A DNA stretch of 64,000 bases from an uncultured Veillonellaceae bacterium (GTDB lineage Bacteria > Bacillota > Negativicutes > Veillonellales > Dialisteraceae). This document shows, in pieces, positions 1 to 64,000 of this stretch. The stretch lies in contig CASEBK010000032.1 of the NCBI GenBank assembly GCA_949286115.1, forward strand, positions 1 to 64,000, given 5' to 3'. The notes beneath the pieces are model-generated. The model saw only the letters and a list, made by a program, of their open reading frames with translations. It searched no databases and had not been told where the DNA came from. Position numbers and translations under genes: made by a program. Numbering within the stretch: the stretch's first letter is position 1; each line of letters starts with the position of its first letter.

Positions 1-1017
1 GAGGGTGGGCTCGTAGACGATGACTTCGATGCCTTTCGCCTTGATGCGCTTCATCACGCCCTGAATGGCGGAGGCGCGGAAGTTGTCGGAGGCGGTCTTC
101 ATGGTGAGGCGGTAGACGCCCACCACTTTCGGATGCCGGGCGAGGATCATGTCCGCGATGTGGTCCTTCCGCGTGCGGTTCGCCGCGACGATGGCGGAGA
201 TGAGGTTCTGCGGCACGTCGCTGTAGTTCGCCAGGAGCTGCTTCGTATCTTTCGGGAGGCAATAGCCGCCGTAGCCGAAGGAGGGGTTATTGTAGAAATC
301 GCCGATGCGCGGGTCGAGGCAGACGCCTTTGATGATCTGGGCGGTGCTGAGGCCACGCATCTCCGCGTAGGAGTCGAGCTCATTGAAGTAGGCCACGCGG
401 AGGGCGAGGTAGGTGTTCGCAAAGAGCTTGATGGCCTCCGCTTCGGTGGAGCCGGTGAAGAGCATGGGGATGTCTTTCTTGATGGCCCCTTCGGCGAGGA
501 GATGGGCAAAGGTGCGGGCGCGGTCCGAGTCTTCGCCCACGACGATGCGAGACGGGTAGAGGTTGTCGTAGAGCGCCTTGCCCTCGCGGAGAAATTCCGG
601 CGCGAAGATGAGGTTATCCGTGTGGTAGCGCTCTTTCATTTGGGCAGTGTAGCCCACAGGCACGGTGGATTTGATGATCATCACGGCCTTCGGCTCGATG
701 TCCAGCACCTCTTCGATGATGCACTCCACGGAAGAGGTGTCGAAGAAATTCTTGTCCGGGTCATAGTTCGTGGGCGTGGAGATGATGACGTAGTCCGCGC
801 CGGTGAAGGCCTCCTTCGGGTCGAGGGTCGCCCGGAAATGGAGGGGCTTCTCCGCGAGATACTCGGAGATCTCCCGGTCCACGATAGGCGACTTCTTCTC
901 ATTCAGCATCTGTACTTTTTCGGGGACGATATCCAGCGCCACCACGTCATTGTGCTGCGCGAGTAAAATCCCGTTCGACAGGCCCACATAGCCCGTCCCT
1001 GCGATAGCGATCTTCAT
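1..1017 (-). CDS. ugd: UDP-glucose 6-dehydrogenase, 3' end beyond window
   Basis: Oxidises UDP-glucose to UDP-glucuronate with NAD+, supplying acidic sugar for surface glycan. About 339 residues are visible, starting at ATG 1015-1017 ([16 protein letters not shown], a Rossmann GxGxxG motif). The catalytic-cysteine block [11 protein letters not shown] puts the nucleophile at about Cys253; the following KQLLANY matches the short E. coli-type Ugd (about 388 residues), so about 50 C-terminal residues lie off the left edge. It is the last visible gene of the minus-strand envelope glycan locus, 48 bases downstream of a broken glycosyltransferase gene. A UDP-ManNAc dehydrogenase is less likely given the cysteine block. 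Confidence 0.93.
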
Positions 1018-1065
1018 AGTAAAACTCCTTTATGCAATATCATGTACGACGCGCATTATTTTTTA

Positions 1066-2244
1066 TTATATCGCATTTTTCTTAGATACGGAAAGGAGGA
1101 CCTGTTCCCACCGGTCCCAGATTGTTTCCGGAGCATAGGCCTTCATCGCTTCTTTCGCCGCATGCCCCATGGATACGCGAAGCGCCCGGTCCTCCATGAG
1201 CCGCTGCAGCCCTTCGGCAAAGGCTTCCTCGCCGTCCGCCGTCAGTATCCCGGTCTTCCCGTTTTCTACGATCTCATTGACGCCGCTGCAGGAGGCGAAT
1301 CCCACTACGGGCAGGCCCGCGCTCATCGCTTCGGCCATGGAGTTCGGAAAGCCTTCAAAGGCGCTGGGGATGGCGAAGATATCGGCCTTCGGATATTCCT
1401 CAAAGATCTCTTTCTTCGTTCCTTTCAAGACTACTCACCCCCCCAGGTGGGCTTCTTCGATCCGCCGGGCCAGCGCCTCTCTGTAGTCCCTATTTCCCGT
1501 GCCCCAGACCACCACGTCCCACTCCGGAAATTTCTCCGCCAGGCGGGAGAACGCTGCGATGAGCAGATGCTGCCTCTTGGACTCCCGCGTGAGCCTGCCC
1601 ACCTGAAGAATCGTGTACCGATCTTTCTTCGCCGCAAGGTCGGCCTGCGCCTCAAACTGCGGCACCGCATTGGGGATACACACCGTGGGCGTATGGGGAA
1701 ATACTTCCCGCAGGATCTGCCGAAACTTCGGCGTCAGCGCCTGGATCAGCGCGCTGCGGGAGACCGCCTCCATCTGGCCCGGGCTCATTTCAGGGAATCG
1801 GTCGCGCGGATCGTTCCGACAGAGCTGCACGACGGGGCAGTCTCCGGCGAACTGTGATACGAGCCAGCTGGAATTGTGCTTATATACGACGATGACGTCG
1901 GGGCGGACCTCATCGAAAAGTTTCTTCGCGGCGGGCACGATCCACGCCGCCCGGTACCGCTCATACCAGCCGGCCATGGCCTGCGGCCCCCGGAGGCGAG
2001 TGATCTCCCGGCCGATCTTTTTGAGCGTGGGCATCTTTGCGGGCTCGCTGCAGATTTCGCGGAGATTCACATAGTGCGCCTTCGGAGACAGGGGATAATA
2101 CGGCATGCCCTCATTCTCATCATAAGTGAGGATATGGACTTCGTGGCCGCGGCGGACCATCTCGTTTGACAGATTGCAGAGCATCCGCTCCAGTCCGCCC
2201 GCGATGCCCGCCACTTTCATAAAATGGACCATAAAGATCTTCAT
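1066..2244 (-). pseudogene. GT4-family glycosyltransferase interrupted by in-frame TGA
   Basis: Start chosen at ATG 2242-2244 (MKIFMVHFMKVAGIAGG), 11 bases after GGGAGG, the same leader found before the paralogue at 5358. N-terminal acceptor domain with GGLERM, then a C-terminal donor domain with the GT4 EX7E motif (EGFPNSMAE). Codon 270 is TGA (1435-1437), directly after a G7 run. Translation continues in the same frame as VVLKGTKKEIFEEYPKADIF, exactly where intact paralogues continue, so this is a nonsense change and not a frameshift. Arg (CGA to TGA) is the simplest ancestral codon. The downstream TTG at 1426-1428 has no ribosome site. As sequenced the donor-binding half is lost, so I call it a pseudogene; sequencing error is possible. 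Confidence 0.85.
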
Positions 2245-2277
2245 GGATTTCTGCCTCCCGATTTTACATTCCTTCAT

Positions 2278-2307
2278 AAGATAGCATGCTATTTTATATT
2301 TCAGCAA
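2278..2307 (-). promoter_or_regulatory. Possible promoter for the 2244 glycosyltransferase gene
   Basis: On the minus strand TTGCTG (2302-2307) and TATCTT (2278-2283) are separated by 18 bases. The AT-rich segment also holds a perfect 12-base palindrome, ATAGCATGCTAT (2281-2292), between the two hexamers. It lies about 35 bases upstream of the start codon and just after a terminator. Hexamer match is moderate only. Confidence 0.4.
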
Positions 2308-2348
2308 TCTTTTTCCATCAGTTATAAAAGTTTTTATATTTTCCAAAC

Positions 2349-2372
2349 GAAAAAGAGGAGTCCGTGCTCCCC
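2349..2372 (-). terminator. Intrinsic terminator after the PIG-L deacetylase gene
   Basis: Minus strand GGGGAG-CACGGA-CTCCTC followed by TTTTT. The stem is six pairs with one G-U. It lies about 110 bases past the stop at 2480 and before the possible promoter at 2278-2307; the rest of 2245-2479 shows no gene. Confidence 0.5.
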
Positions 2373-2479
2373 TTCATTCCCTTCTGATTTCCCTGCCCGC
2401 TCACGGCGCGCTTTCCGCTTCTCTGTGGGAACGGCGCCATAGAGGGCATATAAGGTCTCCCGACTCTTTCTGATGCCTA

Positions 2480-4156
2480 TCATTTCACACGCCTCCGCGC
2501 TTTCCGCTTCAGTACGCGGAGATGGTGGTGGGCTCTCTTGTGGGTCTGCGTGTACCACCAGCTGTGCAGGCGGTCCTTCCACACGGCGGCGGCGCGCTTC
2601 TTCCGCTGCCAGCCCGATTCGGGAAGGAGCCGCGCTTCGCAGACGAGTCCCTCCGCCTCGGCCCGGATAGTGTGAGGCCCCGTGATACCGGCGGCGCACT
2701 GTGCGCGGATGTCCGCCAGCTCCGCGGACTCGCCGTCCCAGTACCAGCGGACCGCCTCCTGGATGCCGAAAGTATACGCAGAGATCTCCGGTCCGGGCTG
2801 TCCCGCAGGCACGCGCCAGTCATAGGCGAAATGGCCGTCCGCGAGGATATGGAGCAGGCGACACGGCAGGGCCTTCTGCCCGAAGATCTCCCATTCGGAA
2901 AGGCCCGCCTCGCCTTCCGCTTCAAGGATCTGAAACTCCACCCAGGTGACGCCCTCCTGCGGCGGGATGTCCACCGCCGTCTCCCGGCCCCACGGCTTGA
3001 GCGGCCCTACGTCACAGGCATATCCGGTGCTGAAGCGGAGCCTTCCCTGGAGGATACGGCTCGCATCGGAAGGGTCGCCATAGAGGCTGACCGCCTCGAT
3101 GTGCCGGGGCTCATCGAACGTGCACCGGCAGGTCTTCTCCTCATCGCTCTCCTCGGGCATCCACAGGCAGTCCGTGAAAGCGACGCCGTGCTTTGGCCGG
3201 ATGTCCCGCGTATCGAGGAGGAGAAAGTCGTGGAGATGCCGCCCGTCCCCAGACGAGACGGTGACCGTCCCCTCATAGATCAGACTGTCCGTCCTCCGCA
3301 GCCAGAAGACTTCGTCCCCATTGATGATTTGTTCCGCTTTGTGCATGGCCCACTGGGACAGGTGGGCGCGGCAGGCATGAAAGAGGACATTCTCCCAGAG
3401 GAGCGGCGCGCGGCAGGCTTCCGGCACAGGGAGGCGGAGACGGCGGTCCCATTCATAGGAAGGGCTGTCCGTCTCGAGCGCCGGGTCCATGATCTTTCCC
3501 CGATTGAACGCCGTAGACAGAAGATTGTCCGCATAAAAATCTTTGACCGATTCGAAGCCCGTATTATAAGCGAAGGCTTTCAGCACCCGCGGCTGCCACG
3601 CGCCTTTTCCTTCATTCAGAATCTCTCCCAACACGGTCTCCAGCGCCATGGAGCACATACGGTGATCGGGATGGGAATCGAAGTCTACGGCGATGATCCC
3701 GTCGGGGCGGTAATGAGTGAGCACGTCCCGCAGGTCCGCCAGAAAGCCTTCCCATGTGTAGGGACGATGCCTGCCGGAGAACGCCATGGAGAAGTCGGGC
3801 TTCCCCTCGATGCCGTACGTCTCCGACCGTCCGTCCACGAAAAGCGGCGCTTCCCGCCCGTGCAGGAAGACGCACCGCGCGGCGTCGAGGCCGCCATCGG
3901 GATAGCCGAGGAAGACCGCGTCGTCTTCCTGCACGCCCAGCGTGCGGAGAGACGCCATCGCCTCAGAGAGCCGTGTTTCCGCAAGATATCCGCCATCCCC
4001 ATTTGTCGCAAAGACGCAGATGACGCGGAATCCTTCCTGCCTGAGACCATAAATGGCGGCGCCGGCTACATTGATCTCATCGTCTTCATGGGGCACGAAA
4101 ACGAGCACGGTCTGCCCGGGAAAGATCTCGCGATAGCGGAAAGAGGACCCCGTCAT
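2480..4156 (-). CDS. PIG-L (LmbE-like) family deacetylase with long C-terminal extension
   Basis: Predicted Zn-dependent de-N-acetylase acting on N-acetylated sugars or lipid-linked glycan. Residues 16-200 form the PIG-L domain: PHEDDE at 22-27 and HPDH at 162-165 are the family metal and catalytic motifs. The remaining 350 residues have no motif I recognise; the family is normally about 220-300 residues, so the extension may be a carbohydrate-recognition or glycan-transfer module. ATG 4154-4156 overlaps the stop of the upstream glycosyltransferase (ATGA), implying translational coupling and a shared glycan substrate. Confidence 0.88.
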   Translation of the reverse strand: MTGSSFRYREIFPGQTVLVFVPHEDDEINVAGAAIYGLRQEGFRVICVFATNGDGGYLAETRLSEAMASLRTLGVQEDDAVFLGYPDGGLDAARCVFLHGREAPLFVDGRSETYGIEGKPDFSMAFSGRHRPYTWEGFLADLRDVLTHYRPDGIIAVDFDSHPDHRMCSMALETVLGEILNEGKGAWQPRVLKAFAYNTGFESVKDFYADNLLSTAFNRGKIMDPALETDSPSYEWDRRLRLPVPEACRAPLLWENVLFHACRAHLSQWAMHKAEQIINGDEVFWLRRTDSLIYEGTVTVSSGDGRHLHDFLLLDTRDIRPKHGVAFTDCLWMPEESDEEKTCRCTFDEPRHIEAVSLYGDPSDASRILQGRLRFSTGYACDVGPLKPWGRETAVDIPPQEGVTWVEFQILEAEGEAGLSEWEIFGQKALPCRLLHILADGHFAYDWRVPAGQPGPEISAYTFGIQEAVRWYWDGESAELADIRAQCAAGITGPHTIRAEAEGLVCEARLLPESGWQRKKRAAAVWKDRLHSWWYTQTHKRAHHHLRVLKRKARRRVK

Positions 4157-5358
4157 TTCCCCGCCTCCTTATATTTCGCCGCGGTCTCCTCCAGCAGCTG
4201 TTCCCATGCGTCCCAGATCCGGTCCGCCGCATAGACTCGAATCGCTTCCCGCCCCGCTGCGCCCATACGCACGCGGAGGCTGCGGTCTGCCATGAGCGTC
4301 TCCAGCGCCTGCGCCATGGCTTCCGGAGAATTGTCCACCAGAAAACCGGTCTCTCCGTCCTGAATGAGCTCATTGACCGCCGAACAGGACCTCAGGCCTA
4401 CTGCCGGCAGTCCGGCTGCCATTCCTTCCGCCAAAGACAGACAAAATCCTTCCTGCCTGCTGGGGACTGCACAGATATCCGCTCTTTTATACACGTCATC
4501 CGCCACATTGGGCGTCAGTCCCCGGGCAAACACCCGATTTCCCAGGCGCTGTTTTTTTACGTATGCCATCAGTCCATCTGCATAAGCTCCACGGCAAATC
4601 CCCCACATCTCGATATCCCACTCCGGGAATCGATCCGCCAGGCCTGCAAATGCCTCTACAAGCACTCTCTGGTTTTTATTCTGATTCAGGGTGCCCAGAC
4701 AGACGATGCGGTACCGTTCTTTCTCCCGCGCAAGGTCCGCCTGCCAGTCCGGGATGGCCACCGCATTGCCGATGACGTGAATGGGGAGATCTGGAAACTG
4801 CTTCCGCGTCTCCGCCACACCGCTGGGCAGCAGGATCTGAATGCCTGCGCAATGGCTGACGGCGCGCTTTTCCGAAGGCGCGATCTCTGCGAACTGAACG
4901 ACGGGCTGCGAATGGATCATGGTGATGACCGGCGCTTCGGCCGCCGCGTCTTCCACGACGTACTTCGCGGACGGCATGGAGGTGGCGACGATCACGTCCG
5001 GACGGATGCGGTCCAGCCATTTCCGAATGGCCGGGCCATAGGAGCGTCCTTTGGCGATGGCATTGATGTCATGGGCCTTCTTCGGTGCGAAGAGACGGAA
5101 AAACTCCCGTTTGACGCGAATGGGTTTGGGCAGTTTGTCCTGGATGACGTAATTTCCGTCGTCATCATAGAGGATATTATGCTCCGGCACACGGGGATCC
5201 AGCGGGAAATAGGCATGGCCTTCTTTGGACTCCCGATACAGAATGGTCACCTGATGCCCACGGGCCGTCATGGCGTTCGCCAGATTGCAGGTGACTTTCT
5301 CCACCCCGCCGGGCATGCGTACATAACAACTGTTGAAATGGGCGATGACGATCTTCAT
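4153..5358 (-). CDS. GT4-family glycosyltransferase
   Basis: About 401 residues. Transfers a sugar from an activated donor to growing surface glycan at the cytoplasmic face. Start set at ATG 5356-5358 (MKIVIAHFNSCYVRMPGG) preceded by GGGAGG, rather than the longer open frame upstream. It shows the N-terminal GGVEKV loop, the IGNAV segment and the C-terminal EX7E motif (EGFCLSLAE), typical of GT4. It is paralogous to the genes at 1066, 6507 and 9892. ATGA overlaps link it to the GT2 gene upstream and the PIG-L gene downstream, so all three are one transcription unit. Donor and acceptor cannot be told from sequence. Confidence 0.9.
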   Translation of the reverse strand: MKIVIAHFNSCYVRMPGGVEKVTCNLANAMTARGHQVTILYRESKEGHAYFPLDPRVPEHNILYDDDGNYVIQDKLPKPIRVKREFFRLFAPKKAHDINAIAKGRSYGPAIRKWLDRIRPDVIVATSMPSAKYVVEDAAAEAPVITMIHSQPVVQFAEIAPSEKRAVSHCAGIQILLPSGVAETRKQFPDLPIHVIGNAVAIPDWQADLAREKERYRIVCLGTLNQNKNQRVLVEAFAGLADRFPEWDIEMWGICRGAYADGLMAYVKKQRLGNRVFARGLTPNVADDVYKRADICAVPSRQEGFCLSLAEGMAAGLPAVGLRSCSAVNELIQDGETGFLVDNSPEAMAQALETLMADRSLRVRMGAAGREAIRVYAADRIWDAWEQLLEETAAKYKEAGK

Positions 5359-6398
5359 GGATTTCCGCCTCCCGCAGTCTTTTTCTGTTCTTTTTCCATA
5401 AGCTTTCGCTGCATCTTCTTCTGGCGGCGCTTCTGCTGATGATCCACCAGCGCCCGCTGGAGCGCGCCCGCCGTCGGCAGGAGCAGGCTCCGGCGAAGGA
5501 TCAGGCTCCGCATGCACCGGATGCCCGCCGACGCTTTCGTCGCCCGGTGATTTTCTATGTACCGGAAGAGCGTCTCCCGTTCCTCTGCGGTGAGCAGGCC
5601 CACGCCCGCATCAAGCGCATAAGCCCGCACACCCGCATGCAGCGCCTGCTCTGCGCATTCCGCCTCGCAGTCAGGAAAATACCGGGCAGCGAGGCGCTCG
5701 TGCTCCTGCCAGGCAAGGAATTTCCCATAGCGCAGGCGGGTATATTTCTGCCCGTCCACGGCCATGATGCTCTGCACATTTTCATGACTGTAGAAATAGA
5801 GCGGCGCTTTATCCACCACGATGGAGCGGGCGCGCAGGTACAGGGAGGGGCATACATAGAGATCTTCCATGACCTGCCCTGCGGGCATGCGAATGCCCTC
5901 CCAGACGGCTCGCCGGTAGAGGCGGCCCCATACGAAATTGGGCAGCCGGTTCCTGAGAATGGCCCGCTGGATGTCTTTCGTCTCCGTGAGCTCCGGCCAT
6001 ACGTCGGAATCACAGTGGATGCGCCCATCCGCCTCCACGCGGCTGTGCCCGGCGACGACGAGGTCTGCGCCGGTCTCCTCCATGCGCCGCTGCAGTGTTT
6101 CCAACGCCTCCGGCGGCAGGTAGTCATCCGGATCGAGGCAGAAGATATACTCCCCCTCTGCCGCGTCGATCCCTGCGTTCCTCGCCGCACTGACCCCCTG
6201 ATTCTTCTGATGGATCACGCGGATGCGTCCGTCCTTTTCCGCGTATTCGTCGCAGAGCGCTCCGCACCGGTCGGGGGAGCCATCGTCTACGAGGATGAGC
6301 TCCCAGTCCCGCCAGGTCTGAGCCAGCACACTTTCGACCGAGCGGCGGATGTATTTCTCTACTTTATATACCGGTACAATGATAGAAATGGTTTCCAT
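5355..6398 (-). CDS. GT2-family glycosyltransferase
   Basis: About 347 residues, GT-A fold inverting transferase. Start at ATG 6396-6398 (METISIIVPVYKVEKYI) after AAGGTAGAG; the open frame extends further upstream without a better ribosome site. Nucleotide-binding DDGS at 38-41 and metal-binding DPDD at 89-92, preceded by the usual NQGVSAARNAG. C-terminal about 60 residues are basic and helical, ending in a Lys/Arg/Gln-rich tail. Overlaps the next gene by ATGA. Specific sugar unknown. Confidence 0.9.
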   Translation of the reverse strand: METISIIVPVYKVEKYIRRSVESVLAQTWRDWELILVDDGSPDRCGALCDEYAEKDGRIRVIHQKNQGVSAARNAGIDAAEGEYIFCLDPDDYLPPEALETLQRRMEETGADLVVAGHSRVEADGRIHCDSDVWPELTETKDIQRAILRNRLPNFVWGRLYRRAVWEGIRMPAGQVMEDLYVCPSLYLRARSIVVDKAPLYFYSHENVQSIMAVDGQKYTRLRYGKFLAWQEHERLAARYFPDCEAECAEQALHAGVRAYALDAGVGLLTAEERETLFRYIENHRATKASAGIRCMRSLILRRSLLLPTAGALQRALVDHQQKRRQKKMQRKLMEKEQKKTAGGGNP

Positions 6399-6506
6399 AC
6401 TCTCTACCTTATCCAGTGATTTCCCTTTTACTGCCCGCGCGTCACTTCGGCCAGCAGCTTTTCCCACGCTTTCGTTATGATATCCGGAGTGCATTTTTCC
6501 ATACGA

Positions 6507-7655
6507 TCATGCCCCCCCCATGCCCATCTGCGCCCTCAGCTCCGGGGCTGCCATCAGCTTTTTCAGCGCCTGTGCCAAAGGGGCCGGGCCATCCTCCACA
6601 AGGAATCCGGTCTCGCCGTCTACGATCAGCTCATTCACCGCCGGGCAGGAGGCATACCCCACCGCAGGAAGTCCGGCGCTCATGGCTTCGCCCAAGGCAT
6701 TTCCAAATCCTTCAAAAGCACTGGGGAAGCAAAAAATATCGGAGCGCGCATAGACTGACGCAATGTCCTGCGTAACGCCACGGACAAACACCCGGTCTTC
6801 CAGATGATACTGACGGATCATCGCCTGAAGCTCCCCGGTATATCCGCCTGCAAAGGTGCGGTCATCCCCCCAGAACTCCACCTGCCAATCCGGGAATGCG
6901 TCTGCAATCTGTGCAAACGCTTCGACCAGAAGATGCTGCCTTTTCTGATTTTTCTCTATCCTTGCCACATTGATAATGGTATATTTTGATTTCTTTTCCC
7001 TCAGTGTGGTATTGGCCTCATACTGAGGTATCGCCAGCGGGATACAGACAACCGACCGTCGTATGCCATACCGCCGCACAGTTTCCACAAAAGACGGCAT
7101 CAATACGTGCACTGCCCCCGTCTGATTTAAACTTTTCCTGTCCCTCTTTGACAGGTCCTTCAACAGATGCTCCGGATTAAACCGCAGCGAGGTCACGATG
7201 GGCACGGCATCTCCTACCACCTGCCGCAGGATATAGGTCAGACTGACTTTGAAGGAAATGATCACGTCCGGCCGAAAATCTCCGATCTCACTGTGAATGC
7301 TTTCCCTCAGCAGCTGCGCCTGGCACCATTCGCTCCATTGAAGAGCACGGTTTTTGCTGAACGGGCGCAGCATCTCCCGGACGATCTTCCCCCATACCGG
7401 CACGCATCGTCCAATATAGGGAGAGGAAAAGTGCTGAACGTCTGTCCGCATGAGGGCACCCAGCTCCACCCCCGGATGAAGTTTGTAAAACAGCCTCGGC
7501 TTCCCTCCATACAGCGGGCTGATCCGTACAGTATGTCCGCTGTCCTGCAGGGCGTTGGCCAGCGCACAGCAGGCATGCTCCATACCACCGCTCTGCTGCA
7601 GCGAGCTTGGAAAAGCGATCAGTACCCGCCTGGGTCCCGCCTTTTTCTCCATCAT
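6507..7655 (-). CDS. GT4-family glycosyltransferase, frameshifted near C terminus at a G8 tract
   Basis: As sequenced the frame ends RAQMGMGGA-stop at 6507. Minus-strand sequence has eight G at 6512-6519. Removing one G restores MGMGGHDRMEKC and continues to a stop at 6428-6430, giving about 408 residues, ending in an AWEKLL segment like those of intact paralogues. Start ATG 7653-7655 overlaps the upstream ligase stop (ATGA) with AAAGGAG before it. GT4 features: SGGMEHACC near the N terminus, EX7E as EGFGNALGE. The truncated form lacks about 30 residues of the last helices and may be inactive. Tract-length switching, mutation and sequencing error all remain possible. Confidence 0.85.
   Translation of the reverse strand: MMEKKAGPRRVLIAFPSSLQQSGGMEHACCALANALQDSGHTVRISPLYGGKPRLFYKLHPGVELGALMRTDVQHFSSPYIGRCVPVWGKIVREMLRPFSKNRALQWSEWCQAQLLRESIHSEIGDFRPDVIISFKVSLTYILRQVVGDAVPIVTSLRFNPEHLLKDLSKRDRKSLNQTGAVHVLMPSFVETVRRYGIRRSVVCIPLAIPQYEANTTLREKKSKYTIINVARIEKNQKRQHLLVEAFAQIADAFPDWQVEFWGDDRTFAGGYTGELQAMIRQYHLEDRVFVRGVTQDIASVYARSDIFCFPSAFEGFGNALGEAMSAGLPAVGYASCPAVNELIVDGETGFLVEDGPAPLAQALKKLMAAPELRAQMGMGGA
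6512..6519 (-). repeat. Poly-G (G8) tract inside a glycosyltransferase gene
   Basis: Eight consecutive G on the coding (minus) strand. G8 gives the truncated frame ending at 6507 and G7 the full-length frame ending at 6428. Homopolymeric G tracts in surface-glycan transferase genes are known slipped-strand phase-variation sites in other bacteria; use as a switch here is inference. Confidence 0.75.
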
Positions 7656-8881
7656 AGACCGCCGCTCCTTTGACCGCTTTCGCTGCGCGGTCCACCACTT
7701 TTTATAAACAGGATCCCCACTCCCAGGAGCATGTAAAACACGCGCCCTGTCAATTTCAGGATGAATGTCTGATCCACAAGGCCATGCGCGGTCGCGGCGA
7801 TGAACATGAAGAGCAGGGCCCAGCTGAAGGGATTCTCGGCATATTTTTTTACCGTATCCGCCAGATATGACAGCATCAGCCCGCAATAAGCGATATATGC
7901 CAAGCCGCCAATGGTACCCGCCGTGGCAAAGAAATAGATGAAGACATTATGCGGCATGACCTGGCCCGCTTCCCGGCTCGCAGCAGGATGGTAGATCCCT
8001 TCTGCATAGGCTGCCTGCCATTCGTTAAGCCCGATCCCTGTCAGCGGATGGTCGAGCCACATATGGAAGCTGCTCTCCCACATCATGAACCGCTCGCCGC
8101 CGATCATGGCAGAATAGCTGCCCCACCGCAGCGCCACTGCGTACGCTACAGCCGCCGCCACAAAAAGGAACACTGCCATGAGCAGCCCTCTCTGTACCTT
8201 TTTCGGTATCCGGCTGCGGTTCTGCGCCAGCCATATCGCCGCCACGATCACTGCCGCAACAGACAGCGCCAGCATGGAACCGCGCACTTCCGCCAGCAGG
8301 AGGCAGACGACTTCCAGCATAAGCAGCAATACTGAGGCCGCACGAAATCTCCTGTTCTCCCAGTAATATCCCATAAATGCCGCCGTGAAAGGGATAAACA
8401 TATCCAGCAGCATCCCTACGCGCGTAGGAAATCCGTAAAACGTACTGAGCCGCCCTTCTCCGAGCATGACATATTTGGCCAGCCCGAAAAGACAGAAGGC
8501 ATACAGGATGACATAAAAGGCGCCGCAGAGGACCTTCCGCACATCCCGCGTCCAGCCGACGTACAGCAGCATCCACAGAGGAAATGTGTACTGGATGAAT
8601 CCCAACGCGCTGAAATACCCGCCGGAAAGATTTTTCAGGTCATCCAGATGAAAGAGCGTGGTCAAAAAGAGCGCTCCGTACAGGATAGCAAAAGCGGCAA
8701 GCATGCGCCGGTCCAGCTGCCAGCGGGGCAGCGGCTCTTTCCTGTACCTCGTCCACAGGAAATACAGGGCAAAGACGATCATGGCGATGGAAAATCCTGT
8801 ATTGATATATCCATAGGCGGTCGCGCCCCAGACGGTCACCGCTGCCGTCAGCAGGGCAGGTCTATCGGCATTCTGTTCCAT
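7652..8881 (-). CDS. O-antigen ligase/polymerase family membrane protein
   Basis: 409 residues with about ten to twelve hydrophobic segments, consistent with the Wzy/WaaL superfamily that polymerises or ligates lipid-linked O-chain at the periplasmic face. The large loop after about residue 260 holds HPLTGIGLNEWQ and then MPHNVFIYF, resembling the conserved periplasmic loop of the family (Wzy_C). Start ATG 8879-8881, four bases after the GT8 stop. Only one such protein is present here and no flippase or ABC exporter is visible, so ligase versus polymerase cannot be settled. Confidence 0.85.
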   Translation of the reverse strand: MEQNADRPALLTAAVTVWGATAYGYINTGFSIAMIVFALYFLWTRYRKEPLPRWQLDRRMLAAFAILYGALFLTTLFHLDDLKNLSGGYFSALGFIQYTFPLWMLLYVGWTRDVRKVLCGAFYVILYAFCLFGLAKYVMLGEGRLSTFYGFPTRVGMLLDMFIPFTAAFMGYYWENRRFRAASVLLLMLEVVCLLLAEVRGSMLALSVAAVIVAAIWLAQNRSRIPKKVQRGLLMAVFLFVAAAVAYAVALRWGSYSAMIGGERFMMWESSFHMWLDHPLTGIGLNEWQAAYAEGIYHPAASREAGQVMPHNVFIYFFATAGTIGGLAYIAYCGLMLSYLADTVKKYAENPFSWALLFMFIAATAHGLVDQTFILKLTGRVFYMLLGVGILFIKSGGPRSESGQRSGGL

Positions 8882-8884
8882 ATG

Positions 8885-9910
8885 TTACTTCTTCCCCGTC
8901 AGTTTCGCCCCGAAATATGCCGCATACAGCGCTATCGCTTTCCCGATCTTTTTCATTCTCCGCGCATGACGGGCGGCCTGATGCATGTCTTTATGCGACA
9001 GGGGGCCCACCAGCGGGATATTCCGCCAGGGGGATGCCATGCGGAAAGAATTGTATTTCTGTACGGCCGGCAGATCCTGCACCCATGTCCGCCACGGTTT
9101 GACCAGTCCGGTAAAGTGGATCAGCACGGCTTCCGGATCGTAGATGAACTGTTTCTGCTTCTGCAGAAATCCCCGCAGCGACATGTTGTAAGTCCAGTTG
9201 TATTTCCGGGATACGTTTTTGAATCTTTTATCCAGCAAAACATTCAAAATGTCCTGATCGTGAGACTCCAGCCGCATGCCGGACCGCCGCCGTTCGATGG
9301 CCATCGCCGCCGATCTCTGGGACAGGCTCTCCCGGTTCCACGCAGGCACATCAATCATCATCATACCGCTGTTGAAATAGTCTGCGGTATGAAGCCGATT
9401 CAGACCTTCTGCCTTGCCCGTCGGAGAATCTTCTGCGCAGGCGGCGATATCTCCTTCCAGATCGATATCCATCAGGGGCGAAATATCCCCCTGACACATG
9501 ACGTCTCCATCAATGTACAGCACTCGCTGCACGCCCTCCGGCCCTACCGCCAACGGGATCAAGAAACGATAAAAATAGCCGGCGATCCCGTCTTTGTGGA
9601 GCATCTCCTGAAAAATCCGGTCATTAATATAGTACAGCGTCACCCCGGACTTCGTACCAGCGACCAGTTCCCCCATCTTCCTTTTATCGTCTGCGGAAAT
9701 ATCATTGAGCAGGATATGGAAAGCAAAATTTCTCTGCGGGTTGCTCTTCATGATAGAGCACATGGATATCCCCGTATGAATCAGATAATTGGACGTACCG
9801 GACAGCGCTACATGATAGGCCGTTTCGTCATCGCAACCCTTGACTGTTTCTTTTTTCAGCACTGCATCAGCCAACAGCTGATCCATTCCTTTTACACTGA
9901 TTTCTTCCAT
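8885..9910 (-). CDS. GT8-family glycosyltransferase (LPS glucosyl/galactosyltransferase type)
   Basis: About 341 residues from ATG 9908-9910 (MEEISVKGMDQLL) after AAAGGAA. GT8 retaining transferase: substrate-entry block AYHVALSGTSNYLIHTGI, FYRFLIP, then metal-binding DGD at 134-136 in VLYIDGDVM, YFNSGMMMID, the SHDQDILN acidic block and HFTGLVKPW near the C terminus. These are the hallmarks of WaaJ/RfaI-like core transferases. It is paralogous to the gene at 11292. The frame overlaps the end of the upstream GT4 gene by about 19 bases. Confidence 0.9.
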   Translation of the reverse strand: MEEISVKGMDQLLADAVLKKETVKGCDDETAYHVALSGTSNYLIHTGISMCSIMKSNPQRNFAFHILLNDISADDKRKMGELVAGTKSGVTLYYINDRIFQEMLHKDGIAGYFYRFLIPLAVGPEGVQRVLYIDGDVMCQGDISPLMDIDLEGDIAACAEDSPTGKAEGLNRLHTADYFNSGMMMIDVPAWNRESLSQRSAAMAIERRRSGMRLESHDQDILNVLLDKRFKNVSRKYNWTYNMSLRGFLQKQKQFIYDPEAVLIHFTGLVKPWRTWVQDLPAVQKYNSFRMASPWRNIPLVGPLSHKDMHQAARHARRMKKIGKAIALYAAYFGAKLTGKK

Positions 9911-11121
9911 GATGTTCCTTTCTTTTCCGCCGCTTCTCTGAGCAGCTGCTCCCACCGGTCCCAGACTTTTTCCGGAGCAAATGCTTTCATCGCTTCTCTG
10001 GCGCGCCGCCCCATGCGGACGCGCGTTTCCTGACTGGCCATGAGCGTCCGCAGGCCCGCTGCCAGTGCGTCCGCGCCGTCATCGGCAAGCAGCCCGCTCT
10101 CTCCGTTCGTGATGAGAGCAGCGGTCCCCGGACAGGACCGGAAGGCCACCGCCGGCAGTCCTGCGCTCATGGCTTCCGCCAGCGCATTGGGGAAACCTTC
10201 GTAGGCGCTGGGGAAGCAGAAGATGTCGCCCTTCACGTATTCCTCAAGGATGTGTCCGCTCTCCCCCATGAGGCGGATGCGCCCATCCAGCCCTTTCTCA
10301 TGGATCATTTTCCGCAGCTCATCCGCATAGGCGACGCCGGATTCGTTGCCGCCGCCCCAGAATTCCACGGACCAGTCCGGGAAGTCTGCCGCGACTTTCG
10401 CAAAGGCCTCGACGAGAAGGTGCTGCCGTTTCTGTTCTTTATTCATACGTCCCACATGAAGGATGGTATACGACGTCTTCTCCCCGGAAAGATCGGCCTG
10501 CCTCTCATACTGCGGCACCGCATTGGGGATCCAGACGACGCGGGCGTTCGGGCAGAACGATCTCATGACGGGAATGTCCTCTTCCAGCTGCACGTGCACG
10601 GCGGCGCTCTTTTCGATGGCCGTCCGCTCTCCCGCCGGCGACCGGGGCAGGATGATGCCGGGGCTGATGTAGGAGCGCATCACCACCGGAGTCCGGACGC
10701 CCGCCGCATTCAGCAGATAATTCCCCGTCTCGAAACGAAGGCAGGCGATGACGTCCGGGCCGATCTCGTCCAATACCTGCCGGATCTCCGGAGCGATCAT
10801 CCGCCCTTTCACCGATTCATTCCAGTCGCGGGCCCGGTTCGCATCGAAGATGCGGATCAGCTCCCGCACCAGCTTGCTCCCGCCGCCCACACACTGACTG
10901 AGGGACGGCTCCTTCCATTTCTCCGGGTGAAGGGCCATGAGGTTGTACAGCTTCACTTCCGGCGACAGGGGGTAAAATGGCTGGCCCGATCGGCCATAGC
11001 AGTAGATGATGGAGACTTCGTGGCCCCGCGCCGCCATCTCATTGGCCATAGCGCAGCACACGCGCTCAATGCCGCCGCTCATCTCGATGAATTTTTCAAA
11101 ATAGGCCAGTGCGATCTTCAT
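9892..11121 (-). CDS. GT4-family glycosyltransferase
   Basis: 409 residues, intact. N terminus MKIALAYFEKFIEMSGGIERV, donor-binding region with HVGRMNKEQKRQHLL, EX7E as EGFPNALAE, and WDRWEQLL near the C terminus. This is the best internal reference for judging the two damaged paralogues. It is the first gene after the terminator at 11245-11284, so it probably opens a transcription unit; a possible extended -10 (TACAAT) lies in 11190-11215 without a convincing -35. Confidence 0.9.
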   Translation of the reverse strand: MKIALAYFEKFIEMSGGIERVCCAMANEMAARGHEVSIIYCYGRSGQPFYPLSPEVKLYNLMALHPEKWKEPSLSQCVGGGSKLVRELIRIFDANRARDWNESVKGRMIAPEIRQVLDEIGPDVIACLRFETGNYLLNAAGVRTPVVMRSYISPGIILPRSPAGERTAIEKSAAVHVQLEEDIPVMRSFCPNARVVWIPNAVPQYERQADLSGEKTSYTILHVGRMNKEQKRQHLLVEAFAKVAADFPDWSVEFWGGGNESGVAYADELRKMIHEKGLDGRIRLMGESGHILEEYVKGDIFCFPSAYEGFPNALAEAMSAGLPAVAFRSCPGTAALITNGESGLLADDGADALAAGLRTLMASQETRVRMGRRAREAMKAFAPEKVWDRWEQLLREAAEKKGTSWKKSV

Positions 11122-11244
11122 TGCCGTATGATCCTTTCTTTTTCAGGTTCTTCCGCCTGCAGGAAGCGGCGCGCCTGTCACGTTGCCATTGCTTCCCATT
11201 GTATCACATGCAGCGGTCCCTCTTCTACCAAAAGGAACGCCGCT

Positions 11245-11284
11245 AACAAAAAGATCCGACGCTTTCTACCGCATCGGATCTTTT
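11245..11284 (-). terminator. Intrinsic terminator after the GT8 gene at 11292
   Basis: Inverted repeat AAGATCCGA (11251-11259) and TCGGATCTT (11274-11282) with a T tract on the minus-strand 3' side. It separates the upstream GT8 gene from the GT4 gene starting at 11121. Confidence 0.8.
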
Positions 11285-11291
11285 ATCTGTT

Positions 11292-12275
11292 TCACAATTT
11301 ACTCTGAATGTACTTCCCATACCATTTGAGCATCTCGCCCCAGCGTCCGTACATGCGGGCGGTGCGCGCCGCCTGATGGAGATTCTTCTGTCCCTTCGGC
11401 GGCACGGGCGGGCAGTCTCTCCACGGCGAGGCCTGCTGGATGGCGGCGTATTCCCGGACGACGGGCCATTCCTGCACCCAGCTGTGCCAGGGCTTCGCGT
11501 GGCCGGCGAAGTGGATGATGACCTGCTTTTCATAGTCGTCGTTCATGGGCTGCTTTTTGAAAAGGGACTGGCGATCAAGATTATAGAGATAGTTATATTT
11601 CCGGTCAATGTAGAGGGTGTGGCCGTCGAGCATCTGGTTGTGGATATCCTGATCGTGATGGGAGAGGCGCTTGCCCATTTTCTTCACGTTCTCCTCCGCC
11701 CGGCGAACGATGTCGTCGAAGAAGCCTTTTTCCCGCCAAAGGTCCACATTGATGAGCATCATGCCCGCATTGAAATAGTGCGCCGTATGCACGCGCTCCA
11801 TCTGGAGCCGCTCTTTCCGGTCTGTGACGACGGCCGCGGCGTTTCTTGCAAAGTCCAGCTCCGCCAGGTACCGCAGGGACCCCCGCACCATCATGTCTCC
11901 GTCAAGGTAGAGCACGCGGTCCGCCACACCATCCAGCGCGGGCGGCACGAGGAACCGGTAGAAAAAAGCCGCCACGCCGTCGGAAAGGAGCATGGACGTA
12001 AAGCAGGCGTCGTCGATGAGATGCACCTCTATCTCGCTTCCCGCCATGTCCGCCGCCTCCGAGAGGCGCGCCTTTTCGTCTTCCGTGAGCTCATTCACAA
12101 AGACATGATAGGTGATGGGCAGGTCGGCATTGTATTTCGCCGCAGACAGGATGACCACGCCCATATGAGGGATGTAATCCGCCGTGCCTGTGAGCGCGAT
12201 GTGAAAGGTCTTCCCCTCTGCTTTTTTCCCAAGAGATACGGTCTCTGTCACCGCATGTGCCAATACATTCGCCAC
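11292..12275 (-). CDS. GT8-family glycosyltransferase
   Basis: 327 residues. Same architecture as the gene at 8885: HIALTGTADYIPHMGV entry, FFYRFLVPP, DGD at 125-127 in VLYLDGDMM, HYFNAGMMLINVDLW, SHHDQDIHN and HFAGHAKPWHSW. Predicted to add a hexose to LPS core or a related glycan. It follows the ChbG-like deacetylase gene after 72 bases on the same strand and ends at the strong terminator at 11245-11284. Confidence 0.9.
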   Translation of the reverse strand: MANVLAHAVTETVSLGKKAEGKTFHIALTGTADYIPHMGVVILSAAKYNADLPITYHVFVNELTEDEKARLSEAADMAGSEIEVHLIDDACFTSMLLSDGVAAFFYRFLVPPALDGVADRVLYLDGDMMVRGSLRYLAELDFARNAAAVVTDRKERLQMERVHTAHYFNAGMMLINVDLWREKGFFDDIVRRAEENVKKMGKRLSHHDQDIHNQMLDGHTLYIDRKYNYLYNLDRQSLFKKQPMNDDYEKQVIIHFAGHAKPWHSWVQEWPVVREYAAIQQASPWRDCPPVPPKGQKNLHQAARTARMYGRWGEMLKWYGKYIQSKL

Positions 12276-12347
12276 GATATTTCCCCCTTATTCCATATCC
12301 GGCCATAAATCGAACTTCCTTGAGCCCATGCCGTGTGGCATTTCTTT

Positions 12348-13206
12348 TCACTCTAACTCCCGGAAGTTGATGACCTCCACCTGCTTCTCTGCGAGCAGTG
12401 CAGCAATGTCTTCTGAAAGAATCGCGTCTCGTTCCGCTTCAAAGTCGTGCTCCCAGCGGCAGGCTTTTTTCAGTATGGCCGTGTCGGTGCCGGGATGCAT
12501 CATCACTTCGGTCACGCCGGGCTTCAGCGTCTCGATGATATGGCGAAGATGAGACTCGCTCACCGCTTCGCCGGCGACGATGCCTGCGAAATGGTCGGAC
12601 GTGCGGAAGCCCCGGCGTCTGGCTTCCTGCCCGGCGAGCAATGCGAGAGCCGCAAGGCCTGCCCGGCCGACGAGCTGCCCGAGACTTCCTGAGGTACCGG
12701 CAAAAAGCGGCGTCCGGGGGATGCGCACGGCGTCGATGTGAATAGCCTCCGCCGCATCGAGCACGGCCGTAAAGATGCCCGGCAGGACATGCATGTGCTG
12801 GTGGCTGTCCACATGAGTGAGGGAGAGGCCGGTCTTTGCCATCTTCGCCGCCTGCGCCGCGAGCTCCCGCCGCACCTCTTCCATGACGACGCGCCCGGCA
12901 AGAAAGCGCTTCACGAAATGGATATAGTCGTCATAAAAGACGCCGTCTTCCGTCACGAGAGAAGGGATCTCCTCCGGGGGCAGCACGGGATAGCCGTTCA
13001 CCAGTGTGAAGTGGATGCCCACGCCGAGCGCGGGATGGGCGAGCGCTGTCTCCACCGCGTCGCCGAAGGCTTTGCCGCCGGGCATGAGCGTCGCCGAACG
13101 GAGGCATCCCCGCTCCACGCATTCCGCCACGGCGCGGTCAATGAGCGGGTGCCGCCCGAAGTCGTCGGCATTCACTATGAGCCGCTTCTGTCTCTGCTGT
13201 TTCATC
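12348..13206 (-). CDS. ChbG/HpnK (YdjC) family carbohydrate deacetylase
   Basis: About 285 residues. The family removes acetyl from N-acetylated sugars using a metal. NADDFG near the N terminus and THVDSHQHMHV are the signature metal-binding and catalytic blocks, with MMHPGTD late in the protein. ATG 13206 is preferred because AGGGAG lies at good distance; an in-frame ATG at 13209 sits too close and one at 13229 has no ribosome site. With the PIG-L protein at 2480 this gives the locus two unrelated deacetylases. The true substrate is unknown. Confidence 0.87.
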
Positions 13207-13246
13207 ATGACTCCCTGAAGATCATTCATAAAAATTTTCTACTGTA

Positions 13247-13252
13247 TTATAG
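13247..13252 (-). promoter_or_regulatory. Extended -10 promoter for the ChbG-like gene
   Basis: Minus strand TGCTATAAT gives a consensus -10 with the TGn extension. No good -35 hexamer is seen at 16-18 bases. It lies between the terminator at 13275-13306 and the ribosome site of the gene at 13206. Confidence 0.45.
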
Positions 13253-13274
13253 CACAGGGCCTGCTGCTCTCCGG

Positions 13275-13306
13275 ACAAAAGGAAAGAGCGCGTCTCGCGC
13301 TCCTTT
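13275..13306 (-). terminator. Intrinsic terminator after the AlgJ/DUF1574-like gene
   Basis: GAGCGCG-TCT-CGCGCTC stem followed on the minus strand by TTTCCTTTT, immediately past the stop at 13309. Confidence 0.75.
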
Positions 13307-13308
13307 GC

Positions 13309-14421
13309 TTACCAGGGATAATTGGCCCGCTTCGTCATGATCTTCCGCTCTTCTGCCGACGGCACCCATTGCTCGTGATCCGGATCGTAAGCCGCGCGAT
13401 CGCGCACTGCCTTTTCGCAGAAAGCATCCACATTGTCCGGCGTCACATACACCCCGAAGTCCGGCACCCAGGTGATCTTGTGCTGTCCCGATACGATATC
13501 GAGGATCTTGTCGCAGATGAAGGCGCGGGGATGGGACGTTTCATACCAGAAGTAGTTGTTTGCCGTCACATAATTGACGCCGCTGAAGTCCCAGAAGGAT
13601 GAGATCTTTACCAGTTCCTTCTTGAAACGATTCATCAGGTCCATGTCATCCGCCAAGTAAGTCGTCATGTGGAGCGGATTAAAAAATATTACAAGCTGAA
13701 TCCCGCGGGCATCGCAAATTGCTTTGACCGCTTTGACTGTTTTCAGGCATTCGCTGAAGTTTTTCTCATTTTTAATTTCGTTTTTATATGGCGAAATTTT
13801 GAATTTATCTGCCTGCACATGTTTATCTGGCTGCCTCTCAATCCCCATCTCAATAGATTCCGGAATGATAGACGTCCCCGTCGTATGAAGCATATTGATT
13901 GTTTGTCCTTTGGGTTTCTTCATTGCCGCTCGAATCAGACTAAACCGGAATAAGTACTGGCTGTAAGCAACCGTGCTGTCTTTAAACGTGGTCGGATAGG
14001 GACAATTCAATGCAGAATTCATTGAATGTTTATCATCAAAAGTATACGCAAAATCATCCACGCCTAAATAAACTTTCCGGATATGTGGATTCTTTTGCAA
14101 AACCAGCGGAAGCTGCGCAAAACAATCTGTCGGCCGTCCGCCAATAGCCCCCATATTATAGGTCCCATCCCCTGCTACACGGGGATCTGTTTTCATCACC
14201 CTGCTGGACCCCCATAAATAAGAATCGTATTGCTGCGCATGATCTCCTGCAAGCAAATATCTCATCCTCACAATTCGACAATTGATTTCCGGACTTTGCA
14301 CGACGGGCCTATCCGGATGAAACACGCCATAATAATCCAAGTGGTAATTCGCCGCTGCCACAGCCCCCATAACGACAGCTGCCGCTGACAGAAAACTGAT
14401 TAAAAACTTTTTCGGTTTCAT
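13309..14421 (-). CDS. SGNH/AlgJ-DltD-like partner protein of an MBOAT acyltransferase
   Basis: 370 residues with one N-terminal membrane anchor (about residues 7-25), then an extracytoplasmic domain. YLWGSSRV near residue 70 resembles the GxSR nucleophile block of DUF1574/AlgX/DltD-like SGNH proteins; a late TSHPRAF block could supply the catalytic histidine. It begins nine bases after the MBOAT stop. MBOAT proteins usually move an acyl group across the membrane and hand it to such a partner, so O-acylation of the surface glycan is the likely role. Assignment to a precise family is uncertain. Confidence 0.7.
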   Translation of the reverse strand: MKPKKFLISFLSAAAVVMGAVAAANYHLDYYGVFHPDRPVVQSPEINCRIVRMRYLLAGDHAQQYDSYLWGSSRVMKTDPRVAGDGTYNMGAIGGRPTDCFAQLPLVLQKNPHIRKVYLGVDDFAYTFDDKHSMNSALNCPYPTTFKDSTVAYSQYLFRFSLIRAAMKKPKGQTINMLHTTGTSIIPESIEMGIERQPDKHVQADKFKISPYKNEIKNEKNFSECLKTVKAVKAICDARGIQLVIFFNPLHMTTYLADDMDLMNRFKKELVKISSFWDFSGVNYVTANNYFWYETSHPRAFICDKILDIVSGQHKITWVPDFGVYVTPDNVDAFCEKAVRDRAAYDPDHEQWVPSAEERKIMTKRANYPW

Positions 14422-14430
14422 AAAGGCCTC

Positions 14431-15810
14431 TTAAAACTGGAAATACAGGAATTCGCTCCCCTGATAGCACTGACTCAGCGTGTACAGGAACAGCCCGGTC
14501 AAAACGGTAAGCCATTTGTAATTCATGCGGAAATATTTCGGTACGAAACTGGACACGCCCGGTACGACGGCACATACGCCGATGAATGCGGCGATCATCG
14601 CCATTTCTTTGACTTTGAGCAGCTGCGGCGCAAATGTGTCTGTGATCCCCGCCATGGCGCTCAGTACGGCGAAGGCGGTCTCAAAATTTTCCGCTCGGAA
14701 GAAGACCCACGCGATATCTACAGCCAGGAATGTCACGAGCCAGCCCGCTGCTTTTGGCAGGCTCTTTCCCGCTTTTCTCCACAAGTGATTGATGCAGATG
14801 TACACGCCGTGCAGGCCGCCCCAGAAGATGAAGGTCCAGCCAGCGCCGTGCCACAGACCGGCCAGCAGCATGGTGATCAGGATGTTTCGCAGGTGGTGCC
14901 CCGTGCGATTTCCGCCGAGGGGGATGTACAGGTAATTTTTTAGAAACGCGGAGAGCGTCATGTGCCACCGACGCCAGAATTCGATGATGCTCGTTGATTG
15001 GTACGGCGAGTTGAAATTCAGCGGTAGATGGAAATTCAGCATCAGCCCGAGGCCGATGGCCATTTCCGAGTAGCCGGAGAAGTCAAAGTAGAGCTGGAGC
15101 GTGTAGGCAAAAGAACCGAACCAGGCATCAATCATGCTCAACTGGTCGGCATGAGCAAAGACGTCGTTCGCATAGCGGGCCAGGTTGTCTGCGATGAGCA
15201 CTTTCTTCGCCAGCCCAATGGTGAACCATACGATGCCCCGATTCATGTTTTCATAGTTGATATGGTAGTTCTTCTCGTCCATGAACTGCGGGATCATGTC
15301 TTTGTGGTAGAGGATCGGCCCGGCGATGAGGTGCGGGAAGATGGTCACGAAGAGGAAGTACCCGCTCTTCGTGTAGCCTTTCACTTCGCCCCGGTAGGAA
15401 TCGACCAAGCAGGCGATCTGGGTGAAGGTGAAAAAGGAGATGCCCAGAGGCAGCACGATCTGCGGCACCACAAATCCCGTGTGGAGGATACTGTTCACGG
15501 TCTCCACGGCAAAGGCGGTGTATTTGAAATAGCCCAAGAGGCCCAGGTCGAAGAGGATGCCCGCGATGAGCCAGGCCTTCCGCGCCTTTCCTTCATTCCT
15601 CAGGATGCATCCCGCTGCGAGGTAGTTCACAAGGATGGACGTAAGGAGTATAGGAAGATTTCCCACGTCCCACCAGGAGTAAAAGACGAGAGAGGCGAAG
15701 ACGAGAAACCACCGAGCCCAGCGGCTTCCCAGCTTCGCGGCAGTGAGATAGTACAGAATGAGCGTCAGCGGCAGAAAGCCGAGAATGAAGACGTAGGAAT
15801 TGAAGAGCAT
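14431..15810 (-). CDS. MBOAT-family O-acyltransferase (AlgI-like)
   Basis: 459 residues, about ten membrane segments. The N-terminal MLFNSYVFILGFLPLTL is the usual MBOAT start; FWRRWHMTLSAFLKNYLYIPLGG and LLAGLWHGAGWTFIFWG carry the conserved WHMTLS and catalytic-histidine LWHG blocks. Transfers acetyl or another acyl group to extracytoplasmic glycan with the downstream anchored partner. It is the first gene of the minus-strand glycan locus, behind a consensus-like promoter at 15839-15868 and GGAGG before the ATG. Confidence 0.92.
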   Translation of the reverse strand: MLFNSYVFILGFLPLTLILYYLTAAKLGSRWARWFLVFASLVFYSWWDVGNLPILLTSILVNYLAAGCILRNEGKARKAWLIAGILFDLGLLGYFKYTAFAVETVNSILHTGFVVPQIVLPLGISFFTFTQIACLVDSYRGEVKGYTKSGYFLFVTIFPHLIAGPILYHKDMIPQFMDEKNYHINYENMNRGIVWFTIGLAKKVLIADNLARYANDVFAHADQLSMIDAWFGSFAYTLQLYFDFSGYSEMAIGLGLMLNFHLPLNFNSPYQSTSIIEFWRRWHMTLSAFLKNYLYIPLGGNRTGHHLRNILITMLLAGLWHGAGWTFIFWGGLHGVYICINHLWRKAGKSLPKAAGWLVTFLAVDIAWVFFRAENFETAFAVLSAMAGITDTFAPQLLKVKEMAMIAAFIGVCAVVPGVSSFVPKYFRMNYKWLTVLTGLFLYTLSQCYQGSEFLYFQF

Positions 15811-15838
15811 AAAAGACCTCCGGTAAAAATTCAGTCTT

Positions 15839-15868
15839 ATTATGCCCCTCCTATTTTTATTCTGTCAA
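15839..15868 (-). promoter_or_regulatory. Promoter of the MBOAT-led envelope operon
   Basis: Minus strand TTGACA (15863-15868), 18-base spacer, CATAAT (15839-15844). Transcription would start about 25 bases upstream of the MBOAT ATG. Confidence 0.65.
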
Positions 15869-15985
15869 GCCGATAAGAAAGACTCCTCCCAGACTCCTGC
15901 AGCAGGGGGTGTCATGCCGCTTTCCCCTGTCTTTCCCGCGGAGCGCTGTGGTATGATGGTACAAATACGGAAAGGATGTGGGACC

Positions 15986-16846
15986 ATGAAACAGGTATGG
16001 AAATGGGCTGCTGCGGCGGCTCTGGCGGCGATGATCTCCGGAGGGATGACCGGGCCGGTCGCAGCCGTGCAGGCGGCGGCCCCGGCAGAAGAGGCTTCGA
16101 TGACGAGCGCGCAGCAGACGGCGCGGGCGGAGACGATGGCGCTCCTGTGGATGCGGACGGCGGCGGAGTACCGCGCGCTCTGCTATCAGGGGTACAACGC
16201 AGCCATGGCAGAGATCGACCGGGCGCTTATAGACTCGCGGCGCGGAGAGAAGCCGCTTGCCATCGTGCTGGACTGCGACGAGACCGTGGTGGACAATACA
16301 GCGGCGCTCGGCAGCGCGGCGGCCAACGGCAACGGCCTCTACACGTCGCCGTGGTGGAACGAATGGGTCGCCCGGGGAGAGGCGGCGGCCATGCCCGGCG
16401 CGGCGGAATTTCTGAACGAAGTGCACCGGAAAGGCGTGGCCATCTTCTACGTGACGAACCGCCTCGCCTCCACGGGGTACGCCGCGACGGAGCGGAACCT
16501 GCGGGCGCTCGGCTTTCCTTCGGTGGACCGGGAGCACCTGCTCCTCGCGACGGACAAGGGCAATAAGCAGAACCGCTTCGACAAGGTGGCCGAGCGATAC
16601 GACGTGGTCGTCTACATGGGGGACAACGCGGGCGATCTCCCTCTCGGCACGTATGGGAAGAGCCGGGCGGAGCGGAACGCGGTGATCGACGCGCACCGGA
16701 AGGATTTCGGCACGAAGTACATCGTCTTCCCGAACCCAGTGTACGGCGCGTGGGTGTCCGCGCTGGCAAAGGACTACCTCTCCCTCTCGCCCGAAGAGCG
16801 TGACGCCGTCGACATCCCGCTCCTCCTTGCGGGGAACGCCCAATGA
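15986..16846 (+). CDS. e(P4)-like class C acid phosphatase / 5'-nucleotidase, exported
   Basis: About 286 residues from ATG 15986 after AAAGGA. The signal peptide spans residues 1-30 with an AxA cleavage region (VQA-AAP); no lipobox cysteine is present, unlike the classic lipoprotein e(P4). HAD phosphatase motif DCDET at 96-100, VTNR at motif II, and a late GDN block. Likely hydrolyses nucleotides or other phosphomonoesters in the periplasm. The stop overlaps the ATG of the rRNA methyltransferase gene (ATGA), although no functional link is obvious. Confidence 0.88.
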   Translation: MKQVWKWAAAAALAAMISGGMTGPVAAVQAAAPAEEASMTSAQQTARAETMALLWMRTAAEYRALCYQGYNAAMAEIDRALIDSRRGEKPLAIVLDCDETVVDNTAALGSAAANGNGLYTSPWWNEWVARGEAAAMPGAAEFLNEVHRKGVAIFYVTNRLASTGYAATERNLRALGFPSVDREHLLLATDKGNKQNRFDKVAERYDVVVYMGDNAGDLPLGTYGKSRAERNAVIDAHRKDFGTKYIVFPNPVYGAWVSALAKDYLSLSPEERDAVDIPLLLAGNAQ

Positions 16847-18222
16847 AGGCGCAGCTTCCCGTCCGACCGGGCGGCGTGTATACGCTCGCCATAGACGATC
16901 TGGGCATCCACGGCGAAGGCATCGGGAAATACGAAGGGTTCACCCTCTTCGTGCCGGGAGCGCTTCCCGGAGAGACCATCCGCGCGAAGGTGACCCTCTG
17001 CAAAAAGTCCTACGCTGCGGCCTCTCTCGAAGAGGTCCTCACGGCCTCGCCCGACCGTGACCGTCCCGCCTGCCCGGTCTACGCAGGATGCGGCGGCTGC
17101 CAGATCTCTCACCTCACCTACGAAGGGCAGCTCCGAGCGAAATGGCAGCGCGCCGCCGGGGCCGTCTCCCGCATCGGCGGCTACCCCGCAGAGATCGTGC
17201 GGCCCGTCCTCCCCGCGCCCCATCCCTTCGGCTACCGAAACAAGATGGCCGTGCCCGTGGGCCGCGTGGGCGGACGCACGCGCCTCGGCTACTACCGGCA
17301 GGGCAGCCACGCCATCATCCCCACCCTCTCCTGCGCCATCCAGCAGGACGCGAACAACAGGCTCCTCCTCTTCGCGGAAACTTTCATGAACCAGCACGGC
17401 ATCGCCCCCTACGATGAGAAGACCGGCCGCGGCTCCGTGCGCCACATCATGGGCCGCGTGGGCGACGGCGGCGCGCTCATGGCGGTCATCGTCACCGCCA
17501 CGGCAGACCTCCCCGCGGAAGCGGAATGGATCTCGGAAATGCGGGCCGCCCTGCCCGAGCTCGTTTCCATATACCACAATGTGCAGAGCCGCCCGGGGAA
17601 CGTCATCCTCGGGCCGAAGATCCGCTGCCTCTGGGGGCGAAAGACCCTCGCCGCCTCCCTCTGCGGCCTCACCTTCGAAGTCTCGCCGTACTCCTTCTTT
17701 CAGGTGAATCCCGAGCAGGCCGAGCGCCTCTACGACACGGCTATGGACTTCGCCGGCCTCACCGGATGCGAGACCGTCATCGACGCCTACTGCGGCACCG
17801 GCACCATCTCCCTCTGTCTGGCCAGAAAAGCACGGCGCGTCATCGGCATCGAGATCGTCCCCGACGCCATCCGCGACGCGAAAAAGAACGCCCGGGCGAA
17901 CGGCATCGCCCACGCCGAATTTTACGCCGCCGACGCCGGCGCGCTCATGCCGAAGCTCTACGCGGAGGGCCTCTCGCCGGACGTCATCGTGTGCGACCCC
18001 GTCCGCGCCGGATGCAGCGAAGACGTGCTCCGCGCCGCCGCAGGCATGCGGCCCCGGCGCATCGTCTACGTATCGTGCAACCCTGCCACCTTCGCCCGAG
18101 ACGCCGCCCGCCTCCGCCCTCTCGGCTACACGCTCGTCAAGGTCCAGCCGGTAGACATGTTCCCCCAGACCACCCACGTGGAGCTGGTCTCCCTCCTCGT
18201 ACGAGAGGACGACATTCTCTGA
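16843..18222 (+). CDS. rlmD: 23S rRNA (uracil-5-)-methyltransferase, RlmD/RumA type
   Basis: 459 residues. A TRAM domain occupies about residues 8-65. The 4Fe-4S cluster cysteines begin with CPVYAGCGGC (77-86). The SAM-dependent methyltransferase domain follows, with DAYCGTGTISL, the DPVRAGC motif (commonly DPPRxG) and catalytic cysteine in YVSCNPATFARD. In Firmicutes such enzymes often modify two 23S uridines (RlmCD), so U1939 or U747 specificity is not decidable. Ends at a strong terminator. Confidence 0.9.
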   Translation: MKAQLPVRPGGVYTLAIDDLGIHGEGIGKYEGFTLFVPGALPGETIRAKVTLCKKSYAAASLEEVLTASPDRDRPACPVYAGCGGCQISHLTYEGQLRAKWQRAAGAVSRIGGYPAEIVRPVLPAPHPFGYRNKMAVPVGRVGGRTRLGYYRQGSHAIIPTLSCAIQQDANNRLLLFAETFMNQHGIAPYDEKTGRGSVRHIMGRVGDGGALMAVIVTATADLPAEAEWISEMRAALPELVSIYHNVQSRPGNVILGPKIRCLWGRKTLAASLCGLTFEVSPYSFFQVNPEQAERLYDTAMDFAGLTGCETVIDAYCGTGTISLCLARKARRVIGIEIVPDAIRDAKKNARANGIAHAEFYAADAGALMPKLYAEGLSPDVIVCDPVRAGCSEDVLRAAAGMRPRRIVYVSCNPATFARDAARLRPLGYTLVKVQPVDMFPQTTHVELVSLLVREDDIL

Positions 18223-18225
18223 CAC

Positions 18226-18252
18226 GAAAAAAGCGCCTCACCGGGCGCTTTT
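18226..18252 (+). terminator. Intrinsic terminator after rlmD
   Basis: GCGCC-TCACC-GGGCGC stem followed by TTTT, starting about ten bases past the stop codon. Confidence 0.8.
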
Positions 18253-18301
18253 CGCATGCGCGAAAACGGAAATCCTTTCGCCGTCATTTCACAAAATGCA
18301 G

Positions 18302-18442
18302 GCAATAAGTGAAATCAGCGAAAGAAAAGTAAAATGCTATTTCAGTTTTCTTCACTTAATTTCACTTATTTTTCAGTTATTTTTTCACTTATTGCCGCAA
18401 TAAGTGAAATCATTTGACGAAATTGACGGATAAAACTAAAAT
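18302..18442 (+). promoter_or_regulatory. Operator array and promoter of the AlbA/Schlafen-type regulator
   Basis: The half-site TTCACTTA or its complement occurs at 18303-18314 (inverse), 18351-18358, 18361-18368, 18384-18391 and 18401-18408 (inverse). The last two form a 27-base palindrome, TTTCACTTATTGC (18383-18395) and GCAATAAGTGAAA (18397-18409), around one base. Five bases later is TTGACG (18414-18419), a 17-base spacer and TAAAAT (18437-18442). The placement suggests strong autoregulation by the downstream gene product. No gene is present in this stretch. Confidence 0.65.
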
Positions 18443-18486
18443 AAAGTTAAATCTTCAATCCGTAATTTCACAAAGGAGTACCCGCC

Positions 18487-19959
18487 ATGCTTCCAGAGGA
18501 ACTGATCGATCTGGCACGGAACGTCATGAAAACAAAAGCGGAAACGCAGACCATCGAAGTGAAGAGCGCCCACGACGGCTGTCCGAAGCGACTGTACGAT
18601 ACGCTGTCCGCCTTTTCCAATCAGGACAGCGGCGGTGTCATCCTCTTTGGTCTCGATGAACGCCAGGATTTCCGCCCGGTCGGCGTGTATGATCTGCAGG
18701 ATCTGCAGAAGCGCGTCACCGAGCAGTGCCAGGGCATGTGTCCCGCGGTGCGCGCCGTATTCACCATCGCCGAGATCGACGGCGCTCCCATCTGTTCCGC
18801 GGAGATCCCCGGTCTGGATCTGTCGGAACGCCCTTGTTATTACGATGGCAGCGGGCGTCTTAAGGGTTCCTATATCCGCGTCGGCGATGCGGACGAGCCC
18901 ATGACAGATTATGAAATCTATGCGCTGGAAGCGTTTCGCCGGCATCTGCACGATGACGAGCGTCCTGTCGAACGGGCCGACGCAGAGGCACTCAATATGG
19001 ACACTGCCGACGCCTACATCGTAAAGCGCCAGCAGGACCGCCCGGGATTTGCCCAGCGCCCCCTGTCGGAAAAGCGAAAAGCGCTGGCCATTCTCACCGA
19101 TGAGGACCATCCGACGCTGGCGTCGCTCATGAATTTCGGTATCTATCCGCAGGCCTACTTTCCCCAGCTCAGCATGACCGCTGTCGTCGTCCCCGGACCG
19201 TCCCTTGGCGACATGGATGAAAGCGGCGCACGATTTTTGGATAATAAACGCATCGAGGGCACCATCGCCGAAATGGTAGAAGGTGCGCTCGCCTTCTGCC
19301 AGCGGGCCATGACGACGCGCACCATCATCGATCCCCGGACTGGAGAGCGGCGGGATCAGCCGGAGTACCCGATCACGGCCATTCGCGAAGCCATCCTGAA
19401 CGCGGTCATCCATCGGGACTACAGTCTCTACACGGAAGGCACGCCCATACAGATCGATTTCTTTTCCGACCGTCTGGAGATCCACAGCCCGGGCACACTG
19501 TACGGGCGCATGACGGTGGAACAGCTCGGCAAAGCCCGCCCGGATTTTCGTAATCCCACACTGGCCGTCATGGCCGAATCCCAGATCCGCGTAGAGAACC
19601 GCTACTCCGGCATTCCCACCATGCGCCGGGAAATGGCTGCGGCCGGACTCCCCGCGCCGGTCTTCCGCAATGGACGCAATGAATTCGTCGTCACGTTCTA
19701 CAACAGACAGCCCTCCGCCGATGCACCTTCTACGCCCTCTGCCCCTCAGGACCGTCATGCCGCTTCGGGCGGCAAAGACCTTCTCAGATTTTGCCAAACC
19801 CCGCGCACCCGCACTGAGATCGCAGATTTCCTCGGTGTCCGCACGGTCTCCTACGCCATGCGCGTCTATGTGGCGCCGCTCCTGCAGGAGGGCCGCCTGA
19901 AGCTGCTCTATCCCGATGCGCCGCGGAGCCGGAAGCAGAAATATTACAGCCAGTCCTGA
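18487..19959 (+). CDS. AlbA/Schlafen-type putative transcriptional regulator with ATP-binding C-terminal domain
   Basis: 490 residues, start ATG 18487 after AAAGGAG. Residues about 15-140 match the AlbA_2 (Schlafen AAA_4-like, DNA-binding) domain: TIEVKSAHDGCPKRLYDTLS, GGVILFGLDE, GSYIRVGDADEPM. Residues about 290-420 match the HATPase-like RecG-related region (AIREAILNAVIHRDY, DRLEIHSPGTL, RNPTLAVM, RYSGIPTM). A winged-helix-like segment follows (TRTEIADFLGV). The gene is monocistronic between its operator array and a terminator. Members are found near stress and defence loci; the signal sensed is unknown. Confidence 0.82.
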   Translation: MLPEELIDLARNVMKTKAETQTIEVKSAHDGCPKRLYDTLSAFSNQDSGGVILFGLDERQDFRPVGVYDLQDLQKRVTEQCQGMCPAVRAVFTIAEIDGAPICSAEIPGLDLSERPCYYDGSGRLKGSYIRVGDADEPMTDYEIYALEAFRRHLHDDERPVERADAEALNMDTADAYIVKRQQDRPGFAQRPLSEKRKALAILTDEDHPTLASLMNFGIYPQAYFPQLSMTAVVVPGPSLGDMDESGARFLDNKRIEGTIAEMVEGALAFCQRAMTTRTIIDPRTGERRDQPEYPITAIREAILNAVIHRDYSLYTEGTPIQIDFFSDRLEIHSPGTLYGRMTVEQLGKARPDFRNPTLAVMAESQIRVENRYSGIPTMRREMAAAGLPAPVFRNGRNEFVVTFYNRQPSADAPSTPSAPQDRHAASGGKDLLRFCQTPRTRTEIADFLGVRTVSYAMRVYVAPLLQEGRLKLLYPDAPRSRKQKYYSQS

Positions 19960-19997
19960 CTGGTCTCCGCATCGTTTCATTTTTTCCGACCCACGCG

Positions 19998-20038
19998 AAA
20001 AGGCCCTGCCGGACGTTTGTCTGACAGGGTCTTTTTTA
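19998..20038. terminator. Bidirectional terminator between the AlbA-type gene and ileS
   Basis: GGCCCTG and CAGGGTC arms with TTTTTT on the plus side and a shorter TTTT on the minus side, located between two convergent genes. Confidence 0.75.
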
Positions 20039-20079
20039 TTGCGTATCAGTGATGCATGCCGGCGCGGTCTCTTCGGGGG

Positions 20080-22908
20080 TCATTCGCCCATTTCAGAAAG
20101 GACGCGGGCGCATCTGGCGCAGACGTGGGGATGAGCGGGGTCACTTCCCACGGTGGGGTCGTGTTTCCAGCAGCGTTCGCACTTCTCGCGGACGGAAGGC
20201 ACGACGGTGACGGCGACGTGGCCGTCTTCGGAGCGCTGGGCGGCCTCGGGGGCATTCGACGCGCCTGCTACAAGGGCAACGGTGCTGACGATGCAGAAGT
20301 CAGCGAGGAAGTCTTTCATGCCCGAAAGATCGGCGTAGGCGTCTTCATCGGCATAGACGGTGACGTCCGCATCGAGGGAGTGGCCGATCTCTTTCGCCAC
20401 GCGGGCGTTCTCGAGGGCCTTAGTGATGACGCTCCGGAGGGCGAGGTGTTTCTCCCATCTCTTTTCGAGGTCTTCGTCGAGGTACTCCGGCTTCGCTTCG
20501 GGCCAGTCGGCGAGGTGGACGCTCTCTTCGCGGCCTTCGAGCTTCGGCAGGGCCTGCCACACTTCTTCGGCGGTGAAGGAGATGACCGGCGCCATGATGC
20601 GCACGAGGGTGGTGAGGATCTCGTACATGGCGGTCTGGGCGCTCCGGCGGAGGCGGGAGTCGGCCTTCTCGGTGTAGAGGCGGTCTTTCAGGACGTCGAG
20701 GTAGATAGAGGAGAGGTCCACGGTGCAGAAGTTGTGCACGGCGTGGTACATCACGTGGAACTGGTATTCGTCCATGGCCTCGGTCACTTCGTTCCGCACG
20801 CGCTCCATGCGGAGGAGCGCCCAGCGGTCGAATTCTTCCATCTGGTCGTAGGGGACGGCGTCTTTCGCGGGGTCGAAGTCGGCAAGGCTCCCCAAGAGGT
20901 AGCGGAAGGTGTTCCGGATCTTGCGGTACACGTCGCTCATGCCCTTGATGATCTTGTTGCCGAGGCGCACGTCGCCCTGGTAGTCTACGCTGGAGATCCA
21001 CAGGCGGAGCACGTCTGCGCCGTATTTGTCGATGATCTCCTGCGGGGCGACGACGTTGCCCACGGATTTGCTCATCTTGCGTCCTTCTTCGTCCATGGTG
21101 AAGCCGTGGGTGAGGACGGACTTATAAGGGGCGCAGCCGTTCACGGCGACGCTGGTCAAAAGGGAGCTGTGGAACCAGCCGCGGTGCTGGTCGGCCCCTT
21201 CGAGGTACATCTCGCAGGGGTAGTCCATGCCTTCGCGCTGGCGGAGGACGCCGTTCCAGGTGGAGCCGGAGTCGAACCACACGTCCATGATGTCTTTTTC
21301 TTTGTGGAAATGGGTGCCGCCGCAGAAGGGGCATTTATAGCCTTCGGGGAGGAGCTCTTCCGCGGTGTGGGCCCACCAGGCGTCGGTCCCTTCTTTTCCC
21401 ACGATGTCCATCACGTGGCGGACGGTCTCGTCATTGATGATGTACTTGCCGCAGTCGTCGCAGTAGAAGGCCGGGATCGGCACGCCCCACGAGCGCTGAC
21501 GGGAGATGCACCAATCCTGCCGGTCGCGGATCATGTTGTACAGGCGGTCGTGGCCCCACGCGGGGTAGAAGGTGGTGGCGTCCACGGCGGCGAGCGCTTC
21601 CTGCCGGTAGGAGTTGATGGAGGCGAACCACTGGTCGGTGGCGCGGTAGATGATGGGGTTCTTGCAGCGCCAGCAGTGGGCGTACTGGTGGTGGAGGTTC
21701 TTCTTGCCGAGGAGCATGCCCGCGTGGGCGAGCTTTTTGATCTCCACGATCTCCGCGTCCCACACTTCGAGGCCCGTGAGGTCCGGGTCGCACGCTTCTT
21801 CCGTCATATGGCCCTTCGCGTCTACCGGGCAGAGCGGATCGAGGCGGAGCTTGCCTTCGTTATTGTATTTCTGCACCACTTCGAAGTCGTCCACGCCGTG
21901 GCCCGGAGCGGTATGGACGCAGCCGGTGCCGGCATCTAAGGTGACGTGGTTCCCTTCGAGCACGTAGGAGGGACGGTCGATGAGGGGATGGCGGAACGTG
22001 GCGAGCTCCCACTCCGCGCCGGTCATCTCGCGGCCGGTGAATTCCCAGTGCTCCACTTTGCATTCTTCGAGGGCTTTCGGGGCGAGCTCCTTATTCATGA
22101 GGTAGTATTCGTCCGCATCGAGGTCGTGCACCCACACGTAGGTGAATTTCGGATTCACGCAGATGGCAAGGTTCGCCGGGATGGTCCAGGGGGTGGTGGT
22201 CCAGATGACGGCGTAGAGCTTCTTCTCATCCACGCCGTCCGGGCCGAGGCCCTTCACGTCCATGGCGGGGAACTTCACGTAGATGGAGGGGGACTTGCGG
22301 TCCTTGTACTCGATCTCCGCTTCGGCGAGCGCCGTCTCGCAGTGGGGGCACCAGTAAACGGCTTTTTTCCCTTTATAGATGTAGCCCTTGTCCGCCATCT
22401 TGCCGAAGACTTCCAGCTCCCGCGCTTCGATCTTCGGGTCGTAGGTCACGTAGGGATGGTCCCAGTCGCCGATGACGCCCAGACGGATGAAGTCGGTCTT
22501 CTGAATGGCGATCCATTTCTTCGCGTAGTCCAGACATTTCCGGCGCAGCTCGAGGGGCGTCATATTCGCCCGGTCTTCTCCGGAGTCCTTCAGCACGGCG
22601 TACTCGATGGGCAGGCCGTGGGTGTCCCAGCCGGGCACGTAGTTCGACTGATAGCCCCGCATGGCTTTGTATTTCGAAATGACGTCCTTGATGGTCTTAT
22701 TCAGCGCGTGGCCGATGTGGATCTTGCCGTTCGCATAGGGCGGGCCGTCGTGGAGCACGAACTTCGGCGCGCCGTCGCGCTTGGCGAGGCGCTTGTGATA
22801 GAGGTCGATGTCCTGCCAGAATTTGATGAATTCCGGCTCTCTCTTCGGGAGATTGCCCCGCATGGGGAAATCGGTCTGCGGCAGATGCAGAGTGTTGCTG
22901 TAATCCAT
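20080..22908 (-). CDS. ileS: Isoleucyl-tRNA synthetase
   Basis: About 942 residues, class I synthetase. Start at ATG 22906-22908 (MDYSNTLHLPQTDFPMRGNL) preceded by GCAGGAGG. HIGH motif in KIHIGHALNKT, editing domain with TTTPWTIPANLA and PGHGVDDF, WFDSGSTW, and KMSKS. The C terminus carries a zinc-finger-like CxxC set (CERCW, CARCAR). Length and the C-terminal zinc site fit the bacterial short IleRS. Expression is controlled by the T-box leader directly upstream. Confidence 0.98.
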   Translation of the reverse strand: MDYSNTLHLPQTDFPMRGNLPKREPEFIKFWQDIDLYHKRLAKRDGAPKFVLHDGPPYANGKIHIGHALNKTIKDVISKYKAMRGYQSNYVPGWDTHGLPIEYAVLKDSGEDRANMTPLELRRKCLDYAKKWIAIQKTDFIRLGVIGDWDHPYVTYDPKIEARELEVFGKMADKGYIYKGKKAVYWCPHCETALAEAEIEYKDRKSPSIYVKFPAMDVKGLGPDGVDEKKLYAVIWTTTPWTIPANLAICVNPKFTYVWVHDLDADEYYLMNKELAPKALEECKVEHWEFTGREMTGAEWELATFRHPLIDRPSYVLEGNHVTLDAGTGCVHTAPGHGVDDFEVVQKYNNEGKLRLDPLCPVDAKGHMTEEACDPDLTGLEVWDAEIVEIKKLAHAGMLLGKKNLHHQYAHCWRCKNPIIYRATDQWFASINSYRQEALAAVDATTFYPAWGHDRLYNMIRDRQDWCISRQRSWGVPIPAFYCDDCGKYIINDETVRHVMDIVGKEGTDAWWAHTAEELLPEGYKCPFCGGTHFHKEKDIMDVWFDSGSTWNGVLRQREGMDYPCEMYLEGADQHRGWFHSSLLTSVAVNGCAPYKSVLTHGFTMDEEGRKMSKSVGNVVAPQEIIDKYGADVLRLWISSVDYQGDVRLGNKIIKGMSDVYRKIRNTFRYLLGSLADFDPAKDAVPYDQMEEFDRWALLRMERVRNEVTEAMDEYQFHVMYHAVHNFCTVDLSSIYLDVLKDRLYTEKADSRLRRSAQTAMYEILTTLVRIMAPVISFTAEEVWQALPKLEGREESVHLADWPEAKPEYLDEDLEKRWEKHLALRSVITKALENARVAKEIGHSLDADVTVYADEDAYADLSGMKDFLADFCIVSTVALVAGASNAPEAAQRSEDGHVAVTVVPSVREKCERCWKHDPTVGSDPAHPHVCARCARVLSEMGE

Positions 22909-22921
22909 AAAAATTGCCTCC

Positions 22922-23142
22922 TGCAAAAAAAATCCCGCCCCTCGTAAGGGGCGAGAAAGATTCCCGTGGTACCACCCTCATGACCATGGCGGCCACTCGG
23001 CACAGATAACGGTGTCCCGGCGGAGCTTTTCTTCTCCGCAGCTCCAGAGTGATCCGTCTGCTCCCGTGCCGCCCCTTTCCACCTGCGGGGCTCTCTGGAT
23101 GCACGCTGCGGCGCAGACCGTCTCCATCAATGCTTCATATGA
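22922..23142 (-). promoter_or_regulatory. T-box leader of ileS (Ile specifier)
   Basis: Minus strand contains the T-box core TGGTACCACG (22965-22974) in the usual AGGGTGGTACC context. It is followed by terminator stem CGCCCCT-CGTA-AGGGGCG (22936-22953) and a T8 run. Stem I has AGAGAGCC and a GTCTGC/GCAGAC helix; the specifier reads ATC (Ile) in GGATCACTCTGGAG. Uncharged tRNA-Ile should favour read-through into ileS. Confidence 0.92.
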
Positions 23143-23148
23143 TAGTTA

Positions 23149-23177
23149 ATCTTACCCTCTTCCTCCCCTCCCGTCAA
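23149..23177 (-). promoter_or_regulatory. Promoter of ileS leader
   Basis: Minus strand TTGACG (23172-23177), 17-base spacer, TAAGAT (23149-23154). Confidence 0.65.
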
Positions 23178-23190
23178 GGGCGCGTCCCGG

Positions 23191-23220
23191 TTGCGCCCCG
23201 CCCGTTTCGCTGCGTATAAT
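23191..23220 (+). promoter_or_regulatory. Promoter of the NhaC-type antiporter
   Basis: TTGCGC (23191-23196), 18-base spacer, consensus TATAAT (23215-23220), 34 bases before the start codon. Divergent from the ileS promoter. Confidence 0.5.
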
Positions 23221-23253
23221 GGGAAAAATCTTCTGCGAAAGGAGGCGGAGCGG

Positions 23254-24567
23254 ATGATCGAGGCGGCGGTGCTTGGCGTCTTCGGACTGGTGCTCATCCT
23301 CTCTCTTTCCTGCACGGGGTCCGTCCTCCCGGCGCTCCTCTTCGGCTTCTTTCTCTTCTCGGGATATAGCCTCCGCACGCGGCACACCGCAAGAGACACG
23401 CTCGCCATGGCGCTCTCCGGCGTCTCCTCGGTGCGGACCCTCCTCGTCATCTTCGTGCTCATCGGCGCCATCACCGCCGCATGGCGCGCCGGCGGCACGC
23501 TCGCCGTCCTCATCTACTACGCCTCCGCCCTCTGCAGTCCCCGGTGGATGGTGCTGGCTTCCTTTCTCTTGACGGCGGCCGTGTCCTTCCTCACGGGAAC
23601 CTCCTTCGGCACGGCGGCCACCATGGGCGTGGTGTGCGCCGTCATGGGCGAGAGCATGGGCGTGCCTGCGGTCTATACGGGCGGGGCCGTGCTGGCGGGA
23701 GCCTTCTTCGGCGACCGGTGCTCCCCCATGTCCTCCACGTGCCTCCTCGTGGCGACGCTCACCCGGACAGAGCTCTATGGAAATCTGGCGGTCCTCCTGC
23801 GGACAGGGCTCGTCCCCTTTCTCGTCTCCGCCGGCGCGTACGCCCTCGTGGGCTTCACCTTCCCCGTCCATCCCGACGCGTCCGGCGTGCGGCAGATGCT
23901 CGCCGCGTCCTTCTCCCTCAGCCCGCTCACGGCGCTCCCCGCGGGGGCGGTGATCCTCCTCGCGGCGCTCCGCGTGTCCATCCAGAAGGCCATGGGCGCG
24001 AGCATTCTCACAGGCGCGGCGTGCGCCCTCCTCTTCGAAGGAATGACCCCGGCAGCGCTTCTTTCGGCGATAGTCTTCGGCTACGAGCCCGCCTCCTCCG
24101 GCGCGGCCCTCCTCGCAGGCGGGGGCATCCTCTCTATGGCGGAGGTCTTCGCCATCGTGTGCCTCTCGGCGAGCTACGCCGGGCTCTTCGCCGGGACGGG
24201 ACTCCTCTCGGGCTTCCACGCGGCCCTCGTCCGGGCGAGCCGCACCCTCCACCCCTACGGCGCCGTTCTCGTCACCGCCATCACCACCTCCCTCGTAGCG
24301 TGCAACCAGGCGCTCCCCCTCGTCCTGACCCACCAGCTCTGCCGGGACCTCGTGCCCGACGGGCGGCGCATGATGTCCTACCTCCAGAATACGGCGGGCG
24401 TCATCCCGCCCCTCGTGCCCTGGTCCATCTCCGCCGCGGTGCCGCTTGCCTCCATCGGCGCGCCGCTCTCCGCCATCCCCGCCGCGTGGTACCTGTGGCT
24501 CCTCCCCCTGTGGAACTACGTCCTCGCCGTCCGAGAAGACCGGCGGACCGCGGGCCCTGCGAAATAA
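23254..24567 (+). CDS. NhaC-family Na+/H+ antiporter
   Basis: About 437 residues, start ATG 23254 (MIEAAVLGVFGLV) after AAAGGAGG. Around eleven to twelve membrane segments. FLTGTSFGTAATMG and AGAFFGDRCSPMSSTCLLVATL correspond to the NhaC signature (GxxFGDxxSPxSxT). Predicted to exchange Na+ (or an organic cation or acid, as for malate/lactate antiporter relatives) for protons. Stands alone, divergent from ileS; the substrate is not certain. Confidence 0.85.
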   Translation: MIEAAVLGVFGLVLILSLSCTGSVLPALLFGFFLFSGYSLRTRHTARDTLAMALSGVSSVRTLLVIFVLIGAITAAWRAGGTLAVLIYYASALCSPRWMVLASFLLTAAVSFLTGTSFGTAATMGVVCAVMGESMGVPAVYTGGAVLAGAFFGDRCSPMSSTCLLVATLTRTELYGNLAVLLRTGLVPFLVSAGAYALVGFTFPVHPDASGVRQMLAASFSLSPLTALPAGAVILLAALRVSIQKAMGASILTGAACALLFEGMTPAALLSAIVFGYEPASSGAALLAGGGILSMAEVFAIVCLSASYAGLFAGTGLLSGFHAALVRASRTLHPYGAVLVTAITTSLVACNQALPLVLTHQLCRDLVPDGRRMMSYLQNTAGVIPPLVPWSISAAVPLASIGAPLSAIPAAWYLWLLPLWNYVLAVREDRRTAGPAK

Positions 24568-24682
24568 AGGAAGCCCCACAGTTTCCGACGGATACTGCGG
24601 CACTTTTCCGTGCGTACTTCCTCCTTCTCCCCGACGCGGCTATAATGAAGGCATAGAAATAGAAAAGAAAGAGGTGTTTCTC

Positions 24683-25039
24683 ATGGAAAAAGAACTGCTG
24701 GACTATGTGAAAGAAAAGACCGAGGCGCTCCTCGCCGCACCGTCGTGCTGCGCGGAACTGAAAGCGGCCGCCGAAGCGTGGCTCGCCGCCGTCGGCACGG
24801 ACAAAGAAGCGGACGCGACGAAAGCCTACGTGAAGGAACTGGAAGAAGACATCATGCCCGTAGACGGGCTCATCGCCTTCGCGGAATCGGAAGCGGGCGC
24901 GGCCGTCTTCGGCGCGGATACGGCGAAAGCGATCGCCGCTCACGGCCGGGAACTGAAAGCGGCGGACAAGCCCTACTGCGACTGCCCCGCCTGCGCCGCT
25001 GCCGAAGCGATCCTCGCAAAGAAAGACCAGCTCTGCTGA
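24683..25039 (+). CDS. Conserved small protein with C-terminal CxCxxC motif
   Basis: 118 residues, acidic and mostly helical, starting ATG 24683 with a TATAAT at 24641-24646 upstream. Notable are PSCCAEL near residue 25, VDGLIAFAESEAG in the middle and YCDCPACAAAEAIL at the C terminus, a possible metal or thiol site. Similar short proteins are widespread in anaerobic Firmicutes and often carry the label Hsp90 chaperone in databases, but nothing here resembles HSP90. Function unknown. Confidence 0.8.
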   Translation: MEKELLDYVKEKTEALLAAPSCCAELKAAAEAWLAAVGTDKEADATKAYVKELEEDIMPVDGLIAFAESEAGAAVFGADTAKAIAAHGRELKAADKPYCDCPACAAAEAILAKKDQLC

Positions 25040-25045
25040 CACGGA

Positions 25046-25074
25046 AGAAGCCGGAGATCCTCCCCGGCTTTTTT
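25046..25074 (+). terminator. Intrinsic terminator after the small CxCxxC protein gene
   Basis: AAGCCGG and CCGGCTT arms followed by TTTTTT. Confidence 0.85.
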
Positions 25075-25187
25075 CATGCCCGTTTTACGAAAGACTGACG
25101 AAAGGCTGACGCGGCCCCGATAGAAGAGACGGCTCCTTTCCCTTATACTCAAAGAAAAGGACAGTCCGCATTTCCGGGGAGGCCGCC

Positions 25188-25646
25188 ATGAAAGAGAAGA
25201 CCACATCGTACAAAAAGAACCCGAACGGTTCCTACACCCGCACGGGGAAGATCGTCCAGCGGCCGGAAGACGGCTGGCAGGAGAGCCAGGGCGCGTCCAT
25301 CGAGCAGCGCAAAGGCTGGGGCGTGTGGCTGACCTGGGAAACGGACGACCCGCGCGTCACCCGGCCGGCGCTCGTGCTCTTCCTCCTTTTCTTCCTCGCC
25401 GTCTTCGGGAGCATGATCTGGTGCGGATGGGAAGCCGCCCGGACGCCCTCGCAGCAGGCCTTCACCGCCGCCGTCGGGGCGGGGCTCCTCGGATGGACGC
25501 TCTACATAGGAAACGGCCTGCGGAAATCCATCGACCGCCGCGAAGCAGCGCAGCAGGCCGCCCTCCGCGCCGAACGGGAGAAGAAACGCCTCGCCCACCT
25601 CAGCGGGGAAGCGCACGGACCGGACGAAGGCCCACAGAAAAAGTAA
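25188..25646 (+). CDS. Small membrane protein of unknown function
   Basis: 152 residues, ATG 25188 after GGGGAGG. A polar N terminus of about 60 residues (KNPNGSYTRTGKIV) precedes two membrane segments (about 62-82 and 90-108) and a charged helical C-terminal tail. No recognised family. It has its own terminator 25 bases downstream, so it is probably a single-gene unit. Confidence 0.72.
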   Translation: MKEKTTSYKKNPNGSYTRTGKIVQRPEDGWQESQGASIEQRKGWGVWLTWETDDPRVTRPALVLFLLFFLAVFGSMIWCGWEAARTPSQQAFTAAVGAGLLGWTLYIGNGLRKSIDRREAAQQAALRAEREKKRLAHLSGEAHGPDEGPQKK

Positions 25647-25670
25647 GAAGCCCCCTTCGCTGGCGCGGGA

Positions 25671-25699
25671 AAAGCCGGAGTCTATCCCCGGCTTTTTTT
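25671..25699 (+). terminator. Intrinsic terminator after the small membrane protein gene
   Basis: AAGCCGG and CCGGCTT arms followed by TTTTTTT; nearly the same sequence as the terminator at 25046. Confidence 0.85.
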
Positions 25700-25855
25700 C
25701 GTGCCCGTTTTCATCAGGAAAGAATGTTTCTCTTTTTTATAGTTTTTACCTATCGCTGCCCGCCGTCGTTTGACGCGCCCCGCCGCGCGTGTTACCATGC
25801 AGAAAGTTTCCGTTTTTTCGCCGCCTGCGGCGATTTTCCATGTCCGAGGTATTTC

Positions 25856-26752
25856 GTGACCACCATCGCCATCATGCTGCTGGGCGTCCTCGCCGGGCGT
25901 TTCGTACCGCTCCGCGCCAAGCCGTACAATGAAAAATTTCAGCTCTGCGCGACGCTCCTTCTCATCTTCTCCATGGGCATCTCACTCGGCGCGAGGGAGA
26001 GCTTCTTCGCCGAACTCGCCCGCATCGGCCGGGAGAGCCTCCTCTTCTGCCTCCTCCCCACGGCGGGCTCCATCGCCTGCGTGTACCCCCTCTCCCGCCG
26101 CTTCATGGACCGCGCACACACGGAGACGGGGGCGAAGAAAGCGCCGAAAACGAGCGACCCCATGGTCTTCCTCGCGGTGGGCGCGCTCCTCTCCGGCATC
26201 GCCTGCGGGGCCCATCCTGCGGCGGCGGCATGGCTCGCCTTCCTCCCGGACCACTCGGAAGCGCTCCTGGACCTCCTCATGGTCTCCGTGGGCCTCTCCG
26301 TGGGCATGCGGCGGGGGCTCCTTGCCATCATCCGCCACTACCACGTGAAGATCCTCGTCATCCCCGCGGGCATCATCGCCGGGTCCCTCGCCGGCGGCCT
26401 CGTATGCGCCCTCCTTCTGGACTATCCCGCGGCGCAGGCCCTCTCCATCGCCGGGGGCCTCGGGTGGTACAGCCTCGCCGGCGTGGCCATCGGCAATCTC
26501 GCCGGCCCCGAGCTGGGGAGCATCGCCTTCCTCGCCAGCCTCATGCGGGAGATCTTCTCCTTCTTCCTCATCCCCTACGTGGCGCGCTTCGCAGGCCCCT
26601 GGACCGCCATCGCCCCCGCCGCCGCCACCAGCGAAGACACGACGCTCCCCATGCTCATCCGCTACACGAACGAAGAAACGGTGGTCTTTGCCGTAGTGAA
26701 CGGCATCCTCTGCTCCGCCGCCGTCCCCTTCCTCATCGCCTTCTGCTACTGA
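25856..26752 (+). CDS. lysO: LysO-family lysine exporter
   Basis: About 298 residues. GTG 25856 is preferred, with AGG seven bases upstream (VTTIAIMLLGVLAGRF); the next in-frame ATG at 25874 would shorten it by six residues. About eight membrane segments. The second half, GGLGWYSLAGVAIG, ELGSIAFLASLMREIFSFFLIP and AAATSEDTTLPML, fits the LysO (YbjE, DUF340) family, which exports L-lysine and analogues. It is single copy, just upstream of a phosphatase gene on the same strand (25-base gap), probably co-transcribed. Confidence 0.85.
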   Translation: MTTIAIMLLGVLAGRFVPLRAKPYNEKFQLCATLLLIFSMGISLGARESFFAELARIGRESLLFCLLPTAGSIACVYPLSRRFMDRAHTETGAKKAPKTSDPMVFLAVGALLSGIACGAHPAAAAWLAFLPDHSEALLDLLMVSVGLSVGMRRGLLAIIRHYHVKILVIPAGIIAGSLAGGLVCALLLDYPAAQALSIAGGLGWYSLAGVAIGNLAGPELGSIAFLASLMREIFSFFLIPYVARFAGPWTAIAPAAATSEDTTLPMLIRYTNEETVVFAVVNGILCSAAVPFLIAFCY

Positions 26753-26777
26753 ACCCATTTGAAATAAGGAGTCTCCC

Positions 26778-27233
26778 ATGCACCGCATCCTTTTCATCTG
26801 TCATGGAAATATCTGCCGCTCGCCTATGGCGGAGTTCATCATGAAAGACCTCGCCGCCCGGAAAGGCATGAGCGGCGAATTTGAGATCGCCTCCGCGGCG
26901 TGCACCACGGAAGAGATCGGCCGGGACATGTACCCGCCAGCGAGGAAGAAGCTCCGGGAGAAAGGCGTGCCCTTCGCGCCCCGCGCGGCGCGGCTCGTCA
27001 CGCCCGCCGATTATGAACATTTCGACCGGATCATCGCCATGGACCGGGAGAATCTCCGCCGCCTCGCCCGCCTTCTCGGTCCCGACCGGGATGGCAAGAT
27101 CCGCCTCATGATGGAGTACGCAGGGGAGCGGCGCGACGTGGCCGACCCGTGGTATACGGGCGACTTCGAGGAGACCTATCAGGACCTCTCCCGCGCCTGC
27201 GCCGCGCTCCTCAAAGCGTGCCTCGGGAAATAG
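26778..27233 (+). CDS. Low-molecular-weight protein-tyrosine phosphatase
   Basis: 151 residues. The N-terminal CHGNICRSPMAE is the CX5R(S/T) catalytic loop (nucleophile about Cys9), and DPWYTGDFEETY near residue 125 carries the general acid. Preceded by AAGGAG. In bacteria such enzymes often act on tyrosine kinases governing polysaccharide export; here no kinase is adjacent, so the target is unknown. Confidence 0.92.
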   Translation: MHRILFICHGNICRSPMAEFIMKDLAARKGMSGEFEIASAACTTEEIGRDMYPPARKKLREKGVPFAPRAARLVTPADYEHFDRIIAMDRENLRRLARLLGPDRDGKIRLMMEYAGERRDVADPWYTGDFEETYQDLSRACAALLKACLGK

Positions 27234-27259
27234 ATCCCGCTGCCCGTGCATTTCCACGC

Positions 27260-27303
27260 AAAAGACCGTTTCCGATGGTTTCTCTCGGAAGCGGTCTTTT
27301 TCT
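27260..27303. terminator. Bidirectional terminator between convergent genes
   Basis: A long stem between AAAGACCG-TTTCCGA and TCGGAAGCGGTCTTT with T runs on both strands. Confidence 0.88.
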
Positions 27304-27317
27304 ATTTCCTGTATCCT

Positions 27318-28787
27318 TTATCCCACAAGGCCCAGCCAGTGCCAGTAGGTGACGGAGAAGAGTCCGAAGAGGAGGAGGGCGGCGAGGGTCATGGGGATGC
27401 CCGTGCGGAGGAAGTCCCCGGAGGTGACGTAGCCCGTGCTGTAGGCAATCATGTTCTGCGGCGCGTTCACCGGCAGGATGTAGCCGAAGCAGATGGTGTA
27501 CTGGAGGATCATGGTCATGCCGAGGACGTGGATGCCGGGGCCTTCCACGTTCTGCAGCACCGCGATGACGATGGGGATCATCGCCGCGGCCAGCCCCGTG
27601 GCGCTGGCAAAGCCCAGATGGATCACCGTGAGGAAGACCGCCATCACCATGAGGATCATCACCGGCGTCATGATCTCCATGGCGGTGAGGGCCACGAAAT
27701 TTTCCGCGAGCCACACCGCGGCGCCGCTCTTCAGGATGGCGCTGCCCAGGCTGATGCCCACGCCGAAGAGGGCGATGGTCCCCCAGTTGATGTGAGGCAC
27801 GGCCTGCTGCCAGGTCATGACGCCCCACCGGGGGAGCATGAGCAGGAGGATGCCCGCCAGCGTGACCGTGGTGGTGTCGAAGGGATGGAGCTTTTTCTCC
27901 GTCACCCAGAAGAAGAGGAGCGCCAGCGACACGAGGAGGAGCTTTTTCTCCGGCAGGGTGAGCGGCCCCATCTCCTCCCGCATGCGGCGGAGCGCGTCTT
28001 CACCGCCGGGCATTTCCTCCATTTCCGGCGGCATGGCTTTCATGAGGATGAAGTACAGCACCACGGAGAGGACGATGGCGTAGGGCGCGGCGGCGATGAA
28101 CCACTCCATCCAGCTGATGTCCTCGCCCAGCACCTGCTGGATGAATCCCACGGCCACCACGTTCTGCGCGGCGGCCGTCTTGATGCTGATGTTCCACAGG
28201 CTGTCCGCCTGCGCCACCGCCATCATGAGCACGCCCGCGAAGGGGCTCCCCTGCGCCAGGCCGAAGGCGCGGATGATGCCGACCACGATGGGCACCATGC
28301 AGGACACGCGGGCCGTGGTGGAGGGCACGAAGAAGGACAGGAGGAATCCCACGAAGATGACGCCGATGACGAGGCGGCTGGAGCGGACGCCCAGATGCGA
28401 CATGACGAGGAGGGCAATGCGCCGGTCCAGCCCGGTGATCATCATCGCCGCGGAGAGGAACATCGCCCCCGCCACGAGAGCCCACGCGGAGGTGGAGAAG
28501 CCGGAGAGCGCCATGGCAAGGGCCTTCCCCGTGCCGAGGAGCTTCTCCGGGTGCGCCGGGTCGGGCGCCATGCCCACGGAGAACGCCATGAGCGTCATGA
28601 TGGCGAAGGCGCTCACCGGATACGACACGCCCTCGGTCATCCAGATGAGCACCGCGAAGACGAGAATGCCGAGGAGCCGATGCCCTTCCACAGGCAGCCC
28701 CGCTGGCGTAGGCAGCAGATACACCGCCGCCATGGCGAGGACCGCCAGCAGAAGGCCCCACCGTTTGGCCAGACTTTCCTTTTCCAT
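27318..28787 (-). CDS. DASS (SLC13) family sodium:dicarboxylate/anion symporter
   Basis: About 489 residues, eleven to twelve membrane segments in two repeats. FVPSTTARVSCMVPIVVGI in the first half and FASATGLAAAMIPI plus LPVNAPQNMIAYSTGYV in the second are the SNT-type binding loops of divalent-anion:Na+ symporters. The second ATG (28785-28787) has AGGGGG at seven bases; the ATG at 28793 is too close. Likely takes up C4-dicarboxylates or a related organic anion. The leader contains a terminator-like hairpin, so attenuation is possible. Confidence 0.9.
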   Translation of the reverse strand: MEKESLAKRWGLLLAVLAMAAVYLLPTPAGLPVEGHRLLGILVFAVLIWMTEGVSYPVSAFAIMTLMAFSVGMAPDPAHPEKLLGTGKALAMALSGFSTSAWALVAGAMFLSAAMMITGLDRRIALLVMSHLGVRSSRLVIGVIFVGFLLSFFVPSTTARVSCMVPIVVGIIRAFGLAQGSPFAGVLMMAVAQADSLWNISIKTAAAQNVVAVGFIQQVLGEDISWMEWFIAAAPYAIVLSVVLYFILMKAMPPEMEEMPGGEDALRRMREEMGPLTLPEKKLLLVSLALLFFWVTEKKLHPFDTTTVTLAGILLLMLPRWGVMTWQQAVPHINWGTIALFGVGISLGSAILKSGAAVWLAENFVALTAMEIMTPVMILMVMAVFLTVIHLGFASATGLAAAMIPIVIAVLQNVEGPGIHVLGMTMILQYTICFGYILPVNAPQNMIAYSTGYVTSGDFLRTGIPMTLAALLLFGLFSVTYWHWLGLVG

Positions 28788-28813
28788 ATCCATTCCCCCT
28801 TTTGAAAAAACAG

Positions 28814-28841
28814 AAAAGCCCCGGCGTTCGTGCCGGAGCTT
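28814..28841 (-). promoter_or_regulatory. Terminator-like hairpin in the leader of the DASS gene
   Basis: Minus strand GCTCCGGC (28832-28839) and GCCGGGGC (28818-28825) pair with a six-base loop, followed by TTTTCTGTTTTTT. It lies between the promoter at 28869-28896 and the ribosome site, so transcripts would meet it about 25 bases after initiation. That fits an attenuator; the antiterminator and ligand are not identified. Confidence 0.6.
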
Positions 28842-28868
28842 CCTTGCTCTTCCTTTGAGTTTACTGTC

Positions 28869-28896
28869 ATTATAAAAAAATCCGGACCGATGTCAA
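28869..28896 (-). promoter_or_regulatory. Consensus promoter of the DASS gene
   Basis: Minus strand TTGACA (28891-28896), 16-base spacer, TATAAT (28869-28874): two perfect hexamers. Confidence 0.8.
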
Positions 28897-29011
28897 GACC
28901 CCTGCCGCATCGAAAAAAGCAAACGGCCCGCCCCGTTCGCATCCTGTCTTTCAGGAGAAAGTCCCCTTTGAAACGCTTCCCCGCTTTGACCTCAAAAGGA
29001 CGTTTCATTTT

Positions 29012-29061
29012 CCCACGCAAAAACGCTCCCGATATTTGTATCAGGAGCGTTTTTGCGTGGG
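29012..29061. terminator. Terminator after the M20 amidohydrolase gene
   Basis: Perfect 18-base arms, CCCACGCAAAAACGCTCC and its complement, around a short loop. T5 inside the arm serves as the T run on either strand. The stretch 28897-29011 otherwise shows no gene. Confidence 0.85.
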
Positions 29062-29070
29062 CTCGCGGGC

Positions 29071-30261
29071 TCACTCCAGCGCGGAGAGGTCGGAGCCGGT
29101 GGCGAGGAAGGCGATGCCGCAGAAGGTGACCGCGCCCGCGGTGATGGCGTCTTCGCTGAAGAGGAGGCGGCCATTGTGCAGGGCCAGATGGCTCGCGGGA
29201 TCGTCGGTGCCTGTGCCGAGGCGGAAGAACGCGCCGGGCACTTTCTCCAGATAGAAGGCGAAGTCTTCGCTTCCCATGGAGGCGGTGGGCAGCTCGGCGG
29301 TGTGCTCCCGGCCGAGGAGCCGCGCCGCCGCGGTCTCCGCCATAGTGACGAGCGCGTCCGTGCCGATGACGGGGCCGCAGCCCGGGCGGATCTCCGCCTT
29401 CGCCCCCACGCGCAGGGCCATCGCCGTGCCTTCCGCGATGCGGCGGATGCTCTCATGGATCTTCTCCCGCGTCTCCGGCAGCAGGTACCGCATCGACCCT
29501 TCGAGCACCACTTCGGAGGGAATGATGTTCGCCGCGGTGCCGGCGGTCATCTTCCCCACGGTGACCACGGCGGAGTCGAGCGGGGCGACCTCCCGGGAGA
29601 CGATGGTCTGGAGCTCGGTGATCATGTACGCCGCCGCCGCGATGGGGTCGGGCGTCTTGTGCGGATGGGCCGCATGGCCGCCGGGCGCGGTGATCGTGAT
29701 GCGGAACGCATCGGACCCAGCCATCATCGCGCCGCGGCGGAAGCCGATGACCCCGCCGGGAAGCTCCGGCCAGGTGTGCGCGCCGAAGACGGCATCCACG
29801 CCGTCCAGAAAGCCGTGAGCGATGAGGGACCGCGCGCCGCCCTGATTTTCTTCCGCTGGCTGGAAGAGGAAGCGCACCTCTCCATGCAGATGCGCCCGCT
29901 CTTCTGAGAGGAGCCGCGCCGCCGCGAGGAGCGTCGCCGTGTGGATATCGTGGCCGCAGGCGTGGCACCGGCCGGGGATCTCCGAGGCAAAGGGCAGGCC
30001 CGTCGCTTCCGTCACGGGCAGCGCGTCCATATCCGCGCGCAGGGCGATGGTCTTTCCCGGCGCCGCGCCGCGGAGAACGCCCACCACGCCGGTGTCGTCT
30101 CCGTTGGGATGGACTTCGATGCCGTATTTTGCAAGCTCGGACGCGACGAGCGCGGTGGTCTCCTTTTCTTCAAACGCCGTCTCCGGATGGCGGTGGATAG
30201 TCCGGCGGATCTGTACATACTCCGGCGCCAGTGTTTTCATTCGTTCCAGGATCGCAGACAT
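29071..30261 (-). CDS. M20-family amidohydrolase (N-acyl amino acid / hippurate hydrolase type)
   Basis: 396 residues, cytoplasmic two-domain metallohydrolase. RRTIHRHPETAFEE at the N terminus, ALRADMDALPV, CHACGHDIHTA (metal-binding Cys/His), the general-base block FQPAEENQGGA, the dimerisation domain with APGGHAAHPH, and SMGSEDFAFYL near the C terminus. Such enzymes cleave N-acyl amino acids, aminobenzoyl-glutamate or similar amides. A perfect 14-base palindrome 20 bases upstream (30282-30295) matches those before the divergent creatininase gene, so the GntR protein at 30305 probably controls it. Confidence 0.9.
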   Translation of the reverse strand: MSAILERMKTLAPEYVQIRRTIHRHPETAFEEKETTALVASELAKYGIEVHPNGDDTGVVGVLRGAAPGKTIALRADMDALPVTEATGLPFASEIPGRCHACGHDIHTATLLAAARLLSEERAHLHGEVRFLFQPAEENQGGARSLIAHGFLDGVDAVFGAHTWPELPGGVIGFRRGAMMAGSDAFRITITAPGGHAAHPHKTPDPIAAAAYMITELQTIVSREVAPLDSAVVTVGKMTAGTAANIIPSEVVLEGSMRYLLPETREKIHESIRRIAEGTAMALRVGAKAEIRPGCGPVIGTDALVTMAETAAARLLGREHTAELPTASMGSEDFAFYLEKVPGAFFRLGTGTDDPASHLALHNGRLLFSEDAITAGAVTFCGIAFLATGSDLSALE

Positions 30262-30281
30262 GAGTGACCTCCTTATGCTGT

Positions 30282-30295
30282 AATATTATAATATT
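30282..30295. promoter_or_regulatory. Putative GntR operator before the amidohydrolase gene
   Basis: Perfect palindrome AATATTATAATATT, containing a TATAAT that could also act as -10. Matches the motif at 31103-31114. Confidence 0.6.
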
Positions 30296-30304
30296 TCCTT
30301 ATCG

Positions 30305-31027
30305 TCACGGTTCTCCCGCGTGGTACTGCACGCGGTAGTCCCACGCATCGGAATTGACGTAGTACACGCTGTAGATGATGGGCTCGTAGGCTTCGTCAAG
30401 CTCTTTCCGCAGGATCTTCAGCAGCGGGAACCCGAAGGGCACGGAGAAGAGATTGCCCAGCTCCCGGTCTGCCGCGCAGGCTTTCACCCGCTCCGTCACA
30501 TAGGCGGGCCGCACGCCGAACCCTGCGAGGAACGCCCGGAGCGACTTGATCTCTCCCGCTGCCTGGACCGCTTCCGGGCCGGGCGTCTTGAAATAATGAT
30601 TCAGGAAAAAGAGGGGCTGCCCGTCCACATAGCGCACGCGGGAGAGGAAGGTGTACGTCTCCCCTTCCGGCGCGTGAAAGAGCGCGGCCAGCTCCGGCGG
30701 CATCGCCCTCCTGTCGCAGGCGGCGGTGCGGCAGCGGACGCTCTCGCCGGCGACTTTCTTGTCGATGAACTGGACGGAGAAGCCGCTCATGAGGAGCATG
30801 CTCTCCCAGGGAAGCGTCTCGGCGACGAAGGTCCCTTTGCCCGGCACGCGGCGGATGAGCTGCTCCTGCTCGAGACGCCCCAGCGCCTGCCGCACCGGGG
30901 AGAGGCTCGCCCCGTAGGCCGCGGCGAGGGCGCTCTCCGTGGGAAGCTGCGCCCCGGGCTTATAAAAATGACTGCGGATCCGACTGTACAGATCCTGATA
31001 GATGCGAAGATTCAGCGTTTGTCTCAT
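30305..31027 (-). CDS. GntR-family regulator with UTRA effector domain
   Basis: About 240 residues. ATG 31025-31027 (MRQTLNLRIYQDLYSRI) has GGGAG at eight bases. Winged helix at residues 8-75 (LPTESALAAAYGASLSPVRQALGRLEQEQLI-RR, GKGTFV). The UTRA domain from about 90 ends with the usual DSVYY/DRVQYHAG-like block. UTRA proteins sense sugars, amino acids or their breakdown products. Divergent from the creatininase/CitM pair and upstream of the amidohydrolase gene (43-base gap), making it the likely local repressor. Confidence 0.9.
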   Translation of the reverse strand: MRQTLNLRIYQDLYSRIRSHFYKPGAQLPTESALAAAYGASLSPVRQALGRLEQEQLIRRVPGKGTFVAETLPWESMLLMSGFSVQFIDKKVAGESVRCRTAACDRRAMPPELAALFHAPEGETYTFLSRVRYVDGQPLFFLNHYFKTPGPEAVQAAGEIKSLRAFLAGFGVRPAYVTERVKACAADRELGNLFSVPFGFPLLKILRKELDEAYEPIIYSVYYVNSDAWDYRVQYHAGEP

Positions 31028-31102
31028 CGTGCGGCTCCCTGTTCGTTTTCTCCTCATCATACCATACTGCGGGCGCATTTTTCTCTTGCGTTTCTCTTCT
31101 GC

Positions 31103-31132
31103 ATATTATAATATCATAATATAATAATATTT
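31103..31132. promoter_or_regulatory. Putative GntR operators in the divergent promoter region
   Basis: Perfect palindrome ATATTATAATAT (31103-31114) and an imperfect second copy, AATATAATAATATT (31118-31131). They lie between the GntR gene and the creatininase-family gene, in a markedly AT-rich block. Confidence 0.6.
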
Positions 31133-31162
31133 ATTCATCTTTCAGAAAAAGGAGTGACGGAA

Positions 31163-31945
31163 ATGGAAAAACATGCCTTATATAAAATGACATGGAAAGA
31201 AGTGGAAGAGGCCTTTGCGAAGGACCCGGTGGTGCTCATCCCCATGGGCTCTACGGAGCAGCAGGGCATCCATTCCCTCACGGGGGATTATCTTGCCGCC
31301 GAAGAGATCGCGAAACGCACGGCGGAGGCGTCCGGCGCGTACTACATCCCGGTCATCCCCTTCGGATGCAGCGAATATTTCCGGTGCTTCCCCGGCACGA
31401 TCTCTCTCCGCCCCTCTACGGTGGAAGCGGTCATCACGGACGTGGTGCAGAGCCTCACCGAGCACGGCGTGACGAAGATTTTCTTCATCAACGGCCACGC
31501 GGGGAACACCCCCACCATCGAGGACGTGGTGCGGAAGCTCCGCCGGGAGAAGGGCCTGACCTGCGTCTCCATCGACCTCTGGCAGGGCCTCACGGACCAG
31601 GCGAAGAAAGAGATCTACGGCGAGCATGACTCCTCCGGCCACGGCGGCGACCCGCTCACCTCCGTCATGATGTACCTCTTCCCGGACTCTATGCGCATGG
31701 ATCTCCTCGGCCCGGTGGAGAACATCAAAGAATACAAGGGCGTGCCCGTGACGGCACTCAAAAAAGGCATGGTGGCGGGCGTGCCCTTCAATGTGTACAT
31801 GGATATGAGCGACATGACGAAGCAGGGCGTCATGGGCGACCCCTTCGCCTCCTCCGCCGAGCGCGGCAAAAAGATCGTGGACCATCTGGTCCACGCCTGC
31901 TGCGAGATGGTGGATATCCTCAAGACCCACGACATGCACCTCTGA
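31163..31945 (+). CDS. Creatininase-family amidohydrolase
   Basis: About 260 residues, start ATG 31163 eight bases after GGAG. The family uses two metals to open cyclic amides or cleave formamides. PMGSTEQQGIHSLTGDYLAAEEIA holds the metal-binding Glu and Asp, with His at the position equal to HLP in other members. FINGHAGN and EHDSSGHGGDPLTSVMM supply further ligands. It is followed after 33 bases by a CitM-type carrier, so it may process the imported compound. Substrate unknown. Confidence 0.85.
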   Translation: MEKHALYKMTWKEVEEAFAKDPVVLIPMGSTEQQGIHSLTGDYLAAEEIAKRTAEASGAYYIPVIPFGCSEYFRCFPGTISLRPSTVEAVITDVVQSLTEHGVTKIFFINGHAGNTPTIEDVVRKLRREKGLTCVSIDLWQGLTDQAKKEIYGEHDSSGHGGDPLTSVMMYLFPDSMRMDLLGPVENIKEYKGVPVTALKKGMVAGVPFNVYMDMSDMTKQGVMGDPFASSAERGKKIVDHLVHACCEMVDILKTHDMHL

Positions 31946-31978
31946 TCCGTTTATATTGTTCCTCCGGGAGGTGATCTT

Positions 31979-33268
31979 ATGATCGCAGCACTGGGCTTTG
32001 CCGTCATCCTCGTCTTCCTCTACACGACGATGACGAAAAAACTCTCCATTCAGGCGGCGCTCATCGGCATTCCTGTCATCGCGGCGCTCATCGGAGGCTT
32101 CGGCCTCGGCATCGGGAAGATGATGATCGACGGCATCCTGAAAGTGACGCCGTCGGCGATGATCCCCATTTTCGCCGTCATCTATTTCGGCCTCATGATC
32201 GACGCGGGGCTCTTTGACCCGATGGTCAATAAGATCCTGAAGCTCGTCAAAGGCGACCCGGTGAAGGTCACCATCGGCGCGGCCGTGCTGGCCATGCTCG
32301 TCTCTCTCGACGGCGACGGCACCACCACGTTCATCATCTCCGTCTCGGCGATGCTCCCCATCACGACGAAGCTCGGCATGAATCCGCTCATCCTGCCCTT
32401 TGCGGTGGGCATGGCGGCAGGCGTCATGAACCCTCTCCCCTGGAGCGGCCCGGCCACCCGCGTCATGGCGGTGCTCCATGCGGACTCTTCGGCGGTCTTC
32501 ACGCCCATCGTCCCGGCCATGATCGCCGGCATCGCGTGGGTGCTCTTCGCCTGCTACTACGTGGGGAAGAAAGAACGAGACCGCCTCGGCGTCTACCACA
32601 TCGACGCCCACAGCTTCGACGGGCTCGGCTCGGACCCCGAAGCCCGGCGGCCGAAGCTCTTCTGGTTCAATCTCCTCCTCACGGTCGTCATGATCGCAGT
32701 GCTCCTCATGGACGTCATGCCCATGGCCACCATCTTCATCATCGGCTTTGCGCTGGCCATCACGGTGAACTATCCCCGCCTGTCCGACCAGACGAAGCGC
32801 CTCAAGGCCTACTCCTCCGAAGTGCTCATGATCGTGGCGCTCCTCTTCTCCGCGGGCTGCTTCACGGGCATCCTCTCCGAGACGAAGATGATCTCCGAAA
32901 TGGCGAAAACGCTGGTGTCCTTCATCCCCGAAGGGATGGGCAGCGTCCTGCCGCTGGCCGTGGCGGTCACGTCGGTGCCGCTCAGCCTCGTCTTCCCTAC
33001 GGACGCCTATTACTTCGGCGTGCTCCCCGTGCTCTATGAAATGGCCGCCACCCTCGGCATCGATCCGCTCGAGATCGGCCGCGCGGCCATCCTCGGCCAG
33101 ATGACGGTGGGCTTCCCGCTCTCCCCGCTGGCGGCGGCGACGCTCGTCCTCATCAGCCTCTCCCGGGTCGATCTGGTGGACCACCAGAAATTCATGTTCT
33201 TCTGGGCCTGGGGCACCACCCTCGTGATGACCGTGGTGTGCTACCTCACCGGCGCGCTCTCCTTCTGA
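31979..33268 (+). CDS. CitMHS-family citrate/carboxylate transporter
   Basis: 429 residues, about twelve membrane segments. VSLDGDGTTTFIISVSAMLPI is the conserved block of citrate-metal:H+ symporters (CitM/CitH), and MNPLPWSGPATRVM the second. Preceded by GGGAGG. Likely imports a metal-complexed tricarboxylate or related acid; the operon context with two amide hydrolases suggests an N-substituted carboxylate could be the true substrate. Confidence 0.87.
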   Translation: MIAALGFAVILVFLYTTMTKKLSIQAALIGIPVIAALIGGFGLGIGKMMIDGILKVTPSAMIPIFAVIYFGLMIDAGLFDPMVNKILKLVKGDPVKVTIGAAVLAMLVSLDGDGTTTFIISVSAMLPITTKLGMNPLILPFAVGMAAGVMNPLPWSGPATRVMAVLHADSSAVFTPIVPAMIAGIAWVLFACYYVGKKERDRLGVYHIDAHSFDGLGSDPEARRPKLFWFNLLLTVVMIAVLLMDVMPMATIFIIGFALAITVNYPRLSDQTKRLKAYSSEVLMIVALLFSAGCFTGILSETKMISEMAKTLVSFIPEGMGSVLPLAVAVTSVPLSLVFPTDAYYFGVLPVLYEMAATLGIDPLEIGRAAILGQMTVGFPLSPLAAATLVLISLSRVDLVDHQKFMFFWAWGTTLVMTVVCYLTGALSF

Positions 33269-33277
33269 ATCTTCCCA

Positions 33278-33320
33278 CACAAAAACGCTCCCGATCTTTT
33301 CATCAGGAGCGTCTTTTTTA
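33278..33320. terminator. Bidirectional terminator between CitM-like and nuclease genes
   Basis: ACGCTCC and GGAGCGT arms with AAAAA before and TTTTTT after; a relative of the hairpin at 29012-29061. Confidence 0.82.
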
Positions 33321-33325
33321 TGCGC

Positions 33326-35065
33326 TCATTTCCGGAGCGCGGCGAAGTAGTCTTCGAGGAGGTGGGGGAGCTGGCCGTTTGCCGCAAGGCCCGGGGCGAG
33401 GGAGATGAAGCGGAGGCTGTAGTCTTCGTCGGAAAGCGGCGGCACTTCCCGGGGGAAGACCGCCCACACTTCCTTCACAGGACGGCTGTTCCGCAGAGAG
33501 TCGTGCTCGTCCATGGCGCGGTAGAATTTCGTATTCATATCGCGGTAGGCGTTGAACTGGATGCGCAGCTCGGTGCTGCCGGCGCCGCCGGTCCAGAGGC
33601 GGTAGATGTCCCGGTATTTGAAATCTGCCACGAGAGAACCGTAGTAGAGCCCCCGCCAGTAGTAGTCGATGCGCATGTCCGGCCGGCGGTGGGCGTGGTT
33701 CGTGTAGAGCGGGGCGGACGCGCGGTCGGTAGCGGCGGCGGTGGCGGGGACGAGGGCATCGTAGGCGAGGTGCACCTCTTCCTCCCCTCGCACCATGGTG
33801 ATGACCGTGCCCGATTCGAGGCTCTCCAGCACGTACTGGCCGCCGTCTTCCGTCACGGCGGGGCCGCGCTCGGTGCGCCACCCTTCGGCGGCGAGGGCCT
33901 TCACGAAGGTGAGGAAACACCACAGTTCATAGAGCTTGTCCGTCCGTTTCCACTGGAAGCGGTAGAACGAGGACACGGAGAGGCTCGACTCCGGCCGCTG
34001 GAGGTGGCGGTGGAGCTGGTAGAGCACGGCGTAGCGGGGATCGCGGAAGACAGTCATGTCCGGCACGAGGGCGGCGAGCGTCTCCGCCTCGGCGAACCAC
34101 GGCGCGCGGCTCACCTCGCGGATGGCGTTCCGCAGCTGCTGCGCCCGGCGGCGGTACCCGTCGAAGCGGTCCAGCGCCTCGGCGCGCATTTTGTACTGGT
34201 AGTCTTTCGTGTACCGCGCGAACTCCGCCTGCTCCCGACCCACGCGGGCGGCGCTCTCGTCGATCTTCCCGATGAATTCGCGCAGGCTCTGGTCGAGCCC
34301 CAGCAGGATAGCCTTCGCGTAGCGGTTCTCCGGCACGTCCCACGTGGTCTCCGCGCGGATGGCCCACTCGTAGGGGAGCCCCGTATGGATGCGTTCCCGG
34401 CCGGGGCGGCAGTGGGCCTCCTCCTTCCGCTCCATGTCCGCAGGGATGCGCCGCGAACGGAGGGCGATGCGGCTGTTCGCCGTGCGGGCGAGCTCGCCCA
34501 TCACGTGGAGCACCCGGTCGAAGACATCGCTCACGATGTAGAACCGGAGCAGCATGGCGCTCCCCACGCCGAGGGCGTCCCCCAGCGAAGGAGAGATGTG
34601 CATGGTGCGCTTCATGAAGTCGAAGGAGAGCCGACGGATCTCGCCGAGGAGCTCGTCCCGCATGGCCTGCCACTGCTGCTTCTGCAGATACCGCGGCACG
34701 ATCTCCACCGCACCATACCACGTGCGGCCCCGCCCGGTGACGGTCACCACATAGTAGCCCGGCACGAGAGGAAAATTCTTCGCTTCGAAGAGCGTCACCC
34801 ACCGGTCCCGCGGCGGCAGCACCACCGCCCCGCCATCCGTCTCCGCGCCGGGGACGGACACCACGTCGAGCCCGTCCATGGTGAAGCGGAAGTCCGGCGG
34901 CGCGCGGAAGAGGAGGCCGATGTCCTGATTCTCCACGGCGGAGAAATCTGCGGTGAAGGACTCGCTCACCGCCGCGTCCGCCTCGGTGAATCCCCCAAGG
35001 AGCCGGTCCCCTTCCTTCGTGCGGAAGCGCACTTCGAAGGGCAGACGGTCAGAAGGTGTAGTCAT
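33326..35065 (-). CDS. DUF2357-type protein with PD-(D/E)XK nuclease domain (McrC-like partner)
   Basis: 579 residues. The first 300 residues resemble the DUF2357 region; the C-terminal 150 carry a PD-(D/E)XK nuclease core, RRPDMRI (Asp463) and VADFKYRD (Asp481, Lys483), as in PDDEXK_7 proteins. No signal peptide or membrane segment. The start overlaps the end of the McrB-like gene by 17 bases, so the two are translated together. By analogy with McrBC the NTPase would translocate nucleic acid and this subunit would cut it; type IV restriction of modified DNA or RNA is inference. Confidence 0.82.
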   Translation of the reverse strand: MTTPSDRLPFEVRFRTKEGDRLLGGFTEADAAVSESFTADFSAVENQDIGLLFRAPPDFRFTMDGLDVVSVPGAETDGGAVVLPPRDRWVTLFEAKNFPLVPGYYVVTVTGRGRTWYGAVEIVPRYLQKQQWQAMRDELLGEIRRLSFDFMKRTMHISPSLGDALGVGSAMLLRFYIVSDVFDRVLHVMGELARTANSRIALRSRRIPADMERKEEAHCRPGRERIHTGLPYEWAIRAETTWDVPENRYAKAILLGLDQSLREFIGKIDESAARVGREQAEFARYTKDYQYKMRAEALDRFDGYRRRAQQLRNAIREVSRAPWFAEAETLAALVPDMTVFRDPRYAVLYQLHRHLQRPESSLSVSSFYRFQWKRTDKLYELWCFLTFVKALAAEGWRTERGPAVTEDGGQYVLESLESGTVITMVRGEEEVHLAYDALVPATAAATDRASAPLYTNHAHRRPDMRIDYYWRGLYYGSLVADFKYRDIYRLWTGGAGSTELRIQFNAYRDMNTKFYRAMDEHDSLRNSRPVKEVWAVFPREVPPLSDEDYSLRFISLAPGLAANGQLPHLLEDYFAALRK

Positions 35066-37193
35066 AGAGCTTCAGCTCCCGTGCTTTCCGCAGAAGGACC
35101 TTCCGCGCCTCGCTGAAGGGGGAGAGCCGGGCGAAGCGGTCCAGCACCGCTGCGGCGTCCCCGGTGAGGCGTCCCGTTTCATCCACCGCGACGAGGCTCT
35201 GGAGCTGCTCGCCGGAGCCGCGGAGCTTCGTCAGGATGCGCTGCACCGTCTGGCAGTCGAGGCCGTCCTCGCGGGTGAACTCCGTCCCTTCGGGAATATT
35301 GAGAAGGTACCGCCCCATCTGGCGGGCCACGCGGTAGCCGATGCCGCCGCCCACGCCGCCTTCCCGGAGCGCGTCATTGAGCGCATCCAGGAAATCCAGC
35401 TCCGTCTCCGTGAGCGAGACCGTGTCCGCACTGCGGCGGTACGCCTGCCACTCTGCGGCGGAGAGCTCCGGCCAGGTCTCCGGCTCGGCGCGGCCAATGC
35501 GGGCGAGATCGCGGAATTTCCCCTGATGGAGCGTAATGACGTTCGCCCGGTCGAGGATCTTATCCGAGAAATGGTACGTCGACTCGTCCACATTCACCGT
35601 GCCCGTGAAGAGCACGTTCCGCCCCACGGGGATCTCCGCGGGATAGGCGGCGCTGTTGTAGATGCGGGGCATGAGAGACGGATTGTACAGGCGGATCACC
35701 GGGTCCTCTTCCTTTTCGAGGACGGAGATGAACTGGGCGAAATAATGCTCCGCCCGGGCGAGATTCATCTCGTCGAAGCACACGATGTACATCTTCTCCG
35801 GGTGACGCGACGCCTCGATGAGGAGCTCCGCCAGCCCCGTGTCCGCCGGACGGTAGATCATGTTCTTCATGTCGAGGTACCCCAGGATGTCGCTGTCATC
35901 CATCCAGGACGGCCGCACGGGGATCATCACCGCCTGCTCCCGGGGCAGCCCCATGGCGTCCGCGTAGAGCCGCACCAGCCCCGATTTCCCGGTGCCGCTC
36001 ATCCCCGCGAGGATGACGAGGCAAGACACCTTGAGCGCCGTGTGGAAATTGATGAGATCCTTCGTCGTGTAGAGCAGGCCCCGGCTCTTCGCGGCGCGCA
36101 CCAGACGATCCAGGAACGCCGTCTCCGAGAGCGGCTGCGGCGCGGCGGGCTCCGGCGCGGGCGCCGGCTTTGCTTCCGCCGCATCCTGCGCGCGGACCTT
36201 CTTCGGCGCGGGCTTCTCCTGGCTCCGCTTCGCCGGCTGGGCCTTCGCCTTTAGCTCCGCGTCCGCCTTCTTCGCCTCTGGCGCGGGCTGCGCGTCCGCC
36301 TTCTCCTTCACCGGCGGCTGCGACGCATCCGTCTTCACCGCCTTCTGCACCGCCGCGCTCCGGCCCGTCACGCGGCCCTTACGCCCGCCGATGAGACGGA
36401 GCAGATTGCAGTCCTCCGGGACAGGCGCGCGGCCCTCCCTGAGGAAGGGGAGCACCGACTGCGGGATGAAACACAGCGGCGCCGTGCGGCACAGCACGAT
36501 CCGCGAATGGAGCTCCGGCGCAGAGAGATCCACCACGCGCCACCCCAGCTCGCGGCGGTCCGTGCCGAAGTACGCCCCGCCCTCGCTGATGATCACCTGG
36601 CGGAACGTATCCTCCGAAAGCGGCGAGAAGAACACATACTGCTTCCTCTTCGAATCAGGCGTGCGGAACGCCGCCGCCACGAAAGGCGGGAGCTGGTTCC
36701 GGTCCCAGTATTTCCGGGAGAGACCGGGGAGAGGCTTCCCCTCCGCGATGAGCCAGCAGAACTTATTCAAGTCCCCGTCGAAAGCGGGGTCCCCATCCGC
36801 ATCGAAGACCGGCACCGGCACGAAAGCCACGTCGTCGTCCATGGCGAGCGGCTCCGCCTCCTTCTGCACATCGTCGATGACGAAATACTTGTTATTGCGC
36901 AGCGCCGGCGTGAAGAGCACCAGACACTGGGCCCACTCCTCCTCGAGCGCCTTCCACGCCTCCTTGTCCGACGGGAAGAACGAGCAGTCGTAGCCGATAC
37001 GGCTCATGAAGCCGGTGAATCCCAGACGGCGCGCGTCGTCATAGCCCCGGGGCAGCGGCGACAGCGGCTCCACGAAGAACCGGTAATCCTGCTCCCCCAC
37101 CGCGGGGTACGCCGCCTTCACGCCCGTGCGGATGCGGCCGATGACCTTCCCGTCCTCCTGACGGAACGACGAATATCCATTATTCAAAGCCAT
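35049..37193 (-). CDS. McrB-like AAA+ NTPase
   Basis: About 714 residues from ATG 37191-37193 (MALNNGYSSFRQEDG) after AAAGGAA. Residues 1-285 form an unassigned domain that may recognise the target. Residues 286-355 are a Lys/Ala/Pro-rich linker. From 385 comes the AAA+ core: Walker A GMSGTGKS 397-404, Walker B CFDEMN 472-477, and VNVDES 533-538 at the position of the McrB NTAD (GTP-type) motif, then SDKILDRA. It is paired with the nuclease gene at 33326. Together they look like a two-gene type IV-like restriction system. Confidence 0.85.
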   Translation of the reverse strand: MALNNGYSSFRQEDGKVIGRIRTGVKAAYPAVGEQDYRFFVEPLSPLPRGYDDARRLGFTGFMSRIGYDCSFFPSDKEAWKALEEEWAQCLVLFTPALRNNKYFVIDDVQKEAEPLAMDDDVAFVPVPVFDADGDPAFDGDLNKFCWLIAEGKPLPGLSRKYWDRNQLPPFVAAAFRTPDSKRKQYVFFSPLSEDTFRQVIISEGGAYFGTDRRELGWRVVDLSAPELHSRIVLCRTAPLCFIPQSVLPFLREGRAPVPEDCNLLRLIGGRKGRVTGRSAAVQKAVKTDASQPPVKEKADAQPAPEAKKADAELKAKAQPAKRSQEKPAPKKVRAQDAAEAKPAPAPEPAAPQPLSETAFLDRLVRAAKSRGLLYTTKDLINFHTALKVSCLVILAGMSGTGKSGLVRLYADAMGLPREQAVMIPVRPSWMDDSDILGYLDMKNMIYRPADTGLAELLIEASRHPEKMYIVCFDEMNLARAEHYFAQFISVLEKEEDPVIRLYNPSLMPRIYNSAAYPAEIPVGRNVLFTGTVNVDESTYHFSDKILDRANVITLHQGKFRDLARIGRAEPETWPELSAAEWQAYRRSADTVSLTETELDFLDALNDALREGGVGGGIGYRVARQMGRYLLNIPEGTEFTREDGLDCQTVQRILTKLRGSGEQLQSLVAVDETGRLTGDAAAVLDRFARLSPFSEARKVLLRKARELKLYDYTF

Positions 37194-37460
37194 TATTCCA
37201 AATTCCTTTCTTATTCCCCATCGGAAGCAGCATCCCTCCCGATGGCCCAATTCGGCCTATGCATGACGGTCTCCCGTCCCGATCACGGCCATGATCTTCA
37301 AATCGCTGAAATCTCTGGAAAGTCCCCTTTCCTGCGGCCGCCATCACTGACGCCGGGCCTCCTTTCTCTATTTCTATCCAACGTATATTGTAGCACACCC
37401 CCGCCGCAGCGGCCCCCTCCTTTTCGGGCGCGCCGCCCGCGCCTCCCCTCCGGCGGCGTC

Positions 37461-37640
37461 GAAATGAAAGTCCCCTCTCGTCCTCTCCGGCGGCTCCGAA
37501 ATGAAACGCCTCTCTCATCTCCGCAGCCCCTTTTGAAACGAAAGTCCCCTCTCCTCTCCACAGACCTCTCCGAAATGAAAACCCTCTCCCGTCCCCTCTG
37601 ACGACTTTGAAATGAAAGTCCCCATGAAAACCTTCGGCCT
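37461..37640. repeat. Tandem repeat, 37-base period, five degenerate copies
   Basis: GAAATGAAA or GAAACGAAA begins at 37461, 37498, 37535, 37572 and 37609, exactly 37 bases apart. Each is followed by a C/T-rich stretch (GTCCCCTCTC in the best copies) that drifts towards the unit end. Copies have no non-repeat spacers. Located about 270 bases upstream of the McrB-like gene start, reading away from it. The rest of 37194-37460 shows no gene. Confidence 0.8.
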
Positions 37641-37868
37641 CCTTCGCGGCGTAAGGTGGCCCGCATTCGAAAGAAGCCCAAAACAAGCCCCGCTCGGCCG
37701 GGAATGACTCCGCTGACCACCTCTGCCGCGCGACACGATGAAGACGACACGGAAACCTTCGCCCCCATTCGCGGCGTGATGAGCCCCGCATTCGAAAGAA
37801 CCCCAAAGCAGGCTCCGCACGGCTGGGGGAGGCCGCTCCGCCTGCCGCATGTCCCGCGCATCGTGATG
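37629..37868. repeat. Two tandem copies of a dispersed foldback repeat
   Basis: Copies at about 37629-37740 and 37754-37868, offset 125 bases, share CCTTCG...TTCGCGGCGT, CGCATTCGAAAGAA and CCCAAA. The second has the clear foldback core GCAGGCTCCGCACGG...CCGCTCCGCCTGC. Reverse-oriented relatives occur at 43479-43551 and 44148-44195. They flank the end of the yebC operon; I see no convincing gene in 37641-37945. Confidence 0.7.
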
Positions 37869-37944
37869 GGAGCCCGCTCCCCCATGCACGGCAGCCGCGA
37901 ATGCGCCAGAAAAGCGCAGGCCGCGCCATTTCCCTGTTTCAGGG

Positions 37945-37972
37945 CACAAAAAAACACCGGATACCCGGTGCT
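37945..37972 (-). terminator. Intrinsic terminator after yebC
   Basis: CACCGG-ATA-CCGGTG stem followed by T7 on the minus strand, eight bases past the yebC stop. Confidence 0.88.
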
Positions 37973-37979
37973 TTCCGTA

Positions 37980-38717
37980 TCATTCTTCGTCCGTGTCGGG
38001 GAGTTCGGCGTTCGTGTAGACTTCCTGCACGTCGTCCATGTCTTCGAGCTCGTCGATGAGGTGCTGCATGGTCTTGGCGGCGTCGCCTTCGAGGGCGACG
38101 GTGGTGTCGGGGACCATGGCGACTTCGGAGGCGGAGACGGCGATGCCTTCTTTGTCGAGGGCGTCGGAGACGGCCATGAAGTCTTCCGGCGAGGTGGAGA
38201 TCTCGTAGGTGTCTTCGGTGACGGCCACGTCTTCTGCGCCGGCGTCGAGGGCGATCATCATGATGGTGTCTTCGTCAGCGGCTTCTTTGTCGACGGTGAT
38301 GGAGCCTTTTTTCTTGAACATCCAGGAAACGCATCCCGACGCGCCGAGGCTGCCGCCGTGATGGGTGAAGGCGTGACGGATGTCGGCCGCCATGCGGTTG
38401 CGGTTGTCGGTGTTGCATTCGGCGATGATGGCTGCGCCGCCCGGGCCGTAGCCTTCGTAGGTCACTTCGTCGAAGCCGACGCCGCCGGCCGCCCCTACGC
38501 CTTTGGCGATGGCGCGCTGGATGTTTTCCTTCGGCACGTTGTTCTGCTTCGCTTTGGTGAGGGCGAGCTTGAGGCGCATGTTGCCCACGGGGTCACCGCC
38601 GCCCATGCGGGCCGCGATGGTGATCTCTTTGGAGATCTTGGTGGTGATCTTCGCGCGGATCGCGTCGGTCTTGCCTTTTTTCCGCTTGATGTTTTCCCAT
38701 TTAGAATGTCCGGACAT
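37980..38717 (-). CDS. yebC: YebC/PmpR-family transcriptional regulator or translation factor
   Basis: 245 residues, full length. MSGHSKWENIKRKKGKTDAIRAKI is the family N terminus, followed by GGGDPVGNMRLKLALTKAKQNNVPKENIQRAI and YEGYGPGGAAIIAE. Members bind DNA as regulators and some assist ribosomes at polyproline runs. It starts two bases after the stop of the upstream RNA methyltransferase gene and ends the long translation operon. Confidence 0.95.
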   Translation of the reverse strand: MSGHSKWENIKRKKGKTDAIRAKITTKISKEITIAARMGGGDPVGNMRLKLALTKAKQNNVPKENIQRAIAKGVGAAGGVGFDEVTYEGYGPGGAAIIAECNTDNRNRMAADIRHAFTHHGGSLGASGCVSWMFKKKGSITVDKEAADEDTIMMIALDAGAEDVAVTEDTYEISTSPEDFMAVSDALDKEGIAVSASEVAMVPDTTVALEGDAAKTMQHLIDELEDMDDVQEVYTNAELPDTDEE

Positions 38718-38718
38718 G

Positions 38719-39303
38719 TTATTCCTCCTTTTCCCCGGCCCACCATGCTTCGCCGAGCAGGCGGTCCAGGATGATGGCGGCGGCGCTTCTCACGCAGAGG
38801 TGGTTGTAGCTGCCGCATCCGTAAATCGGTTCGAGTATGTAGTCGAATTCTTTCATCATTTCCCGTGTCATGCCGTAGCCGGTGCCGAAAAGGATGAGCA
38901 CCGGGCGGCTGCCTTCATGGATGGTCCTGCGCATGAAGGGGTAGGAGACGGTGTTCGGATAGACCCGGGCGTCGGTGGTGACGATGAGGGGCTTTTCGCC
39001 GCAGTCTTTCTCGATCTGCGCCAAGGCCGCTGCAAGGTCGGGCACGAGGGCCGTCTCTTCGAAGGCTTCCCGGCGGTTCGGGTTGTACCGGCTGCCGGTG
39101 CCTGTCTTCCAGTGGTCCATGATGAGCGAGGCCATATGGCGCTGCGCTTCGACGGGATGGATGATGAAATAGGTCCGCACATCGTAAGTCCTCGCGGTGC
39201 GCGCGATATCATGCAGGTCATAATTCGTGAGCGCCGTGGTGATGACTTCCATATGCTTGTTGTAGATCGGGTAGTGAATCAGTCCGATGTAGCAGGGAGC
39301 CAT
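38719..39303 (-). CDS. SAM-dependent RNA methyltransferase (PF09936 type, SPOUT)
   Basis: 194 residues from ATG 39301-39303 ([17 protein letters not shown]) after GGAAGGAA. The knotted SPOUT fold is suggested by the late [15 protein letters not shown] and [25 protein letters not shown], the SAM-binding region. Proteins like this sit directly after trmD in many Firmicutes and Thermotoga; the modified base is not known to me. Overlaps trmD by 25 bases. Confidence 0.85.
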
Positions 39304-40043
39304 GTTCCTTCCTCTTTTCTGATCTCTTCGATGAGTTTCCTGTCTTCTTTCGTGAGGGTGAGCCGCGCCATGAGGTCGGGCCGACATTTCATGGTGCGCC
39401 GGAGGGCTTCTTTCCGCCGCCACCGGGCGATGTTCGCATGGTGGCCGGAGAGGAGCACGTCGGGCACGCGCCAGCCGCGGAAGTCGGCAGGCTTCGTGTA
39501 CTGGGGGTACTCGAGGATGGGCTCGTAGAAGGAGTCGCCGGCGGCGCTTCCCGCATCGCCCAGGACGCCGGGCACCATGCGGGAGACGGCATCGGCGATG
39601 ACCATGGCGCCGAGCTCGCCGCCGGTCAGGACGTAGTCGCCGATGGAGATGAGCTCGTCGGCGAGGTGCTCTTCCACGCGGTGGTCGACGCCTTCGTAGT
39701 GGCCGCAGATGAGGACGAGGTGGTCGTAGTCCCGATAGAGCTGCTTGGCTTTGTCCTGGGTGAAGGGGGTGCCCGCGGGGGAGAGGAAGATGACCCGGCT
39801 CCGGGGCGTCTTCTCGGGCAGGACGGCTTCGCACGCTTCGAAGAGGGGCCCGCACATCATGAGCATGCCCGCGCCGCCGCCGCAGATGGTGTCGTCCACC
39901 TGGCGGTGTTTATTGTGCGCGAAATCGCGGGGATTGGTCACGGCCATCTCGATGAGGCCCGCGCCGATCGCCCGCCCGATGATGCTCTGGTGGAAGAAGG
40001 CTTCGATAAATTCGGGAAACAGCGACAGGATGTCGATCTTCAT
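39279..40043 (-). CDS. trmD: tRNA (guanine37-N1)-methyltransferase
   Basis: 254 residues. N-terminal [34 protein letters not shown], the SPOUT knot [16 protein letters not shown] with [12 protein letters not shown], and the C-terminal RNA-binding domain [10 protein letters not shown]. Methylates G37 next to the anticodon and prevents frameshifting. Starts three bases after rimM. Confidence 0.97.
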
Positions 40044-40046
40044 GAT

Positions 40047-40553
40047 TCAGTCTTCCCATTCCTGGAGGCGCACGGTCATCCGCCCTTGGGCGGGGTCCAC
40101 GGCGAGGACGCAGTCCGGGATGGCGGGGAGGAGGATCTCTTTCCCCTCTTTCGGCCGGATGGTGTAGACGTCGTTGGCCCCGGTGTGGAGGACTTCGGTG
40201 ATGCGCCCCACTTCGGCTCCCGCCTCGTCGTAGGCCGTGAGCCCTTCGATCTGGAAATCATACCAGCGTCCCTCCGGCCGCTTCGGCATGTCCGTCTCCG
40301 CCACTTCGGCGGCAAGGCCCACGAGGGCTTCCGCTGCATTCCGGTCGGTCACGCCTTCCAGTCGGAGGATGTAGATGTTTTTATGGGGACGGGCAGAGAG
40401 GACGCGGCGCCACACGCCGCCCAGGCGGATGCGCGCAAGCGCCTGGTACTCCTCCGGCCAGTCCACGCCCGGCAGAATACGCAAATCACCCCGCACACCA
40501 TGCGGGGCAACGATTTTTCCGACGGCGATCAGGGCATCGGATGCATTATTCAC
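40047..40553 (-). CDS. rimM: 16S rRNA processing protein RimM
   Basis: 168 residues. N-terminal RimM barrel (VGKIVAPHGVRGDLRI), then a PRC-barrel with GRITEVLHTGANDVYTI and ILLPAIPDCVLAVD. Binds ribosomal protein S19 during 30S maturation. Start overlaps the end of ylqD by eight bases. Confidence 0.95.
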   Translation of the reverse strand: MNNASDALIAVGKIVAPHGVRGDLRILPGVDWPEEYQALARIRLGGVWRRVLSARPHKNIYILRLEGVTDRNAAEALVGLAAEVAETDMPKRPEGRWYDFQIEGLTAYDEAGAEVGRITEVLHTGANDVYTIRPKEGKEILLPAIPDCVLAVDPAQGRMTVRLQEWED

Positions 40554-40953
40554 GGAAAGCGATGACCTTTCCGTCTTCTACGAGGATCTCCCCGCCTCTC
40601 ACGGCGTTCATATCGTCGCCGACATGAATCGTGACCACCCGGTTCACCGGGCCGCGGGGCAGTTCTGCGCCGATGGCCAGTTTTTCCAGGTGTTCCTTGT
40701 CATCGGTGAGCTTCTTCTTGGCCTGGAGCATCTGCGCTTTCTGCGCTTCGATCTGCGCGCGGAGCGGGGCCACCGCCTGCACGTTGATCTTCGCCTGCTC
40801 GTTCAGGCGGGCGTTGCCTTCGAATTCCAGCTGTGCGATGTCATGCTCTACGCGGCTGATGTTCTGCTCGAGCTCGCCGAGCAGTCTCGTCTTCAGCGCT
40901 TCCGTCAGCTTCGACTTCAGCATGACCGGCACAAGGATCGTCATTTCGTCCAT
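40546..40953 (-). CDS. ylqD: YlqD-family protein
   Basis: 135 residues. Central coiled coil (about 15-95, many Glu/Gln/Ala/Lys) and a C-terminal small beta domain (VVTIHVGDDMNAVRGGEILVED). Conserved at this position between khpA and rimM in Firmicutes; function unknown. Confidence 0.85.
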   Translation of the reverse strand: MDEMTILVPVMLKSKLTEALKTRLLGELEQNISRVEHDIAQLEFEGNARLNEQAKINVQAVAPLRAQIEAQKAQMLQAKKKLTDDKEHLEKLAIGAELPRGPVNRVVTIHVGDDMNAVRGGEILVEDGKVIAFRE

Positions 40954-40963
40954 AAGACACCTC

Positions 40964-41191
40964 TCAGATAATATCGACAGCCACCCGGAGATTGTGCTTC
41001 AGCGCGCCTGCCTTCACGACCGTGCGGATCGCGTTGGCGATCCGGCCCTGACGGCCGATGACTTTTCCCATGTCCTCCGGTGCGACATGGACCTGATAGA
41101 TCTCCATGCCGCCCTTGTGGACCACGGTCACCGTGACGGCCTCAGGGTGTTTCACCAGAGACCGCACGATCCATTCAACCAGTTCCTTCAT
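40964..41191 (-). CDS. khpA: KH-domain RNA-binding protein KhpA
   Basis: 75 residues forming a single KH domain: VHVAPEDMGKVIGRQGRIANAIRTVV contains the GxxG loop GRQG. Small RNA-binding protein that pairs with KhpB/EloR in other Firmicutes and affects cell elongation. Located between rpsP and ylqD as usual. Confidence 0.93.
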   Translation of the reverse strand: MKELVEWIVRSLVKHPEAVTVTVVHKGGMEIYQVHVAPEDMGKVIGRQGRIANAIRTVVKAGALKHNLRVAVDII

Positions 41192-41203
41192 AGCTTTGCC
41201 CTC

Positions 41204-41467
41204 TTATTTCTTGGACTCAGCGAACTTAGCCATGATGCCGTTCTTCTTCAGGATAGAGCGGACGGTATCGGTGGGCTGTGCGCCCTGTCCCATCCAGTGG
41301 AGAATCTGCTCTTCATCCAGCTTGACAGGAGCGTCTTTCTTGACGGGGTCATACCAGCCGACGGTTGCGACCGGTGCGCCGCCGCGGGCTGCGCGTGCGT
41401 CGATGACGACGATGCGGTAGAAGGGGACCTTCTTCGCGCCCATGCGGGTCAGACGGATCTTTAACAT
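41204..41467 (-). CDS. rpsP: 30S ribosomal protein S16
   Basis: 87 residues. ATG 41465-41467 (MLKIRLTRMGAKKVPFYRIVV) has GGAGG at eight bases; a GTG nine bases earlier is not needed. Full family length. The 85 bases between it and ffh contain a GGGAAG/CTTCCC hairpin without T run. Confidence 0.98.
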   Translation of the reverse strand: MLKIRLTRMGAKKVPFYRIVVIDARAARGGAPVATVGWYDPVKKDAPVKLDEEQILHWMGQGAQPTDTVRSILKKNGIMAKFAESKK

Positions 41468-41552
41468 GTATTTCACCTCCTTGACGTAGTGATGGTCTTG
41501 GCCTTGGGAAGAAATGCGCTTTCCTTCCCAGGTCCTCTATAGCGGTACAGAC

Positions 41553-42911
41553 TCAGAGCTTCGGCAGCATGCCGCCGGGGAAATGGAAGCCCTTCGGGAC
41601 TTTCATGTTCTTCCCTTTCATCTTCTTCATCTGTTTCTTCATTTCCTTGAACTGCTTCAGGAGGCGGTTCACCTCCTGAATGTGCGTGCCCGAGCCCAAG
41701 GCGATGCGCTTTCTCCGGCTGCCGTTCAGGATATCCGGATTGCGCCGCTCCGCCGGCGTCATGGCCAGGATGATCGCTTCGAGATGCTTCATTTCCTTGC
41801 TGTCGAAGTCGATGTCCTTCAGCTGGTCCTTGTACTTGCCCATGCCCGGGATCATCCCGAGGAGGCTCTGCATGGAGCCGAGCTTCTTCACCTGGCGCAT
41901 CTGCTTCAGGAAATCGTCCAGCGTGAATTCGCCCTTCTTCATCTTCGTGACGGCGTCCTTCATGCTGTCCTGGTCGAGATTTCTCTGGGCCTGCTCGAAG
42001 AGGGACTGGAGGTCCCCCAGGTCGAGGATGCGCCCGGCCATGCGGTCCGGGTAGAAATCTTCGAGGCCGCCGTCGAGCTTCTCCGACACGCCGATCATCT
42101 TGATGGGCTTGCCCGTGACCGACTTGATGGAGAGCGCCGCGCCGCCTCTGGCATCGCCGTCCATCTTCGTGAGGATGGTCCCGTCGATGCCGAGGTCGTC
42201 GTCAAATGCCTTCGCTGTGGTCACCGCATCCTGGCCCGTCATGGAGTCCAGCACGAGGAGGATCTCGTGAGGCTTCACCGCCGCCTTGATGTTTCTGAGC
42301 TCCTCCATGAGCTTCTCGTCGATGGTGAGACGGCCGGCCGTATCGAGGATGAGCACGTCCTTATTGTAGGCCCGCGCCGTATCCACCGCCGCTTTGGCGA
42401 TGCGCACCGGGTCCACGTTCTGCGGCATCCGGTACACCGGCACCTCCACCTGCTCGCCCAGCACCTCCAGCTGCTTGATGGCCGCCGGGCGGTACACGTC
42501 GCACGCCACCATCATCGGGCGGTGGCCCTTCTTCTTCATCATGAGAGCGAGCTTGCCGGCCGTCGTCGTCTTGCCCGCGCCCTGGAGGCCCACCAGCATG
42601 ATGATGGTCATCCCCGAAGAAGAAAGGGTGATCTTGCTCTGGGTGCCCCCCAAAAGGTCCGTCAGCTCGTCCCGGACGATCTTGATGACCGTCTGATCCG
42701 GCTTGAGGCTGCCGAAGACCTCCTCGCCCACCGCTTTCTCCCGGACATGCGCGATGAAATCTTTGGCTACCTTGAAATTGACGTCCGCCTCGAGCAGCGC
42801 CCGGCGCACCTCGCGGAGCGCGCCGTCGATATCGCTCTCGGAGAGCTTGCCCCGCCCGCGGAGATCTTTGAACGCGCTCTGCAGCTTGTCCCCTAAACTT
42901 TCAAACGGCAT
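41553..42911 (-). CDS. ffh: Signal recognition particle protein Ffh
   Basis: 452 residues. N domain, then G domain with GLQGAGKTTTAGKLA, DTAGR, TKMDGDARGGAAL and GVSEKLDGLEDF-like blocks. The Met-rich M domain from about 300 holds GMGK, the SRP RNA-binding SRRKRIALGSG and the KQFKEMKKQMKKMKGK tail. Targets nascent membrane proteins to FtsY. Ten bases downstream of ylxM. Confidence 0.98.
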   Translation of the reverse strand: MPFESLGDKLQSAFKDLRGRGKLSESDIDGALREVRRALLEADVNFKVAKDFIAHVREKAVGEEVFGSLKPDQTVIKIVRDELTDLLGGTQSKITLSSSGMTIIMLVGLQGAGKTTTAGKLALMMKKKGHRPMMVACDVYRPAAIKQLEVLGEQVEVPVYRMPQNVDPVRIAKAAVDTARAYNKDVLILDTAGRLTIDEKLMEELRNIKAAVKPHEILLVLDSMTGQDAVTTAKAFDDDLGIDGTILTKMDGDARGGAALSIKSVTGKPIKMIGVSEKLDGGLEDFYPDRMAGRILDLGDLQSLFEQAQRNLDQDSMKDAVTKMKKGEFTLDDFLKQMRQVKKLGSMQSLLGMIPGMGKYKDQLKDIDFDSKEMKHLEAIILAMTPAERRNPDILNGSRRKRIALGSGTHIQEVNRLLKQFKEMKKQMKKMKGKNMKVPKGFHFPGGMLPKL

Positions 42912-42921
42912 CCATTCACCT

Positions 42922-43245
42922 TCATTCGCACAAAATCCGAAGCAGCTTTTCCGCCTCCGCCGCGCGCTCCGGCGCGATCATAGGCATAAGCTTTGCCGCC
43001 GCCTCTTCCCGAGCCCGGCGGGAAGCCTCCATGTGGAGCGCCGCTTCATACGCCGCCAGCTGTTCCTCCCCGCGCTGCATCGCGTCATGCACCGCCTGCC
43101 GGGAGATGTGGAAATGCTCGGCGATCTCCCCGAGAGAGAGATCTTCATTGTAGTACAGGTCGAGACAATCCCGCTGCCGGTCCGTCAAAAGCGCGCCGTA
43201 GCAGGTGAGGAGCTCGCCCTTCCATACGATATTTTCAAGAGACAT
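42922..43245 (-). CDS. ylxM: YlxM-family putative DNA-binding protein
   Basis: 107 residues from ATG 43243-43245. A helix-turn-helix in LTDRQRDCLDLYYNEDLSLGEIAEHFHISRQAVHDAM resembles sigma-70 region 4. In Gram-positive bacteria YlxM/p13 influences SRP function and is encoded just before ffh. First gene of the translation operon, behind a perfect promoter. Confidence 0.92.
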   Translation of the reverse strand: MSLENIVWKGELLTCYGALLTDRQRDCLDLYYNEDLSLGEIAEHFHISRQAVHDAMQRGEEQLAAYEAALHMEASRRAREEAAAKLMPMIAPERAAEAEKLLRILCE

Positions 43246-43264
43246 GCGATCACCAACGAGACAT

Positions 43265-43293
43265 ATTATATAAAATGCGTCCGCCTCTGTCAA
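43265..43293 (-). promoter_or_regulatory. Consensus promoter of the ylxM-ffh-rpsP-yebC operon
   Basis: Minus strand TTGACA (43288-43293), 17-base spacer, TATAAT (43265-43270): a full consensus sigma-A type promoter 20 bases before the ylxM start. Confidence 0.88.
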
Positions 43294-43696
43294 GCGAAAT
43301 CCCTTTACACCGCGCGGACAGGAAACAGCGGGCTGTGTGCCGCTCTGCCCCGCGCAGAAATTTCAAATGAGCCGCGGCTTTGGCTGGGTATCTCCTCATG
43401 AGGGTGCGGACCCACATCACGATTTTAACGGGCTTAAAGCTGTTAGCATGGACTTTCATTACGAAACACACCAAACGCGGCAGGCGGAGCGGTCTCCCAC
43501 CGCACGGAGCCTGCTTTGGGCTTCTTTCGCCCGCGGCGCCCATCACGGCACAAATGCTGTCGAAACTGTCGATGCAGATTTTCATTACGATGAGAATGTT
43601 CCTTTTCATTGAGGTGCGGACCCACATCGCGAAGAGTTCGTTTCTCTCATGGACGACTGTGCCCATTTTTGGAGCACGAGCTCCATGGTCTCTTCA

Positions 43697-43724
43697 TTTC
43701 TTCCTTCGCCGCCGAAGGAAGAAA
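43697..43724. repeat. Perfect 12-base inverted repeat
   Basis: TTTCTTCCTTCG (43697-43708) and its complement (43713-43724) around CCGC, with no T run to make it a terminator. Confidence 0.8.
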
Positions 43725-43765
43725 CGAAGCAAAGAAGGAAGGGCGCCGCCCGGTCACTCCGCCCT

Positions 43766-43854
43766 GAAAAATTGGCCGGTCACTACCCTCCGGAGAGCTC
43801 GCTCGCTGTGCTCGCTCAAACAGGCCGACCGCTGACGCCACCGGCCAATTTTTC
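43766..43854. repeat. Perfect 15-base inverted repeat with 59-base loop
   Basis: GAAAAATTGGCCGGT (43766-43780) and ACCGGCCAATTTTTC (43840-43854). The loop contains GAGCTCGCTCGC and AGGCCGACCGC runs. Could fold as a cruciform or RNA stem, or be the terminal repeats of a tiny non-coding element. Confidence 0.75.
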
Positions 43855-44379
43855 TCCCTTCGGGCACCGGGCTCCGTTCAAACGGGCGGATGTCCTGAAC
43901 CAGCGATTGACTTCTCCCTCATGGGGACGCGGGCCCGATTTCTGCGCGAGGGGATGTACGCAGGCGGTGCGGCCACCATCCGTCGCTCGCCCTCACCGCA
44001 TGGCGGTGGAAGTTTTGCGTCGCGCATTTTTCAAATGCGCATCCCCTTTGGTTCCGTATTGGTTCATGGGAGTGCGGACCCACATCACGATATAAAGCGA
44101 TATCGAAGCTGTCAGTGCGGGACGCCGTCACGACGCGCACCACCCTCGGCAGGCGGAGCGGCACCGCCGCACGGAGCCTGCTTTAGAGCTCTTTCCTCTC
44201 CCGCTGCCTCTCTTCCCTGGCGGCAAGGTCGTCTCATCCATCGTGCCTTCTGCCTGCCCTGTGGTTCGGCGGGGCCTACCTGCTTGGAAACGTCGAGCGG
44301 CCTTCGCCTCGTATGGCCATTTTGTGCCCGGCGGCCTTTCTTAGCGCTTCAACCATCTCCGGTCCTATTTCCGCGCACG

Positions 44380-44411
44380 CAAAAACCGGCCCCGTGAGGA
44401 GCCGGTCTTTG
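44380..44411 (-). terminator. Intrinsic terminator after the two-block charged protein gene
   Basis: ACCGGC-TCC...GG-GCCGGT stem followed by TTTTTG on the minus strand. Confidence 0.8.
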
Positions 44412-44412
44412 A

Positions 44413-45669
44413 TCATTCTTCGATGACGAGTTTGATCTTTTTGCCCTTTTTCTTCTCTTTTTCTTTTTTCTTTTTGTCTTTCTTCGCTTTTTCCTTTTCT
44501 TTCTTTTTCTTATCCTTCTCTTTTTTCTTCTTCTCGTCCTTTTTCTTTTTCTCTTTCTTCTTTTCTTTCTCTTCTTTTTCTTTGTCCTTCTTCTTTTTCT
44601 CTTTCCGGTCTTTCTCTGCGGCGGAGCGGAGGGCGGCTTTGCGGTCGGCGCTGTCGGTCACGAGATCAGCTTCGTAGAAGTCGTCGTCATCATCATCATC
44701 ATCGTCGTCCTCTTCTTCGTCCTCATCCTCTGCGTCCGTTTCGCGGTCTTCGTCTTCTTTGTCATCCTCATCGTCTTCCGCTTCGTCTGCGCTCTCGGCG
44801 TTCGGCGCTTCGGCGGTGAATTCTTCTTCGCTCTCGATGGGGAGCGGCTCCACAGCCGTCTCTTCTTCGGTGCTTTCGTCCGCTTCGGGGGCGGCTTCCT
44901 CCGCTGCCTCTTCCGCTTCTGCGGGCTGCGCTGCGGGGGATCCTTCTCCGGTCTCCTCGGCGGCTTCGGCTTTCTCTGCGGTTTCTTCCGCCGCCGCTTC
45001 TTCAGGCTCTTCGGCGGCCTCTTCTGCCGCTTCGGCCTCTTCTGCCGGCTCGGCTGCCGGTCCTTCCGCCGCTTCGCTTTCGTCAGGCTCTTCGGTGACG
45101 GGGGTGTTTTCCTCCGCTTCTTCGAGGACCGCGGCGGTCTCGGCCGGTTCGGCGTCATCCTCCTCCGGCTCTTCCGCTTCTGCGGCGGCTTCCTCAGCGG
45201 CTTCTTCAGCGATGGCGTCCACGAGGTCGTTTTCGTCCCGCGCCGCTTCTGCCTCCGCCGCTTCCGGCATTTCCTCCGCTGCCTGCGGCTCTTCTGCGCG
45301 GATCTCCACCACTTCGTCTGCGAGCGAGTCGGCGGCGGGCTCCCGGTCGATGGCGATGTCTTCGATCTCCGGGGACGCAGGCTCTGCGTCGGGCGTGCCG
45401 ATGGTGTGGCTCTTGTACTCGAGGCTCTGGATCTCCTCGGCGGCCTGCGGGGCGCTCTCCATCTCTTTCAGCACGCTGTCGATGGTCTCTTCCATCATGA
45501 CCGCGAGAGAGAAGATGCGGCGGATGCGCATTTCCTCATCGGGGAGCGCCGCGGAGAATGCGCCCTGCTGGAGGCGGTGGTTCAGGAAGATCTCGTCTTC
45601 CATGAGCTGCCTGTGGATCTCCCGAAGGGCCTCTTCGAGGGACATCTTCCATTCCTTGTTTTCGTTCAT
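44413..45669 (-). CDS. Two-block charged protein: acidic Glu/Ala/Asp region and Lys-rich tail
   Basis: 418 residues. The first 75 look folded and helical (MSLEEALREIHRQLMEDEIFL). Residues about 85-310 are Glu/Ala/Pro-rich and disordered and end in a poly-Asp run of ten or more. After a short EADLVTDSADRKAALRSAAEK bridge, the last about 80 residues are almost entirely Lys/Glu/Asp with Lys in large excess (KKKKDKEKEEKEKK). No family recognised. The strong charge segregation suggests a polyampholyte binding nucleic acid, ribosomes or envelope polymers, but this is inference. The start overlaps the CNNM/CBS gene stop (ATGA). Confidence 0.8.
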   Translation of the reverse strand: MNENKEWKMSLEEALREIHRQLMEDEIFLNHRLQQGAFSAALPDEEMRIRRIFSLAVMMEETIDSVLKEMESAPQAAEEIQSLEYKSHTIGTPDAEPASPEIEDIAIDREPAADSLADEVVEIRAEEPQAAEEMPEAAEAEAARDENDLVDAIAEEAAEEAAAEAEEPEEDDAEPAETAAVLEEAEENTPVTEEPDESEAAEGPAAEPAEEAEAAEEAAEEPEEAAAEETAEKAEAAEETGEGSPAAQPAEAEEAAEEAAPEADESTEEETAVEPLPIESEEEFTAEAPNAESADEAEDDEDDKEDEDRETDAEDEDEEEDDDDDDDDDDFYEADLVTDSADRKAALRSAAEKDRKEKKKKDKEKEEKEKKKEKKKKDEKKKKEKDKKKKEKEKAKKDKKKKEKEKKKGKKIKLVIEE

Positions 45670-47024
45670 GCCTTCTCCTTTCCGGCAGGCTCTTCCTGCC
45701 GCTCTGTGACGAGCACTTTGTCGATGCGGCGGTTGTCGCAGTCGAGCACCTCGAAGTGGAACCGTTCATAATCCACGGTCTCCGCCTCTTTCGGGATGTA
45801 GCCGAAGAGGTACACGATGAAGCCGCCCAGCGTTTTATAATAATCTTCCGCTTCGCCCGGAAGTTCTTCTTCGATGTGGAAATGTTCGCGGAAATCGTCG
45901 ATGCTGCAGAGCCCTTCCACGAGCCAGGAATTGTCAGACCGGCGGATGAAGCGGTTCTGCTCCTCCCGGAGGTCTTCCGCGTCGCCGGGCATGTCGCCCA
46001 CGATCTCTTCGAGCACGTCGTGCAGGGTGATGAGGCCGGAGAGGACGCCGTATTCGTCGATGACGATGGCTTCGTGCACGCCTTTGTCGTGGAAATTCTG
46101 GAGGACTTTCACCAGCGTGAGCGTCTCCGGGATATACACGGTCTGGCGCATCACGGCCCGGACGGACTCGGCGATGGTGCGCTCGGGATGCTTGTGGCTG
46201 TCCATGAGGACGTCGCTCACGTCCACGATGCCGATGAAATCGTCCAGCGACCCTTTCCCCACGGGGAGGCGGAAATGGCTCGACTCTTCGAGCGTCTTCC
46301 AGATCTCTTCTGGCGTATCTTCGATGTCGATCCACGTGAGCTGGGTGCGGGCGGTCATGCAGTCCGCGGCGGTGAGGTCATCCAGCTGAAAGACCCGATC
46401 CACCAGGATGGGCTCCGCCTTGTCAAAGGTGCCCATGCGCGCGCCCTGCTTCAGGAGCACCCGGATCTCTTCTTCAGAGACGGGCTGTTCCTTGCCCATA
46501 TCCACGCCGATGAGACCGATGACGATCTTCGTGGACCATGTGCTGAACATGACGAGAGGCCGGCACAGGGCGGAGAACATGAGCATGGGCTTGGCGATGG
46601 CGCAGGACGCTTTCTCCGGGATGGCGATAGCCAGCCACTTCGGGGCGAGCTCGCCCAGGATGAGCGTGGCGTACGTCACGAGAGAGATGACGATGGCCAT
46701 GGCCAGGCCCTGCGCGTACGGCGCGACGGCGGGGATCTCCCGCAGCTCCGCCGCCAGCGGCACCGCCAGCGACGCGCCGGAAAACATGCCCGTCAGGATA
46801 CCGATGGCGGTGATGCCGATCTGAATGGTGGAGAAGAGGTTCTCCGGATTGTCCGCGATCTTCAGCGCGTACTCCGCTTTCTTATTTCCCTTCTTCGCCA
46901 TCTCGCGGAGCTTCGTCTTCCGCGCGCCCACCACGGCGATCTCCGTCATGGAGCAAATGCCATTGAATACGATGAGGATAAAAATGATGAGTATTTCCGA
47001 CCATATGTGGCCGCCGTCTTCCAT
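45666..47024 (-). CDS. CNNM/CBS-domain transporter-like protein (HlyC/CorC family)
   Basis: About 452 residues from ATG 47022-47024 (MEDGGHIWSEILIIF) after AAAGGATG. The DUF21/CNNM membrane domain has four segments in about residues 8-190, with NGICSMTEIAVVGARKTKL and GILTGMFSG. Two CBS domains follow at about 205-330 (DCMTARTQLTWID, VIDEYGVLSGLITLHDVLEEIVGD), then the CorC/HlyC C-terminal domain. Linked to Mg2+ or Co2+ extrusion in relatives. Translationally coupled to the charged two-block protein. Confidence 0.9.
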   Translation of the reverse strand: MEDGGHIWSEILIIFILIVFNGICSMTEIAVVGARKTKLREMAKKGNKKAEYALKIADNPENLFSTIQIGITAIGILTGMFSGASLAVPLAAELREIPAVAPYAQGLAMAIVISLVTYATLILGELAPKWLAIAIPEKASCAIAKPMLMFSALCRPLVMFSTWSTKIVIGLIGVDMGKEQPVSEEEIRVLLKQGARMGTFDKAEPILVDRVFQLDDLTAADCMTARTQLTWIDIEDTPEEIWKTLEESSHFRLPVGKGSLDDFIGIVDVSDVLMDSHKHPERTIAESVRAVMRQTVYIPETLTLVKVLQNFHDKGVHEAIVIDEYGVLSGLITLHDVLEEIVGDMPGDAEDLREEQNRFIRRSDNSWLVEGLCSIDDFREHFHIEEELPGEAEDYYKTLGGFIVYLFGYIPKEAETVDYERFHFEVLDCDNRRIDKVLVTERQEEPAGKEKA

Positions 47025-47189
47025 AGATCCGACATCCTTTCTCTGATGAAACGCCGTCTTCGGCAGCAAGGAGCGTCTGCGCCCCCTTATATGTGTATTA
47101 TAGCATGAGAGCCGCCGCCGGCGCAGGAAATATCACGCCCTTCCCGCCGCGGCTCCCCGGAAACCTGGCGCCGCGCGGCACGGCAGCGA

Positions 47190-47228
47190 AGGAAAAAGGG
47201 CCCTGCCTTTTGGCAGAGCCCCGTTTTT
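47190..47228. terminator. Strong terminator-like hairpin
   Basis: GGGCCCTGCC-TTTT-GGCAGAGCCCC with A and T runs on both sides. No gene ends here on either strand, which suggests an untranslated minus-strand transcript from 47230-47460. Confidence 0.75.
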
Positions 47229-47330
47229 AAGTTGTATGGCAATGGGCATCCTCAAAAAGGATGATCTCGCTAAACGAACGATTGCCCTTGCTGTGCCCCC
47301 GCCATCCTCTCATGCCTGAAACGGTATCTT
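47229..47330 (-). ncRNA. Candidate structured non-coding RNA
   Basis: Minus strand between the terminators at 47459 and 47190. GCAAGGG pairs with CCCATTGC around two inner hairpins (TCG-TTTAG-CGA and CATCC-TTTTTGA-GGATG), followed by the strong hairpin and T run at 47190-47228. I could not match it to SRP RNA, tmRNA, RNase P RNA, 6S or a riboswitch class. No clear promoter is seen. Apart from this, 47025-47458 shows no gene. Confidence 0.3.
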
Positions 47331-47458
47331 ATCCGGCGTCCAAAGAAATGAGCAGGGGAAAAGGGAACGGCCGCCGCCTGTCCCTTTCCGATTTCGCAGA
47401 AAATTTTACTCGCGCCTTCTCTACCTTGGCAGGATCCCACATCTCCGCCCTATTTCCA

Positions 47459-47487
47459 CGAAAAAACAGCTCACGAAGGAGCTGTCT
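47459..47487 (-). terminator. Intrinsic terminator after the MFS gene
   Basis: ACAGCTC and GAGCTGT arms with TTTTTT on the minus-strand 3' side, eight bases after the stop. Confidence 0.85.
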
Positions 47488-47495
47488 CATTTCAC

Positions 47496-48710
47496 TTAGT
47501 TGCCTCTGGCCAGGCGTTCCTCTTCCCAGCGTTCCGCAGAGAAGCGGCCCGTCTTGCCCAGCTCGATGTAGTAGAAGTAGATGCCGAAGAAGGCGATAGC
47601 CGCCGCCACGAGGTAGACCATGGAGAAGCCGTAGTCCGGCACGAGGCCGCCCAGCAGGAAGGGCCCAAAGCCGATGCCCAGATCGAGCAGGACGAAGTAG
47701 ATGGACCGGAGCGATCCCGCGTGGCTCGCGAACGTGCACCGCAGGGTGAGATTGTGGCACGACGTGATGAGTGTCCGGTAGCCCGCACCGAAGAAGAACC
47801 CCGCGATGAGGAGCATCCAGTTCGCCGTCGTGATGGACAGAGCGATCATCGCCACCACGATGAGCAGCAGAGAGGGATAGATCGCCATGTCGCGGCCGCA
47901 CCGCTCGAGGAGGTAGCTCGAAAGCGGCCGGCAGAGGAAGGTGGCGAAGGCGAAGCAGTAGAAGAAGTACACGCCGCCCGCCGCGGGAAGGCCGCTGGTG
48001 ATGGCATATTCACCGAGGAACGTGATCACCACGGAGTAGCACAGGCCGCCCAGGAAGGCCAGCACCGCCAGGCCGAGAGCGCGGCGCACGTAAAAATTCT
48101 CCACCTTCACAGGTTTCTTCTCCTCGTCGCCCACACGGCGGATGACCGTGCGCCGCGGGAGCTGCACGAAGAACGCCAGGAGGAGCGCCACGAGCGCCAT
48201 GGCGGAAGCTGCGAGCGCCCCCGTGTCGAGCGCGTTCTCATCGACGAAGCGCAGCGCCAGGAAAGGCCCCACGGCGGAAGCCGCTGCCACGCCGAGGCTG
48301 TAATACTTCGTGATGCGGCCCACCTGCTTCATCGGCGTGAGCGCCGCTGCCGCCGTAGACACCGCGGTGGTCGCCGCGCCGAACGCCACGCCATGGAGGA
48401 AGCGCACCGCCAGGAAGAGATACAGATTCGTCGGCACCAGGTACGGCACAGACAGCACGAAGAACGCCGCGATCGACACGAAGAGCATGGTGCGCCGTTC
48501 CAGTCCATCGAGGAAGCGGTTCACCGGGCCGCGGGTAGAGAGCGCCCCCGCCATGAAGAGGCCCGACGCCAGGCCCGCCACGCTCATGGACGTGTCCCAC
48601 TCCGCCAGGGCGTAGCTCACCGTCCAGAGCATCATCATGAAATAGACCACATAGATGAGAAAATTGATGCCTGCATTGCATACGTACGACCGCGCCCAAA
48701 TCTTCTGCAT
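47496..48710 (-). CDS. MFS transporter
   Basis: About 404 residues; ATG 48708-48710 (MQKIWARSYVCNAGINFLIYV) has a perfect GGAGG. Twelve membrane segments. RGPVNRFLDGLERRTMLF is the loop 2-3 MFS signature and RFLHGVAFGAATTAVSTAAAAL matches transmembrane helix 4-5 of drug and metabolite efflux members. Divergent from a LysR regulator gene, a common arrangement for regulated efflux pumps. Substrate unknown. Confidence 0.87.
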   Translation of the reverse strand: MQKIWARSYVCNAGINFLIYVVYFMMMLWTVSYALAEWDTSMSVAGLASGLFMAGALSTRGPVNRFLDGLERRTMLFVSIAAFFVLSVPYLVPTNLYLFLAVRFLHGVAFGAATTAVSTAAAALTPMKQVGRITKYYSLGVAAASAVGPFLALRFVDENALDTGALAASAMALVALLLAFFVQLPRRTVIRRVGDEEKKPVKVENFYVRRALGLAVLAFLGGLCYSVVITFLGEYAITSGLPAAGGVYFFYCFAFATFLCRPLSSYLLERCGRDMAIYPSLLLIVVAMIALSITTANWMLLIAGFFFGAGYRTLITSCHNLTLRCTFASHAGSLRSIYFVLLDLGIGFGPFLLGGLVPDYGFSMVYLVAAAIAFFGIYFYYIELGKTGRFSAERWEEERLARGN

Positions 48711-48835
48711 GATTTCCTCCTGTACGCTCCTGTACCCGTACGATCCGCCGACGGCGCGCCGCCTGCGCGATATCACTATTTTTCATTATATGCAAAGCCT
48801 TCCGCACCGTCTAATGCAGCTCGTTCATCTCCGTC

Positions 48836-48850
48836 ATGCACGGCGTGCAT
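48836..48850. promoter_or_regulatory. Putative LysR operator between MFS and LysR genes
   Basis: ATGCAC-GGC-GTGCAT, a perfect six-base arm palindrome in the 382-base divergent region 48711-49092. No other gene is visible there; AT-rich stretches at 48900-48985 probably hold the promoters. Confidence 0.5.
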
Positions 48851-49092
48851 TAATTTCTGTCCAATGGAGCAGAGGGCCCACTGCGCCCGAAAGCACCGTA
48901 ATTTCCCGTGTTCTCTTATTTTTTATTATGCATCAGATTCATCGAAAATTCCATAGAAATCACGCAAAAATTTTCCGCGCCTCGTGGAAACGCCCGAAAC
49001 GCCGGGCTATAATGAGAATAGAGAAATATGCGCAGGATACATGAGAAAAAACGCCCCCTCATGCATCGGCCGCATCGCGGAAGGAGGCCCCC

Positions 49093-49971
49093 ATGGAGAT
49101 CAATCAGCTCAAATATTTCTGCGCCCTGGCGAACACCCGGCACTTCACTCGCACTGCCCAGGAGATCTCCATCTCCCAGTCGGCGCTGTCCCGGTCCATC
49201 AACAAGCTTGAACAGGAGCTGGGCGCGCCCCTCTTCAAACGCGGCAGCCGGGAGATCCTCCTCACCACCTCCGGGCAGCGCTTCCTCATCCACGCCGAGC
49301 GGGCCCTGCGTGAGCTCGAAAAAGGGCGGCAGGAGATCGAGAGCGAAAAAGACCCCGACCACGGCGTCATCAGCCTCTCCTTCATGCACTCCCTGGGCGT
49401 GCACATCCTGCCCCAACTCCTGAGCGAATTCAAAAAGCTCTACCCCCACATCCAGTTCCACCTCGACCAGGACAACTCCTCCGTCCTCGCCCGGAGCCTC
49501 CTGGCGGGGAAATCGGACATCTGCCTCTGCTCCATCATGGTGAACATGGAGCAGCTCGCCTGGCTCTACCTCTACACCGAAGAGCTCTTCGCCGTCGTCC
49601 CGCCGGATCACCCCTTCGCCTCCCGGAAGAGCATCGAGCTGGGCGACCTCGAGCGGCAGCCCTTCATCACCCTCAAGCCGAACTACAGCCTGCGCATCTT
49701 GACCGACCAATTCTTCGCCATCTCCGGCGTCCGCCCGTCCATCATCTTCGAAGGAGACGACATCAATACCGCCGCCTCCCTCGTCTCCGCCCACCTCGGC
49801 GTGAGTCTCCTGCCGCGCGTGACCGGTCTCGACACACCGGGCCTCGTCTTCCTCCCCGTGTCCTTTCCCGTATGCCGCCGCGAGATCGGCCTCGCCTGGA
49901 GCACCACCCGCCCCCTTTCCCCGGCAGCCCTCCTCTTCCAGCAATTCGTCATCAACCGCTTCAAATCATAA
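49093..49971 (+). CDS. LysR-family transcriptional regulator
   Basis: 292 residues. N-terminal winged helix-turn-helix (MEINQLKYFCALANTRHFTRTAQEI, SQSALSRSINKLEQELGAPLFKR) followed by a linker helix and a periplasmic-binding-like effector domain (GVHILPQLLSEFKKLYPHI, SIIFEGDDINTAASLVSAHLGVSLLP). Preceded by AAGGAGG. Likely controls the divergent MFS carrier in response to a small ligand. Confidence 0.92.
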   Translation: MEINQLKYFCALANTRHFTRTAQEISISQSALSRSINKLEQELGAPLFKRGSREILLTTSGQRFLIHAERALRELEKGRQEIESEKDPDHGVISLSFMHSLGVHILPQLLSEFKKLYPHIQFHLDQDNSSVLARSLLAGKSDICLCSIMVNMEQLAWLYLYTEELFAVVPPDHPFASRKSIELGDLERQPFITLKPNYSLRILTDQFFAISGVRPSIIFEGDDINTAASLVSAHLGVSLLPRVTGLDTPGLVFLPVSFPVCRREIGLAWSTTRPLSPAALLFQQFVINRFKS

Positions 49972-49995
49972 ACACCCAAAAAGCCGTTCCTTTTT

Positions 49996-50264
49996 TGAAC
50001 TGCGCCCCATTTACTGGACTGTATAACAAAAACACAGTAAGTGGGGTGTTTTACTATGCGATCAAAGAAAGGTGGATCGCTGCATTTGAAGGACTTTGAT
50101 ACGATGGAACCATTCAGGAAGGAGCGGGAGAAATATCTGGATGACTACAACCATCGGAGGATCAAAAGCAAACTAAAAGGGCTGCCACTGCCAAATACAG
50201 AGAGCAAGCCCTTAAAGGGAAAATGTGAGCGTTTTTCACTGTCCAACTTTTTGGGGTCAGTTCC
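49996..50264 (+). mobile_element. Deleted IS3-family element, MITE-like, about 269 bp
   Basis: Left end TGAACTGCGCCCCATTTACTGGAC (49996-50019, written here in two runs: TGAACTGCGCCCCA, then TTTACTGGAC). Right end GTCCAAC...GGGGTCAGTTC (50241-50263). They are imperfect inverted repeats sharing GAACTG, CCCCA and TGGAC, as in IS150-like ends. Inside, a short frame joins an N-terminal piece to the transposase C terminus (EKYLDDYNHRRIKSKLKGL), then loses frame before what should read KYREQAL. A CCCCATTTACTG/CAGTAAGTGGGG hairpin sits at the left end. Not autonomous; a second left end lies at 57167. Confidence 0.72.
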
Positions 50265-50291
50265 GCTTCTGCCCTTTTTATTTTGTCTATT

Positions 50292-52025
50292 TTATAAGGG
50301 GTCCTTCTCCTGAGAGAGGCCTGATCGTTGGGAGAGGTCCTGCTCGATGGATTCAGCCAGCTTCTCTGCGATGGCGCTTTCTTCGAAGAGGATGTGGTCC
50401 ACGCCGGCGTCTTTCAGGAGGGGCGCATCCTGGAGGAAGCGGGTGCGGGCGTAGACGATGAGGCCGGGATGGATGCGTTTGGCGGCGATGGCCGCTTCGG
50501 CGGCGGCCGCGGCGGAGGGGATGGTGATGATGAAGAGGGAGGCCTGTTCGATGCCGGCGGCTTTCAGCACGTCTTCTTTCGTGCTGTCTCCGTACACGGC
50601 GGCGATGCCTTCCTGTTCGAGGCGGGAGACGGTGTCGAGGTTCATGTCGAGCACCACCGGTGTGAGGCCCCGGGCGGTGATGACGTCGGCCGCGGCGCGT
50701 CCGGTGGGGCCGTAGCCCGCGATGAGGGCGAGGTCCCGGCCTTCGGAGAGCTCATGGGCGAGCGCCAGGGACCTTTCCTGCAGGTGGGCGTTCTTCCGCT
50801 CGCCCCGGTCGTTCAGGAGGTGCCACAGGGTGGGCTCGCGCCTGGCCGCGGCAAGCGCTGCGGGGACGGCTTTCATGAGGAAGGGGTTCACCGCGATGGA
50901 CGCGAGGGCGCACACGATGAGCACGCTGTAGATGTCTTCGGAGATGAGGCCGAGGGAGAGGCCGGTCTGGGCAAGGATGAACGAAAATTCGCCCACCTGC
51001 GCCAGGCCCGCCGCCACGGTGAAGGAGGTCTCCGCGGTGCCGCCGAGGACGGTGACGATGCCCACGGTGGCAAGGGGCTTCACGAGGAGCACGATCAGGA
51101 GGGAGAGCACCACGATGCCGGGCTGCTCGATGAGGAAGGCCGGCCGGAAGAGCATGCCCACGGAGAGGAAGAAGAGCACGGAGAAGGCGTCCCGGAGGGG
51201 GATGAGCTCGGCCCCGGCCTGATGGCTCGCGCGGCTCTTGCCCACCACCATGCCGCCCAGGAAGGCGCCGAGCGCAAAGGAGGCGTCGAAGATGTACGCC
51301 GCGGCAAGCGCCGTGAGGAAGGCCACGGAGAGGACGGTGAGGGTGAAGAGCTCGTGGGAGCGGGTGCGCACGATGTGTTTCAGCGCCCAGGGCATGACGC
51401 GGCTCCCGGCGGTCATGACGAGCACCCAGAGCACCACCAGTTTCAGCCCGGCCACGCACACCGCCCACAGGAGGGACGCGGCGGAGAAGGTCTCTCCCGC
51501 GGCGAGCGCCGGCCCGATGGCAGGAAGGAGCACCAGCATGAGCACGGTGAAGATGTCTTCCACCACGAGCCACCCCACGGCGACGGTCCCCGCATGGGTC
51601 TCGAGCCGCCCGTTGTCGGTGAGCACCCGGAGGAGCACCACGGTGCTGGCCACGGAGAGGCCGAGGCCGAGGAAGAACCCTTCCGCGAGCGTGTAGCCCA
51701 GAGCGAGCGCCGCGGCGATGCCGAAGACGGTGGCCGCCGTGGCCTGCACCACCGCGCCGGGGATGGCGATGCCTTTCACTTCCATGAGGTCGTCCGTGTG
51801 GAAATGGAGGCCCACGCCGAACATGAGAAGGATGATCCCCGCTTCGGCGAGGTTGTTCGCCAGGTCCGCGTCCGCCACGAAGCCCGGCGTGAGGGGGCCG
51901 ATGAGGAAGCCCGCCGCGAGGTACCCCACGATGGGCGAGAGACGCGCCCGCTGGGCAAGGTAGCCGAAGGCGAGGGCCATGCCGAATCCCACGGCAAGGA
52001 TCTCGAGGAGATGGTAACTGTGCAT
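50292..52025 (-). CDS. CPA2-family cation:proton antiporter with TrkA-N domain (YbaL/KefB-like)
   Basis: 577 residues. Twelve to thirteen membrane segments over residues 1-385 (SPIVGYLAAGFLIGP, LLMFGVGLHFHTDDLM, GLSVASTVVLLRVL, ASFALGAFLGGMVVG). A Rossmann NAD-binding TrkA-N domain follows from about 420 (LIAGYGPTGRAAADVI, VYGDSTKEDVLKAAGIEQA). Predicted K+ or Na+ efflux gated by nucleotide. Single gene between the deleted IS and the TRAP operon terminator. Confidence 0.9.
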   Translation of the reverse strand: MHSYHLLEILAVGFGMALAFGYLAQRARLSPIVGYLAAGFLIGPLTPGFVADADLANNLAEAGIILLMFGVGLHFHTDDLMEVKGIAIPGAVVQATAATVFGIAAALALGYTLAEGFFLGLGLSVASTVVLLRVLTDNGRLETHAGTVAVGWLVVEDIFTVLMLVLLPAIGPALAAGETFSAASLLWAVCVAGLKLVVLWVLVMTAGSRVMPWALKHIVRTRSHELFTLTVLSVAFLTALAAAYIFDASFALGAFLGGMVVGKSRASHQAGAELIPLRDAFSVLFFLSVGMLFRPAFLIEQPGIVVLSLLIVLLVKPLATVGIVTVLGGTAETSFTVAAGLAQVGEFSFILAQTGLSLGLISEDIYSVLIVCALASIAVNPFLMKAVPAALAAARREPTLWHLLNDRGERKNAHLQERSLALAHELSEGRDLALIAGYGPTGRAAADVITARGLTPVVLDMNLDTVSRLEQEGIAAVYGDSTKEDVLKAAGIEQASLFIITIPSAAAAAEAAIAAKRIHPGLIVYARTRFLQDAPLLKDAGVDHILFEESAIAEKLAESIEQDLSQRSGLSQEKDPL

Positions 52026-52094
52026 GTCGTTTCCCTTTCGAAAATCGTCGATACTCTATATGTTCATTATAAAGGAAACGGAGAAAAATTCCCA

Positions 52095-52131
52095 CGCAAA
52101 AAGCCCGGCAGAGACCGGGCCTTTCGGAAAA
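52095..52131 (-). terminator. Terminator of the TRAP operon
   Basis: AAGCCCGG and CCGGGC-CTT arms followed by TTTTT on the minus strand, just past the stop at 52136. Confidence 0.85.
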
Positions 52132-52135
52132 AATT

Positions 52136-53413
52136 TTACTTCAGCACGCTCGGGAGCCACGTGGCGATCTCGGGGACGAAGCACAGGAGCAGGATCTCGA
52201 AGGCCATCATGAGGCCGAAGGGCACGACGCCGCGGATGATGTCTGTCATCTTGCTCTCCGGGCTGACGCCCTGCAGGACGAAGAGGTTCATGCCGACGGG
52301 CGGCGTGATGAGCGCGAGCTCCAGATTGAGGAGCATCACCACGTTGAACCAGATGGGGTCGAAGCCCAGCCGCATGATGAGCGGGAAGAGGATCGGCAGG
52401 GTGATGAAGATGATGGAGATGGACTCCAGAATGCACCCCAGGAAGAGGAGCAGGATATTGATGGCCACGAAGACCGCCCATTTGCCCAGCTCGAGGCCGG
52501 CCACCCAGCTCGTGAGAGCCTGCGGCGCGTCGAGGATGGTGAGGACGAAGCCGAAGAGGCTCGCGCCGATCATGATGGCGAAGATCATGCACGTGGTCTG
52601 GACGGTGTCGTTCAGGATGGCGGGCATGTCTTTCGGTTTCAGCGTCTTGTACACGCAGAAGGTGATGAAGAGGCTGTACACGGTGCCCACGCCGGCCGCT
52701 TCGGTGGGGGTGAAAGCGCCGGTGTAGATGCCGCCCACCACGATGATCGGGAGGAGCAGCCCCCAGATGGATTTCCGAAGGGCACTGAGGCGCTCGTGCC
52801 ACGGCGCGGCTTCGTGCCGCTCCAGATTCCGCGAGGAGTACACCACCACGCAGATGAAGAGGAACATCAGGAGGATGCCCGGGACGACGCCGGACATGAA
52901 GAGCTTGCCCACCGATTCGTCGGTGATGGCCCCGTAGAGGATCATCGGGATAGACGGCGGGATGAGGATGCCGAGCGTCCCGCCCGCCGCGACGGTGCCG
53001 AGGACGAGCCGCCGGTCATAGCCGCGGGAGAGCATCTCCGGGATGGCGATGGAGCCGATGGTGACGGCGCACGCCACGGACGACCCGGTGATGGCCGCGA
53101 AGATGGCGCAGGCGATGACCGTCGCCACGCCCAGACCTCCCGGCAGATGGCAGAGCCATTTGTTGGCCAGCTCGAAGAGGTCGTTCCCCACTTTGCCCGT
53201 GAGGAGGATCTGGCTCATGAGGATGTAGAGCGGCACGGAGACGAGGACGAAATCGTCGAGAGACTTGTACCCGATGATGGGGAGCTGGGCGAGCGCCCCT
53301 TCGCCGCCCAGGAAGAGCACCATGCCGGCCACGCCGCCCAGGCCGAGGGAGAAGGCCACGGGCAGGCCGGAGAAGAGCAGCACCAGAAGGAGAATGGTAA
53401 ATCCTGCGAGCAT
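52136..53413 (-). CDS. dctM: TRAP transporter large membrane subunit DctM
   Basis: 425 residues, about twelve segments. GLPVAFSLGLGGVAGMVLFL at the N terminus, GSSVACAVTIGSIAIPEM, AGGTLGILIPPSIPMILYG and GMNLFVLQGVSPE are DctM signatures. Carries the Na+-coupled transport path of the tripartite system. Starts one base after the dctQ stop. Last gene of the operon downstream of the T-box. Confidence 0.95.
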   Translation of the reverse strand: MLAGFTILLLVLLFSGLPVAFSLGLGGVAGMVLFLGGEGALAQLPIIGYKSLDDFVLVSVPLYILMSQILLTGKVGNDLFELANKWLCHLPGGLGVATVIACAIFAAITGSSVACAVTIGSIAIPEMLSRGYDRRLVLGTVAAGGTLGILIPPSIPMILYGAITDESVGKLFMSGVVPGILLMFLFICVVVYSSRNLERHEAAPWHERLSALRKSIWGLLLPIIVVGGIYTGAFTPTEAAGVGTVYSLFITFCVYKTLKPKDMPAILNDTVQTTCMIFAIMIGASLFGFVLTILDAPQALTSWVAGLELGKWAVFVAINILLLFLGCILESISIIFITLPILFPLIMRLGFDPIWFNVVMLLNLELALITPPVGMNLFVLQGVSPESKMTDIIRGVVPFGLMMAFEILLLCFVPEIATWLPSVLK

Positions 53414-53947
53414 TTATTTCTCCTCCTTTTCTTCATACTGCCCGGCGGCGATCTTCTGGATATCGTGGAAGACGGTCCCCACCAGCTGAAGGCAGAGGAT
53501 CGCCATCCCGATGGGCATGGAGATCTGCGGGATCCACAGCGGCGTGGAGAGCGTCGTGGGGGCGCGGTTGTCAAACTCGACGGAGAGCATGGTCATGCCC
53601 CACCCTTCCACGACGAAGATGTAGCTGTAATAGATGGCGAGAATGCACGTCACGAGCTCCACCCAGCAGCGCACCTTCGGGGAGAAATGCATGATGGCGA
53701 TATCCACCTGGATGTGCTTCTTCCCCGCGTAGGCCACGCCCATGCCGAGGAAGCCGGCGATGATGATGCAGTACGTGGCCACCTCCGTCACCCACTCGGT
53801 GGGGGAATTGAAGACGCCGCGCACGATGATCTCGTAGACGATCATGAAGCCCGTGGCCAGGATGAGCGCCCCGGCGATGACCCCGGCCAGCTTCGTCACG
53901 GCGCCGACGATCCGGTCATAGATACAGATAAAAGAATTCAAGATCAC
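53414..53947 (-). CDS. dctQ: TRAP transporter small membrane subunit DctQ
   Basis: 177 residues, four membrane segments. GFMIVYEIIVRGVFNSPTEWVTEVATYCIIIAGFLG includes the conserved RY/F-xxxxxxWxEE-type region, and AYAGKKHIQVDI fits the family G(R)HIxVDl block. Sits between dctP and dctM. Confidence 0.92.
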   Translation of the reverse strand: MILNSFICIYDRIVGAVTKLAGVIAGALILATGFMIVYEIIVRGVFNSPTEWVTEVATYCIIIAGFLGMGVAYAGKKHIQVDIAIMHFSPKVRCWVELVTCILAIYYSYIFVVEGWGMTMLSVEFDNRAPTTLSTPLWIPQISMPIGMAILCLQLVGTVFHDIQKIAAGQYEEKEEK

Positions 53948-53966
53948 ACCTCACAGCCTTTCCGGA

Positions 53967-54998
53967 TCACTGCTTCGTGCAGATGTCGATGAGCTCCTTG
54001 CCCAGCTCGCCGTTTTCCGAGATGAACTGATCCCACACCGGACGGGTCGCGTCCCGCCATGCGGGGAGCTCGTCCTCCGGCACCACGTAGACTTCCATGC
54101 CCTTTTCCTTCAGATCGTCCAGGGCTTTCAGATCTTCCGCCTTGGCGTTCGCCCGGATGGCGTCCTGCACTTCCTTGCACGCTTCATTGAGGGCCTTCTT
54201 CTGGTTGTCAGAGAGCTTATTGTACGACTTGTCGCTCATGGCCACGATGAATTCCGGAGAGGCGTGGTTCGTGATGGTGAGGTACTTCATGACCTCGTAC
54301 ATCTTGCGGTCCCGCATGGCCGTCGTGCCGGAGGTCTGGCCGTCGATGGTGCCTCTCTGGATGCCCATGTACACTTCGCTTGCCCCCATGGTGACGGAAG
54401 ACGCGCCGAGGGCCTTGATGGTCTCCGAGGAGAACTTGCTGTACCCGCGGATCTTCATGCCCGCGAAATCTTCCGGCTTCGTGATGAGCTTACCGTTGTT
54501 GGAGAACTGGACGAAGCCGTAGTCCGCCCAAATGAGAGGACGCACGCCCTTCTTCTCCAGCTCCGCGCCGAGCTTTTCGCCGAGGCCGTTGTCGATGGCC
54601 TGATCCACCTTTTCATAGCCCGGGAAGAGGAACGGCACGTCGAACACGTCCATCGCCGGGACGATGGAAGCCCAGCGGCCCACCGTGTTGAGCCCCATGT
54701 CGATGCCGCCGGAAATGAGGGCGTCGTTCATATTCTTATCATTGAAGAGCTGGCCTGCGGGATAGATGGTGATGTTGATCGTGCCGCCGGACTTCTCCGC
54801 CGCCTTCGTCTTCAGCTGCTCCATCGCCTGCACCAGCGGATGGCTCGTGGGGAGCGCCGCCGCCAGCTTCAGCTCCACCTTCTGGTCTGCGCCGCCTGCG
54901 GCGGGCTTCGCCTTGTCTCCGCTGCCTCCGCAGCCTGCCATCGCCAGGACCACCGCTGCCGCCAGCGCCGCCGCCGTCATTTTTTTCATCATCTTCAT
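53967..54998 (-). CDS. dctP: TRAP transporter substrate-binding lipoprotein DctP
   Basis: About 343 residues. ATG 54996-54998 is preferred, nine bases after AAAGG. Signal peptide with lipobox AMAGC (Cys about 23). The mature DctP domain has LKLAAALPTSHPLVQAMEQLK, the MGASEVYMGIQRGTIDGQ block containing the region that normally anchors the substrate carboxylate, and AIRANAKAED. Substrate class is probably a carboxylate; the T-box upstream points to a link with leucine metabolism. Follows the lyase gene after 44 bases. Confidence 0.92.
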   Translation of the reverse strand: MKMMKKMTAAALAAAVVLAMAGCGGSGDKAKPAAGGADQKVELKLAAALPTSHPLVQAMEQLKTKAAEKSGGTINITIYPAGQLFNDKNMNDALISGGIDMGLNTVGRWASIVPAMDVFDVPFLFPGYEKVDQAIDNGLGEKLGAELEKKGVRPLIWADYGFVQFSNNGKLITKPEDFAGMKIRGYSKFSSETIKALGASSVTMGASEVYMGIQRGTIDGQTSGTTAMRDRKMYEVMKYLTITNHASPEFIVAMSDKSYNKLSDNQKKALNEACKEVQDAIRANAKAEDLKALDDLKEKGMEVYVVPEDELPAWRDATRPVWDQFISENGELGKELIDICTKQ

Positions 54999-55042
54999 GG
55001 GGATCATCCTTTCTTTTCCGGGGCCCTGCCCCGCTCAGTCAC

Positions 55043-55906
55043 TCATTTATACTTCTCATCCAGCTCATTATATTTGTCGAGCCCGATGAATTTGTTGAAC
55101 TCGCTGAAATGCATCATCTTGTCTTCGCAGTTTCTCGTGTTGCCGTCCACGCGGAGATGATGCATCACGTCCGCCAGCGCTTTCGAAATGGCGTACACCG
55201 CCGTGCACGGCCAGAAGACGATGGAGAAGCCCATCTCTTCGAGGTCCTTCGCCGTTAGATTCGGCGTGCGGCCCCCTTCGATCATGTTTGCCACGAGGAT
55301 CGTGTCGGGGAAGCTCTTTCCGATCTTCTCCAGTTCCTCCACGCTCTGCGGCGCTTCGATGAAGAGCGCGTCCGCGCCGCTGTCGAGGTAAAGCTTGCCC
55401 CGCTCGATCGCCGCGTCGATGCCGTACACCGCGCGGGCGTCCGTCCGGGCGATGAGGATCGTGGACTCGCGGAGCTTCGCATCCGCTGCCGCGCGGAGCT
55501 TCTTCGCGTGGAGCGCCGCGTCCACCACCTGCTTGCCCGCCATGTGGCCGCACCGCTTCGGCCAGACCTGATCCTCCAGGAGGACCGCCGCCGCGCCGGC
55601 CCATTCAAATTCGCGGAACGTGCGCTGCGCGCAGAGCGCATTGCCGTAGCCCGTATCGCCGTCGGCCACCACCGGCACGTCCACCGCCTGGGTGATCGCC
55701 CGGAGCGAGTCCCGCATCTCCGTCATCGTGAGATAGCCCACGTCCGGCTGCGCCAGACGGGACGCCGCCACCTGGTAGCCTCCCATGACGAGACCGTCGA
55801 ACCCCTGCGCCGCGGTGATCTTTGCCGTCAGGGCGTCATATACCCCCGGCAATACGAGGATCTCGTCCTTCGATAGTCGCTCTCTTAGCTTTTCCCCTGC
55901 ATCCAT
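55043..55906 (-). CDS. Isocitrate lyase / PEP mutase superfamily C-C lyase
   Basis: 287 residues, alpha/beta barrel. GVYDALTAKITAAQGFDGLVMGG, metal-binding DGDTGYGN (82-89), ED at 111-112 and KRCGH with Cys119. The K(K/R)CGH catalytic block marks true lyases (2-methylisocitrate, 2,3-dimethylmalate, petal-death-protein-like alkylmalate/oxaloacetate cleaving) rather than PEP mutases. IARTDAR follows. First gene after a T-box leader and upstream of dctPQM, so the enzyme probably acts on, or makes, the transported acid. The reaction cannot be fixed from sequence. Confidence 0.87.
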   Translation of the reverse strand: MDAGEKLRERLSKDEILVLPGVYDALTAKITAAQGFDGLVMGGYQVAASRLAQPDVGYLTMTEMRDSLRAITQAVDVPVVADGDTGYGNALCAQRTFREFEWAGAAAVLLEDQVWPKRCGHMAGKQVVDAALHAKKLRAAADAKLRESTILIARTDARAVYGIDAAIERGKLYLDSGADALFIEAPQSVEELEKIGKSFPDTILVANMIEGGRTPNLTAKDLEEMGFSIVFWPCTAVYAISKALADVMHHLRVDGNTRNCEDKMMHFSEFNKFIGLDKYNELDEKYK

Positions 55907-55977
55907 TTTTTCCTTCCTTTCCGGATCTATAGCACAGCATCGCCCATGCCGGTCCAGTCACAAATGACTAAAACAAA

Positions 55978-56207
55978 AACCCCTGCCGGATCTTCTCCGG
56001 CAGGGGCGTAGTCACGCGGTACCACCCTGCATTATACTCAAAGCCCGTAACGCTGGCCTGCGCTCTTCCTACTTCGTTCAGCAAGAGGACTCCCGGGCGA
56101 GAACACACAGTGCCGACTTTACTGCTTTTCACCGCCCAGCAGCTCTCTGAAACGCGTCCCTGTATGGCTCCCGTTCATCATCATGAGGATGTATCGATTT
56201 AAGATAT
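55978..56207 (-). promoter_or_regulatory. T-box leader of the lyase-TRAP operon, specifier probably CTC (Leu)
   Basis: Minus strand has T-box core TGGTACCGCG (56015-56024) in GCAGGGTGGTACC. The terminator CCCCTGCCGGA...TCCGGCAGGGG with T5 is at 55976-56006. Stem I has AGAGAGC and a GGGCGGTGAAAAGC apical loop. Aligning the distal part with the ileS leader here and with B. subtilis glyQS (specifier, five bases, then GGAG or TGAG) gives CTC in GTT-CTC-GCCCG-GGAG. CTC is the usual leucine specifier. T-box identity is firm; the amino acid call less so. Confidence 0.88.
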
Positions 56208-56213
56208 GAATCA

Positions 56214-56242
56214 AGTATAGCAACGCCGTACCGCACTGTCAA
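56214..56242 (-). promoter_or_regulatory. Promoter of the T-box lyase-TRAP operon
   Basis: Minus strand TTGACA (56237-56242), 17-base spacer, TATACT (56214-56219). Confidence 0.8.
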
Positions 56243-56376
56243 TAGAAAAATTGCTGTATCTGCAACCGATCATGCGAAATGTGGAAGCTCTGCTCTTTTC
56301 GCCCTCCCGCCAGCGCATCCCTACCGGCGCCTTTTCGCCGCTCTCTCCGAAAGATTTCCGCTCCGCCGAAATTTTT

Positions 56377-56405
56377 TTGACGCGCGCCTGCGAATGCGCT
56401 ATGAT
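56377..56405 (+). promoter_or_regulatory. Promoter of the MntR/DtxR-type regulator
   Basis: TTGACG (56377-56382), 17-base spacer, TATGAT (56400-56405). Confidence 0.65.
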
Positions 56406-56428
56406 AAGAAATAATAAGGTACGGACGC

Positions 56429-56457
56429 GGACTGGGAGACCCCAGTCCCGATTTTTC
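56429..56457 (+). promoter_or_regulatory. Terminator-like hairpin in the leader of the MntR/DtxR-type gene
   Basis: Perfect eight-pair stem GGACTGGG (56429-56436) and CCCAGTCC (56441-56448), loop AGAC, then CGATTTTT. It lies about 20 bases after the predicted transcription start and 47 bases before the ATG, so it could attenuate the regulator's own mRNA. Confidence 0.55.
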
Positions 56458-56503
56458 TAAGCGCACCTCCGCGCGCACAGCCGGAAAAAAGGAGGTCCTT
56501 CCT

Positions 56504-57151
56504 ATGACATCCGGAAAAGAAGACTATCTGAAAGCCCTGTACTCCCTGGGAGACGACGGGCACATCGTATCGAACAAAGAGCTCTCCGACATGCTGCGGG
56601 TCTCCCCGCCGTCGGTCTCCGAAATGATCGTCAAGCTCCAGAAAGAAGGCTTCATCGAGTACACCGCTTACAAAGGGAGCCGCCTCACCGAAAAAGGGCG
56701 CCTCGCCGCCTCCCGGCTCATCCGCTACTACGGCCTGTGGGAAGTCTTCCTCGTGCGCTGCCTCGGCTTCCGCTGGAGCGAAGCCCACACCGAAGCGCAC
56801 GACCTCGAGCATCACATCTCCGAAAAAGCCGCCGACCGGCTCGACGAATTTCTCGGCCACCCCGCCTACTGCCCCCACGGCATGCCCATTCCGAAGAAAG
56901 ACGGCACCCGCGCCCCCGAAGCGCGCCGCCCCCTCCTCGAGCTCGCCCCCGGCGAGACCTCGCACATCCGCTGCTGCCGGGAAGACTCCGAGCTCATGGA
57001 CTACCTCCAGGACTCGGGCATCTCCATGGGCATGGAGATCACCATGAAGGCGAAAGAGCCCTACGAAGGACCCGTCCTCTTCACCTCCGGCGGCCGCGAC
57101 TACGCCCTCTCCTACAAAGCGGCCTCCCAGCTCTTCATCGACAACCTCTGA
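56504..57151 (+). CDS. DtxR/MntR-family metal-dependent regulator
   Basis: 215 residues, ATG 56504 after AAAGGAGG. Winged helix at 5-65 (EDYLKALYSLGDDGHIVSNKELSDMLRVSPPSVSEMIVKL). The metal-binding and dimerisation domain has VRCLGFRWSEAHTEAHDLEHHIS and GHPAYCPHGMPIP. The C-terminal FeoA/SH3-like domain occupies about 145-215. Represses metal uptake when loaded with Mn2+ or Fe2+; the target gene is not in view. Confidence 0.9.
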   Translation: MTSGKEDYLKALYSLGDDGHIVSNKELSDMLRVSPPSVSEMIVKLQKEGFIEYTAYKGSRLTEKGRLAASRLIRYYGLWEVFLVRCLGFRWSEAHTEAHDLEHHISEKAADRLDEFLGHPAYCPHGMPIPKKDGTRAPEARRPLLELAPGETSHIRCCREDSELMDYLQDSGISMGMEITMKAKEPYEGPVLFTSGGRDYALSYKAASQLFIDNL

Positions 57152-57166
57152 CACAGATCATCCCTT

Positions 57167-57240
57167 TGAACGGCGCCCCACTTGCTATGCCATAGGATAC
57201 AGGCACAGCAGGCGGGGTGTTTTACTATGCCGACAAAGTG
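57167..57240 (+). mobile_element. Left-end remnant of the same IS3-family element
   Basis: TGAACGGCGCCCCA (57167-57180) and GGGGTGTTTTACTATG (57213-57228) match the left end at 49996-50056, including the CGCCCC...GGGG hairpin arrangement. No transposase or right end follows. The rest of 57241-57440 shows no convincing gene. Confidence 0.6.
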
Positions 57241-57444
57241 AAATGGTCGATGCCTTTTCCCGCCTTCAAACGCCTTGTCGCGAAGACCATGCGAGGATAT
57301 CCGAGTCATAAGGAAACAGAAAGAAGATAGGGCCTCTTCCATGGCCGTGCTCCTGTGTACGAAAGAGCGCATCAGAAGCGCGGACCGGTGTCCCCTGCGG
57401 AAAAGCGTCAGGGCAAAGAGGCGCCCGGTCGCCCAAGCCTCACG

Positions 57445-57475
57445 CAAAAAGGCCGCTCATTCGAAGCGGTCTTTT
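57445..57475 (-). terminator. Intrinsic terminator after the hypothetical gene at 57490
   Basis: GACCGCT and AGCGGCC arms followed by TTTTTG on the minus strand. Confidence 0.8.
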
Positions 57476-57489
57476 CTCATGATATTTCC

Positions 57490-57897
57490 TTACTCCCAGA
57501 GTATCTTGTATCTCTCCCCCTCTTCTTTCACGCCGTCCATGACGGGGTCGAGGCCCTTCCGGAATTTTTCATTGCGGCAGCGGAGAAAGAGGGCGCGGTC
57601 CGGGTCAGCCACGGCGGCGAAAGTCTCGCCGGTCTTTTTATCCTCCACACGGCACGGGCGGAAGCGTTCGTCCGTCACCTGCAGGATGCGGTGGAGGCCA
57701 TAGCGGAAAGGAGCGCCGCCGTCGGTCATCTGGTCATAGAGGTTCTCCCCATTGGCCCAGCCGGTGTAGCCCCGGCAGAGGGGGGACGTCAAAGGATTCC
57801 ACCCGCGGGCGGGCACGGAGAGGTGGTGCGCCGCGTCCCAGCCGTATTCCTGCTTCGCGTTCTCGTGGAAGATGCACCGCACCCAGCGCGCGTCCAT
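57490..57897 (-). CDS. Hypothetical protein coupled to a peroxiredoxin gene
   Basis: About 135 residues, cytoplasmic, no signal or membrane segment. ATG 57897 overlaps the peroxiredoxin stop (TGATG) with GGAGG before it; a GTG at 57900 is the alternative. Trp/Arg-rich with CIFHENAKQEYGWDAAHHL near the start and CRVEDKKTGETFAAVADP later. No family recognised. Tight coupling suggests a role in the same oxidative or thiol process. Confidence 0.75.
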   Translation of the reverse strand: MDARWVRCIFHENAKQEYGWDAAHHLSVPARGWNPLTSPLCRGYTGWANGENLYDQMTDGGAPFRYGLHRILQVTDERFRPCRVEDKKTGETFAAVADPDRALFLRCRNEKFRKGLDPVMDGVKEEGERYKILWE

Positions 57898-58364
57898 CAC
57901 TGCCTCCGGAGCGCGGCGAGGAGCTCGTCCACATGGGTGGTGGCTTTCACGCCGCGGTATTCGGCGGCGAGCCGCCCCTCTTCATCGATGAGGAAGGTGG
58001 AGCGCTCGATGCCCATGTATTTCCGGCCGCACATGCTCTTTTCCTTCAACACGCCGTAAGCCTGGCACACGGTCTCTTCGGTGTCCGCAAGGAGGGGGAA
58101 GTTCAGCTCGTTCTTGTCGCGGAAATTGCAGTGACGGCGCACACTGTCCCGGGAGACGCCGAGCACGGCATAGCCGAGAGCTTTGAAATCGTCCAGATGG
58201 TCCCGGAAGGCGCGGGCTTCGGCGGTGCAGCCAGAGGTGCTGTCTTTCGGGTAGAAATAGAGGATGACTTTCTGTCCCCGGTAGTCGGAGAGAGAGATGT
58301 CCCGGCCGCTGTCGGCGGGGAGGGTGAAGTCCGGCGCGGGCGCGCCGATCGCAAGGTCTGCCAT
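57897..58364 (-). CDS. bcp: Bcp/AhpC-type peroxiredoxin
   Basis: About 155 residues from ATG 58362-58364 (MADLAIGAPAPDFTL) after AAAGGA. Thioredoxin fold with YFYPKDSTSGCTAEARAF: peroxidatic Cys in SGCT, where the usual partner cysteine five residues later is replaced by Arg, so it is likely a 1-Cys enzyme or uses an external thiol. RSTFLIDEEGRL near the C terminus fits the family. Detoxifies H2O2 and organic peroxides. Confidence 0.92.
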   Translation of the reverse strand: MADLAIGAPAPDFTLPADSGRDISLSDYRGQKVILYFYPKDSTSGCTAEARAFRDHLDDFKALGYAVLGVSRDSVRRHCNFRDKNELNFPLLADTEETVCQAYGVLKEKSMCGRKYMGIERSTFLIDEEGRLAAEYRGVKATTHVDELLAALRRQ

Positions 58365-58436
58365 GATGGATGTCCTTTCTGTTATCGAAAAATTTCCATA
58401 TCCGAAGTGTAGCGCATCGGGGCAGGTTTTGCAAAT

Positions 58437-58457
58437 GAAAAAGCCCCGCATGGGGGC
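58437..58457 (-). terminator. Intrinsic terminator after the TauE/SafE gene
   Basis: GCCCC-CATGC-GGGGC stem followed by TTTTT, just past the stop at 58464. Confidence 0.8.
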
Positions 58458-58463
58458 GATGGG

Positions 58464-59255
58464 TCAGGAGAGGAAAATGAGGCGGAGCGCCACGAGCATG
58501 AGCGCGCCCGCGAGGAGGAAGAGGATGGAGCGGCCTTTTACCTTCTTGGAGATCTTCGCCCCTTCCTGCGCGCCGAAGATGGCGCCGATGCCGAAGCAGA
58601 TGGCATAGCCCCAGAGGATGTGGTGCGCCCACTGGTGGCTGGCCACACCGATGAGGGAGGAGATGGCCAGCACGAACTGGCTGGTGGCGGTGGCGATGTG
58701 CGGCGGGAAGCCGAGGAAGCCGATCATGGCGGGCACCTGGATGACGCCGCCGCCGATGCCGAAGGTAGAGGAGATGAAGCCGATGCCGAAGCTGATCACA
58801 AGGCCCAGAGGCATATTCACCTTCACGTCCTTCGGGTCCACGTTCACGTCGTACTTCGCCGCGGATTTCCTCGTGTTCTTCCAGATGATGACGAGGGAGA
58901 TGAAGAGGAGGAGCAGGCCGAAAGCAGTGCGGAAGCCGCTGCCGCTGAACCAGCTGGACCACATGGCCCCCAGGATGGAGCCGGGGATGGTGGCCGCCGC
59001 GAAGGGGATGGCCGCGTCGAATTTGATCTTCTTCTGCTTGTTGAAGGCAAGGCTGGCGGAAATAGCGTTGAAGAGCACGATCGCCAGCGACGTGCCCGCG
59101 ATGGCCGTCGGGGGCCAGTCGAACATCCACAGGAAGAGGGGCACGAAGATGATGCCGCCGCCCGCGCCGATGAGAGTGCCGAAGACGGCCACCGCAAAGC
59201 CGATGACCACATAGAGAAGAGCGGAGAGGAGCGTGATGCCGCTGAAGAGTTCCAT
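58464..59255 (-). CDS. TauE/SafE-family sulfite/organosulfonate exporter-like permease
   Basis: 263 residues, seven to eight membrane segments in two homologous halves: GTLIGAGGGIIFVPLFL and GFISSTFGIGGGVIQVPAMI are the repeated GxGGG motifs. Members move sulfite, sulfonates or small organic acids. Single-gene unit; no sulfur gene nearby. Confidence 0.9.
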   Translation of the reverse strand: MELFSGITLLSALLYVVIGFAVAVFGTLIGAGGGIIFVPLFLWMFDWPPTAIAGTSLAIVLFNAISASLAFNKQKKIKFDAAIPFAAATIPGSILGAMWSSWFSGSGFRTAFGLLLLFISLVIIWKNTRKSAAKYDVNVDPKDVKVNMPLGLVISFGIGFISSTFGIGGGVIQVPAMIGFLGFPPHIATATSQFVLAISSLIGVASHQWAHHILWGYAICFGIGAIFGAQEGAKISKKVKGRSILFLLAGALMLVALRLIFLS

Positions 59256-59669
59256 AAGATCGCCTCACAGAAATAAACGAATGGAAAAGAGGGCCACCCG
59301 ACGGGGCCTCCGGGATTTCAGATACTCTTTATTATATCAGGCGAAAGAAAAAATGCCATTCAAAAGGGACAAAGGTACCGCAAGCCGCTGCCTGCGCCCC
59401 GCGCCATGGCCCCTGTGCGCGGATCTCTATAAGAAAACGGAATGAAGAAACGCTTTTCTGATGCAAAATTTCTATTTCAGGAAACAGACGCTGCGGAGGC
59501 CTCTGAAAAATTCCGTCAGAGCGCCCCCTCCCCGCGAAGTCCCCATAAAAGGCTCCGTAAGAGTATGAGCGTAAGGGGAAAGGCATCCATGCGGACTTTC
59601 ATCGCGGCAGGCGACAGTGGCGGGCCCGTCCGTCTTTTTCTATAATCGAAAGAAAGAAAGGAGGCGCCC
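59256..59669. other. Intergenic stretch, no gene found
   Basis: About 410 bases between divergent transcription units. AT-rich at 59325-59360, which could hold the promoter of the TauE/SafE gene. GGAAAGGCATCCATGCGGACTTTCATCGCGG at 59578-59608 echoes the GGACTTTCATTACG seen in the repeat island (stated here as positions; the shared core is GGACTTTCAT). No coding or RNA signal. Confidence 0.5.
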
Positions 59670-60446
59670 ATGAAGATCGTCAATCCCTATTTTACCGAAT
59701 GCTATGGACCGGACCCGTTCGGGGCAAAGGCCAATCTCTGGCTGTTCGTGGCCGGGGCGGCGGCCGAGCTCTTCGCCGCCTGCCGGAGCGCATCGCCCCC
59801 GGCATTCAAACGATGGGAAAAGGAGAAATCGTACCGGCTCTTTCTTGCCATTCAGGAAGACGTACGGGCCGATCTGTCTTCGCTCTGCTATTACGACATC
59901 GAGCAGGACCGCTTCGGCTTTCCCCCGCTGAAACGGACGCTGCGCTGTCTCATCGAAGCGTACGTGGACCTGTACGCGCTCCATCTGGACCCGGGCTACG
60001 GGCAGGTGATGGAGTGCAACGCCCGGAAGCGGCCGCGGTCGGAGCTCGATGCGAAGTATCTCCGCCATGCGTTCCACAAAGACTTCGGCCGGGACCGGGT
60101 GTTTTTCAATATCGGCGCGAAGATCAAAATGGCCCTCGGCCTCTACGGCGCGGACAAAGAGACCGAGGCCTTCTTCAGCGATCTGGCGCGCCGCGCGGGA
60201 GAATACAACAAATACGCCCATCCCGACGTGTTCCTCGTGCCGCCGAAGGACAAAGCGGCGGAGCTCGCCGACCTGCTGCGGCTCCACTTCACGCTCCTCG
60301 CCCGCTCGTTCGAGCTCCTCCTGAAGAGCAGCGCCTTCCTCGTGACGGACGCCTGCGAACAGTTCCGCCTCACCCGCGGCCCGGCGTACCGGAAGAAAAA
60401 AGAGGAAACGGAGCGGATGCTGGAGACGGCGCTCTTTCTGGAATGA
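59670..60446 (+). CDS. Hypothetical protein, HEPN-like composition
   Basis: 258 residues, ATG 59670 after AAAGGAGG. Nearly all alpha-helical by composition, no membrane segment. FVAGAAAELFAACRS near residue 30, IQEDVRADLSSLCYYDI, RCLIEAYVDLYALHLD and ARRAGEYNKYAHPDVF. The AGEYNKYAHP block resembles the Arg/His region of HEPN or AbiV-like proteins, though without the exact RX4-6H spacing. It lies 113 bases upstream of an Mrr-type nuclease gene on the same strand. No firm family. Confidence 0.7.
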   Translation: MKIVNPYFTECYGPDPFGAKANLWLFVAGAAAELFAACRSASPPAFKRWEKEKSYRLFLAIQEDVRADLSSLCYYDIEQDRFGFPPLKRTLRCLIEAYVDLYALHLDPGYGQVMECNARKRPRSELDAKYLRHAFHKDFGRDRVFFNIGAKIKMALGLYGADKETEAFFSDLARRAGEYNKYAHPDVFLVPPKDKAAELADLLRLHFTLLARSFELLLKSSAFLVTDACEQFRLTRGPAYRKKKEETERMLETALFLE

Positions 60447-60559
60447 CGGCAGGAAATCCCACAGCGGCTCCGATGGGGAACTATCAGGTCCATGGAGATT
60501 GCCAAGTCGAGCTGGTTTATCTATACTGGAAATAAATAGATTACAAGGATGCGATACCT

Positions 60560-61561
60560 ATGAATACGCTCGACACGGAGCAGGCCGCGGTCTGGGGCAT
60601 CCATGCCGTGGATGCCAATTTGTTTCTGGACCAGAACATCATCGCCATCGGATGGGACGATCTGGGCGACCTTTCTCTTCTTTCCCAGACGAAAGAAGCA
60701 TTTAAGGAAAAATATGCAGAGGAATACCCGGCCGCCAAAAAAGGGACCATGGCCGCACATGTCGGACTTCTTTTCCGATTTGTCAACGAAGTGAAATCCG
60801 GCGACTACATAGTCTATCCTTCCAAACCGGACCGGCAGATCCATATTGGACGTATCCTGAGCGATTACTTCTTCGTATCGGGGTCCCGGTATGCCAACCG
60901 CCGAAAAGTAGAATGGCTGAAACATCTTCCCCGCACGGTCTTTTCTCAGGGCGCTCTCAATGAAGTCGGCTCTCTCCTCACTTTTTTTCGCATCAAGACC
61001 TACGCCGCAGAATATCTGGCCGCGCTCCATTCCACGGACAGTTCTCAGATCATTGCGCCCGACACTCCAGAAACGATCGCCCGCACCGCCGACGAGATTC
61101 TCGAAACTACAAAAGACTTCATCTTGAAAGAACTGAGCCGCCGCCTCAAAGGCTATGACATGGAAGACTTCGTGGCGAACCTCCTTCAGGCGATGGGCTA
61201 CCGCACGAAGGTTTCCCCGCACGGCGGCGACAGCGGCATTGATATCATCGCATACAAAGATGAGCTCCCGCCGCGCATCATCGTTCAGGTAAAGAGCATC
61301 GACGCCAATATCACAGAATCCACCATCCAGTCCCTCAAAGGAGCCATGCGGGAAGGCGACTATGGCCTCTTCGTCACACTTTCCGATTACACGAAGAATG
61401 CCCGGCATTATCTGGACAACACCCCCATTATCCGCGGTATCAATGGCGCCGAACTGGCCGACCTCATCCTCCGGTACTACGCCCGGTTGGATGAAAACTA
61501 TCAGAAAATGATTCCTCTCAAGATGGTCTATATTCCTATATCGTTGACAGAGGAAGAGTAA
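60560..61561 (+). CDS. Mrr-type restriction endonuclease
   Basis: 333 residues. The N-terminal 110 residues form a small domain with NEVKSGDYIVYPSK and HIGRILSDYFF, resembling EVE/PUA-like readers of modified bases. From about 190 the Mrr_cat PD-(D/E)XK nuclease domain follows: FVANLLQAMGYRTKVSPHGGDSGIDIIA (Asp228) and IIVQVKS (Gln243, Lys245). Likely type IV enzyme cutting methylated or otherwise modified foreign DNA. Has no adjacent methyltransferase, as expected. Confidence 0.88.
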   Translation: MNTLDTEQAAVWGIHAVDANLFLDQNIIAIGWDDLGDLSLLSQTKEAFKEKYAEEYPAAKKGTMAAHVGLLFRFVNEVKSGDYIVYPSKPDRQIHIGRILSDYFFVSGSRYANRRKVEWLKHLPRTVFSQGALNEVGSLLTFFRIKTYAAEYLAALHSTDSSQIIAPDTPETIARTADEILETTKDFILKELSRRLKGYDMEDFVANLLQAMGYRTKVSPHGGDSGIDIIAYKDELPPRIIVQVKSIDANITESTIQSLKGAMREGDYGLFVTLSDYTKNARHYLDNTPIIRGINGAELADLILRYYARLDENYQKMIPLKMVYIPISLTEEE

Positions 61562-61629
61562 AGGAAGAACTCCCGTCTCCTTTTTCCCGCACGGTGTCCC
61601 CTGACACTTCACCAAAGTTTTGTGTTTCC

Positions 61630-61676
61630 AATAAAAAACATCCCATCCCCGGACGAACGGAGATGGGCTCTTTTTT
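61630..61676. terminator. Bidirectional terminator between the Mrr and CorA genes
   Basis: CCCATC (61642-61647) and GATGGG (61662-61667) arms with A6 before and T6 after. Confidence 0.8.
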
Positions 61677-61699
61677 GTATTTCTTTTTATACGGCGCTC

Positions 61700-62650
61700 T
61701 CAGAGCATGTCTTTTTTCCACAGGACGAAGGCGACGACGATGGTGAAGAGGACGCCGAAGAGGATGAGGCTCATGAAGCCCATGGGGGAGTCTCCCATGG
61801 GGACGGGGACGTTCACGCCCCAGAGGCTGTACACGAGGGTGGGCACCGCCAGGAGGATGGTCATGGAGGTGAGGAATTTCATGATCTGCGACAGGCGGTT
61901 GGAGATGATGGAGGAGAAGGCGTCCATCATGGACATGAGGATGTTCGTGTAGATCTCCACCATTTCGAGGGCCTGCTTGTTTTCGATGATCACGTCTTCG
62001 AGGAGATCTTCGTCTTCTTCGTACATCTTGAGGAGGGAGTTCATGTTGCTCGTGCGGAGACGGAGGAGGCGCTCCATGACGTTTTCGTTCGCGTGGAGGG
62101 CGAAGTTGAAGTAGGTCAGGGATTTCTGCAGCTCCAGCATGCGGAAGAGCTCTTTGTTCTGCATGGAGCGGCGCACCTGGTCTTCGATGAGGTCGGTCTT
62201 TTTGTAGATCTGCTGCAGGAAGTACAGGAAGGAGGAGGACGCCGTGGAGAGGATCTGGAAGAGGAAGCGGGTCTTTTTGTAGGTGTGGAAGGAAATGGAG
62301 GTGTTCGCCAGGAATTTCCCCAGGACGACGCTCTCTTCGAGGCACACGGTGATGAAGAAGTTCCGCGTGATGAAGATGCCCAGAGGCAATGCGTCGTATT
62401 CGTCCTGCTCGAGGACGACAGGGGTATTGACGACGACGAAGATGTATTCGTCTTCGAGCTCCACGTGGGACCGTTCTTCCCGGTCGAGGGCGGTCTGGAG
62501 GACGTCCACGGGAATGCCGGAGACTTCCATGAGACGGCGGAGCTCTTCGTCAGTGGGGGCGGAGCAGTTGATCCACGAGCCTTTTTCCGCCATGTCGAGG
62601 TCGATCTCGCAGAGGGCGTGGTTCTCGTCGTGCTTGTAGGCTTTGAGCAT
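61700..62650 (-). CDS. corA: CorA-family divalent cation transporter with GVN motif
   Basis: 316 residues. A large cytoplasmic N-terminal domain with a long helix (VRRSMQNKELFRMLELQKSL) and two C-terminal membrane segments. The motif between them reads YSLWGVNVPVP (GVN at 278-280) instead of CorA GMN, and the last helix ends in KKDML. Pentameric Mg2+, Co2+ or Zn2+ channel; the GVN variant makes metal selectivity uncertain. Single gene behind a consensus promoter. Confidence 0.9.
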   Translation of the reverse strand: MLKAYKHDENHALCEIDLDMAEKGSWINCSAPTDEELRRLMEVSGIPVDVLQTALDREERSHVELEDEYIFVVVNTPVVLEQDEYDALPLGIFITRNFFITVCLEESVVLGKFLANTSISFHTYKKTRFLFQILSTASSSFLYFLQQIYKKTDLIEDQVRRSMQNKELFRMLELQKSLTYFNFALHANENVMERLLRLRTSNMNSLLKMYEEDEDLLEDVIIENKQALEMVEIYTNILMSMMDAFSSIISNRLSQIMKFLTSMTILLAVPTLVYSLWGVNVPVPMGDSPMGFMSLILFGVLFTIVVAFVLWKKDML

Positions 62651-62703
62651 CTCCGTCTCCTTTCCCTGAAAGCGCCGGGCGGGCGCGGTATCGGCATAGT
62701 CCC

Positions 62704-62732
62704 ACTATAAGCGGCGGCCGCCGGTCTGTCAA
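62704..62732 (-). promoter_or_regulatory. Promoter of the CorA gene
   Basis: Minus strand TTGACA (62727-62732), 17-base spacer, TATAGT (62704-62709). Confidence 0.8.
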
Positions 62733-62741
62733 TCGGTCCAA

Positions 62742-62765
62742 TGAAAAAGCGCAGGGCCTGCGCTC
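62742..62765 (-). terminator. Intrinsic terminator after pfkA
   Basis: GCGCAGG-CCTGCGC stem then TTTTTC on the minus strand, overlapping the pfkA stop region. Confidence 0.75.
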
Positions 62766-63744
62766 ATTTCATTCTGTATCGGGGGCCCGCGCCGATGCGG
62801 AGGGCGAGCTCCCAGCCGTTGGTATAAAATTCCCGCTTCTCTTTGAAAGCGTCGTCGTAGGAGATGATGCGGACGCGGCTGTTCCGGCAGCCTGCGAGGA
62901 ATCCCCGCCGACCGTCGGCGAGCCCGTCGACGGCGGCCGCGCCGAGAATGGCTCCGAGGAGGGCGTCCCTGGCGGTGGGCGCGCCGCCCCGCTGGATGTA
63001 GCCGAGGATGGTGGCGCACACGTCGATGCCGGTCGCTTTTTTCAGCCAGTCGGCCAGCTCCGCGCCGCTCGCCGCTCCTTCGGCGCAGACGATGATGCTG
63101 TTCGTGCGCCCTTCTTTCTGCATCGCAAGGAGGGCGTCGGCGATGTTTTCCCGCGAGAAGGGCACTTCCGGCACGAGGGTGATCTCCGCCCCGCCCGCAA
63201 GGCCGGCGGCGAGGGCGATGTGCCCGGCGTGGCGTCCCATCACTTCCACCACGGCCGCCCGGTCGTGGGAGGCGGCGGTGTCCCGGATGCGGGAGATCGC
63301 TTCGAGGACGGTGTTCACGGCGGTGTCGTAGCCGATGGTCTCTTCGGTGCCGCACATGTCGTTGTCGATGGTGGCAGGGACGACGGCCGTGGCGACGCCC
63401 AGCGCCTCGAGGGCGGCCGCGCCCGCCATGGAGCCGTCGCCGCCGATGACGACGAGCCCGTCGATCTCCCGCTCGCGGAGGAGGGCTGCGGCGCGCTCCT
63501 GCGCTTCTTTTTCTCGGAAGGCCGGCGAGCGGGCGGTCTTCAGCACGGTGCCGCCGTGGTGGACGATGCCTCCGGCGTCTTTCCAGCCGAGGCGGATCAT
63601 GTCTCCCGCCAGGAGCCCTTCATAGCCCCGGAAGACCCCCCAGGTCTCGATGCCCCGGGAGGCGGCGCTCCGGAGGATGCTGCGCACGGCGGCGTTCATG
63701 CCGGGGGCGTCACCGCCGCTGGTGAGGAAGGCAAGGCGTTTCAT
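62764..63744 (-). CDS. pfkA: ATP-dependent 6-phosphofructokinase
   Basis: 326 residues, bacterial short form. LTSGGDAPGMNAAVRS, GGDGSMAGA (ATP loop with GGDG, the ATP-type rather than the PPi-type residue), PATIDNDMCGTEETIGYDTA (catalytic Asp in TIDND), VEVMGRHAGHIA, and LGYIQRGGAPTARD. Phosphorylates fructose-6-phosphate in glycolysis. Four bases downstream of the partial gene at the edge, so probably in an operon with it. Confidence 0.96.
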   Translation of the reverse strand: MKRLAFLTSGGDAPGMNAAVRSILRSAASRGIETWGVFRGYEGLLAGDMIRLGWKDAGGIVHHGGTVLKTARSPAFREKEAQERAAALLREREIDGLVVIGGDGSMAGAAALEALGVATAVVPATIDNDMCGTEETIGYDTAVNTVLEAISRIRDTAASHDRAAVVEVMGRHAGHIALAAGLAGGAEITLVPEVPFSRENIADALLAMQKEGRTNSIIVCAEGAASGAELADWLKKATGIDVCATILGYIQRGGAPTARDALLGAILGAAAVDGLADGRRGFLAGCRNSRVRIISYDDAFKEKREFYTNGWELALRIGAGPRYRMK

Positions 63745-63748
63745 GGGT

Positions 63749-64000
63749 CTATCTCCTCTCGTATCTATCCCGCTCGTGGCGCTGGATGAATTCGATGTGG
63801 TGCCGGTCGATGAACCGCGCGATGAGGAGCGCGGTCTGGGCGGGATGGCGGTTCGTGGTGTTGAAGACCGCGTCCGCCCGGGGCTTCCACGATTCCCATT
63901 GATTTCTCATGCGGCGGACGAAGCCGTCCACGTTGGAATAGTCCATGGTGGGGCGCTTGCCGATGCGCTTGGACACGCGCTCCGCCAGGCGGAAGGGGCG
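63749..64000 (-). CDS. Partial gene, C-terminal fragment of unknown protein
   Basis: The frame is open to the right edge (RPFRLAERVSKRIGKRPTM...), ending FIQRHERDRYERR. About 83 residues are visible. MRNQWESWKPRADAVFNTT recalls the region of uridine-kinase/PRK-like P-loop kinases in which the ADxxFNS block follows an arginine-rich helix, but the P-loop would be off the window. I would not name it. It is co-directional with and directly before pfkA. Confidence 0.6.
   Translation of the reverse strand, partial: RPFRLAERVSKRIGKRPTMDYSNVDGFVRRMRNQWESWKPRADAVFNTTNRHPAQTALLIARFIDRHHIEFIQRHERDRYERR

Follow-up and report, generated by a model that had tools for sequence, protein, structure and literature searches.

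A predicted leucine T-box operon of a petal-death-protein-like lyase and a TRAP transporter in Negativicutes suggests a branched-chain salvage route

A lyase gene and the three genes of a TRAP transporter lie behind a T-box leader in an uncultured Veillonellaceae bacterium, a gut-type anaerobe, on the minus strand of the window, as we call the whole stretch of 64,000 nucleotides that was analysed. The features are as follows.

56242-56214, minus strand: promoter TTGACA-17-TATACT, 11/12 matches to the consensus
56187-55999, minus strand: T-box leader (RF00230), 74.2 bits, E 2.3e-16, all 219 model positions
56101-56099, minus strand: specifier codon CTC (Leu), from the Rfam alignment and a specifier rule checked on control genes from this genome
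56024-56015, minus strand: T-box core TGGTACCGCG (antiterminator), by motif match, the sole exact copy within the 64-kb window
56007-55979, minus strand: intrinsic terminator that competes with the antiterminator, a stem of 12 pairs followed by a T-rich stretch
55906-55043, minus strand: lyase of the PEP-mutase/isocitrate-lyase superfamily, petal-death-protein-like, 287 residues, KRCGH loop (WPKRCGHM)
55007-53967, minus strand: dctP, TRAP solute-binding lipoprotein, by profile matches
53947-53414, minus strand: dctQ, TRAP small permease, by Pfam
53413-52136, minus strand: dctM, TRAP large permease, by profile matches
22944-23139: T-box of ileS, specifier ATC

An earlier note, made from the letters alone, had described a complete T-box between a TTGACA/TATACT promoter and an isocitrate-lyase-superfamily gene carrying the KRCGH block, followed by dctPQM, and each of these parts was recovered. 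The TRAP transporter is complete, as Pfam DctP, DctQ and DctM each scored above the gathering score. A KefB/YbaL-type antiporter gene (50292-52025 of the window) follows on the same strand 3' of dctM, and no terminator was found between the two; in those relatives where the genes past dctM were read, the antiporter does not come next.

The leader was confirmed as a T-box by a covariance match that takes in stem I, the core and the antiterminator, together with the promoter and the terminator. The gathering score of RF00230 is 93 bits, and the leader fell under it and was found in E-value mode; the Rfam scan of the window at the gathering score reported no T-box. As 14 of the 20 T-boxes in the same 1.86 Mb genome are missed at 93 bits, default RF00230 annotation under-reports T-boxes in this genome. 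The terminator region folded with a z of -5.0, and the minimum free energy fold of the leader alone (z 0.23) is uninformative, which is to be expected where folding depends on tRNA. Promoters resembling TTGACA-17-TATACT were also visible in leaders of related loci. Several leaders have one stem I followed by a pair of antiterminator core motifs, spaced about 60-115 bases from each other (L001, L002, L005, L006, L007, L010 and L013 in the window's genome; L036, L040 and L044 in Dialister); in these a single tRNA-sensing stem may serve two serial terminators.

The specifier was read by a scripted rule (the codon, one base, then four bases closing the helix), and the codon occupies the same Rfam alignment columns across all T-boxes of the window's genome. 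On control genes of this genome the rule returned TTC for pheS, TCC for serS, GGC for glyQ, ATC for ileS, TGG for trpD and CTC for leuC, and the valS T-box showed GUC in the Rfam alignments, so that the readings match the expected amino acid for each of these genes. For the lyase operon, the covariance alignment and the control-tested rule both gave CTC at 56101-56099. The earlier note had arrived at this codon by aligning the leader with the Ile T-box of ileS and had proposed a covariance model to fix it. A leucine-specific reading of the leader, which would tie the operon to leucine, is thereby well supported. Elsewhere in this genome, several genes of LivK/LivH-type ABC systems for branched-chain amino acids each stand behind a T-box with Ile, Val or Leu as its reading (L005, L006, L007, L010, L013), among which the T-box of L005 reads CTC upstream of a gene for a LivK-type protein. 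At L012 (1729-1934 and 1501-1715), the T-box of cysS is immediately preceded by a raiA RNA (190 bits).

Related loci were collected by name and by a genome-wide search in 300 genomes belonging to the class. The nearest lyase clade, denoted as clade A, comprised 24 Negativicute lyases with a tree support of 99/97. A CTC T-box lies directly upstream of 21 of these lyases (most read by script, three by eye), with dctPQM behind, and the search for the same leader-lyase-TRAP order in other Negativicutes, which had been suggested beforehand, was thus positive. In genome G033 (L034/L171), the T-box(CTC), leuA, leuC, leuD, leuB, the lyase gene and dctPQM form one run of genes, so that gene order, and not the codon alone, connects the module with leucine. 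Considering the CTC specifier in the window, its recurrence among the relatives and this T-box-leuACDB-lyase-dctPQM operon, the link to leucine is real. No recognisable T-box core was seen in G026. In G245 the lyase stands alone and a separate TRAP transporter has a CTG (Leu) T-box, and G105 has a TRAP transporter with a Leu T-box and no lyase. The G245 locus (L023, 285-2877) holds a clade-A lyase gene without a T-box, and an IlvD-family dehydratase gene (43% identity to IlvD) takes the place of the TRAP genes.

The best NCBIfam match of the lyase was prpB (TIGR02317), which together with the KRCGH loop would suit an ordinary methylisocitrate lyase of propionate metabolism, or else an oxaloacetate hydrolase, standing behind a T-box by chance. 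However, the match reached 277 bits against a cut-off of 354.4. The closest solved protein was the petal death protein (PDB 1zlp, E 6.4e-73), which we take to be a C2-alkylmalate and oxaloacetate lyase of plants, and the lyase grouped on the 1zlp side of the superfamily tree (support 93/92), apart from methylisocitrate lyase. Where 1mum, 3eoo and 4iqd have the MQTR Arg (R270), the lyase and all lyase relatives aligned across the motif have Phe. Score, motif and clade together led us to reject methylisocitrate lyase. The petal death protein has a Ser, presumably the marker of oxaloacetate hydrolases, at a position (AHSLTAVY) where the lyase has Pro (FWPCTAVY) and the Dialister-like lyases have Ala; oxaloacetate hydrolase was rejected as an assignment on the absence of this Ser. 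Given also that Leu or Val T-boxes and leuCDB accompany the lyase, a chance association of an ordinary enzyme is very improbable. By clade and by the motifs FSEFN and WPKRCGHM, the lyase is assigned as petal-death-protein-like, with cleavage of alkylmalates as its putative activity. Enzymes of this superfamily cut R1-C(OH)(COO-)-CHR2-COO- reversibly into R1-CO-COO- and R2-CH2-COO-. With isopropyl as R1 and hydrogen as R2, the pair would be 2-isopropylmalate on one side and 2-ketoisovalerate plus acetate on the other.

The genome of the window has leuC-leuD-leuB under a CTC T-box. No homologue of LeuA was detected in this assembly (90.4% complete) at E 1e-5 with TIGR00973 or TIGR00970, and no IlvD was found in it either. 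With LeuA missing and LeuCDB retained, 2-isopropylmalate must be the source of leucine. A citramalate route to isoleucine was rejected on the absence of IlvD. Formation of 3-isopropylmalate from glyoxylate and isovalerate was judged less likely, as it needs LeuB only, yet LeuC and LeuD are kept. Among 12 genomes sampled from the window's family, the lyase, the DctP orthologue, LeuC and LeuB were jointly present in seven and jointly absent in five. All seven lyase-bearing genomes contain an aminotransferase-IV gene, and LeuA (by two models) and IlvD were found in none of them, two of which (G003 and G008) are 99% complete. Most genomes compared are draft or metagenome assemblies, and gene absences therefore rest on incomplete genomes; TIGR00170 gave only partial LeuC matches in the class, and LeuC of the window's genome was read directly. 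The window's lyase nests among those of the Acidaminococcaceae, adjoining that of G176, and the Dialister-like lyases form a second clade, which points to two probable entries of the module into the family. With two clades, the pattern of seven against five is not one inherited event, and the independent events behind it are only few. Outside the family, LeuA is present in Acidaminococcaceae and Sporomusa relatives, and IlvD too in most of the Acidaminococcaceae tested. G176, G052 and G149 (genus g44) have LeuA and LeuC and lack IlvD, i.e. they could finish leucine but not make 2-ketoisovalerate by the usual route.

The same distribution bears on the transporter. The nearest structures to DctP, with 4p47 as the best, do not indicate its ligand. 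Considering that T-box-controlled transporters usually carry the amino acid that is sensed (PMC2494555), the TRAP transporter could be an importer of leucine or branched-chain amino acids to which the lyase is only loosely related. However, it is missing from exactly those relatives without leuC and leuB, which should be neediest for leucine, and present in those with leuCDB; it is moreover co-transcribed with the lyase or matches it in T-box specificity. Because of this absence in particular, an ordinary leucine importer is improbable.

The module is split in all four Dialister-like genomes that have it. The lyase and the TRAP transporter lie at different loci, each with its own T-box, and both T-boxes read GTC (Val), whereas leuCDB of the same genomes has CTC. 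The GUC and CUC specifiers of these genomes fall in the same columns of the Rfam alignments. Dialister succinatiphilus (G008) is one of the lyase-bearing family genomes. Since two unlinked leaders share the same changed specificity, the lyase and the transporter can be viewed as a single module, and there is strong evidence that they serve one purpose and that this purpose is tied to a precursor common to valine and leucine. Likewise, a link of both to the branched-chain pathway is well supported, because they occur all-or-none with leuC and leuB in the family and both carry Val T-boxes in Dialister.

From these arrangements we infer a transported compound, a lyase reaction with its direction, and a response to starvation. 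Under leucine shortage, uncharged tRNA-Leu would pair with the CTC specifier and stabilise the antiterminator, and the lyase gene and dctPQM would then be transcribed. The TRAP transporter would take up a branched organic acid that belongs to the leucine pathway; 2-isopropylmalate is the likeliest candidate and 2-ketoisovalerate the alternative. The lyase would interconvert 2-isopropylmalate with 2-ketoisovalerate and acetate, independently of coenzyme A. The LeuCDB enzymes, whose genes have a CTC T-box of their own, would carry 2-isopropylmalate to 2-ketoisocaproate, from which an aminotransferase would make leucine, and 2-ketoisovalerate would go to valine. We give about an even chance to the operon being such a tRNA-sensing branched-chain supply system with these substrates. 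The earlier note had proposed that an imported branched 2-alkylmalate or 2-keto acid is converted to a leucine precursor under shortage. Of this proposal, leucine control (CTC and the leuACDB-lyase-dctPQM order) and the branched-chain link stood, and the conversion of an imported alkylmalate or keto acid would fit, with one correction: without LeuA, 2-ketoisovalerate released by the lyase could yield valine, not leucine by a known route, and the entry compound for leucine must be 2-isopropylmalate, whether imported or made by the lyase run backwards.

The lyase may also work in one direction only. If it only cleaved, the transporter would import 2-isopropylmalate released by neighbouring cells, LeuCDB would turn it into leucine, and the lyase would release acetate and 2-ketoisovalerate for valine. 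Such a scheme accounts for the Val T-boxes on the Dialister lyase and transporter beside the Leu T-box on leuCDB, for the loss of LeuA and IlvD together and for the Leu-T-box transporter without lyase in G105, and a dicarboxylate fits the DctP family; the Dialister T-boxes thus favour import and cleavage. However, Leu control extends to the lyase itself in the window and in genomes of the Phascolarctobacterium type, and where the lyase shares an operon with leuA (L034/L171) cleavage would be futile, which leaves this scheme possible but doubtful. If the lyase only condensed, imported 2-ketoisovalerate would be joined with acetate to 2-isopropylmalate, a substitute for LeuA that is independent of coenzyme A, and LeuCDB would finish leucine. 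In line with this, all seven lyase-bearing family genomes keep LeuCDB without LeuA and IlvD, the kept LeuCD requires 2-isopropylmalate as an intermediate, and the lyase, the transporter and leuCDB are all under Leu T-boxes in the window's genome; this control of the lyase, and the operon that it shares with leuA in G033, argue for condensation or for a lyase that works both ways. For a consumer of the valine precursor, the Val T-boxes that control lyase and transporter in the Dialister-like genomes would nevertheless be unexpected, and many lyase-bearing relatives still have LeuA, so that we regard condensation as the only direction as rather unlikely. Several facts also weigh against the preferred reading of an interconverting lyase. 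In LeuA-bearing relatives, cleavage by the lyase would run in a futile cycle against LeuA, and condensation would duplicate what LeuA already does; condensation leaves the Val T-box of Dialister unexplained, and cleavage the Leu T-box of the window; and G105 has its transporter without the lyase. At its boldest, the proposal is that a superfamily lyase reversibly joins 2-ketoisovalerate and acetate to 2-isopropylmalate, replacing LeuA without coenzyme A, and that with the TRAP transporter bacteria lacking IlvD and LeuA make both leucine and valine from one traded intermediate, the T-boxes choosing which amino acid calls. This we hold as tentative and on balance unlikely.

Each component is already known, T-box, TRAP transporter and lyase superfamily alike, and what is new is the content of T-box-controlled amino acid supply. 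The earlier note knew of no described system of such composition, and in agreement with it the open-access literature searched yielded no description of a T-box-lyase-TRAP arrangement, of an isopropylmalate lyase or of a TRAP importer under T-box control. Gut bacteria are usually classed as leucine or valine auxotrophs when leuA or ilvD is missing. If the module works as proposed, Dialister-like and related genomes would live on an exchanged pathway intermediate and would not be simple auxotrophs. The automated annotations 'methylisocitrate lyase' and 'C4-dicarboxylate TRAP' would then mask it, and the targets of T-box control would gain one transporter class and one lyase. T-box specifiers may further serve as a means to assign substrates to orphan TRAP transporters, and the switch from Leu to Val in two unlinked leaders of one lineage offers a natural test of regulon rewiring. 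Taken all together, the arrangement suggests a salvage route in which the lyase and the importer would feed the branched-chain pathway of bacteria without the usual entry enzymes.

Among known systems, the leucine T-box of the B. subtilis ilv-leu operon shares T-box antitermination and the specifier, CUC (Marta et al. 1996, cited in PMC2494555). It governs a biosynthetic operon, whereas the genes under the T-box described here are those of a lyase and a TRAP transporter. The petal death protein has WPK(K/R)CGHM, FSEFN and a Tyr after the first Gly-Gly stretch in common with the lyase; it differs in having Ser where the lyase has Pro, and the lyase sits in a bacterial operon with a transporter. 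PrpB (1mum, 3eoo) resembles it in fold and in the KRCGH loop, but the lyase scores under the curated cut-off, has Phe for the MQTR Arg and lies in a separate clade of the tree. The 2,3-dimethylmalate lyase, which we take to act with the dimethylmaleate hydratase DmdAB in nicotinate fermentation, belongs to the same superfamily. Distant lyase relatives lie directly behind LeuC/LeuD-type isomerase genes in Abyssobacteria (L051, 2826-5867), a Firmicutes MAG (L061, 508-3185) and Poribacteria (L079, 3157-5855), a pairing of lyase and isomerase as with DmdAB. In the present system, by contrast, the isomerase is the leucine enzyme LeuCD, accompanied by LeuB, and control is by tRNA-Leu. Finally, if the proposed lyase reaction is right, the lyase and LeuA would make or break one and the same bond in a common product, but LeuA belongs to an unrelated enzyme family and uses acetyl-CoA.
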